Shown here: piece after piece, positions 1 through 41,953 of the stretch | How positions within the stretch are numbered: position 1 is the first letter of the stretch | Layout of the letters: each line of letters opens with the position of its first letter | Assembly: GCA_017857175.1 (NCBI GenBank) | Contig: JAFMDS010000014.1 | Span: forward strand, 1-41,953 | Source: Candidatus Nanopelagicales bacterium | GTDB lineage: Bacteria > Actinomycetota > Actinomycetes > S36-B12 | DNA: 41,953 nt | Reading direction: 5' to 3' | The notes under the pieces: model-generated | The model's input: the letters and a program-made list of their open reading frames with translations, nothing else | The model's database searches: none | Told to the model about the DNA's origin: nothing | Program-made: the position numbers and the translations under genes

Positions 1-737
1 TTGACGCATCCCTGCTGCACCAGACTCCGCGTCGCTCAGCCGCTGAGCTGGAACGTTGGGACAAGGTGATGGATATTGCTTCCACTACCGGCCAGTCCGC
101 TTACCGTTGCCTTGTCAACGATCAGAACTTGCCTCGCTATTTCACTCTCTCAACACCGGTCGAGGAATTCGGCGCAATGCATTTCGGTTCACGACCATCA
201 CGCAGGCCGGACACGGCAGCCGGAATTGAAGGTTTGCGTGCAATCCCTTGGGTCTTTGGGTGGACCCAATCCCGTCAGGTTGTTCCCGGCTGGTTTGGTG
301 TTGGAAGTGGATTGCAAGCCGTGGTTGAGGCAGGCCTCGAGGGTGAACTCAAAGCCATGTATGAATCATGGGACTTCTTTCGCAACTTTGTGTCCAATGT
401 TGAGATGACACTGGCAAAAACCGACCTCAGCGTTGCCGAGCAATATGTTTCCAACCTTGTTCCCACCGATTTGCGCTACCTCTTTGACATGATTCGAGCC
501 GAACACGACCTAACCGTTGCGAGAATTCTGTCGATCACAGGCGAGAGTGGGCTGCTCACGGGCAATCCATCCCTGGCGAGAACTCTTGAAACGCGCGACA
601 CCTATCTATTACCGCTACATAACCTGCAAATTTCACTGCTTGCTCGCGCTCGCAAAGGCTCACCTTCCGAGGAACTCACTCGCGCACTCTCTTTGACCAT
701 CAATGGGATTGCAACGGGGTTGCGCAACACCGGCTGA
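1..737 (+). CDS. ppc: Phosphoenolpyruvate carboxylase, C-terminal part (5' end outside window)
   Basis: Frame 3 is open from the window edge (DASLLHQTPRRSAAELERWDKVMDIAS...); contains FGSRPSRR, LRAIPWVFGWTQSR and C-terminal SLTINGIATGLRNTG typical of PEPC. Confidence 0.95.
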   Translation, partial: DASLLHQTPRRSAAELERWDKVMDIASTTGQSAYRCLVNDQNLPRYFTLSTPVEEFGAMHFGSRPSRRPDTAAGIEGLRAIPWVFGWTQSRQVVPGWFGVGSGLQAVVEAGLEGELKAMYESWDFFRNFVSNVEMTLAKTDLSVAEQYVSNLVPTDLRYLFDMIRAEHDLTVARILSITGESGLLTGNPSLARTLETRDTYLLPLHNLQISLLARARKGSPSEELTRALSLTINGIATGLRNTG

Positions 738-777
738 TCTCACTGCTTCTACCGCCAGTTTTAGAGTCGCCTTGCAA

Positions 778-1290
778 TTAGATATTTTGGTTCAGCATGC
801 GAAAGTTCCCCAACGTGTTGGGCTTAACGCGCTCGAGTCCTAGGAACTCGGCAACGCCTTCGTCATAAGACTGCAGCATTTGCTCATAGACCTCGTGGCC
901 CACGGGGGTGTCATCGATTTCTTCAAAACCATGACGGCCAAAAAAGTTTTTCATGAATGTGAGACAAAAGACTCTCTTGACTCCAACTGCTCGGGCTTTG
1001 TTCAAGAGTTCTTCCAGCAGTTGGGAGCCAATTCCTTGGCGGGCATTGTCTGGCTTGACCGCCAATGTTCGAACCTCGGCGAGGTCCTCCCACATGACGT
1101 GCAGGGCGCCGCAGCCGACAACGTTTCCGTCAAGTTCAGCAACAAGAAACTCTTGAATGTCCTCAAAGATTGTCACCGTTGCCTTGGACAGCAAACTTCC
1201 GTCATTGGTATAGGCATCGACCAATGATCTGATGGCGCGAACATCAGTTGTTTTGGCCGGACGGATGATGACCGCGGAACTTTCCATCAC
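778..1290 (-). CDS. argA: GNAT-family amino-acid N-acetyltransferase (short actinobacterial ArgA-type)
   Basis: GNAT motif [24 protein letters not shown]; start overlaps the lysS stop by 4 bp. Confidence 0.72.
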
Positions 1291-2789
1291 TGATCTCGCT
1301 CGGGTTTGACCAATGGGAACAGGATTGTTTCCCTGATGCCAAGACCTGTCAGTGCCATGAGCATGCGGTCAAGTCCCATGCCCACACCACCTGAAGGTGG
1401 CATACCGTGCTCAAGGGCACGCAAGAAATCTTCATCCAGTGTCATGGCTTCTTTGTCACCCTTGGCACCGAGTTTCGCCTGCTCGATCAAGCGCTCGCGC
1501 TGGATCACTGGGTCAACAAGTTCGGAATAGCCGGTAGCGAGTTCAAAGCCATCCACGTACAGATCCCATTTCTCAACGACACCCTCGCGGTCACGGTGAT
1601 CGCGCGTTAGAGGTGACGTGTCAACAGGGAAATGCATGACAAATGTGGGGCCGGTAAACGTTGAAATTACGTGATGTTCAAAAAGTTCTTCAACGAGTTT
1701 TCCGTTAACAGAGTTTGGGGCATATTTAATTCCCGCGCTTTCGCACAGCGCCTCGAGGGTCTCGCGTGGTGTTTGCGGTGAAATTTCTTGACCAACCGCC
1801 GTGGAAAGTTCACCGTAGAGGTCAATCTGAGGCCAAACTCCTGAGAGATCATGGACACTGCCATCAAAATGCGTAACCTGCAAGGAGCCGTGAACCGCCA
1901 CGGCTGCCTCTTGAATCAACTCACGGGTGATGGTTGCCATCACCTGGTAGTCAGCAAAGGCTTGATAGAACTCGAGCATGGCGAACTCGGGTGAGTGAGT
2001 TGAGTCAGCGCCTTCATTGCGAAAGTTGCGATTGATTTCAAAAACCCGCTCGAGCCCACCGACAACAGCGCGCTTGAGAAACAGCTCGGGAGCGATGCGC
2101 AGGAATAGATCGATGCCAAATGCATTGGAATGTGTCACAAATGGTCGTGCAGTTGCCCCACCCGGTTGGGTTTGCAGCATCGGTGTTTCGATTTCCAAAT
2201 AGTCGCGCTGGGCCAGGGAGTTTCGCAATGCAGCAACCGCTTTAACCCTGAGTCTTGCCATCTCCTGCGCTTGCGGGCGCATGATCAAATCAACATAACG
2301 TTGGCGAACGCGGCTTTCCTCACCCATGTCTTTGTGGGCGACGGGGAGCGGGCGCAATGCCTTGGCCGCCATTTGCCACGAGTCGACCATGACCGAGAGT
2401 TCCCCTCGCTTGGAGGTAATGACCTCGCCATGCACAAAAACGTAGTCACCGAGATCCACAAGGGATTTCCAGTCAGCAAGGGATTCCTCCCCCACCTCCG
2501 CCAAGGACACCATTGCTTGAATGGTTTCACCGCTGCCAGCGCTTAATGTTGCGAAGCACAATTTCCCGGTATTACGGCTAAAAATTACGCGACCAGCGAT
2601 CCCCACGATTTTCCCGGTCGATGCCTCAGCCTCCAGGTTCCCGTACTGCGCGCGAAGCTCCGCGATAGTGGCATCTATGGGAACCGACACGGGGTAGGCC
2701 TGCATCCCCCGCTCCACGAGTTCAGCCCGCTTGTCCATGCGGATCTGAACTTGCTCAGGGACTTCTAGGCTCTCGGTCACAGTCGTCAA
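1287..2789 (-). CDS. lysS: Lysyl-tRNA synthetase, class II
   Basis: Class II motifs [32 protein letters not shown] and [25 protein letters not shown]; 500 aa. Confidence 0.96.
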
Positions 2790-2867
2790 GGTTATTAGAG
2801 TCCTTGGTCACACCAGTGGGCAGGCTCGCGACACCTAACCACAACTCACCGTCCCTAGACTCATGAC

Positions 2868-3560
2868 ATGGAATTCAATCCCCCAGCGCCGATTGCGGGG
2901 GTGATCTTTGATCTGCACTCCACATTGGCTGACCAGGGCTCTGCTGCTCAGTGGCTCGAGGCCGCCGAAGACAGATCTGGGGTGCGAGCTCCAGATGCGC
3001 AGGTAACTATCGAACGTCTGGACTCGATCGTGGAATTTGCTCGGATCGAAGATCCAACCCACCAACGCGATCTTTCACACTCCGCACACCGCGAAATTTT
3101 CACTCGATTGCTCAGCGACTTCACCGAGGAACCTCTCAGTTCAGCCCTCTACGAAACGATCACTGGCAGTTGGTTTATTTACGATGACACACTGCCGGTT
3201 CTGCGCGCCCTGCGAGATCAAGGGATCGCAACGGCAATCCTTTCCAACATCGCGGTCGACATTGATGCACTGATGGAACAACTTGGACTCGGTGGCGAGG
3301 TCGATGCGGTCATCGCTTCAAGTCACATTGGCGCGGTCAAACCCCAAGCCGAAGCGTTCTTGCACGCTGCCGATGCACTCGGTTTGCCCGTTGAATCACT
3401 TTTGATGGTGGGCGATAACTCAATTGACGATGGTGCCGCGGCAAAAGTTGGTATTCGCTCGCTGGTACTACCCCGCACACGAGGCCCAGTACATGGACTC
3501 GCAACAGTGCTTGGAGTTGTCGCCGCGGCACAAACTCTGGAGCGCCCCAGCCAGCCTTAA
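2868..3560 (+). CDS. HAD-superfamily hydrolase
   Basis: GVIFDLHSTLAD (motif I variant), AILSNIA (motif II), VKPQAEAF, MVGDNSIDDGAAAKVGIRSLVL (motif IV). Confidence 0.85.
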   Translation: MEFNPPAPIAGVIFDLHSTLADQGSAAQWLEAAEDRSGVRAPDAQVTIERLDSIVEFARIEDPTHQRDLSHSAHREIFTRLLSDFTEEPLSSALYETITGSWFIYDDTLPVLRALRDQGIATAILSNIAVDIDALMEQLGLGGEVDAVIASSHIGAVKPQAEAFLHAADALGLPVESLLMVGDNSIDDGAAAKVGIRSLVLPRTRGPVHGLATVLGVVAAAQTLERPSQP

Positions 3561-3599
3561 TTGCACGGATGCAATATCAACTCTCAACTCTCTTCAACA

Positions 3600-3623
3600 C
3601 GGTATTGCACGCGTGCAATACCG
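3600..3623. terminator. 24-bp perfect palindrome between convergent genes; possible bidirectional terminator
   Basis: CGGTATTGCACG/CGTGCAATACCG, in the gap between the HAD hydrolase stop (3560) and the coaX stop (3636). No T-tract, so the terminator role is inferred. Confidence 0.4.
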
Positions 3624-3635
3624 CTCCAGAGCAAG

Positions 3636-4400
3636 CTAGGAACTTTGGCTGTTTTTCGCGAACAGTAGAGCTAACCCGAGCAATGTGAGATCGGGTTCCT
3701 CATGTGTGATTGTTTGTGATTCAGGGACAACAACCGAACTCAACCCACCCGTTGCCACAACAGCGGTTACCGGGCCAATCTCCTTGATTATCCGCCCAAC
3801 AAGCCCGTCCACTTGTCCGGCAAAGCCATAGAGGGCACCTGCCTGCAATGCCTCAACCGTGTTCTTGCCAATTACCGAACGTGGAGCAACTAATTCAACT
3901 TTGCGCAAAGCGGCTGCACGCGAGGCGAGTGCATCGAGGGAAATTTCAACTCCTGGCGCGAGCGCGCCCCCAAGGAACTCACCTTTTTCAGAGACCACGT
4001 CAAGATTTGTTGAGGTTCCAAAGTCGACAACAATGCACGGGCCGCCAAAGAGGTAGTGCGCGGCAAGGGTGTTCACAATTCGATCAGCGCCGACTTCTTT
4101 GGGGTTGTCGGTCAGGATTGGAACGCCAGTCTTAATGCCCGGTTCAACGATCACCGCTTCCAGGTGACCGTAGTAATTCGAAATCATGAGTCGCATTTGG
4201 TGCAGCACCGCCGGAACCGTGCTGCACAGGGCAATACCGCTCACGGCAGGTTCCGTCTCGAGGAATCCTCTGAATTTCAGGGCAAGTTCATCGGCCGTCT
4301 CAGCAGCATCTGTCTTGATACGCCACGACTTGTGGAGTTGCAACCCCGCATAGAGGCCGATCACGGTGTTGGTATTCCCAACATCAATTGTGAGGAGCAT
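3636..4400 (-). CDS. coaX: Type III pantothenate kinase
   Basis: MLLTIDVGNTNTVIGLY, GADRIVNTLAAHYLFGGPCIVVDFGTSTNLDVV, ATGGLSS. Confidence 0.95.
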   Translation of the reverse strand: MLLTIDVGNTNTVIGLYAGLQLHKSWRIKTDAAETADELALKFRGFLETEPAVSGIALCSTVPAVLHQMRLMISNYYGHLEAVIVEPGIKTGVPILTDNPKEVGADRIVNTLAAHYLFGGPCIVVDFGTSTNLDVVSEKGEFLGGALAPGVEISLDALASRAAALRKVELVAPRSVIGKNTVEALQAGALYGFAGQVDGLVGRIIKEIGPVTAVVATGGLSSVVVPESQTITHEEPDLTLLGLALLFAKNSQSS

Positions 4401-5298
4401 GAAGTTCGCCTTCCCTTATGTCGGCACCGATATCAAGGACTGGCGCTGAGTGCGTGATCGCCCCAACGGCAATGTAGTCAACTCCGGTATCTGCCACAGC
4501 TTTTGCTACATCCAGGGTCAGTCCGCCCGATGCCTCGAGCGTGACCTTGCCACCAAAGCGATCTACTGCCGTTTTCATGTTCTCCACCGTGAAGTTGTCT
4601 AACAAAACAAGGTCTGCACCGGCCGCCGATACTTGCTCGAGTTGCTCCAGGGAATCTACTTCAACCTCAACCGCGAGATCCGGATACCTTTTTTTGATCG
4701 CCGTGAAAGCTTGTGTGACACCACCTGCGGCTGCTACGTGATTGTCTTTGACCAGTGCGGCGTCAGAGAGATTCATGCGGTGATTAACTCCACCCCCGCA
4801 GCGAACCGCATACTTTTCCAAAACCCTTAAGCCGGGTGTGGTCTTGCGAGTATCACGGATCTTGGCGTTCGTCCCCTGCACCGCATCAACCCAGGCTCTC
4901 GTCGCCGTAGCAATTCCGCTCAAGTGCGAAATGAGGTTGAGTGCTGGGCGTTCAGCTTGCAAAATCTGCCTCGCGGGACCCGTAACGCTGAGTATCACCG
5001 AGCCTGGCTCAACACGATCGCCGTCGGAGGCAACCATCGTGACACTCGCGGATGTCCCGCACACGATAAAGAAAACGGATGCAGCAACGGGAACACCCGC
5101 CACCACGCCGTTGGAGCGAGAGACTAGGTCCAAAGTTGCAACTGCGTCAGAGTCAATTGTGGCGATAGATGTAACGTCACCGGACTCGTCAACATCTTCA
5201 TGGAGAGCAGTGAGAATAACTTCTGTGATGTCGAGTGGGTTGAGGCCCGCTGTAATCAGGGCATCGGAAATTTCTTTCTTGAGCTTATGTCTGTTCAT
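4384..5298 (-). CDS. nadC: Nicotinate-nucleotide (quinolinate) pyrophosphorylase
   Basis: ERPALNLISHLSGIATATRAWVDAV, DTRKTTPGLRVLEKYAVRCGGGVNHRMNLSDAALVKDNHV, EASGGL. Confidence 0.96.
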   Translation of the reverse strand: MNRHKLKKEISDALITAGLNPLDITEVILTALHEDVDESGDVTSIATIDSDAVATLDLVSRSNGVVAGVPVAASVFFIVCGTSASVTMVASDGDRVEPGSVILSVTGPARQILQAERPALNLISHLSGIATATRAWVDAVQGTNAKIRDTRKTTPGLRVLEKYAVRCGGGVNHRMNLSDAALVKDNHVAAAGGVTQAFTAIKKRYPDLAVEVEVDSLEQLEQVSAAGADLVLLDNFTVENMKTAVDRFGGKVTLEASGGLTLDVAKAVADTGVDYIAVGAITHSAPVLDIGADIREGELHAPHN

Positions 5299-6932
5299 CA
5301 GGAGTTGAGTCCCACCATTTCCGTCACGATTTCACCGTCTGCATTGCGGTGTGAAACTAGCCGAACCGCGAACCGTGGATCACTCTCGGGGTAGTCCTCG
5401 CGCCAATGGGATCCGCGTGTCTCCTCACGCATCAGCGCATGATGCGTGAGGACTGACGCCAAGGTGTGCATATTCGCACTCTCCCAATCCTCAGTGCATT
5501 CCCGTGCACCACTCGGATCAATGTGCTCCAGCCAATGTGAAGCGTATGTCAGGGATTCCTCAGTTCGCAACACACCAACATTGCGATCCATAACTGACTG
5601 CATCTCGCGACGCAATCGGTGTGGCACCACATAACCACCGTGACCTGTGACCTCAGCAATTGGCTGCACCTGCGGTTTATCGAGTGCAATTGCTTGAGCG
5701 ATGCGTTTGGCAAAAACTAATCCCTCAAGCAATGAATTTGATGCAAGACGATTAGCTCCGTGAACGCCCGTGCAAGCACTCTCGCCTGCCGCATAAAGAC
5801 CGGGAACACTCGAGCGGCCCATTAGATCAGTAAGCACGCCACCGGAAACATAATGTTGTGCAGGCGAGACTGGGATCAGATCAATCACGGGATCGATACC
5901 GCGTTGGCGGCAACTGGCCAGAATCGTGGGAAACCGCTGCACCCACGTGTCTGCACCCAACATTCGACCATCAAGCCACACGTGTTCTGAGTTTGTCTCC
6001 CGCATGGTGCGCATGATCGCCTTGGCAACAACATCTCGCGGAGCAAGGTCGCCTAACTCGTGGAGATCAGCCATGAACGGCTCATGATTAATGTCGAGCA
6101 GCCGTGCACCTTCACCGCGCACCGCCTCGCTGACCAAAGGCTGCTGCCCTTTTGCAAGCGGTCCTAACCACAGAACGGTGGGGTGGAATTGCACAAACTC
6201 TAAATCTGCAACTTTGGCGCCAGCCCGCAACGCAAGGGCGATGCCATCACCCGTGGAGACATATGGATTCGTTGTTTGGCCAAATACTTGACCAAATCCA
6301 CCAGTGGTGAGAACTACGGAGGGAGCAAGTCCAGCACCAATGCCGTTGCGCTGACCTGAACCCATCACGTGGAAGGTGACACCCTGCGCGGACCCATCTG
6401 AGGCAGTGAGCAAATCCAGAACCAGTGCGTTTTCAATAATCTCAATATCAGGATCATTGAGCACAGCGGCGACAAGTGCCCGAGAAATTTCTGCACCTGT
6501 TGCGTCCCCTCCTGCATGAGCAATGCGATTGCGATGATGGCCGCCTTCACGCGTTAATGAAATTTCACCGCTGGGCTCACGATCAAAATTTGCACCGAGT
6601 GTGATCAAGTCCCGAACCGCCTGCGGACCTTCTGTGACCAGAACATTGACCGCTTCCGGGTTGCACAACCCGACGCCTGCCGTCAGGGTGTCATCGCGGT
6701 GATCTGACGGTGAGTCATCCGATGACAATGCGGCGGCAATACCGCCCTGCGCCCAACGCGTTGAGCCCTCATCGATCTGGGCCTTGGTTAACAGGAGAAC
6801 TCTGAGTCCCTGCTCCCTCAAGTGAAGCGCAGCGGAAAGCCCTGCCACTCCCGAACCAATCACAATAGAGTCGGCGGCCACGGTCCATCCTGGTGGATCG
6901 GATGCAAGCCAACGGTCAACAGTTAGGGGCAC
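5298..6932 (-). CDS. nadB: L-aspartate oxidase
   Basis: FAD-binding SIVIGSGVAGLSAALHL, TRWAQGGIAAAL, EGGHHRNRIAHAGGDATG, CTGVHGANRLASNSLLEGLVF. Confidence 0.96.
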   Translation of the reverse strand: MPLTVDRWLASDPPGWTVAADSIVIGSGVAGLSAALHLREQGLRVLLLTKAQIDEGSTRWAQGGIAAALSSDDSPSDHRDDTLTAGVGLCNPEAVNVLVTEGPQAVRDLITLGANFDREPSGEISLTREGGHHRNRIAHAGGDATGAEISRALVAAVLNDPDIEIIENALVLDLLTASDGSAQGVTFHVMGSGQRNGIGAGLAPSVVLTTGGFGQVFGQTTNPYVSTGDGIALALRAGAKVADLEFVQFHPTVLWLGPLAKGQQPLVSEAVRGEGARLLDINHEPFMADLHELGDLAPRDVVAKAIMRTMRETNSEHVWLDGRMLGADTWVQRFPTILASCRQRGIDPVIDLIPVSPAQHYVSGGVLTDLMGRSSVPGLYAAGESACTGVHGANRLASNSLLEGLVFAKRIAQAIALDKPQVQPIAEVTGHGGYVVPHRLRREMQSVMDRNVGVLRTEESLTYASHWLEHIDPSGARECTEDWESANMHTLASVLTHHALMREETRGSHWREDYPESDPRFAVRLVSHRNADGEIVTEMVGLNS

Positions 6933-6935
6933 GAC

Positions 6936-7790
6936 TCACACACCAACCGAGATCGGACAGTTATCAATTAAATGCGTGGTGCCTACTCGAGCTGCAATCA
7001 GAATTCGTCCAGGAACATCGGTTGCATCAGGATCAAGTGCCGCCTGAAGGTCGTTGCGCATGGCCGCGAGATAGGTGACTTCAATGTCACCAACGAGCTC
7101 GGCCTGAGCGGCCGCGAGTTTCTCGCGAACACTGCCCCCGCACATTTGTGCCGCGGTCAGTGCCCGAGGGATGGCAACTGCAGTTGCGCGCTCAGCATCA
7201 CTCAAATATAAATTGCGTGAACTTAGTGCAAGGCCATCGGTGTCGCGAACCGTGGTAACACCCCGCACATCAATTGGGAAATTGAGATCGCGAACCATTG
7301 CACTAACCAAAGCAAGTTGCTGATAATCCTTTTCACCAAAGAATGCGATATCAGGACCGGTGAGGTTGAAGAGTTTGGCAACCACGGTCAGCATCCCAGC
7401 AAAATGCCCGGGGCGTGATGCCCCCTCAAGGATTGAACCAACTGGCCCAGCCTGCACCGATGTCATATCCCCCAGCGAGACGCCACCGGGATACATTTCC
7501 TCAACCAATGGAGCGAACACCACGTCAACACCCGCCTCAGTGCACAACTTCACGTCCTCATGGAACGGACGGGGATATTGGGTCAAGTCTTCATTCGCAC
7601 CAAATTGCGTCGGGTTAACAAAAATTGAGACAACGACTTCGCCATCAGGCCCGACTTCCTGGCGCGCTGCCTTGACCAGCTCCAAGTGCCCTGCGTGCAG
7701 TGCACCCATGGTGGGGACGAATGCGCGCTTGCCGGGCTTTCGGCCAATGAATTCTCGGTATTCCGAGCGAGTGTGCGCAACGATCGTCAT
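6936..7790 (-). CDS. panC: Pantothenate synthetase
   Basis: FVPTMGALHAGHLELV, VSIFVNPTQFG, FGEKDYQQLALV, LSSRNLYLS. Confidence 0.96.
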   Translation of the reverse strand: MTIVAHTRSEYREFIGRKPGKRAFVPTMGALHAGHLELVKAARQEVGPDGEVVVSIFVNPTQFGANEDLTQYPRPFHEDVKLCTEAGVDVVFAPLVEEMYPGGVSLGDMTSVQAGPVGSILEGASRPGHFAGMLTVVAKLFNLTGPDIAFFGEKDYQQLALVSAMVRDLNFPIDVRGVTTVRDTDGLALSSRNLYLSDAERATAVAIPRALTAAQMCGGSVREKLAAAQAELVGDIEVTYLAAMRNDLQAALDPDATDVPGRILIAARVGTTHLIDNCPISVGV

Positions 7791-8683
7791 GTCGCTCCTC
7801 CAAATGGTTCCCCGTCGAGATCTGCACCCAAGGTAATCAATACTCGTGCTGCTTGATCAACAGTAAGAATGCCAGCCTCTAAAGCTCGATCAACCCCGAG
7901 TCTGCCCAGCGCCTGATACGCATGGCGGGTGCTGGGTCGGTGCGCCAGAGCCTTCAAGTGTTTATCAATTGTTGCCGAATCTCCTCGTGCCACCGGTCCC
8001 GTAAGTGCCTTATCGCCGTAGCGCAATGCATTGTCCAGTGATGCACTGAGAAGTGGTGTGAGAAGTCGCGTCGGGTTTTCCATACCCGCCTCGCGAAGCA
8101 ACGAGAGTGATTCATTGACCAAGACATTCATGTAATTGGACCCGAGCACCATGGCGGCGTGATACACCGCACGGGCTTCCTCGGGCACCCAAACTGGTTC
8201 ACCACCCATCTCAACAACGAGTGCCTCAGCAACTGGCCTGACATTTTCGGGTGCCGTGACTCCAAAAGGGGCATCATGTAACCGGCTTACATCAACACTT
8301 GTTCCGGTAAATGTCATGGCCGGATGAATTGCCATTGGCTGACACAGGGTCGCTGGCTCTAGCACGCCAATTCCGTACCCACCCGAGGTGTGAGCCACAA
8401 ACTGCCCGGCTTGAAAGATTCCTGCCCGGGCAAATCCATCGACAAGTCCTGGTAACACGTCGTCAGGCACAGCAAGAATCAGTAACTCGCAATTCCTCGC
8501 CACTTGATCTGCGGGCAAGACGGGGACACCGGGAAGGAGGGCCTCAGCCCGCAAGAGGGAAATATCTGAAACGGCTGCGACCCCCGTTAGTACGTGTCCT
8601 GCGCTGCGCAACGCTGCTCCCAGCACCGCACCGACTCGGCCAGCACTGACCACACCAACGCGCAGTCGTGGGGGCGAGTCCAT
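7787..8683 (-). CDS. Rossmann-like plus DUF2520 domain protein
   Basis: RVGVVSAGRVGAVLGAALRSAGH, HPAMTFTG, AAMVLGSNYMNVLV, LTGPVARGD; start overlaps panC stop region by 4 bp. KPR-like family commonly next to panC in Actinobacteria (recall). Confidence 0.82.
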   Translation of the reverse strand: MDSPPRLRVGVVSAGRVGAVLGAALRSAGHVLTGVAAVSDISLLRAEALLPGVPVLPADQVARNCELLILAVPDDVLPGLVDGFARAGIFQAGQFVAHTSGGYGIGVLEPATLCQPMAIHPAMTFTGTSVDVSRLHDAPFGVTAPENVRPVAEALVVEMGGEPVWVPEEARAVYHAAMVLGSNYMNVLVNESLSLLREAGMENPTRLLTPLLSASLDNALRYGDKALTGPVARGDSATIDKHLKALAHRPSTRHAYQALGRLGVDRALEAGILTVDQAARVLITLGADLDGEPFGGAT

Positions 8684-8717
8684 GTTGAAAGCCTAAGGGT
8701 CACTAACGTCACCAACT

Positions 8718-9554
8718 ATGGCCCCTTACATCCCGTGGCAGCAGGCCTGGGAATCCGCGCACTACGGGACATCAGGCTTTTATCGAACGCAACAAAATCC
8801 GGAAAACCACTTTCGCACGAGCGTCATGGACTCCTCTGCCACGAATCAAAGGATTTTCGATGTCGCTCTCGGAACATTTCTCTCCCTAGGCTCACCACCT
8901 GAGTTCACCGTCCTCGATGTGGGGGCGGGAAATAATCAACTTGCCCATGATCTCCATTCCGCTGCTGTGGAATCGGGCCACCGCTGGACCGTTATGTCAC
9001 ACAACCTCGCGGAAGGGGATGCCCGCAATTTGACACCGCGCGGGGGTAACGGCGTTGTGATCGCGCATGAGTTCCTTGATGACATCCCCTGCACGCTCGC
9101 TGAAGTGGATGCTGACCTGAACTTTTGCAGTGTCCTCGTTGAACCCGAGACAGGGCATGAACAACTGGGTGATCAGGTTAACGACATTGAGCGCGCCTGG
9201 CTGGAGACGTGGTGGCCGGTAACAGTGATTGGTGCCCGGCGTGAAGTGGGCTTAGCCCGCGATCGAGCGTGGGAAACCTTGCTAAGAATTTTTGATTCCG
9301 GCAGCGCCATCGCGATCGACTACTCACACACGCTCGAGCAACGCCAATCCGGACTTTTTGATTCTGGGACTCTCATTGGTTACTCACACGGCAGGGCCAA
9401 GCGACCTGTTCCAGATGGCTCAATGAATATCACCGCCCACGTCAGCGTTGATTCACTCATTGAGACCGGAGCCGAACTGGGACTTCCGCCTGCAATTCTC
9501 GAGCGACCTCACAAGGCCAGTGACTTTCGGTGGCTCATTCAACCCCTTGCATGA
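8718..9554 (+). CDS. SAM-dependent methyltransferase, MidA/NDUFAF7-like
   Basis: N-terminal YGTSGFYRTQQNPENHFRTS, SAM motif FTVLDVGAGNNQLAHDL, VVIAHEFLDDIPC, IDYSH; immediately upstream of a NuoD-like gene. Confidence 0.75.
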   Translation: MAPYIPWQQAWESAHYGTSGFYRTQQNPENHFRTSVMDSSATNQRIFDVALGTFLSLGSPPEFTVLDVGAGNNQLAHDLHSAAVESGHRWTVMSHNLAEGDARNLTPRGGNGVVIAHEFLDDIPCTLAEVDADLNFCSVLVEPETGHEQLGDQVNDIERAWLETWWPVTVIGARREVGLARDRAWETLLRIFDSGSAIAIDYSHTLEQRQSGLFDSGTLIGYSHGRAKRPVPDGSMNITAHVSVDSLIETGAELGLPPAILERPHKASDFRWLIQPLA

Positions 9555-9573
9555 GGCATGCAACGATGCCCAC

Positions 9574-10692
9574 ATGAGTAAGGGCTTGAGAGAACTGATT
9601 GCTGGAGTGGGTCTGGCTCCCGGTGACATCAGCCTGGATTTAGGCGATTTTCACCCGATTGCCCAAGGTGGATTCCAACTTCACCTCACTCTTAATGGCG
9701 ACACCATAGTTTCAGCACAACCACGCATTGGATTTATGCACCGAGGAGCAGAAAAACTCTTTGAGGCACGTGATTACAAACAAATCATGATGTTGGCCAA
9801 CCGCCATGACTGGTTTTCCCCATTTGCATCAGAACTTGGCGTTGCACTCACCCTTGAAACCGCCATGGGCATCACGCCACCCGTTCGTGCCACGTGGATT
9901 CGCATGCTCATGGCAGAACTCACGCGCGTGAACGCTCACTTGGCATTCCTTGTGGGGACCGTTACCGATTCGCAGTCACGGAGTTGCCGCACCTTGCGCG
10001 AAAAAATCACGGTGTGGTTTGAGAGTGCAACCGGCAATCGGGTGCACCCCATGTTTGCCCGCATCGGTGGCGTTGCGCATGACCTTGATCCAGAGCTCAT
10101 TAGCGCTGCAGGGGCGATTGCCACTGAGATCACGAGCAATCTCGCCCCATGGAGAGATTCCATTGACGCGGCGGATCTTGCCGGTGTTGCGGTTCTGGTC
10201 AAAGAAAGTGCACTGGGTCACGGCGCGAGCGGCCCAGTTGGTCATGCAAGTGGACTGGCCAATGACCTTCGAGTCGCAAGTCCATATATGTTGTATTCGG
10301 AATTGGAATTTCTTGAAAACACTGCGCCCGTTGATGGCGATGCCAGGTCGCGGTTCCTTCAACTCGCACATGAGTTGGAGCAGAGCGCGCACCTCATTAA
10401 TCAGTGTGTCAATACCATCAACGGTTCCCCTGCAGTGGACGTCAATGTAGTTCTACCCAAAGTGGTACGCGCCCCTGAAGGAACCACGTACTCCTGGAGT
10501 GAAGGCCCCACGGGTATTAACGGATGGCTGCTGGTCAGCGCAGGAGATAAAACACCGTGGCGTTTAAAGTTGCGCTCGGCATCCTTCAACAACTTTGATG
10601 CGCTCACCAGAACTCTTGCGGGACTTCAGATTGATCAATTGCCCGCGGCAATAAAAAGTACTTTTATTGTTATTGGTGACTTGGATCGTTAG
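9574..10692 (+). CDS. NuoD-like (respiratory-chain NADH dehydrogenase 49 kDa subunit/NiFe hydrogenase large-subunit family) protein
   Basis: RIGFMHRGAEKLFEARDYKQIMMLANRHDWFSPFASELG and C-terminal LRSASFNNFDALTRTLAGLQIDQLPAAIKSTFIVIGDLDR resemble NuoD. ORF 9448 trimmed to the ATG at 9574 just after the methyltransferase stop. Confidence 0.8.
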   Translation: MSKGLRELIAGVGLAPGDISLDLGDFHPIAQGGFQLHLTLNGDTIVSAQPRIGFMHRGAEKLFEARDYKQIMMLANRHDWFSPFASELGVALTLETAMGITPPVRATWIRMLMAELTRVNAHLAFLVGTVTDSQSRSCRTLREKITVWFESATGNRVHPMFARIGGVAHDLDPELISAAGAIATEITSNLAPWRDSIDAADLAGVAVLVKESALGHGASGPVGHASGLANDLRVASPYMLYSELEFLENTAPVDGDARSRFLQLAHELEQSAHLINQCVNTINGSPAVDVNVVLPKVVRAPEGTTYSWSEGPTGINGWLLVSAGDKTPWRLKLRSASFNNFDALTRTLAGLQIDQLPAAIKSTFIVIGDLDR

Positions 10693-10969
10693 CTCGAATA
10701 TAGGTAGCAAACCGAGCACGCAGTAGTGGCTCGATTTCGGGGTCAATCTCCCCATGGCCAAACATTTGTTTGGCAGCGCGCACGGTCTCAATGAACGTGC
10801 CACCGATTGAACCGAGGTCACCGCCCTCGCCCTCAATTGCCACCATGCCGGGCATGTGGCCAAAGACATCCGTGAAGAATCCAATGTCGAGTTTCTTCTC
10901 CGCCAAATGAAATGCCTTGTGGCGCAGTTCATCAAATGGAAGGTCTTCCAACGGGATGTTTTCGCTCAT
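10670..10969 (-). CDS. Conserved hypothetical protein (99 aa)
   Basis: Coherent acidic ORF MSENIPLEDLPFDELRHKAFHLAEKKLDIGFF...; tail-to-tail 23-bp overlap with the NuoD-like gene. Confidence 0.65.
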   Translation of the reverse strand: MSENIPLEDLPFDELRHKAFHLAEKKLDIGFFTDVFGHMPGMVAIEGEGGDLGSIGGTFIETVRAAKQMFGHGEIDPEIEPLLRARFATYIRANDPSHQ

Positions 10970-11026
10970 GTCGCCAGACTACCCAAGCCTTGACTCAGCA
11001 AGCGCTAACCCCGGCGTGGAACATGG

Positions 11027-11488
11027 TCATTTGTTTCCATCGGCTTCATTGCGCGCAACGCACATAGATTCCAGCCACAAGCCCGAAACCACCAGAATGA
11101 TGGATCCGATGGCTGCGAGAAATCCCGAAATCATGGTTGACCATCCGGCCGGTGTTGCAGATTGCCCAACAGCAACGAGGGCGACTCCAAGATAAAACCC
11201 GGCAATGACCGCACCGGTGCGGCTCGCCGCCATAGCTAGAACTGCAATGCGCGCAGACGCTAGCGGCGGGAACGGTTGGGCACCCGGTTTGCGTTCGAGG
11301 CGTGGTTTGGCAAAAAAAGTCCAGAGACCAACACTGATCCCGAGAATCCAGAGAGCAGCAGGCGCAAGGCTCGGCACCGGGATACTTCGCCCCGTCTGGC
11401 CTTGAACTATTTCTGCGCTTGCCCACCCAATGGCACCAAGGACAACAAAAATGATGGCCAGGTGAGAGAGCTTGGTTTGACCCATCAC
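11027..11488 (-). CDS. DUF3180-type membrane protein
   Basis: Four predicted hydrophobic segments; directly downstream of folK with 4-bp overlap, as I recall for DUF3180 proteins in Actinobacteria. Confidence 0.7.
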   Translation of the reverse strand: MMGQTKLSHLAIIFVVLGAIGWASAEIVQGQTGRSIPVPSLAPAALWILGISVGLWTFFAKPRLERKPGAQPFPPLASARIAVLAMAASRTGAVIAGFYLGVALVAVGQSATPAGWSTMISGFLAAIGSIILVVSGLWLESMCVARNEADGNK

Positions 11489-12003
11489 GCATCTAGCCTC
11501 TCGGGGATTGCAGTCAATGAATCACAAGTGCTTTGAAGTTGATCAATGCTCCCATGTCCAGGAAGTTCACGAAACTTACTTGGTAACGAAATCCCATTCC
11601 AGGGCACCGTGACAAATGACCGCTCAAATGCTCGCGGATGCGGGATCGTGAGGTCGGTCGTGTCCATCGTGACAGGCTCACCATCGCACCACGCTGCGAT
11701 GATGTCGAGGTCCAGTGTTCGTGGACCCCACCTAATTTCACGAGTGCGACCGAATTCGTTTTCCACGCGGTGAAGTTCATCCAATACCTCTGTGGGTGAA
11801 AGTTCGGTCTCGAAAACAGCGACAGCGTTGGTGAAATCCCCCTGCTCAACTCCACCGACCGGTGCGGTGCGATAAAGGCTCGATGCGCCCACGACTTTCC
11901 ACAACATTGCAAGTTTGATATACGCACCTTTTAAGGTGTCCACAGGCTGATCGAGATTTGCACCAAAGGCGATGACATAGGTGTTCACAGGAATGATCAC
12001 CAA
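11485..12003 (-). CDS. folK: 2-amino-4-hydroxy-6-hydroxymethyldihydropteridine pyrophosphokinase
   Basis: AFGANLDQPVDTLKGAY, SSLYRTAPVGGVEQGDFTNAV, RWGPRTLDLDIIA, IPHPRAFERSFVTVPW. Confidence 0.95.
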   Translation of the reverse strand: MVIIPVNTYVIAFGANLDQPVDTLKGAYIKLAMLWKVVGASSLYRTAPVGGVEQGDFTNAVAVFETELSPTEVLDELHRVENEFGRTREIRWGPRTLDLDIIAAWCDGEPVTMDTTDLTIPHPRAFERSFVTVPWNGISLPSKFRELPGHGSIDQLQSTCDSLTAIPERLDA

Positions 12004-13185
12004 CTACCTGTGCTTGTAACGGCTGACAACGACATCACCGAAATCACCTTCAATGGGCGCATCGGGTTTATGCACCCTGACGTTGACGGAGACAACCTGC
12101 GGGAACTTCAAGCAATCCGAGGCAATGGACTCAGCAAGTTTCTCAATCAGATCAACCGGCTCACCGGTGATTCGTGCTCTGATTGCATCAGAAACTTCCG
12201 CGTAATTGACGGTATCAGCGAGGTCGTCGGTCTGCGCTGCATGTGCAATGGAGATTCCCAAGGTGGCGTCAATGGAAAAGTACTGACCATTCTCGCGTTC
12301 ATGTTCCAGCACACCGTGATAGCCGTAATCCCTGACACCAAATATCTCAATCGTGTCCATGGCGGGATTGGGGTTGACCGCGTTGAGCCCCTTGATTGCA
12401 TCACTCGTTGCCTTCACATCATGAACGCGAACTCCCCAAACCCCCCGCTGAAGCAACTGGGCACCAATTACCGCGGATGCAATATCCCTGTCCTGCTCGG
12501 AGCGTTCAACACCACCAGAATCAGCCAAGAGATGCCCGAGGAAACGCTTGCGAGAAACACCAACAAGGAGTGGGAAGCCCAGACTCTGAAGATGATCAAT
12601 ATGGCGAAGCAGTTCCCAATTGTGTTCAAAAGTCTTGCCAAACCCAATACCCGGATCAAGGATTATGTTGTTCTTGTTGATTCCTGCGGCAAGCGCGCGT
12701 TCCGCTTGTAACTGCAACTCGGTTCGAACTTCCTGCACAACGTCGCTGAAAGCGATGTTCTCTTGCATTGTTTTGCTCGGCCCACGCCAGTGCATGAGAA
12801 TGATAGGCACATTTAATTCCGCTGCGGTGCTCAACATTGCTGGGTCAGAAAGTCCGCCGCTGACATCGTTGATCATGGAGGCACCGGCATCTACCGCTGC
12901 GTGAGCAACTTGCGCGTGCATGGTGTCGATACTGACGTACAGGCCTCGAATGACGAGTTCCTTTATCACGGGGAGAACACGATCAAGTTCCACATCAACG
13001 GGAATGCGATCTGCTCCGGGCCTGGTGGACTCGCCACCGACATCAATTATCTGGGCTCCGTGGCTCACCATTGCCTCAGCCGCGAGCACGGCCGCGTTCA
13101 CATCTGCATAACGGCCGCCATCAGAAAATGAATCAGGTGTGACATTAAGGATCCCCATGATGACGCCGGGATTCCGAATGCTCAT
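12004..13185 (-). CDS. folP: Dihydropteroate synthase - dihydroneopterin aldolase fusion (FolP-FolB)
   Basis: FolP: GILNVTPDSFSDGG, DVGGESTRPGA, ILDPGIGFGKTFEHN, VGVSRKRFLG. Uninterrupted C-terminal FolB domain from Met276 (codon at 12360): MDTIEIFGVRDYGYHGVLEHERENGQYFSIDATLG... Confidence 0.93.
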   Translation of the reverse strand: MSIRNPGVIMGILNVTPDSFSDGGRYADVNAAVLAAEAMVSHGAQIIDVGGESTRPGADRIPVDVELDRVLPVIKELVIRGLYVSIDTMHAQVAHAAVDAGASMINDVSGGLSDPAMLSTAAELNVPIILMHWRGPSKTMQENIAFSDVVQEVRTELQLQAERALAAGINKNNIILDPGIGFGKTFEHNWELLRHIDHLQSLGFPLLVGVSRKRFLGHLLADSGGVERSEQDRDIASAVIGAQLLQRGVWGVRVHDVKATSDAIKGLNAVNPNPAMDTIEIFGVRDYGYHGVLEHERENGQYFSIDATLGISIAHAAQTDDLADTVNYAEVSDAIRARITGEPVDLIEKLAESIASDCLKFPQVVSVNVRVHKPDAPIEGDFGDVVVSRYKHR

Positions 13186-13189
13186 TGCG

Positions 13190-13804
13190 CTACCGGCCTG
13201 AGGAAATCAATGCCATGGCTTCAGCGCGCGTTGCGGCATCGCGCAAACTGCCACGAACCACGCTCGTTGTTGTCACCGCACCAGGCTTTCGCACACCACG
13301 CAACGACATACACATGTGCTCGGCTTCAATGATCACGATCGCACCGCGCGGCTGAAGTATCTCCATGATCGAATCAGCAATTTGAGAGGTTAAGCGTTCC
13401 TGCACCTGTGGCCGGTGGGCGAAAACATCGGTGACGCGAGCCAACTTGGAAAGGCCCGTGATCCTCCCGTTTTCGTTCGGAATGTAACCAATATGGGCAA
13501 CACCATGGAACGGCAACAGATGGTGTTCACACATGCTGTTGACACTGATGTCCTTAACAATGACGAGTTCGTCATGACCCAAATCAAAAGTGGTCGTGAG
13601 AACTTCTTCAGCGTTCTGGTGTAGCCCACCAAAGATTTCGGCATAACCGCGAGCCACCCGGGCAGGGGTGTCAAGCAGTCCATCACGCTCGGGGTTCTCG
13701 CCGATCGCAATCAAAAGGTCCCTGATGGCTTTCTCCACGCCTTCATGGTTGTAGGGGGCAATAGCCGCAGGTTCTGGGGCGCTGATCGGGTTGATGTCGT
13801 TCAT
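13190..13804 (-). CDS. folE: GTP cyclohydrolase I
   Basis: [70 protein letters not shown]. Start set at MNDINP (13804), because the longer ORF runs into ftsH. Confidence 0.95.
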
Positions 13805-13808
13805 GCTC

Positions 13809-15779
13809 TTAGACGTTCGATTCAACCGAGTCGCTGGCCGCTTCAGGCTCTGTATGTTTCTCCGGCTCACGAGCGACCAACTCAGCAACAACAACCGGCC
13901 CGCTGAGATCCGGTGCTCTGCGCGCAGAACCGGTCCACGCGCCACGAACTTCGCGCAAGTTGAGTTCACGGAAGATCTCTTCGATCTCACCCTTGTCCAG
14001 TGTCTCGCGTTCCATGAGGGCTACGACGATGGCATCAAGTGCTTCGCGGTTGGTCACGAGAATGTCATAGGCCTCTTGATGTGCGGCCTCAATGAATGCG
14101 CGGACTTCTTCATCGATTGCGGCTGCAACTTCTTCAGAGAAGTCACGGGTGTGACCCATGTCCCGACCCATGAATACTTCGCTGCTTTCCTTGCCGTACT
14201 TGATGGCGCCCAACCGCTCAGTCATGCCGTACTGCATCACCATGGCGCGGGCAACGGCTGTTGCCTTTTCAATGTCATTGGACGCACCCGTTGTTGGATC
14301 GTGAAAAATTAGTTCCTCAGCGGCACGACCGCCGAGCATGTATGCCAACTGGTTAAGCATCTGACTGCGCGTTGTCGAGTACTTTTCCTGATCCGGCAAG
14401 ACCATGGTGTAACCCAGTGCGCGACCACGCGGCATGATCGTAATTTTGTGCACGGGGTCGTTACCCGGCAGTGCCGCGGCGACAAGAGCGTGGCCAGCTT
14501 CGTGGTAGGCAGTGATCAAGCGTTCTTCGTGGTCCATGACTCGGGTGCGCTTTTGTGGCCCAGCAATGACACGGTCGATTGCTTCATCCATGATCACGTT
14601 ATCGATTTCAGTGTGACCACCACGTGCCGTCAACAGTGCGGCCTCGTTGAGCACATTCGCCAGATCTGCGCCGGTGAATCCAGGCGTGCGTCGCGCAACG
14701 GCCATGAGGTCAACCTCGGGCTTGATGGGCTTGCCCTTGGCGTGCACCTGCAGAATTTCAAAGCGGCCCGTGAGATCGGGGCGGTCCACACCAATTTGCC
14801 GATCAAATCGCCCCGGACGCAGGAGCGCTGGATCAAGAATGTCAGGGCGGTTGGTTGCAGCGATCATGATCACTCCACCGGAGACATCGAAACCGTCCAT
14901 CTCAACGAGCATCTGGTTGAGGGTCTGCTCGCGTTCGTCATGACCGCCGCCCATACCCGCACCACGGTGACGGCCGACCGCATCGATTTCATCCATAAAA
15001 ATAATCGCGGGAGCATTCGCTTTAGCCTGCTCAAAAAGATCACGAACGCGGCTGGCGCCAACACCAACAAACATTTCAACGAAGTCAGAACCCGAAATTG
15101 AATAGAACGGCACACCAGCCTCACCCGCAACCGCGCGAGCAAGGAGTGTTTTACCTGTTCCCGGAGGGCCGTATAGCAAGACCCCCTTCGGAATCTTGGC
15201 GCCGACAGCCTTGAACTTTTCAGGATCGGCTAGGAAGTCTTTGATCTCTTCGAGTTCTTCAACAGCCTCAGCAGCTCCAGCGACATCAGCGAAGGTTGTT
15301 TGTGGCATGTCCTTGGAAATCATTTTTGCTTTTGACTTGCCAAAGTTCATTATGCGCGAGCCGCCGCCCTGCATTTGACTGAAAATGAAGACCATGATCA
15401 GGACGAGAAGAATGAACGGGAGCAAGGAGACCAATAACGTGACCAAGAGACTTTCGCTGGGAACAACAACGTTGTATCCCCCGGGCAACATTCCAGCGTC
15501 AGATTTTTCTTGCAGCATTTCCTGCAATAAGACACCCTGACCCGTGACATAGGTGGCACGAACAACGTCGCCGTTCTTCAGAGTGAGTTCAAGGACCTGA
15601 TCGCGATCCGTGATGGTCGCGGTGTCGACGTTGCCATTGGAGATCTCTGAGATGGCGACGCTGGTATCAATTTCATCAGGCGCACCTGCACCCGAAATAA
15701 GGCTGGATCCCACCAGAACAAAGATGACGGCAAGAGCGATCCAGAAAAAGGGTCCCCGAATGATCCGCTTGAAGTTCAC
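13809..15779 (-). CDS. ftsH: ATP-dependent zinc metalloprotease FtsH
   Basis: [52 protein letters not shown] region, zinc site HEAGHALV; N-terminal membrane segment. Confidence 0.97.
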
Positions 15780-15863
15780 TTCCTCACGGTACTACGACCC
15801 CATGGGGGGAGTTGCCTTGCATTCGCCGTTATGCCCAAGGCGAAAAGGTCACGGGGCTGGGAT

Positions 15864-16421
15864 CTAGTTCTCGTACACGTGAGGTGCCAGAGTTCCCACG
15901 CACCGCAGGTTTCGGTACTTTTGCGCGTAGTCCAATCCGTAACCCACCACGAATTCGTTCGGGATGTCAAAGCCCACATATTTAGCCTCGACGGGGACCT
16001 TCATTGCCTCAGGCTTGCGCAGCAGGGTGAATACCTCGATGGACTTGGGGTGGCGTGAGCCGAGGTTTTTGAGCAGCCATGTCAAGGTCAGCCCTGAATC
16101 CAAAATATCCTCGACCACGATCACGTGGCGCCCTTCAATGTGGGTGTCGAGGTCCTTGAGAATCCTCACGACGCCGCTCGAGGTTGTTCCCGAGCCATAA
16201 GAGGAAACAGCCATCCAGTCCATCTCGACTTTGTGGGTCCGAAGTGAACGCACGAGATCGGCCATCACCATGACGGCACCTTTCAGTACACCAACGAGCA
16301 GGATTTCTTCATCTTCATAATCGGCTTGGATCTGATCAGCGAGGATCTGGATTCGATTGAGCAGTTCCTCCTCAGTCAGCAGAACGTGTTGTAGATCTGC
16401 ACTGATGTCCGCTGAATCCAT
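15864..16421 (-). CDS. hpt: Hypoxanthine phosphoribosyltransferase
   Basis: LLVGVLKGAVMVMADLVR, VVEDILDSGLTLTWLL, YVGFDIPNEFVVGYGLDYAQKYRNL. Confidence 0.95.
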   Translation of the reverse strand: MDSADISADLQHVLLTEEELLNRIQILADQIQADYEDEEILLVGVLKGAVMVMADLVRSLRTHKVEMDWMAVSSYGSGTTSSGVVRILKDLDTHIEGRHVIVVEDILDSGLTLTWLLKNLGSRHPKSIEVFTLLRKPEAMKVPVEAKYVGFDIPNEFVVGYGLDYAQKYRNLRCVGTLAPHVYEN

Positions 16422-16448
16422 GATGCTCCTCGTTCTAGTTGCTAACTC

Positions 16449-17447
16449 TCACGTGCGGTATATCCGTAGCCTTCCATACTCCCTTACAGCGCTTGCACCA
16501 GATGGCAAAGCAACCTCACCTTGGCCATGCCAGTGCGTCACCAACGCATTGATTGCCGCTACATGGTTAAAAGTCAAAGGTGATGATTCACGTTCCACAC
16601 CAACCACTTGTTCATAGATTCTTCGAATGACGCGTGTCCGGACCGCCTCCGGTAAATCAAGTAGGTGGGTGACTTCGACAGTACCTTGAATTGAGTCATT
16701 CGAAAATTCAACATTTCCGATGCCCAAGTCAGCCCACTGTTCGAGTGCTTGGTCATCGGCACGCAGCAATTGGGCTGAGCGAACCAAGCCTGCAACAATT
16801 CCAGGGCCAAAATCCGCGCGGAGCTGCTCAAGGTGCGTGCGCATGTGAACTCGGGCATAAGCCGAATCCGCATTATGCGGATCAGACCACGGAGTGATTC
16901 CCATTGGCTCGAGCAATTCCGTGACCGCTAACGCGACATGAGTTCGCGCAATCCCCAGGAACGGACGGTGAATCTGATCATCACAGGCACTCATGGCGCC
17001 GAGACTGTGGGCGCCGGCTCCGCGAAGGAGTCGCAACAACACGGTTTCTGCTTGATCATCAGCCGTATGCCCCAGGAGAATCGGGTTGCCCTTGGCCACC
17101 GACGCCAATGCCGCTCTGCGCTCTTTGCGTGCGGCCGATTCCATGCCCTCGCCTGAGATCTGGTCCACGGTCACCGGGACCACTTCGGCACTGGATGCAC
17201 CAAGTGCCAAAGCGTGCGCGTTGGCAACGCGGGCAATTTCTGCCGACCCGGGCTGAAGTTGATGGTCCACGGTCACTGCATGCACGGTGAAGCCCTCACG
17301 TTGGCCAACCCAGGATGCAATGGCCGTGAGCACGAGTGAATCTGGTCCGCCTGAGCACCCGACAACTACGGCTCTCGTGTCACTCGGCAGGCAGTCCCGC
17401 AGGGCAACCCGCATGGCGACAACTTGCTCAGACGCTGGCTTTTTCAT
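16449..17447 (-). CDS. tilS: tRNA(Ile)-lysidine synthetase
   Basis: PP-loop VVVGCSGGPDSLVLTA, LLGHTADDQAETVLLRLLRGAG, ITPWSDPHNAD. Start trimmed to the ATG at 17447, giving an ATGA overlap with the upstream gene. Confidence 0.92.
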   Translation of the reverse strand: MKKPASEQVVAMRVALRDCLPSDTRAVVVGCSGGPDSLVLTAIASWVGQREGFTVHAVTVDHQLQPGSAEIARVANAHALALGASSAEVVPVTVDQISGEGMESAARKERRAALASVAKGNPILLGHTADDQAETVLLRLLRGAGAHSLGAMSACDDQIHRPFLGIARTHVALAVTELLEPMGITPWSDPHNADSAYARVHMRTHLEQLRADFGPGIVAGLVRSAQLLRADDQALEQWADLGIGNVEFSNDSIQGTVEVTHLLDLPEAVRTRVIRRIYEQVVGVERESSPLTFNHVAAINALVTHWHGQGEVALPSGASAVREYGRLRIYRT

Positions 17448-18463
17448 GCCTCGGTGAGCATTCGCTGTTGCCACAGGGCGGGTTTCTGAATCTCCGCCGT
17501 TGATGGCAGGTTTTCTGGTCGTTGCCAAATCTGATTGAACGCTTCCATGCCTATCGCATCAACACAAGCGCTCACAAATGCAGCGCCATTTCGATACTGC
17601 GCTAATTTCTCATTCATGCCTAAAAGGTGCGAGACAAACCCTTTGTTCTGATCTCGGCGCTCCTCGAATCGTTCGCGGATTACGTTAACGGTTGGAATGA
17701 CCTCGGGGCCACCAAGGTCCATGACAAAATCTGCATGACCTTCCAAGAGGGTCATGAGCGCACTGATTTTCAAGTAAATTTCTTTTTGCTCGTCACTTTG
17801 CACGAGCTCAATAATGCTTTGATCGTTACGAGTGATGACGCAATGAACAACTTGCACAATGCGGCGGGTCAACTCGATGGGGTTCAGTTTTGATGCATTG
17901 ACAAATTCATTAATAAGTTGGACAAAGTAATCCCGCATCCATGGAACAGCGCCAAATTGCACTCGGTGGGTTTCTTCATGCAGACATACCCACATGCGGA
18001 AATCCGTGGGGTCAACATCAAGTGTCTGTTCCACTTTCACAATATTTGGGGCGACAAGCAACAAGGTCCCCTCCTGTGAAAATGCCTCGTACTGGCCCAG
18101 CACTCGACCCGATGCCCAACCCAACACCAAACCTGTTTGAAATGCATTCGCTCGATCACTCAACGGATCAAAAACCGATGACTCCTTGCTGATCATGCCC
18201 ATTAATACATCGATAGCATCCACGTTGGACGCAATCCATTTCGCCCGATCGACCACGAGCGCAGGTCGAGCAACATCTGCGTGCATTCCGGTAATCCGTG
18301 CGATGTGTTCGCTGGCAAGCACAGACAGTGATTGCAACTCACTTACCGCTTGCAATGCATCTTCTTGGGTGACTTTTGGCCCCAGGGGTGTTGTGCGCTG
18401 CGCTGACTTGAGAATCAACTCCTGATGCGGATTGTGCAAATCAGTACTCATGTGCAGCCACAC
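17444..18463 (-). CDS. Zinc-dependent metalloprotease family protein (DUF2342-like, 'F420 biosynthesis-associated')
   Basis: HEETHRVQFGAVPWMRDYFVQLINEF zinc-site-like motif, LLVAPNIVKVEQTLDVDPTDFRMWVCLHE; located between dacB and tilS. Start could be the ATG at 18451. Confidence 0.78.
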   Translation of the reverse strand: MWLHMSTDLHNPHQELILKSAQRTTPLGPKVTQEDALQAVSELQSLSVLASEHIARITGMHADVARPALVVDRAKWIASNVDAIDVLMGMISKESSVFDPLSDRANAFQTGLVLGWASGRVLGQYEAFSQEGTLLLVAPNIVKVEQTLDVDPTDFRMWVCLHEETHRVQFGAVPWMRDYFVQLINEFVNASKLNPIELTRRIVQVVHCVITRNDQSIIELVQSDEQKEIYLKISALMTLLEGHADFVMDLGGPEVIPTVNVIRERFEERRDQNKGFVSHLLGMNEKLAQYRNGAAFVSACVDAIGMEAFNQIWQRPENLPSTAEIQKPALWQQRMLTEA

Positions 18464-19830
18464 TTGGCGAGTTTTGTTGCAATGCGGTCCATGGTGTTGC
18501 GTGCTGAATAAACAGATGGAACATCGTTGCCCAACATGACGAATACGAGTAAGCGTCCGCTCTCATCGAGCACCGTTCCTGCCAGTGACGAGACTCCGGT
18601 CAATGAACCCGTTTTGGCCCTAATGACATCCGCGCCCGCTCTTGTTCCTTTGGAATCGAATCGGTCTTCGAGTGTTCCTGTACGTCCTGCCACGGGAAGC
18701 CCAGTGGCAATGGATGCCCATTCGGGTTGATCACCCCTGACCATTTCAGTGAGAACTTGGGCCACCGCGGATGCACTCACCCTGTTCTTGGTGGACAGTC
18801 CGCTACCGTCTGCCAAACGCAGGCCGGCGGCATTGACACCATTACTCGCAAGTACCGAAGTCATCGCACGCGAGGATCCAAAGAAACTGCCATCACCATT
18901 GACGCGAACGCCCACGAGGTGCGCCAAGATCTCCGCAACGTCGTTATCCGATTCGGTGAGCATCGTGTCAATGGCGACGGCCATGGTCTCCGATTGAACA
19001 GAGGCAACACCCACAGAAACCGTTGGCGCCTTCCCTCGATCGATCTTCCTGACAGCGATGCCCTTCTTTTTTAATCGCTGGGCAAAGAGTTGCGCGCTCT
19101 GCTGTGCAGGGTCGTCCACGCGAGCAGAAGCGCCCGGACGCACACGCGCTGCACCTACCGTGAGCGCAGAAACTGGAGCCGCCACACCAAGTTTGGGGTA
19201 ACTGCTTTTCCATCCGGGTCCCAATGCTGGACCGGTGAACAATGAGTCGTCATAAGTAAGTGTTATTGATTTTGTGCCCGAAGCCAAAAGTTTGTCCGCG
19301 GTTGCCTGGGCGAGTGCTTTGAGTGAATTCGTGCCCTTTGTTCGAGACATCAGCGGATCACCGCCACCAATAAGGAACACGCTGTCGCTCTGACGGGTCA
19401 CCTTTGTGGTTGTTCGATACAGAGGTCCGAGGGAACTGAGAACCGCGGCAGCCGTCAAGACTTTATTCACCGATGCAGGCGTGCGGCGTTTTGTGGGTTT
19501 TTCAGCAAAAAGTTCCTTGCCCGTCACTGGGTCAACAACCAGCATGGAAAGTGCGCCCACCGTTGGGTCTTGGGTGAGTTTGCCAATTGCGCGGTCCACT
19601 CCAGTTGGCGTGGGAATGGGGGCCTTTTGGCTCAGAGGTCGGTATTCACTGGGAATTGGGCCAGGTGGTGGACCATCAACTGTCGGAACAGAGCCGAACA
19701 CAGGAACAGAGCCCAACACAGGACCCGTCAGTGCGACGCTAACCACAGCGAGAATCGTGCTCAAGATCGTGACTGAAAATGCAACTTGTCCAGTTCTGCC
19801 CAGCGCGCGCGGTTGAGTAGCCATCCCCAC
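18448..19830 (-). CDS. dacB: D-alanyl-D-alanine carboxypeptidase/endopeptidase (PBP4, peptidase S13)
   Basis: TPASVNKVLTAAAVLSSLGP (SxxK), TESDNDVAEILAHLVG (SxN), RAKTGSLTGVSSLAG (KTG); N-terminal membrane/signal segment. Confidence 0.92.
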   Translation of the reverse strand: MGMATQPRALGRTGQVAFSVTILSTILAVVSVALTGPVLGSVPVFGSVPTVDGPPPGPIPSEYRPLSQKAPIPTPTGVDRAIGKLTQDPTVGALSMLVVDPVTGKELFAEKPTKRRTPASVNKVLTAAAVLSSLGPLYRTTTKVTRQSDSVFLIGGGDPLMSRTKGTNSLKALAQATADKLLASGTKSITLTYDDSLFTGPALGPGWKSSYPKLGVAAPVSALTVGAARVRPGASARVDDPAQQSAQLFAQRLKKKGIAVRKIDRGKAPTVSVGVASVQSETMAVAIDTMLTESDNDVAEILAHLVGVRVNGDGSFFGSSRAMTSVLASNGVNAAGLRLADGSGLSTKNRVSASAVAQVLTEMVRGDQPEWASIATGLPVAGRTGTLEDRFDSKGTRAGADVIRAKTGSLTGVSSLAGTVLDESGRLLVFVMLGNDVPSVYSARNTMDRIATKLAKCGCT

Positions 19831-19844
19831 TACTCTAAGTCACC

Positions 19845-20342
19845 ATGGAGCCCCTTGAGTTCGACGTCACCATCGAAATCCCCGCTGGCAGTCGTAATAA
19901 GTACGAAGTTGACCACAAAACCGGCCGGATTCGCCTCGATCGCATGCTGTTCACCTCCACCCGCTACCCCCACGATTATGGGTTCATCGAGGACACTCTC
20001 GGCCTTGACGGAGACCCCCTGGATGCCCTCGTTCTACTCCAGGAGCCCACCTTTCCGGGCGTCGTCATCCGCTGCCGCACGGTGGGCATGTTCCGCATGA
20101 CCGATGAAGCAGGCGGTGACGACAAAGTCCTGTGTGTCCCGGCTGGAGACCCCCGCATGGAGCACCTGCGCGATATTCACCATGTTGCCGAATTCGATCG
20201 CTTGGAAATTCAGCATTTCTTTGAGGTGTACAAAGATCTCGAACCCGGAAAATCCGTTGAAGGCGCCACCTGGACCGGGCGCCTTGAGGCAGAAGCTGAA
20301 ATCCGCGAGTCGTGGGCTCGCGCAAAGAACGCTGGTCACTAA
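19845..20342 (+). CDS. ppa: Inorganic pyrophosphatase
   Basis: [59 protein letters not shown]. Confidence 0.96.
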
Positions 20343-20369
20343 ACCCTTGACTCGACGCAACTTTTTGGG

Positions 20370-20389
20370 ATCAATGCAGCCCCATTGAT
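20370..20389. terminator. Possible bidirectional terminator hairpin between ppa and the second phosphate-binding protein gene
   Basis: ATCAATG-CAGCCC-CATTGAT in a convergent intergenic region, flanked by T-rich (left) and AT-rich (right) sequence. Confidence 0.4.
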
Positions 20390-20415
20390 AGTCATTTAAT
20401 TGTCATAAAAAATTA

Positions 20416-21555
20416 CTACTGAGAGTTCGTTTCCTTGAGCGTCACCTGTAACGGCACAAAAGTTTGCACCCGGATTGGTTCGGGCAGCGGAGTTAGCCCG
20501 TAGGTTTCAAAGGAGCCTTGCCCAGAAAGCCTAACCAGAAATTGAACGGTGGACAGGGGCAATGGATTCGCGGGGTCATTGCACACCATCGCGTGCGCAG
20601 TTCCCATAATCGGCCAACCAATAAGTGGTTGGCCTTCTGCTAAAACAATTTTCGATGCAGCGATGTCAAAGTTTCCTTCAACAGGAACTCCGCCCGTGGC
20701 TGGCGTGGCAATAAGGCTAGTTGGATCAGCAACCACTTCCATGGCACCCGAACCGACCTTTTGCAACTGGGTGTCATCCGGGTTGATGAACTCACCTTGA
20801 ATGTCCACGGCGGCCATCGGGATCAGGTTGTTAATGGCCACCACGATCGGCAGAATCGCGACCGTGCCTTCATAGGCGATTACCTCATTGAGCAGTTCTG
20901 TTTCATCGGCAAACTTTTCACCGTATTCCAAGGTGCCGCTGGGACCCGTTGTCCACGCCTGCGGCGCTTCTTGGGAGAGCCATGTTGTCAGCGCTTCAAC
21001 CGATCCAGTGGGGCCATCAACGCTCATCACAGCAATTTCGGGGAGCAGGGTTAAGTCGTAGTCCTGATTCAGGTCTTGGATCGCACTGTCATCCCACGTG
21101 GTGATCGATCCGGTGAGGATTCCGGCGACGACTTCGGGGCTGAGAATTAATCCGTCAAGCCCAATGATGTTGTAAGACAGTGCCACGCCATAACTGAAAA
21201 TTGGCACCGTGATGACTTCACCCGTGCACAGCTCAGCGAATGTCGCCGCTTGATCAGCTGAGGGGGCGTGGTCGAGAATTTCGACGCCGGCGGTCGTCCC
21301 TGCCGGTACTTCTGTGATCAACTGTTCAGGACACACGCCACCGAGCGTGACGTTGACCATGTCGAGACTGCCCATGAAGTCTGCGGGGACAGCTACTTCC
21401 TGGGAACCTGATTGACAGTCGATTTGGTTTTCCACCTGAGCCGCAAGTACGTCAGGAGGCATAGGGGGTGTGCATCCACTCAGTACTAGAGATGCGGCTA
21501 GCCCGGAGACCGCGATGAGGGCAATGCCCCAGCGACGATTAAGAAACTGGTTCAT
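20416..21555 (-). CDS. Second PstS-like substrate-binding lipoprotein
   Basis: Lipobox LVLSGC; periplasmic-binding features (SYNIIGLDGLILSPEVVAGILTGSITTWDD); adjacent to pstS. Start placed at the ATG (21555) preceded by GGTGAGG. Confidence 0.8.
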   Translation of the reverse strand: MNQFLNRRWGIALIAVSGLAASLVLSGCTPPMPPDVLAAQVENQIDCQSGSQEVAVPADFMGSLDMVNVTLGGVCPEQLITEVPAGTTAGVEILDHAPSADQAATFAELCTGEVITVPIFSYGVALSYNIIGLDGLILSPEVVAGILTGSITTWDDSAIQDLNQDYDLTLLPEIAVMSVDGPTGSVEALTTWLSQEAPQAWTTGPSGTLEYGEKFADETELLNEVIAYEGTVAILPIVVAINNLIPMAAVDIQGEFINPDDTQLQKVGSGAMEVVADPTSLIATPATGGVPVEGNFDIAASKIVLAEGQPLIGWPIMGTAHAMVCNDPANPLPLSTVQFLVRLSGQGSFETYGLTPLPEPIRVQTFVPLQVTLKETNSQ

Positions 21556-21598
21556 TGCCCTCACCTTTAGTCGTTTTTTTTACTTTTAAGAAACTTAC

Positions 21599-22666
21599 TT
21601 ACTTGATTTCGAGAGCAAGTGACTTCGCTTTTGCGAGGACCTTGCCGCCGACTGGAACGTAACCGAGTGACGCTGCACGCTGTGGTCCGCACTTCTGGAG
21701 CAGGTAGTCAGCGAACTGACGCACACCCAGTCCGTTCGGGCCCTTTCCATCGGTGCGAGCCAAGAGGTAGCTGAAGATTGCTACTGGGTAAGCGCCCTTC
21801 GACTTGACGTTGTAGTTCAAGCTCACGAGACCGTTGGAACCAATGTTGGTCTGGTTTGCAAGGTTCTTGGCAGCTGATGCCGAGGAAGGAGCAACAAACT
21901 CACCGAGAGCGTTCTGAACACGAGCGGCGGGGTAGCCCTTGGCATCGCCGAGATCCACGTAACCGATTGTTCCTTCTTTACCCGTGACAAGTGCCATGAC
22001 ACCTGCATTGCCTTTACCTGCGACACTGTTTGAAGGTGGATTTCCTCCGGGGAACGCTGAGGTCATGCTGTCGCCGACCTTGGTGAAGATGCTTGGTGCC
22101 CATGCATTCAGGTACTGCAACGTGTTGTTAGTGGTACCCGAGTTGTCTGAACGGTAAGCAATGGTGATTGGAGTTGCAGGAATGCCGCTTGCAATACGTG
22201 GGTTGGACCTAAGGATTTCCCTATCGTTCCACTTGGTGATCTTTCCACCCAGGATTTTTGCAAGTGTGGTTTGCTTGAGCTGGATGGAAGAGCCGAGCGA
22301 ACGCTTGGTTTTCGAATTTTTCAAGTTGATGGGGAATGTCACAGCGCCACCAATGTTGGGAATGTATTCCCAGCCAAATGTTGGCTCACCGGATGAGTAC
22401 TTGCTGTCGGTCTGTGCATAATCAAAAACACCCTTGGTGAAGTTTGACTTGCCCGTGCCGGATCCGGTGCTGGTGTACTGGATTTTGAAGTTGCTCTGTG
22501 AGGCATTGAAGTCAGACGCACATGCCTGAATCCATGGATACGGGAAGGAAGCACCACCACCGCTGATTGTTTCTGCAGCATTTGCAGGAACTGCAACCAT
22601 GAGTGACGACGCTACGAGTGCAGTGGTACCTGCGACGCTTGCTGCGAGTGCAACGATTCTTCGCAC
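21599..22666 (-). CDS. pstS: Phosphate ABC transporter substrate-binding protein
   Basis: Signal peptide then ETISGGGASFPYPWIQACASDF, TSTGSGTGKSNF, AYRSDNSGTTNNTLQYL. GTG start at 22666 is preceded by AAAGGAG; the ORF-track ATG at 22696 is less likely. Confidence 0.93.
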   Translation of the reverse strand: MRRIVALAASVAGTTALVASSLMVAVPANAAETISGGGASFPYPWIQACASDFNASQSNFKIQYTSTGSGTGKSNFTKGVFDYAQTDSKYSSGEPTFGWEYIPNIGGAVTFPINLKNSKTKRSLGSSIQLKQTTLAKILGGKITKWNDREILRSNPRIASGIPATPITIAYRSDNSGTTNNTLQYLNAWAPSIFTKVGDSMTSAFPGGNPPSNSVAGKGNAGVMALVTGKEGTIGYVDLGDAKGYPAARVQNALGEFVAPSSASAAKNLANQTNIGSNGLVSLNYNVKSKGAYPVAIFSYLLARTDGKGPNGLGVRQFADYLLQKCGPQRAASLGYVPVGGKVLAKAKSLALEIK

Positions 22667-22774
22667 TTTTACTCCTTTATTGGGTTGGATTTGCATTTCT
22701 TGATTCGTAATCTAGGTAGTGAAAGTGGATGAAAATGATCGCTCACTTGTCATCTGGCTAACCTTTAGATGAAC

Positions 22775-22808
22775 AGTTGGTGTCCCACCTTGGCGTTGTT
22801 CACCAACT
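22775..22808 (-). terminator. Intercistronic stem-loop between pstB and pstS
   Basis: Perfect 8-bp inverted repeat AGTTGGTG ... CACCAACT with 18-nt loop, starting 3 nt after the pstB stop. Could be an RNA stabiliser or partial terminator. Confidence 0.45.
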
Positions 22809-22810
22809 AG

Positions 22811-23668
22811 TTATCCAAATCGCCCATTGACGTAATCCAGAGTGCGTTCATCCTGAGGGTTGCCAAAGATTTCTGTCGTTGCACCCTGCTCGACCACGTA
22901 ACCAGGCTTGTTCTCCTCCGCGAGGAAAAAAGCGGTGTAGTCAGAAACACGGACCGCCTGCTGCATGTTATGGGTGACAATGATGATGGTGATGTCCTTG
23001 GACAACTGGCGAATTGTCTCTTCGATCTTGAGTGTGGATGCTGGATCGAGAGCTGAGCATGGTTCATCCATAAGAAGGACATGGGGATTAACCGCAAGGG
23101 CGCGAGCAATCACCAGTCGTTGTTGTTGGCCACCGGAAAGCTCCCCCGCGTGGGCATTAAGTCGATCCTTAACTTCTTTCCACAGACCCGCTGACGTCAA
23201 AGTTTGCTCAACAATGTCATCGTGGTCGCTGCGCTTCATTCCTGAGAGTTTCAGACCCGAGAGAACATTGCCGCGGATCGTCATGGATGGGAAGGGGTTT
23301 GGCTTTTGAAAAACCATTCCGATGGAAAGGCGAATATGCACAGGGTCAACATTCTGGGCATAAATGTCGTTGCCCTCGTAGAGAACTTCACCTGCCAGCG
23401 CAGCACCGGGGATCAATTCATGGAGGCGATTCAGGGTGCGAATGAAGGTCGACTTCCCACAGCCTGATGGACCAATAAGAGCGGTGACAGAATTTTTGGG
23501 AAACGCCATGTTCACGTCCTCGAGAACCTTGCGCTTGCCAAACCACACGCTGACATTCTTGGCTTCCATCTCGATTGCGCCAACATGAGCTTTGCTCTTG
23601 TCAACTTCGACTTCGAGTTCACTCATGCTTTTCATCATCTCCTGTGTCGCTGTCTGAACGCTGTCCAT
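22811..23668 (-). CDS. pstB: Phosphate ABC transporter ATP-binding protein
   Basis: Walker [61 protein letters not shown]; strong SD GGAAGGAAG. Confidence 0.96.
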
Positions 23669-23705
23669 GTCACTTCCTTCCTAGTGGATGTCAAAAAATG
23701 GCTGT

Positions 23706-24791
23706 TTAGGCACTCCGCTTTCTTCCCCCTAGATAGCGGGTCACCGTGAACAAAATCGCCACCAAAATCATGAGCGCCAAAGCCGCTCCCCATGCACGGG
23801 TCACTGCATCGGGGTAGGGCTGTGCAACGTTGTCGAAGATGAATGTGGGCAACGCCGAGATCGGATCAGAAATCGGGTTGACCACGGTTTGGTCGTTTTT
23901 GAGAGCCGTGAGCAACAGCGGTGCGGTCTCCCCCACGACGCGAGCCACGCCAAGCAAGACTGCAGTAATGATTCCTGTCTTTGCCGCAGGAATGACCACC
24001 TTGGACACAACTCGAGCTCGCGTTGAACCCAGTGCGAGTGCTCCCGTGCGAAGTTCTTCTGGCACAAGACGAAGGACTTCTTCTGCGGTACGAGCAACAG
24101 TCGGCAACATCAGGATTGCATAGGCAATTGCACCTGCAAGTGCGCTCTGACGAAGGACACCCGTGAGAATGAAAACGGTGAGCACAAACAAACCGGCAAC
24201 AACGGATGGAACGCCACTCATCGCTTGTACAAAGAATCTGACATAAGGCACCGCCCTGCCCCGCACTTCAGTGACGTAGACAGCCGTTGCGATTCCCAAG
24301 GGCACCGAGATGATGGCTGCGATTCCAACGATCAGGAATGTTCCAATAATTGCGTGACCGATGCCCCCATAATCCAAAGGCGTGCTGGGGCTGATGTACA
24401 CACTATTTTGAAAAATAAATGATGGCCTAAAGGCCTCAATCCCCCGTGCAATGATCGTGAAAAGCATCGATCCCAGAACTATCGCACTTAACGCAGTAGC
24501 ACCAATGGCCAGGACGATTATGCACGAGTCAAGAATTCCATGTTTGCCCTTTGTCACGAGTGCAGCCAATCCTGCCGCCAAGAGTTGCAATGGGAAATAA
24601 ATGACCGTGAGCAATATCGCTGGTGGGGTGACGTCCGCTGAATAAATTAACCCAACAACCGCGATGGGAACCACTACTGCAATGGCGGTTGCAATCCAGA
24701 ATTTTGCCGGTCGTTTACTCCAGGGCCGCTGCGGCACTTGTTCAATCGCTGGGCCATTCAGACTCTCTGGCCGCTCCATCACAGTTGTCAT
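23706..24791 (-). CDS. pstA: Phosphate ABC transporter permease
   Basis: GIGHAIIGTFLIVGIAAIISVPLGIATAVYV, SGVPSVVAGLFV, AYAILMLPTVARTAEEVLRLVPEELRTGALALGSTRARVV. Confidence 0.94.
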   Translation of the reverse strand: MTTVMERPESLNGPAIEQVPQRPWSKRPAKFWIATAIAVVVPIAVVGLIYSADVTPPAILLTVIYFPLQLLAAGLAALVTKGKHGILDSCIIVLAIGATALSAIVLGSMLFTIIARGIEAFRPSFIFQNSVYISPSTPLDYGGIGHAIIGTFLIVGIAAIISVPLGIATAVYVTEVRGRAVPYVRFFVQAMSGVPSVVAGLFVLTVFILTGVLRQSALAGAIAYAILMLPTVARTAEEVLRLVPEELRTGALALGSTRARVVSKVVIPAAKTGIITAVLLGVARVVGETAPLLLTALKNDQTVVNPISDPISALPTFIFDNVAQPYPDAVTRAWGAALALMILVAILFTVTRYLGGRKRSA

Positions 24792-25753
24792 GACCGTAGC
24801 CGTTCTGTTCGCCGGACGATTAGATTTGCTAGAGCGTTGACAAACAATGTGCCGAGGAATAAGAAGAAGCCCGCCGCAAGGAGTACCTGAACTTCGAACT
24901 CTCCATTGGTCTCACCAAATTTGGAAACGATGAGTGTCGCGACGGACCCACCGCCTGATTCGAGAATGTTGAAAAAGTTGATGTCAAAAACAATTTTCAG
25001 AACAAAGAAGACCGCGATTGTTTCGCCCAGTGCTCGGCCTAAGCCCAGCATGATGCCTCCGACGATTCCACCGCGACCAAAAGGAAGGGCGACGTAGCGC
25101 AGCATGGTCCACATGGAGCATCCCAGTGACTCCGCCGCATTAATCAACTCGGGCGGCGTTCTCTTAAGAACTTCAGCCGTAATGGACGTAACGATTGGAA
25201 TCATCATGATGGCCAAGACCAAGCCTGCCATGAACGGGGTGCCACTGAAGTTGCCTGAATCATTTGCAAATAAAGGAATCCAACCGAGATAGTGATTCAA
25301 CAACTGCTGCCATTCCTCGGCCGGTGGAACCAAAACATAAAAGGCCCACAATCCAATGATCACGCTTGGAATTGCGGCCATCAAATCAATCAGATTCGTA
25401 AGAATCTTGGACAATTTTGCTGGTGCCATGAACACCATGAACACGGCGAGGAACAAACTGACGGGCACCGCAATGACCAATGCAATCACGGCGAGGAGAA
25501 GTGAGCCGTAAAGCATGCCCGCAATGCCATACTCGGGAGGAACACCAGTTGTATCCCACACCGTGGTGGTCAAGAAACTCAGACCTTGGTCTTGTAAGAC
25601 CGGAATCGTTTGGGCCCCTAGAAAGATTGTGATTCCAGCAAGTACTAAAAGTGAGGTGAATGCCGCGCCCGTAATTGTGCGATTAAAAATCCGGTCTCCA
25701 CGGTGAGCCTTCTTGCTGCCGGAGAGATCCCGCATGGGGGTATCGGTTGCCAC
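24788..25753 (-). CDS. pstC: Phosphate ABC transporter permease
   Basis: IAGMLYGSLLLAVIALVIAVPVSLFLAVFM, MAAIPSVIIGLWAFYVL, ESLGCSMWTMLRYVALPFGRGGIVGGIMLGLGRALGETIAVFFV; GTG start. Confidence 0.94.
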   Translation of the reverse strand: MATDTPMRDLSGSKKAHRGDRIFNRTITGAAFTSLLVLAGITIFLGAQTIPVLQDQGLSFLTTTVWDTTGVPPEYGIAGMLYGSLLLAVIALVIAVPVSLFLAVFMVFMAPAKLSKILTNLIDLMAAIPSVIIGLWAFYVLVPPAEEWQQLLNHYLGWIPLFANDSGNFSGTPFMAGLVLAIMMIPIVTSITAEVLKRTPPELINAAESLGCSMWTMLRYVALPFGRGGIVGGIMLGLGRALGETIAVFFVLKIVFDINFFNILESGGGSVATLIVSKFGETNGEFEVQVLLAAGFFLFLGTLFVNALANLIVRRTERLRS

Positions 25754-25797
25754 GAGGACAACTTTCCAGTTCTGGGTTTATGCGGAGCCGCAATTGC

Positions 25798-25863
25798 GTG
25801 AACCTTGAACGCCCAGTTGGTGAACAACAAGTGAACGAATTCATTCGTGAACAAGAAGTGAAC
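25798..25863 (-). promoter_or_regulatory. Pho-box-like array of GTTCAC repeats upstream of pstC
   Basis: Perfect GTGAAC (GTTCAC on the minus strand) at 25820, 25831, 25847 and 25858, two pairs each with 11-bp period, plus GTGAAC at 25798 and TTGAAC at 25805; 45-110 bp upstream of pstC. Confidence 0.82.
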
Positions 25864-25867
25864 GCGT

Positions 25868-26347
25868 TCAGTGGTCGCTGCCGGAAATCTGTTCTAGTGC
25901 ATGAATCACTATCGGCATGAGCACGGCCATTGCATCTTTCGCCCCACCGGGCGATCCAGGGGCGTTTACCACCAGAGATTTGCCGCTTTGGCCCGCAATT
26001 CCCCTTGAGAGAGCCGCGGTAGGAATTCCGTTGCTGATTCCAAAGGCCCGGATGGCATCGGCAATCCCCGGGATTTCCCGATCAATGACGGGGGCCGTCA
26101 TTTCAGGGGTGAAATCCGTGGGGGTTAAGCCGGTGCCTCCCGTTGTGATCACAAGATCATGGCCAGTGTCAATGGCGGTTCGAAGCGCTGATGTGACGCC
26201 AGGGCCGTCAGGGATTACAACCGTGGGAGAAACATCAAAGCCACCAGCTTTCAAAGCCGCGACAATAATTTCTCCTGAGGTGTCCGGTCTAGTTCCTGCC
26301 GCTCCACGCGTTGAAACAGTGATGACCTGAGCCTTAAACGCACTCAT
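25868..26347 (-). CDS. mog: Molybdopterin adenylyltransferase/MoaB-Mog family protein
   Basis: VITVSTRGAAGTRPDTSGEIIVAAL, LVITTGGTGLTPTDFTPEMTAPVIDREIPGIADAIR, VNAPGSPGGAKDAM. Confidence 0.88.
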   Translation of the reverse strand: MSAFKAQVITVSTRGAAGTRPDTSGEIIVAALKAGGFDVSPTVVIPDGPGVTSALRTAIDTGHDLVITTGGTGLTPTDFTPEMTAPVIDREIPGIADAIRAFGISNGIPTAALSRGIAGQSGKSLVVNAPGSPGGAKDAMAVLMPIVIHALEQISGSDH

Positions 26348-26836
26348 TTACAAATCCGCGCTATCGCGAACCCAGTGCCCCGAACGACCACCCTTTTTCT
26401 CAAGCAATTCAACGGTGCGAATATGTGCGGTTCGATCCAATCCCTTCACCATGTCAATGAGGGTCAAGCCACCAACGGCTGCTGCCGTGAGCGCTTCCAT
26501 TTCCACGCCTGTGCGATCCGCCGTGGTCACGGTTACAAGAATTGAGACACCTGAATCTTCAACGGTGAGATCAACATCAACTCCATGAATCGCTAGCGGG
26601 TGACACAGCGGGATGAGTTCACTTGTCTTCTTCGTTGCCGAAATAGCGGCGATACGAGCAACGGAGAGCGCATCACCTTTGGGGACAGATCCTGTGCGTA
26701 ACTTCTCAATCACTTCTGGGGAGATCACCACAAAACCACGGGCTGTCGCGCTGCGTTCTGTGATGTCTTTTTGTGCAACATTGACCATGCGTGCTTCACC
26801 GGACGCATTGAGGTGGGTAAATCCTTCGCTCGACAT
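26348..26836 (-). CDS. moaC: Cyclic pyranopterin monophosphate synthase accessory protein
   Basis: FTHLNASGEARMVNVAQKDITERSATARG, TSELIPLCHPLAIHGVDVDL, DRTGVEMEALTAAAVGGLTLIDMVKG. Confidence 0.95.
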   Translation of the reverse strand: MSSEGFTHLNASGEARMVNVAQKDITERSATARGFVVISPEVIEKLRTGSVPKGDALSVARIAAISATKKTSELIPLCHPLAIHGVDVDLTVEDSGVSILVTVTTADRTGVEMEALTAAAVGGLTLIDMVKGLDRTAHIRTVELLEKKGGRSGHWVRDSADL

Positions 26837-26842
26837 AACAGG

Positions 26843-28057
26843 TTACCTGCCTTCCCTGATATCAATGACTTCAACAACGGCTCCTGCGTCAACAGTTGCC
26901 ACACCCGCGGGTATGACTATGAAGCATTCAGCTTGTGCTAACCCACCCATCACGTGTGACCCTTGTCCCGCACCAACTGGCTCAACATGATCTGCATCAA
27001 TAAACCTGCCTCGCGCAAACTGGCACTTGTGTTCAGGTGAAGTCATGGACACTGCAAGTTCAACTTTTTTGCTGCGATCAGACACTGGGTCAAGTCCACG
27101 CAATTTGCGCAACGCCGGACGAACAAAAACTTCAAATGAGACATATGCGCTCACCGGATTGCCGGGCAGCGTGATGACTGGAATTCCCGGGTCTCCGAGA
27201 CTGCCACAGCCCTGCGGCATGCCCGGTTGCATTGCGACCTTGTAAAACTCGGCAGAGCCCAGCTTTTGAAAAACTGCCTTGACAGGATCGTAGGCACCCA
27301 TGCTGACGCCCCCAGTGGTGATCAAAATGTCAGCACGGTGCACTTGATCATTAAGTGCGCGTTCCAATTCCTCTTCATCGTCTTGAACTGGAGTGGCCCT
27401 GTAGGCGAGTGCGCCGGCACTATTCGCCGCAGCCACAAGCATGAAAGAGTTTGAGTCACTGATCAGGCCGTGGGCCAACGGTGTGCCTGGCTCAACGAGC
27501 TCTGTCCCCGTTGACATAACAGCCACGCGAGGCCGGGGGATTACAAGAACCCGTGCTTGACCAACGGCGGCGAGCAAAGCAATGGATCGTGCATTGAGAA
27601 GTGCGCCTTTGCGCAAGACGATCTCGCCAATGAGAATATCTTCGCCCATCTTGCGCACGTACCCACCAAAGTCGACCGATGCACTCACCACGACGTTTTC
27701 CGTACCACCATCGGTCATCTCGACTGGGACAACACATTGCGTGCCATCAGGGGTTGGCGCACCTGTCATGATTCTTATCGCCGTCCCCGAGACCAAAGTT
27801 TCCAGTGATCGAAAACCGGCGGGAACATCGTCGATAACTTTCAAAGTCACCGGATTCTCGGCGCTCGCCCCCGCAATATCTGCCTGGAGGACCGCATATC
27901 CGTCCATGGACGAGTTATCAAATGAAGGCAGGGGCCAGGGGGCAGCAACGTCTTGGGCCAATAGGCATCCGTCGACTTCGCTCAGAGGTAACTCAATGGG
28001 ATGCAGCGATTCAATGCCCGCAAGGACTAGATCGCGGTATTCCTCAACGCTGAGCAT
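26843..28057 (-). CDS. moeA: Molybdopterin molybdenumtransferase
   Basis: PLPSFDNSSMDGYAV, RIMTGAPTPDGTQCVVPVE, ILITTGGVSMGAYDPVK, TLPGNPVSAYVSFEVFVRP. Confidence 0.94.
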   Translation of the reverse strand: MLSVEEYRDLVLAGIESLHPIELPLSEVDGCLLAQDVAAPWPLPSFDNSSMDGYAVLQADIAGASAENPVTLKVIDDVPAGFRSLETLVSGTAIRIMTGAPTPDGTQCVVPVEMTDGGTENVVVSASVDFGGYVRKMGEDILIGEIVLRKGALLNARSIALLAAVGQARVLVIPRPRVAVMSTGTELVEPGTPLAHGLISDSNSFMLVAAANSAGALAYRATPVQDDEEELERALNDQVHRADILITTGGVSMGAYDPVKAVFQKLGSAEFYKVAMQPGMPQGCGSLGDPGIPVITLPGNPVSAYVSFEVFVRPALRKLRGLDPVSDRSKKVELAVSMTSPEHKCQFARGRFIDADHVEPVGAGQGSHVMGGLAQAECFIVIPAGVATVDAGAVVEVIDIREGR

Positions 28058-28173
28058 TGCTCAACCCTACCCAGCGACCTCACCCATGACCTGCCCAGAT
28101 GACCAATCTGGAGTACCGTGGGAGTTCATGTCCGAGCCTTCAGCCCGGCCGATATGTTTCTGAAAGGTCTTCC

Positions 28174-29277
28174 ATGCGTGAAGTTTTGCCCGAATTGCTC
28201 GCGGCATATGACAACGGTGGCGCGGCCATGGCCACCGTGGTCAACACCTGGCGCTCAGCCCCTCGCCCCGTTGGTGCAGCCATGTTGGTTACGGCAGAGC
28301 AAGAGGCCGTGGGCTCGGTAAGTGGTGGCTGCGTTGAGGGAGCACTCTTTGACGTCGGCATCGAAGTCCTCGCCAACGCGCAACCTCAATTCCACCACTA
28401 TGGAGTCAGCGACGATGATGCATTTGCAGTTGGCCTGACCTGTGGCGGATTACTTGATGTATTCGTGGAGTCGGTCACGCCAGAGTCCTGGCCAGAATTG
28501 CCGTTCGTTGCCGAGCAGATCGAAGCGCAAAAACCGGTCGCTGTTGCCACAATTGTCAAAGGGCCCCATCTTGTTGGCAACCACATCGTCATAACACCAG
28601 ATACGACTCTGGGGAGTCTAGGAACAGAACGACTCGATGACACTGTTCGTGAAGATGCACTTGGCATGCTCGCAGGAGGCCGTACCGCAACGATTGAATA
28701 TGGCCCTGAAGGTGAACGCCTCGGTGAGGGGCTCCAAGTTTTTGTAGCGAGCTATGCACCGCCGGCTGACATGTTTGTTTTCGGTGCCATCGATTTTTCA
28801 GCCGCACTCGTGCGCGTTGCCAAAATCCTCGGCTACCGCGTCACGGTTTGTGATGCGCGGCCCGTCTTCGCAACCAAAAAGAGATTCCCTGATGCAGACG
28901 AAGTTGTTGTTGACTGGCCACACCGCTGGTTAGAGCAACAGGAAGTCAGTGAACGCACCGTCATCGCTGTCCTGACACATGATCCCAAGTTTGATGTACC
29001 TGCCATCAAGGCAGCGCTAAAAACAAATGCCGGATACATCGGCGCTATGGGCTCACGCAAAACTCACAATGACCGCACGGTCCGACTGATTGAAGCAGGT
29101 GTCACCGATGCAGAGCTCGCTCGCATCCAGTCGCCTATTGGGCTGGACATCGGTGCACGCACGCCCGAAGAAACCGCAATCAGCATTTGTGCCGAAATAG
29201 TGCAGAACCGCTGGGGCGGTTCGGGCATGAAGTTGGCAAGCACCGAGGGACCGATCCATCCGGGTGCCCCTCGATGA
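28174..29277 (+). CDS. xdhC: XdhC/CoxI-family protein (xanthine dehydrogenase/CODH accessory factor)
   Basis: ATVVNTWRSAPRPVGAAMLV, GSVSGGCVEGALFDVG, VGLTCGGLLDVFVE, IGAMGSRKTHNDR, SPIGLDIGARTPEETAISICAEI. Start trimmed to the ATG at 28174. Confidence 0.9.
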   Translation: MREVLPELLAAYDNGGAAMATVVNTWRSAPRPVGAAMLVTAEQEAVGSVSGGCVEGALFDVGIEVLANAQPQFHHYGVSDDDAFAVGLTCGGLLDVFVESVTPESWPELPFVAEQIEAQKPVAVATIVKGPHLVGNHIVITPDTTLGSLGTERLDDTVREDALGMLAGGRTATIEYGPEGERLGEGLQVFVASYAPPADMFVFGAIDFSAALVRVAKILGYRVTVCDARPVFATKKRFPDADEVVVDWPHRWLEQQEVSERTVIAVLTHDPKFDVPAIKAALKTNAGYIGAMGSRKTHNDRTVRLIEAGVTDAELARIQSPIGLDIGARTPEETAISICAEIVQNRWGGSGMKLASTEGPIHPGAPR

Positions 29278-29516
29278 ATATCACCGTCAACCTTTATGCC
29301 GCCGCGCGCCATGCAGCGCAATGCGAGAGTGTCACGGTCAGCGCAGCAACGTTGAATGAGTTGCGTCAAGCGCTTGTAACCCAATTGCCCGCACTAGAAC
29401 CGATAATTCCGCAATGCTCAATGCTCGTTGATGGACATTCCTATGGCCGTGATGGCGATACCGAGCTCGTTGCAGGCGCTCGAGTGGATGTTATGCCGCC
29501 CTTTTCTGGCGGCTGA
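29274..29516 (+). CDS. moaD: MoaD/ThiS-family molybdopterin synthase small subunit
   Basis: ~80-aa ubiquitin-like ORF MNITVNLYAAARHAAQ... ending in SGG; ATGA overlap with xdhC. Confidence 0.87.
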   Translation: MNITVNLYAAARHAAQCESVTVSAATLNELRQALVTQLPALEPIIPQCSMLVDGHSYGRDGDTELVAGARVDVMPPFSGG

Positions 29517-29547
29517 GTGAATTCGCCGGTCCCACTATCGGCGCTAA

Positions 29548-30552
29548 CTACCCGCCGATGGCACTCATAGGGCGGTCCGGCTTGATGAAGTTCGGGTCAT
29601 TGATCCCATGCCCAGGTAACTTCGCCTTGGTGACCACCTGCAGGATGTCGCGCACACCTTGAATCTTTTCTTCCTGACTCGAGTCTGAGCGCATGATGCT
29701 CCGGACATCAGTTTCATCGCGCGCAAACAAGCAGTTTCGGAACTGACCATCAGCGGTGAGTCGTAAGCGATCACATGCGCTGCAGAACGGGCGAGTCACG
29801 CTGGCGATGATTCCCACGGTCGCTGGGCCACCGTTGACGTAAAACTCTTCAGCAGGAGCTGAACCACGGGTTGGAACTGGCGTCAGAGTGAACTCTCGCT
29901 CCAACTCTGACTGAATGTCATCCGCGGTCACCATGACGGGGCGAGCCCACAGGTCGCCCGCATCAAGTGGCATCTGTTCAATGAATCGAAGGTTCCAATC
30001 ATTTTCCAGCGCATGACGCAGCAGTGGAATTGCTTCGTCATCATTGACTCCCTTGAGGAGCACCGAGTTCACTTTTAGTGGAGTGAGTCCGGCCGCTTGG
30101 GCAGCCTTGATTCCTTCAATCACATCATTGAATCGATCGCGATGCGTCATAGCTTTGAATCGTTCCGCAGAGAGCGTGTCCAAAGAAACGTTTACACGTT
30201 GCAGTCCTGCATCTTTAAGATCCTGGGCCACTTCAGCCAAGCGCAATGCATTCGTGGTCAAGGAAATGCGTGGTGGTTGTGGCAAAGCGTTAATTCCACG
30301 AATGACATCAACAATGTCCCTGCGCAGCAAGGGTTCACCACCGGTCAACCGGACTTGAGTAATACCACTGTCAACGGCAACACCAATGACCGTGAGGAGT
30401 TCGTCAGTGGTGAGGAGTGAATCATTGGCAATCCAGTCAGAAAAATCTGCGGGCATGCAGTAGGTACACCGCAGCGAGCACCTATCTGTCAATGAAACCC
30501 GAAGGTCCCTGTGCACCCGTCCATAACTGTCGACCAGTTCGGATTTGCTCAC
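29548..30552 (-). CDS. moaA: GTP 3',8-cyclase (radical SAM)
   Basis: DRCSLRCTYCMPADFSDW, RLTGGEPLLRRDIVDVI, FCSACDRLRLTADGQFRNCLF, C-terminal IGG. GTG start at 30552 overlaps the moaE stop. Confidence 0.95.
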   Translation of the reverse strand: MSKSELVDSYGRVHRDLRVSLTDRCSLRCTYCMPADFSDWIANDSLLTTDELLTVIGVAVDSGITQVRLTGGEPLLRRDIVDVIRGINALPQPPRISLTTNALRLAEVAQDLKDAGLQRVNVSLDTLSAERFKAMTHRDRFNDVIEGIKAAQAAGLTPLKVNSVLLKGVNDDEAIPLLRHALENDWNLRFIEQMPLDAGDLWARPVMVTADDIQSELEREFTLTPVPTRGSAPAEEFYVNGGPATVGIIASVTRPFCSACDRLRLTADGQFRNCLFARDETDVRSIMRSDSSQEEKIQGVRDILQVVTKAKLPGHGINDPNFIKPDRPMSAIGG

Positions 30553-30974
30553 GCGCAGTTCACCCACTCATCTGTTCCATCGGCAAAATATTGATGCTTC
30601 CACACTGGAAGTTGTTCCTTTATCTGGTCCACGATCTCACGGCAGGCACTGAATGCGTCACCCCGGTGCGAACTTCCCACTGCAACAACCAACGCAGACT
30701 CCCCAATTGGAATGGGGCCCACCCTGTGCGCAGCGGCAATATGCGTGACTTCGAGAGTCTTTGCCAGCGAATCCATCACCGTCTGAATTACTTCCTCAGC
30801 GCTCGGGTGGGCTTCATAGGTCAGCTTGAGCACTTCTTTGCCGTGATCGTGATTGCGAACATCTCCAGAGAAGACGACGACGGCACCTGTGGATTGGTCG
30901 CTCACGAGTGCGGTTATTGCAACGGCGTCCAGGGGATCCGCGGTCACGGTGGCGAGGTGAACTTTTGCTGTCAT
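30549..30974 (-). CDS. moaE: Molybdopterin synthase catalytic subunit
   Basis: TGAVVVFSGDVRNHDHGKEVLKLTYEAHPSAEEVI, AAHRVGPIPIGESALVVAVGSSHRGDAFSACREIVDQIKEQLPVWKHQ; start probably MTAKVH. Confidence 0.93.
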   Translation of the reverse strand: MTAKVHLATVTADPLDAVAITALVSDQSTGAVVVFSGDVRNHDHGKEVLKLTYEAHPSAEEVIQTVMDSLAKTLEVTHIAAAHRVGPIPIGESALVVAVGSSHRGDAFSACREIVDQIKEQLPVWKHQYFADGTDEWVNCA

Positions 30975-30996
30975 GGTCAGGACATTATGGTGGAGT

Positions 30997-31575
30997 ATGG
31001 CCATTTCGTCTCAAGATGGATCAACTCACGAGGGCAAGTGCGCAGGAATCGTGCTGGCAGCAGGATCGGGCACTCGATTTGGTGGACCAAAAGCACCATA
31101 TGTATTCAAGGGGCAAAGACTCATTGACCGCGCCGTGACCACCCTCGCGAGAGGCGGTGCAGACCCAATCGTCGCTGTTCTCGGTGCATGGGTCGGCGAC
31201 GTTCCCAATTGTGAGATTGTGCTTAACCCCGATTTCGAGAGTGGCATGGGTTCATCGCTCACAGTTGCCCTGAAGCACGTGATCGAGACCCACCCAGAAG
31301 TGGACGCTGCCGTGATTACCCTGGTCGATTTGATTGATCTGACACCTGAAGCGATTAACCACATGATTCTGTCCCCCGGGGAACTACTTCAAGCCACCTA
31401 CAACGGCGAGATCGGGCACCCTGTGAAACTGGGGCGTGAACATTGGGCAGCTTTATTCGATGAATTAAGTGGTGACATGGGCGCACGCGCCTATCTCAAG
31501 CGACATGGCGCAACAATGGTTGAACTGAGTGAATTCGGAACGGGAACTGACTTAGATTTTCGGCCTACTGTTTAA
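30997..31575 (+). CDS. MobA/MocA-like NTP transferase (probable Moco nucleotidyltransferase)
   Basis: CAGIVLAAGSGTRFGGPKAPYVFKG, LVDLIDLTPEAI, GEIGHPVKLGREHW, SGDMGARAYL; in a Moco cluster. Exact start uncertain (30973 or 30997). Confidence 0.78.
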   Translation: MAISSQDGSTHEGKCAGIVLAAGSGTRFGGPKAPYVFKGQRLIDRAVTTLARGGADPIVAVLGAWVGDVPNCEIVLNPDFESGMGSSLTVALKHVIETHPEVDAAVITLVDLIDLTPEAINHMILSPGELLQATYNGEIGHPVKLGREHWAALFDELSGDMGARAYLKRHGATMVELSEFGTGTDLDFRPTV

Positions 31576-32050
31576 CCACATTGCGTTTACCTTTGGCACC
31601 CATATAGACCGTGAGTAATCGAACTGTTTCTTCACTCTTATTAATCCCGTTGTAATTCGTCTTGGTCGCCTGCATCAAAGAACTTCCAGCCGGGAATTCT
31701 TTGGTGACACCAGCTTCGTACTCAACTGTGTAGGTGCCGCTCATGACGTACACGTATACGGGAATGCGATGCAACTGCCATCCTGTTTCCTGACCAGGCT
31801 CGAGGGTGGTGATTGCACTAGAAATCTTTGCGGCACCTTTTGGCGGATAGACCAGTTTCTGGTCGAGCACCGTGATCTCCTGATCGATCATAAGTTCCTG
31901 CGTCCCAGTTGCGGCCCCGTCAACCGCTGCACCCTCGACTGCACCGTCAGTTGTTGCCGCGCCCTCGTCCCCCGAACCACCGCACCCGCTGAGTAGGGTT
32001 GCCCCTAGAAAAAGGCCAGTGGTAACTAGCGCGATTTTCTGTAATCGCAT
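31565..32050 (-). CDS. Cupin-domain lipoprotein
   Basis: Lipobox LLSGC, Ala/Gly/Asp-rich linker, cupin-like TLEPGQETGWQLHRIPVYVYVMSGTYTVEYEAGVTKEFPAGSSL. Confidence 0.75.
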   Translation of the reverse strand: MRLQKIALVTTGLFLGATLLSGCGGSGDEGAATTDGAVEGAAVDGAATGTQELMIDQEITVLDQKLVYPPKGAAKISSAITTLEPGQETGWQLHRIPVYVYVMSGTYTVEYEAGVTKEFPAGSSLMQATKTNYNGINKSEETVRLLTVYMGAKGKRNVVKQ

Positions 32051-32102
32051 CCCACCAACCTAACCCACTCATGCTATTCGCGTCTGAAGGAGTGCAAAAT
32101 CC

Positions 32103-32807
32103 GTGGCATTTATTCCTGGATTCTTGACTCCATCGCGCAGTGTTCCCCTCACGCGCTGGCGCTCGGAGTCACGCTGGTCGGCTAAACCATCGACTTTTGC
32201 AATTCTCATTGGCGGATTGTGGCTCTTTGGCACCGGCGAGGCACTCCTCGTTATTGCCGATCTCGGAGTTGGTCCGTGGACCGTTCTGGCTCAGGGTATT
32301 TCCACAAAGGCGCCCATCGACATTGGTGTTGCAACATTTCTCATCAGTTTGACCGTCTTGCTGGTGTGGATACCACTACGTGAGCGTCCCGGGCTTGGAA
32401 CTATTGCTAATGCCATTGTGATTGCAACCGCCTTGCAAGTAATGAGTTCGGCGATCCCCCACCCCGAGAATCCTGCGGTCCGCATCGTTGTGGTCATTGT
32501 GGGAATTGGTTTCGTTGGTATTGGCAGTGGGCTGTATCTCACAACCAATCTCGGACCAGGTCCACGTGATGGAATGATGACTGGAATTCATTACAAAACT
32601 GGTTGGCCCGTATCGGCCGTTCGCCTTGGAATTGAAGTCACCGTACTTGTCATTGGCTGGTTCCTAGGGGGTACGGTCGGTATAGGGACGGTCTTGTTTG
32701 CTCTTCTCATTGGCCCCTTTGTTGGCTACGGCCTCAAAGGTGTGGGAATACTCGCCGGAGCCAAAGCCACAATTGAGAGTGACTCTGAACCAGAATTAGA
32801 CGCATGA
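32103..32807 (+). CDS. YczE/YitT-like integral membrane protein
   Basis: LFGTGEALLVIADLGVGPWTVLAQGIS, GSGLYLTTNLGPGPRDGMMTGIH, several hydrophobic segments. Confidence 0.75.
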   Translation: MAFIPGFLTPSRSVPLTRWRSESRWSAKPSTFAILIGGLWLFGTGEALLVIADLGVGPWTVLAQGISTKAPIDIGVATFLISLTVLLVWIPLRERPGLGTIANAIVIATALQVMSSAIPHPENPAVRIVVVIVGIGFVGIGSGLYLTTNLGPGPRDGMMTGIHYKTGWPVSAVRLGIEVTVLVIGWFLGGTVGIGTVLFALLIGPFVGYGLKGVGILAGAKATIESDSEPELDA

Positions 32808-33025
32808 GTGAACCACTATCACCTGACGTACGCGAACTACGCAAACTCAAGTTTGCATCGGTCTTGCAGCTCATTGCGGCGATAGTCTTTTTTGGTGCGG
32901 GTCTTTTGAGCGGAATCAAAATCGGCTGGGGCATTGCGGCTTTCGCACTTCTATTTTTCGGGGCCTTCAACATTTTGCTTTTCGTTGTCACGCGCAAAGC
33001 AATTGCGGCCCGCACAAGCTCCTAG
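32804..33025 (+). CDS. Small two-TM membrane protein
   Basis: ATGA overlap with the upstream gene; two hydrophobic segments (FASVLQLIAAIVFFGAGLLSGI and GIAAFALLFFGAFNILLFVV). Confidence 0.65.
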   Translation: MSEPLSPDVRELRKLKFASVLQLIAAIVFFGAGLLSGIKIGWGIAAFALLFFGAFNILLFVVTRKAIAARTSS

Positions 33026-33867
33026 GAACCAAGCGCAAGAAGTACCGCTGCACTGAATGCCAGCGCGACTCCCGCTCCTTGCACGCTGTTCATGCGCTCT
33101 TTAATAACAAATCGCGCTAGCACAACCGTGGCCGCAGGATAGAGCGATCCCAGCACTGCAACTACGGATAGAAGACCTCGCTGTGAAGCCAACTGGAATA
33201 TGCCGTTGGCCATCGCGTCGAGTACACCAGCCGTAATTGCCAGCAGCCAAGGGAATGTCGATCGGTCAAACTTGCGCACGACAATGACAACAAAGGTGAA
33301 CATGATGATGGTTGAAACCCAACGACCTAAAGCCGCCACCCACACGCCCGAATTATCAGGAGCTAGCCCGAGCGATGTGAGATAAAAACCAATGGCGATT
33401 CCTGAACCAATCGCCATGACGATCGCAACCGGTGGAGTTCGGCCATGATGGTGGGCAGACTCACGACTGACCAGAACCACAGCAATGACGGCGAATGCCA
33501 TACCGAGGTAGGCCCACGTGGATGGTTGCTCACCACGTAAAACTCCAACTATCACCGGCACTGCACCACTCATCACCGCTGTGATCGGTGAAACAATTCC
33601 CATCTGACCCCGGGTCAACGCGGCATAGAGCAGCGCGATTGCTATCGACCCGATGATGCCGGTAACTAGGGCATAGCCAATGAGTCCGGTAGACAACTCA
33701 CCGGGAATGACCGTCAGCGCAAAAATCGTAATGACGATGCCGCCCGCTGGATAGGTCACCGCCAGTACTTGAGCCGAACCTGCACGCCGGGCAGCTAAGC
33801 CACCAATAAAGTCAGCGACACCCCAGGAGAGGCTAGAAAGAAGAGCAAGGAGCGCGGCCACGCGCAC
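33022..33867 (-). CDS. EamA-family (DMT superfamily) transporter
   Basis: About ten hydrophobic segments; ALLSSLSWGVADFIGGLAARRAG, GSIAIALLYAALTRGQMGIVSPITAVMSGAVPVIVGVL, LGSLYPAATVVLARFVIKERM; GTG start with SD GGGAGAGG. Confidence 0.87.
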   Translation of the reverse strand: MRVAALLALLSSLSWGVADFIGGLAARRAGSAQVLAVTYPAGGIVITIFALTVIPGELSTGLIGYALVTGIIGSIAIALLYAALTRGQMGIVSPITAVMSGAVPVIVGVLRGEQPSTWAYLGMAFAVIAVVLVSRESAHHHGRTPPVAIVMAIGSGIAIGFYLTSLGLAPDNSGVWVAALGRWVSTIIMFTFVVIVVRKFDRSTFPWLLAITAGVLDAMANGIFQLASQRGLLSVVAVLGSLYPAATVVLARFVIKERMNSVQGAGVALAFSAAVLLALGS

Positions 33868-33869
33868 CT

Positions 33870-33937
33870 ACCTCTCCCACGCAAATTCAGGCTAAGCCCA
33901 ACGGCGTCACCGAGTGTGACGCCAGCCTGGGAGAGGT
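33870..33937 (-). promoter_or_regulatory. Candidate structured 5' leader RNA that sequesters the SD of the EamA transporter gene
   Basis: On the minus strand: P1 ACCTCTCCCA/TGGGAGAGGT (10 bp), P2 GGCT/AGCC, P3 GGCGTCAC-ACTCG-GTGACGCC. The P1 3' arm contains the SD 2 nt before the GTG region. Confidence 0.6.
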
Positions 33938-33950
33938 TAGTGCAATGTAA

Positions 33951-35630
33951 CTACTTGACGCGAATTGGCTTGGACATGGTCGCAATCGGGTAGACCGTGG
34001 TTTGGTCTTGTCTTGGGGTATAAACAGCCTTGAGTGTGTAGTAGCCCTTGGGCAGCGACCGTGGGATCCGCTTTACCTTCTTTGCAATCCCATTCCCCTT
34101 GACCCACTTGCCCTTTGCAATGACGAGCACCTCGAGACCAGCAGCATTCACAATGCTCATGCGCACTTTGCCCTTGACCGAGTTACTGCTAAAGACCGTG
34201 CGGAACAGCCTGCGATCTCCTCGCTTGATGGCCCGGGCCGCTTTGAGAGTTGCAGTCACGCCTGGAACGAGTTGCACAGTTTGCGCGCCAGCAACCGGAG
34301 TAGGTGGCAATTTGGGTGGCAGTCCATCAATTGCTAGTCGAGCGCTTGTGTCGGCAACATTAGATGTTCCATTGAGGTTCGTTGCCTTGACAGAGACCCG
34401 AACAAATTGGCTCGCATCGTCATCCGTCAGAACGTAGGAGTCATTGGTTGCTCCAGTGATCGCCTGACATGATGCGTCAGTATTCGCACTGCAACGTTCC
34501 CATTGATAGGTGTACGACGATGGCAGGTAATTCCACTTACCAGGATTTGACGTAACGGTGGCGCCAGTCTTTGTGCTGGTTGCCGTCAGATTTGGGTCCG
34601 CATCAGGTGTTGGAACAACGCCTGTCAGTAATCGGCCCAGGTTGTTGGATGTCTTGCTAGTGAACCACATATTGCCATCAACTCCAGCAGTGATGCCAAA
34701 TGGCGAGTTGTTAGCTCCGGGAAGAATATATTCAGTAGTGATCCCAGAAGTTGTCATGCGACTTATCCGATTCGCACCAGGTTGCGTCACCCACAGATCC
34801 CCTTGCGCCCCGGGTGCTATTTGTTCGGGCAGTGAATTCGCGGTGGGGAGTGCGAATTCAGCAAGTAAACCCTTGGTACTCATGCGACCAATCCTGTTTC
34901 CGTCCCGCTCGGTGAACCAGAGGTTGTTGTCTTCGCCGAGTGTGATGTCCGTGGGGGCTGACCTTGCATTCGGGAGTGCGTACGGGGTCAAAACGCCCGA
35001 CGTGGTCATGCGGCCAATGGCGTTTCCTGTTTGCATCGTGATCCACAGCGCGCCATCAGGTCCTGTCACGATAGATGTTGGGCCACTGTTGGCAGGCAGA
35101 GCAAACTCAGTAATGGCACCAGTTTTCGTGATCCGGCCAATTTTGTTTCCAGCAAATTCGGTGAACCACATGGCTTCATCGGGGCCCGCAGTGATCCCCA
35201 TAGGCTGAGAGTCATTGGTGGGAATGTCATAAGCCTGATAGATATTAGTGTCGGAGTTGAATGCGCCAATACGATTACCGAGACGCTCGGTGAGCCACAT
35301 GCGAGAGTCAGAGCCCAATGCAAAACTGTGTGCACCAGCGTCTGCATTTCCATTTGCAATCGCGATTGTGGCCATGGTGCCGGTCGGTGTTGCTTTAGCA
35401 ACCTGATCCACGGCACTCATCGCAATCCACATGGCACCCGAGTTATCAAGGGCTAGGCCCTCAGGCGCGGCATTGGCAAATGCAAGAGGAAAATTCGTAA
35501 CATCGCCCGTTGCTGCCTGCGCCGCAGTGTTCGAGGCAACCAAGCCGACACCACTGGCAATCAACCCGAAGGAAATGGACATGGACACTATTTTTCGCGG
35601 TAAGGCGCGATTCAAAGGAAGTTTGTGCAT
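33951..35630 (-). CDS. Secreted Vgb (virginiamycin B lyase)-like beta-propeller protein with Ig-like and C-terminal domains
   Basis: Signal peptide; repeated MWFTEFAGNKIGRITKTGAITEF-type blades; linker region SYTYQWERCSANTDASCQAITGATNDSYVLTDDDASQFVRVSVKATN. Start at MHKLPLN (35630) preferred. Confidence 0.8.
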   Translation of the reverse strand: MHKLPLNRALPRKIVSMSISFGLIASGVGLVASNTAAQAATGDVTNFPLAFANAAPEGLALDNSGAMWIAMSAVDQVAKATPTGTMATIAIANGNADAGAHSFALGSDSRMWLTERLGNRIGAFNSDTNIYQAYDIPTNDSQPMGITAGPDEAMWFTEFAGNKIGRITKTGAITEFALPANSGPTSIVTGPDGALWITMQTGNAIGRMTTSGVLTPYALPNARSAPTDITLGEDNNLWFTERDGNRIGRMSTKGLLAEFALPTANSLPEQIAPGAQGDLWVTQPGANRISRMTTSGITTEYILPGANNSPFGITAGVDGNMWFTSKTSNNLGRLLTGVVPTPDADPNLTATSTKTGATVTSNPGKWNYLPSSYTYQWERCSANTDASCQAITGATNDSYVLTDDDASQFVRVSVKATNLNGTSNVADTSARLAIDGLPPKLPPTPVAGAQTVQLVPGVTATLKAARAIKRGDRRLFRTVFSSNSVKGKVRMSIVNAAGLEVLVIAKGKWVKGNGIAKKVKRIPRSLPKGYYTLKAVYTPRQDQTTVYPIATMSKPIRVK

Positions 35631-35838
35631 GACCTCCACGGTGCCATAGTCAAAGGCTCGACCCAAAAATATGAGTATTTGCTCGTGTCTCTAGAACATT
35701 ACTTCACCGAGAAAGTCCTCCTCGCCCACGCCGGGCAAGATTAGATATGCAGCTGAACCGATGGTGGTCAACCACCTATTCATGGCATCGGATTCTGCGA
35801 CCCGGGTTATCCCGGAATTAGCCACAATTCATTCCCTA

Positions 35839-36516
35839 TTAGTTACTCGAGGACATGCCGGAGGACATGCCGGAGGACATCCCAGACGACATGTCACCAC
35901 TGTCGTATTCCTCATTGGCTCCGGCATAAACCTTGCCCATAGCCGTAAACTTCAGGGTCTCACCCTTTGAACCAATCAAGGTTATTGGCACCAACGCTCC
36001 TGCAGTGATTGGCTGGCGAAGTCCCATAAACATGATGTGATTCCCACCGGGCTTCAACTCAATCGTTTCCCCAGCCTTGATAAGAAGTCCTTCGGGTCGC
36101 TGTTGCATAACCATCTGGTTGGTCGCAGGGTCCATAACAACTTCATGCAATTGCGCAAAGGACGTGTACTTGGGCGAACGTGCCCCGATAACTCGGATAT
36201 CTTTATCGGTTGGGTTGGTTACCAAACCGAAAGCCGCCGACATGCCGGTATTGGCAGCTTTGGCCCACATGTCTTTTGTGGTCAAATCTGACTTGCTCAC
36301 AGGCAGTGCCTGCGACCACTTCGAGTTTGGAAGACAAACATAATTGACAGTTCGGTACTTCTTTTTCTTGACCATTTCGGTCTTTCCAGTCATGTCACAT
36401 GTTGCTCCCGCTTTAGGAGTTGAATGAGTGCCTTCATGAGCCTGCACAGCATGCGGAGCCATAAAGAGAGCTAGTGCAACGGACATGGCAATGCCAGTCA
36501 TAGATTGTTTCTTCAC
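35839..36516 (-). CDS. Secreted PCu(A)C-type copper chaperone with Met-rich C-terminal repeat
   Basis: Signal peptide ending VQA; AFGLVTNPTDKDIRVIGARSPKYTSFAQLHEVVMDPATNQMVMQQRPEGLLIKAGETIELKPGGNHIMFMGLRQPI (His...Met...HxM pattern); tail SSGMSSGMSSGMSSSN. Confidence 0.85.
   Translation of the reverse strand: MKKQSMTGIAMSVALALFMAPHAVQAHEGTHSTPKAGATCDMTGKTEMVKKKKYRTVNYVCLPNSKWSQALPVSKSDLTTKDMWAKAANTGMSAAFGLVTNPTDKDIRVIGARSPKYTSFAQLHEVVMDPATNQMVMQQRPEGLLIKAGETIELKPGGNHIMFMGLRQPITAGALVPITLIGSKGETLKFTAMGKVYAGANEEYDSGDMSSGMSSGMSSGMSSSN
35846..35891 (-). repeat. 12-bp direct repeats encoding SSGM units in the C-terminal tail
   Basis: ggacatgccgga repeated in tandem (ggacatgccggaggacatgccggaggacatcccagacgacatg). 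Confidence 0.75.
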
Positions 36517-36555
36517 AATTAATTCCTTTTAGTAGTTGAGTAAGATTGAGTGTTG

Positions 36556-37074
36556 TTAAGCCGCTACGGGCACTGGTGGCCCCCGCTGCGACACTGAATT
36601 TTCAACTACAAAGGAATGACACGTCTCAAGGAAAGAGAATCGAATGCACAACTGGTTCGATGGAGATTTAAAAATAAAAATGATCGAAGCAAAGATTGTG
36701 CGGAAGAAAGTAGACCACGCACTTACCGCTGAGTCAGCGAAAATAACAACCGCAGTTGCCCCGAAAGCAGCCAGAGTGTGCCAAGTCAACATGCCCGCGG
36801 ACGGCAACAGCGAATGCATCGAAGAATCACCATGGGATGCGGCGGTCATGAGAACGTGCATGAGCAACTGGCCACCAAGGAGTGCGACAAATAATGCCGG
36901 CATCCTGCTATGCGCGGCGGGAAGGTGAGCCACGGGCACCGCAAATATGAATGAGGCTAGAAGCACGAATCCTGCGCCCACCGCAGAGACCGAACCTGAT
37001 CCTGCAACATGCGATGCCATGCCAAGGAGTGCGAATACGCCTGTCAGCGCATAAACCCTTGACTTAGTTCTCAC
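36556..37074 (-). CDS. Four-TM membrane protein, probably functionally linked to the PCuAC gene
   Basis: GTG start at 37074; hydrophobic segments; His/Met-containing GGQLLMHVLMTAASHGDSSMHSLLPSAGMLTWHTLAAFG; C-terminus SQRGPPVPVAA; directly upstream of the PCuAC gene on the same strand. Confidence 0.65.
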   Translation of the reverse strand: MRTKSRVYALTGVFALLGMASHVAGSGSVSAVGAGFVLLASFIFAVPVAHLPAAHSRMPALFVALLGGQLLMHVLMTAASHGDSSMHSLLPSAGMLTWHTLAAFGATAVVIFADSAVSAWSTFFRTIFASIIFIFKSPSNQLCIRFSFLETCHSFVVENSVSQRGPPVPVAA

Positions 37075-37127
37075 CCATCAACCCTAGGCCACGACTCAAG
37101 AATTCACGGTCACGGTTGGGCAGGTGA

Positions 37128-37283
37128 CTAGCCGCAGGAAATGGGGTTCTCATTTGCGTTTTGGGTGCTGGGCTCACAGCCTCCACCGACGCCGGTGCCC
37201 CCAGCCACACCCTCCAGATCGGTGTCGGTGAGATCTTCCTTGTCATCTGGCTGCGGCTCATTCGTGAGTGCAGTATGCACCAC
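37128..37283 (-). CDS. Candidate precursor peptide with double-glycine-type leader (51 aa; absent from ORF track)
   Basis: GTG-start ORF: VVHTALTNEPQPDDKEDLTDTDLEGVAGG / TGVGGGCEPSTQNANENPISCG. Acidic leader ending LTDTDLEGVAGG resembles double-Gly (LSxxELxxVxGG) leaders; begins 17 bp after the MFS stop. No strong SD seen. Confidence 0.5.
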   Translation of the reverse strand: MVHTALTNEPQPDDKEDLTDTDLEGVAGGTGVGGGCEPSTQNANENPISCG

Positions 37284-37300
37284 GCACGGATCGACACTGC

Positions 37301-38776
37301 CTAGATGTGCACAGCATTCGCCGCGTCACCTTTAGCCATGTCCTTCTTGCTCATGTTTACCAGGCTCACCCAAATGACTGCTGCGCCGACCAAGATGATC
37401 GCGCTCCAACCAAAAGCATCGGTGAATCCTTCAACGAGCGCATCAGGCGTTGGGCCCTGAAGTTGATTTGCCACGATGTAGGCCGCGGTGGCAGATGTCG
37501 CAATGGTGTTCAGGAATGCAATGCCCACCGAGCCACCGATTTGCTGGCTGGTGTTCAAAACGGCAGACGCAACACCAGCATCTTGGTCACCAACGGCGTA
37601 TAGCGCCGTTGCCGAAAGCGGCACAAAGATCAATCCCATTCCGAGGCTGATGAGAATCATGGGAGGCAAAATTCCAGAAACATAAGAAGTGTCGGCCGCC
37701 ATCTTTGTGAACCAGAAAAGTCCGGAGATGGCAAGTATGAATCCACCAAAGGTGACAAAGCGTGGTCCAAAACGTGGAAGTAATTGACTCGCAATTCCCG
37801 CACTGACAATGACTCCCGCAGAGAATGGCAGGAAGAGCATCCCGGACTTGAGGGCGGAATAACCCAAGACTGCTTGGAAGAAGTAGGTGAGGAAAAGGAA
37901 CATCGAGAAAATTCCGATACCGACGAAGAAACTTGCAAGATATGCGCCACCACGGTTGCGATTACGAATTATCTTGAGTGGCAATAGTGGATGCGATGAA
38001 CGCATTTCAATGAAGATGAACAGCGCTAGCAGCGCAAGACCAAGACCCATGAAGCCGAGGGTTGTTTGGCCGGTCCAACCATTGGCTTCAGCCTGTGTGA
38101 TTCCGTAAACCAAAGAGACAAGACCGAGAGTCGCGGTGACGGCGCCGGGGATGTCGTACTTAGTATTTCCTTGGGCACGACTTTCATGCACAAATGGGAT
38201 TGCGAGGAGCACCGCAATAATTGCAATCGGAACGTTCACCCACAGGGTCCAATGCCAGGAAACGAATTCGGTGAGAACGCCACCCATGACCAGACCAATT
38301 GCCGCGCCGGCACCCGAGATCGCGCCGTACACACCAAATGCTCGTGCACGCTCTTTGGATTCGGTGAAGGTGACTGAGATCAAACTGAGCGCCGCGGGTG
38401 CCAGTAGCGCAGCGAAAACTCCCTGCAAACCACGAGCCGCGAAAAGCATTCCACTGTTGACGGCCATTCCACCGAGCGCTGAAGCGCCCGCAAATCCCAG
38501 TAGGCCCACAATCAGCATTCGCTTGCGACCGGCGTAGTCAGCGATGCGCCCACCCAACAGAAGCAGGCCACCAAACGCGAGGGTGTAAGCCGTCACGACC
38601 CACTGACGCTGTACGTCATCAAAGCCGAGGTCAGCTTGCATTGTGGGCAATGCGATGTTCACGATTGACGCGTCAAGAACCACCATCAACTGAGCAATCG
38701 CGATCACGATCAGTGCGCGCCACCGGTTGGGGTCGGGAACAACAGCAGAGGAAAGGGGGGCAGCAGACGTGCTCAA
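37301..38776 (-). CDS. MFS drug/solute exporter (DHA2, EmrB/QacA-like, 14 TM)
   Basis: ALIVIAIAQLMVVLDASIVNIALPTMQADLGF, RWVVTAYTLAFGGLLLLGGRIADYAGRKRMLIVGLLGF, long hydrophobic C-terminal half. Probable TTG start at 38776 with SD CAGGAG; the ORF track starts at 38812. Confidence 0.88.
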   Translation of the reverse strand: MSTSAAPLSSAVVPDPNRWRALIVIAIAQLMVVLDASIVNIALPTMQADLGFDDVQRQWVVTAYTLAFGGLLLLGGRIADYAGRKRMLIVGLLGFAGASALGGMAVNSGMLFAARGLQGVFAALLAPAALSLISVTFTESKERARAFGVYGAISGAGAAIGLVMGGVLTEFVSWHWTLWVNVPIAIIAVLLAIPFVHESRAQGNTKYDIPGAVTATLGLVSLVYGITQAEANGWTGQTTLGFMGLGLALLALFIFIEMRSSHPLLPLKIIRNRNRGGAYLASFFVGIGIFSMFLFLTYFFQAVLGYSALKSGMLFLPFSAGVIVSAGIASQLLPRFGPRFVTFGGFILAISGLFWFTKMAADTSYVSGILPPMILISLGMGLIFVPLSATALYAVGDQDAGVASAVLNTSQQIGGSVGIAFLNTIATSATAAYIVANQLQGPTPDALVEGFTDAFGWSAIILVGAAVIWVSLVNMSKKDMAKGDAANAVHI

Positions 38777-38841
38777 AAGAACTCCTGACAGACGTAAAGT
38801 GATAACGCACATCAGATAGTTGCACGTTCAAGTTCCCCCCA

Positions 38842-40368
38842 ATGGTACATGATGATCCCGTGAGTCATGCGGTGGTTATCTCCTTCGATCAATTGAGCCT
38901 CACACATGGGGTGCTAGCGAGTGCCGACCCACAAACTGATCACGTGTTGTTCATCGAAAGCGCCTCCATGCTCACCTCGAAGAGTTGGCATGCACAACGA
39001 CTCTATTTCCTACTCTCTGCAGCCCAACATTTCCGGCAAGAATTGGTGCAACGCGGTTTCACCGTCACTTACATTGCCAGTGACACGTTTGCCAGCGGAG
39101 TTGACCAGTTCATCCGGGCGAATCCAGGCGTGGCACTTCGGGCCACAACACCCAGCTCGCGAGCACAGAAAGAGTTACTTCTAAACCTTGGCGTAGAGCT
39201 ACTACCCAACGATTTGTTTCTCACACCCCACAATGACTTTGTCGAGTGGGCATCGGGCTACAAGTCCCTAACCATGGAGTACTTCTATCGATGGCAGCGC
39301 AAGCGGCTCAATCTGCTCATGGATGGTAACCAGCCAGAAGGTGGCCAATGGAACTTCGATGCAGACAATCGCTTGCCTCCACCAAAGAACCGCAAAGGGC
39401 AGGCTCCTCACATGTGGCCGCAACCGTTGCATTTTGAATTCGATGACATTGACTTAGCGTCAATAGTTCGCCTCAACGAATTCACCACGTGGGGTGACAT
39501 GCCCAACGGTACTTGGGCAACAACGCGACAAGGCGCCTTGAAGCAACTGGAACACTTTGTGACGAATGCGCTCACGGATTTCGGCCCATATGAGGACGCC
39601 ATGCCCACAGACACCTGGACGGTCAACCACTCTTTGCTCAGCCCCTACTTAAACATCGGCTTATTGCATCCCAGCGAAGTTGTATCGGCAGCGGTTGAAA
39701 GATACGAACAAGGCGGTGTGCCCATTCAATCCATTGAAGGTTTCATTCGGCAGGTAATCGGCTGGCGCGAATACATTAATGGTGTCTATTGGCTTTTCGA
39801 GAACGACTATAGAGAGCGAAATGAGCTCAATGCGCACCGTTCACTTCTGCCGCTCTACGAGGATTCCACTTCAACACATATGAATTGCATGAGCACCGTT
39901 GTTGCTGATGTCGAGAAGCGCGCATGGACCCATCACATTCCGCGCCTCATGCTCTTGGCCAACCTCGCGCTGCTCACGGGAATTAACCCCCAGGAACTAC
40001 TCGACTGGATGCGCCGCTCCTTTATCGATGCAGCAGATTGGGTGATGGTTCCTAATGTGATTGGTATGGGCGTCCACGCGGACGGCGGCCTCATGATGAC
40101 CAAGCCCTACGCGGCAGGGGGTGCCTACATCTCGCGCATGAGCAACTACTGCGGTGGCTGCGTATATGACCCAAAGAAGCGCACGGGCGATGATGCCTGC
40201 CCCTTCACAACCCTCTATTGGGATTTTCTTGATCGGAATCGGCAGGAATTTTCAGGAAACCATCGCATGGGCCAGCAACTACGAGGTCTCGATCGCTTGA
40301 GCGACATAGAAGAAATCCGCTCCCGAGCCAAGGATGTCATCCAAGGACTCGAGAGCGGAGATATTTAA
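38842..40368 (+). CDS. FeS-containing bacterial cryptochrome/photolyase (PhrB/CryB-type, (6-4) photolyase family)
   Basis: KSWHAQRLYFLLSAAQHFRQEL, QPEGGQWNFDADNR, SIEGFIRQVIGWREYINGVYW, MNVC-type cluster cysteines MNCM...YCGGCVYDPKKRTGDDACPF. Start 38842 or the GTG at 38860. Confidence 0.92.
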   Translation: MVHDDPVSHAVVISFDQLSLTHGVLASADPQTDHVLFIESASMLTSKSWHAQRLYFLLSAAQHFRQELVQRGFTVTYIASDTFASGVDQFIRANPGVALRATTPSSRAQKELLLNLGVELLPNDLFLTPHNDFVEWASGYKSLTMEYFYRWQRKRLNLLMDGNQPEGGQWNFDADNRLPPPKNRKGQAPHMWPQPLHFEFDDIDLASIVRLNEFTTWGDMPNGTWATTRQGALKQLEHFVTNALTDFGPYEDAMPTDTWTVNHSLLSPYLNIGLLHPSEVVSAAVERYEQGGVPIQSIEGFIRQVIGWREYINGVYWLFENDYRERNELNAHRSLLPLYEDSTSTHMNCMSTVVADVEKRAWTHHIPRLMLLANLALLTGINPQELLDWMRRSFIDAADWVMVPNVIGMGVHADGGLMMTKPYAAGGAYISRMSNYCGGCVYDPKKRTGDDACPFTTLYWDFLDRNRQEFSGNHRMGQQLRGLDRLSDIEEIRSRAKDVIQGLESGDI

Positions 40369-40374
40369 CAGTTA

Positions 40375-40902
40375 CTAGCGGCGCAAGTTACGTTCAAACG
40401 CTGAAAGATGACGCTCCGAGCCTGACAGCAATCGCTCAAGAACCCTCTCAACGTCGGGGAGTTGGCCTGCGTCAAGGGATTTCTCGAGATCCGCGATATC
40501 CATCTCTTCGATTGCAATGCCCACTTCAATTGCATCCTGGCGAGACTGCATGCCTTGTTCAACCAGATCGTTATAGAGCTTTTGCAGTACTGGGTCATCA
40601 AAGTGGCCAACTTTGTCACCAACGGTTGGATCCTTGATTCCATATTTGGCAAGCAACGTCTGTACTGAACTCATGTGAGTTGATTCGGCTCGGGAAATAT
40701 TGTCAAAGATCCGCATCCCGTACTCGTCACCGAGAGTGACATAAACATCGTGTGCGAGCTTCTCTTCAGCGACGAGATACTGCAGCATCGATGCTGACAC
40801 TTTGGCATTCGTTGCCTGAGCTCCAGCCTGAATACCAAAGGGAACTATTACCAAAGGCAGTGCTGCGGCAAGTGCGATGCTTATTTTAAATTTCGAGTTC
40901 AT
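40375..40902 (-). CDS. Secreted DUF2202 ferritin-like protein
   Basis: Signal peptide; LQYLVAEEKLAHDVYVTLGDEYGMRIFDNISRAESTHMSSVQTLLAKYGI, GIAIEEMDIADLEKSL. Confidence 0.88.
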   Translation of the reverse strand: MNSKFKISIALAAALPLVIVPFGIQAGAQATNAKVSASMLQYLVAEEKLAHDVYVTLGDEYGMRIFDNISRAESTHMSSVQTLLAKYGIKDPTVGDKVGHFDDPVLQKLYNDLVEQGMQSRQDAIEVGIAIEEMDIADLEKSLDAGQLPDVERVLERLLSGSERHLSAFERNLRR

Positions 40903-41034
40903 ATCGTCTGCTCCTTTGACTTTTTCAGGGTTATTTTCCTGTCACTTCAATTAACCCACTCGAAAGTTCGAGAGTCGCCATGAGAGCGTAAGGGGATTGT
41001 AAAGTCTAAGTTTTTCAATAGTTTTTAACACTTT

Positions 41035-41062
41035 TTGGGACTAAAGACCCTCCCAAAATGGG
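41035..41062 (-). terminator. Candidate terminator after the proline racemase-family gene
   Basis: Minus strand: GACCC-ATTTTGGGA-GGGTC-TTT directly after the stop codon. Confidence 0.4.
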
Positions 41063-41066
41063 TCCT

Positions 41067-41953
41067 TCAATACATGGGCCACGTATCCGAAACTCGATAT
41101 CCCGTGGGCCATGGATCTGCAGGGTCAACGTAAAGCTGGCTTGTGCCGTAAATATAGGCCTGCCCCTGAATGGATGGGACTATTGCTGCCACACCTGCGA
41201 GGTCGACTTGCTCAACAATGGATCCAATAAATTCTGAACCAATAATTGATCGGCCAATAAACTCGTCGCCGATTTGCATCTCGCCTCGGCTGTGCAAAAC
41301 AGCCATAAGCGCACTACAACCAGTTCCAGTGGGAGACCTATCTAGTTTTCCCGGGTTAATCACACACACGTTTGTCGAGGTCAACTGATCATATTCATTG
41401 CGGCTTCGAGGACCAGTGAAATAGGTGAATGAATGATGCTTCCATACGGGCAGGTTTGGATGCACAAATTCCAACTGCTCATTGGCTGCGGCACGAATGT
41501 CCATGCCGATCCGTGCTAGATCGTGCGCCTCAGAGGGCACGAGATCAAAGCCCAAATCACGCGCTTCAGTCATGACAAAACTGTCGCCACCAAATGCTGT
41601 TGTGACGGTGATTGTTCCCAATCCCTCAACTTCAAGTGGCACTAGATTGTGCATGACAAAACTTGGCAGATTATTGAGTCGGACTGACGTAACTTTGCCA
41701 TTTTCACAACTGGCGCGTACTGTGACCAAACCGGCCGGCGCCTCAAGGACTAGGTCAGTAACCGGCTCGCTCATGGGAATAATGCCAGTTTCCAAGAGCA
41801 CTGTCGCCACACACATCGTGTTTGATCCTGACATGGGAGGCGTGTCCTCCGGCTCCATAATGATGAAAGCTGCATCAGCAGCAGGATTAACGGGAGGAAC
41901 CAAGAGGTTGTAATGGCGAAATACGCCGCCACGTGGCTCATTGAGAAGAAATT
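41067..41953 (-). CDS. Proline racemase/hydroxyproline epimerase-family protein (5' end outside window)
   Basis: Frame stays open to the window edge (FLLNEPRGGVFRHYNLLVPPVNPAADAAFIIMEPEDTPPMSGSNTMCVATVLLETG); DRSPTGTGCSALMAVL; GSEFIGSI. Confidence 0.88.
   Translation of the reverse strand, partial: FLLNEPRGGVFRHYNLLVPPVNPAADAAFIIMEPEDTPPMSGSNTMCVATVLLETGIIPMSEPVTDLVLEAPAGLVTVRASCENGKVTSVRLNNLPSFVMHNLVPLEVEGLGTITVTTAFGGDSFVMTEARDLGFDLVPSEAHDLARIGMDIRAAANEQLEFVHPNLPVWKHHSFTYFTGPRSRNEYDQLTSTNVCVINPGKLDRSPTGTGCSALMAVLHSRGEMQIGDEFIGRSIIGSEFIGSIVEQVDLAGVAAIVPSIQGQAYIYGTSQLYVDPADPWPTGYRVSDTWPMY

Follow-up and report, generated by a model that had tools for sequence, protein, structure and literature searches.

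The stretch of DNA considered here (hereafter the window) spans 41,953 nucleotides and is one contig, C41, of a Nanopelagicales assembly, G000, which totals 2.0 Mb and is 98% complete and not closed. It raises the question of whether the gap between an MFS transporter gene and the next membrane-protein gene holds a gene for a small secreted peptide and, if so, which exporter and which modifying enzyme would handle the product. The initial annotation had placed a 51-amino-acid ORF with a double-glycine (GG) leader in this gap, and its account of the position proved exact: the ORF starts 17 bp past the MFS stop at 37301, on the same strand (Table 1), in a stop-free frame of 65 codons.

Table 1 Features of the peptide locus and the sibling peptides of the same genome
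Feature	Position	Strand	Basis or context
GG-leader precursor peptide ORF, 51 aa, GTG start	37128..37283	minus	profile match and codon usage
Acidic leader, 29 aa, VVHTALTNEPQPDDKEDLTDTDLEGVAGG, motif D-L-x-D-x-x-L-E-x-V-x-G-G	37197..37283	minus	alignments A1-A3
Core, 22 aa, TGVGGGCEPSTQNANENPISCG, two Cys, the second near the C terminus	37131..37196	minus	sequence
MFS transporter gene, upstream neighbour	37301..38812	minus	PF07690, E = 6e-54
172-aa membrane protein, downstream	36556..37074	minus	no Pfam match; directly after the MFS gene in relatives
Sibling peptide, leader MTDEKGTNEVDPVADLSDEELEEASGG, core TGNNSYCNIHGCLG	C23		downstream of a tRNA-Val gene
Sibling peptide, leader MKNPAENNGSGDYDLSDEVLDGAAGG, core GDAPVKSASNIPC	C64		
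Sibling peptide, frame broken in a G run just past GG	C69		near ribosomal-protein genes

A profile (A3) of 17 leaders from other genomes, none of them from G000 and NHLP-type leaders included, recovered the window peptide from the whole of its own genome at E = 9.5e-5, a test that is partly circular because the members of A3 had originally been collected via similarity to the window peptide. Within the window, the peptide scored 23.3 bits, compared with 5.0 for the runner-up ORF and 5.2 for the top reversed ORF, and it was the single GG-leader ORF of this type according to A3. Independent support for the leader family comes from members that lie beside LanM genes, one of them with an NHLP-type leader. 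The codon usage of the peptide frame was likewise gene-like, at +0.20 bits per codon (0.14-0.33 for the long neighbours), the highest score among the six frames over its stretch, with a rival 77-aa ORF at -0.12. The GTG start lacks a clear Shine-Dalgarno sequence; several relatives do have one. As the profile match and the codon usage together place the ORF beyond chance, the small gene is, judging from its sequence, very probably real.

The last residues of the leader are LTDTDLEGVAGG, and three residues of the motif, its second Asp and the two Gly, do not vary across the alignments A1-A3. The GG-ended motif also occurs in NHLP-type leaders from this bacterial family, and the same leader type stands beside LanM genes, both of which bear out the earlier comparison of the leader with those of NHLP-type and type 2 lanthipeptide precursors. 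The core offers Thr1, Ser10, Thr11 and Ser20 besides its two Cys, and thus the Ser/Thr and Cys that a class II lanthipeptide requires. Among 73 collected leader peptides, a set unscreened for false positives, the core contains Cys in 48, placed within the last four residues in 36. No Pfam or PHROGs family matched the window peptide, and all of its NCBIfam matches were insignificant, with none to Nif11. A tblastn search of 85 family genomes, a check that the initial annotation had proposed, gave weak matches (best E 0.018), several of which fall on small ORFs whose leaders end alike and whose cores contain Cys; no orthologue was found among the relatives, and none of 72 pattern stretches in viral contigs held a relative of the peptide.

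The window peptide has company in its own genome, which encodes four short GG-leader peptides in unrelated places (the window, C23, C64 and C69), one of them frameshifted. Their leaders span 25-29 aa, and the three siblings adjoin genes unrelated to the neighbours in the window. The frameshift at C69 could be real decay or an assembly error; near 1476-1541 of that contig (L128, L133), an alternative frame continues into a short Gly-rich, Cys-ended core. A further leader match, at C23:14589, was dropped as it resembles, by eye, a YebC-family protein. Series of long NHLP-type precursors occur in two related genomes, at G006:C4, G006:C18 and G004:C5 (L108, L122 and L105), where closely similar leaders joined to unrelated cores are a sign of rapid core change.

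Candidate exporters lie elsewhere in G000. The absence of a C39 peptidase or maturase from the window was correctly noted at the outset, and the rest of the genome contains two C39 peptidase-ABC genes. Each of their sites, C45 and C16, has a row of HlyD-like, C39-ABC and ABC genes and thus the gene set of an NHLM system. The top NCBIfam families of the ABC proteins at C45 and C16 are TIGR03796 and TIGR03797 (NHLM export), with scores below the curated cut-offs, and TIGR03794 is the best family of the HlyD-like protein at C16 only. The Cys-His-Asp triad is intact in the C39 peptidase at C45; at C16 (L083:7755-10076, minus strand), Met stands in place of the catalytic Cys. The same substitution occurs at G010:C8 and G004:C14, with Gly in a second copy at G003:C44. 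The C39 domain at C16 may serve for binding only.

The distribution of leaders follows that of C39 genes. At genus level, each of the six genomes that encode C39 contains four leaders or more, as against one at most in each of the six that do not (Fisher P = 0.0011). In the wider family (82 genomes), a strong leader was present in 11 of 25 with a C39 match versus 7 of 57 without (P = 0.0024, uncorrected for shared ancestry), an association that is weaker than in the genus and, given these seven genomes, imperfect. Haft et al. 2010 (PMC2887384) made the same connection for NHLP precursors, arguing that it is the transporter for which such leaders are conserved and noting that precursors may sit far from modifying genes.

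The reading we regard as probable is that of an orphan secreted-peptide precursor, cleaved at GG and exported by the C45 NHLM system, with a two-Cys peptide of 22 aa as the product. From the ORF itself, its leader similarity, the family members, the exporter genes and their catalytic residues, we infer expression, cleavage, export and bridging along the following lines. The acidic leader would be recognised by the NHLM-type exporter at C45, whose C39 peptidase would cut behind Gly-Gly; export of the 22-residue core would fall to the ABC permease and the HlyD-like protein that partners it. This core would be one of a hypervariable set carried under a common leader and encoded as scattered single genes. 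Searches of G000 for LanM, YcaO and SPASM radical-SAM proteins found no maturase, so the product would either stay unmodified, perhaps closed by a Cys7-Cys21 disulfide, or depend on a modifying enzyme that the assembly lacks or whose type escaped recognition; with a LanM, the core could instead carry thioether rings. By analogy, a likely role of such a peptide would be to antagonise bacteria nearby or to signal to them.

The maturation step is where the most serious alternative enters. Overlapping with the orphan-precursor reading and differing in that it specifies this step, it holds that the peptide is a class II lanthipeptide precursor whose Ser/Thr would be dehydrated and joined in rings to both Cys before export by a ProcM-like LanM that dropped out of the assembly or exists in other strains. 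Three genus mates (G003, G004 and G006) do encode LanM enzymes of 1039-1136 aa, in the first and the last of them close to NHLM genes, and the LanC part of these enzymes bears the CCG zinc motif that marks the promiscuous ProcM-like group in picocyanobacteria (PMC10783134). Moreover, the same leader type adjoins LanM in three peptides at G052:C275 and in one at G004:C19, whose leader is of NHLP type (TIGR03793, E = 9.4e-11, 41.4 bits; curated cut-off 50.9), and the residues of the window core would suit such chemistry. Against this, both LanM domains (PF05147 and PF13575) went unmatched in the G000 assembly, an absence that is not proof at 98% completeness and could be an assembly accident. 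In addition, the place that LanM occupies in G003 and G006, just downstream of the ABC pair, is taken at C45 by a hydrolase, and tblastn over the own-genome loci examined gave only noise for a LanM remnant. We thus consider a lanthipeptide possible but rather unlikely. Neither YcaO nor a SPASM radical-SAM protein was found in the G000 assembly; the C39 peptidase, which the initial annotation had also proposed to look for in the rest of the genome, turned up twice, and the suggestion of an orphan precursor held. Two relatives, G010 and G003, encode YcaO proteins, some of which have leader peptides in their vicinity; from sequence, this suggests that azole-forming enzymes in the genus are served by this leader type as well. 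The YcaO frames, of 708-781 aa, lie at G010:C36, C96 and C14 and at G003:C3 (L183-L186).

The lack of a maturase would also fit a relic, in which LanM was lost in the lineage and the scattered precursors are now decaying, as the frameshifted sibling at C69 and the start without a clear ribosome-binding site might indicate. We judge this improbable: leader motif and frame are intact in three of the four peptides, both exporters are open as ORFs, the C69 frameshift could stem from assembly, and G010 and G011 also combine exporters and many leaders with no LanM match.

Export by the adjacent MFS protein, which the common strand and the 17-bp gap had suggested, is largely refuted by synteny. Orthologous MFS proteins in five relatives are 76-80% identical, and the peptide is missing from that place in all of them: G002, G003 and G007 have the MFS gene, a short gap and then the same membrane-protein gene, G011 has a different gene there, and in G001 the peptide is absent from the short stretch available after the MFS gene. 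The order of MFS gene and 172-aa membrane protein recurs at L039, L040, L098, L099 and L100. Of the public records, L040, L039 and L041 match by eye the sequences of G002, G007 and G001, respectively, and do not count as extra cases; the MFS relatives come from Nanopelagicales and unclassified Actinobacteria MAGs. As the MFS orthologues occur without it, the peptide is local to G000, and neither its pairing with the MFS gene nor the proposed translational coupling is supported. The sibling peptides, moreover, have other neighbours, and a GG leader suits a C39 exporter. Judged from these sequences, the MFS gene is a neighbour outside the peptide's system, and the chance that it exports the peptide is very slight. 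Equally implausible is that the ORF stays open between the two genes merely by chance, which its shortness, its absence from this place in relatives and the unclear ribosome-binding site would allow but which the genome-wide profile match and the coding-like codon usage contradict.

The orphan precursor can be set beside three known systems. As in NHLP/NHLM systems (TIGR03793, TIGR03794, TIGR03796 and TIGR03797; PMC2887384), the leader ends in a C-terminal GG motif, the short core is hypervariable, the genome encodes a C39-ABC, ABC and HlyD-like exporter and the precursor may be remote from other genes; unlike in those systems, the window leader has 29 aa and no nitrile-hydratase-like domain. 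TIGR03793 aligned to the window peptide over profile positions 62-77 only, with 12.4 bits and E = 0.11, short of the cut-off of 50.9; no curated family model admits the short leader, and the peptide is formally outside NHLP. The prochlorosins and synechococsins of picocyanobacteria, whose prochlorosin genes lie scattered across the genome (PMC10783134), share with the peptides described here the scattered single precursors, the common leader with diverse Cys-containing cores, the CCG-type LanM (here in relatives) and the C39 and HlyD partners. They differ in that the window peptide has no Nif11 match, the host is actinobacterial and G000 has no LanM match and four precursors only. Class II bacteriocins and GG-leader peptide pheromones likewise combine a GG leader, a C39 exporter and a two-Cys core and need no maturase, but the window peptide has no significant family match to them and no recognised immunity gene or sensor kinase beside it. 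The system is thus of a known kind, that of NHLP/NHLM precursors, in a prochlorosin-like layout; we found no description of it for this order, and a full-text search of open-licence papers returned none joining Nanopelagicales and lanthipeptides.

More tentatively, the whole family might possess a system akin to the prochlorosins: a single leader code, recognised by an NHLM exporter, would carry dozens of scattered, fast-changing cores, with LanM in some species, YcaO in others and no known maturase in G000, so that the repertoire would be decoupled from the modifying enzymes; we put this forward as a conjecture that may well prove wrong. Scattered, unannotated precursors of this kind would escape cluster-based mining, and they offer a concrete route to the secreted peptides of these relatives of abundant aquatic actinobacteria. 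Natural genomes that have exporters and no LanM match would allow a test of whether it is the exporter, and no modifying enzyme, for which the leader is retained. In one of them, G010, a protein is encoded a few kb before the NHLM exporter at C8 (L091:1826-3265), the start of which may resemble that of the mycofactocin glycosyltransferase.
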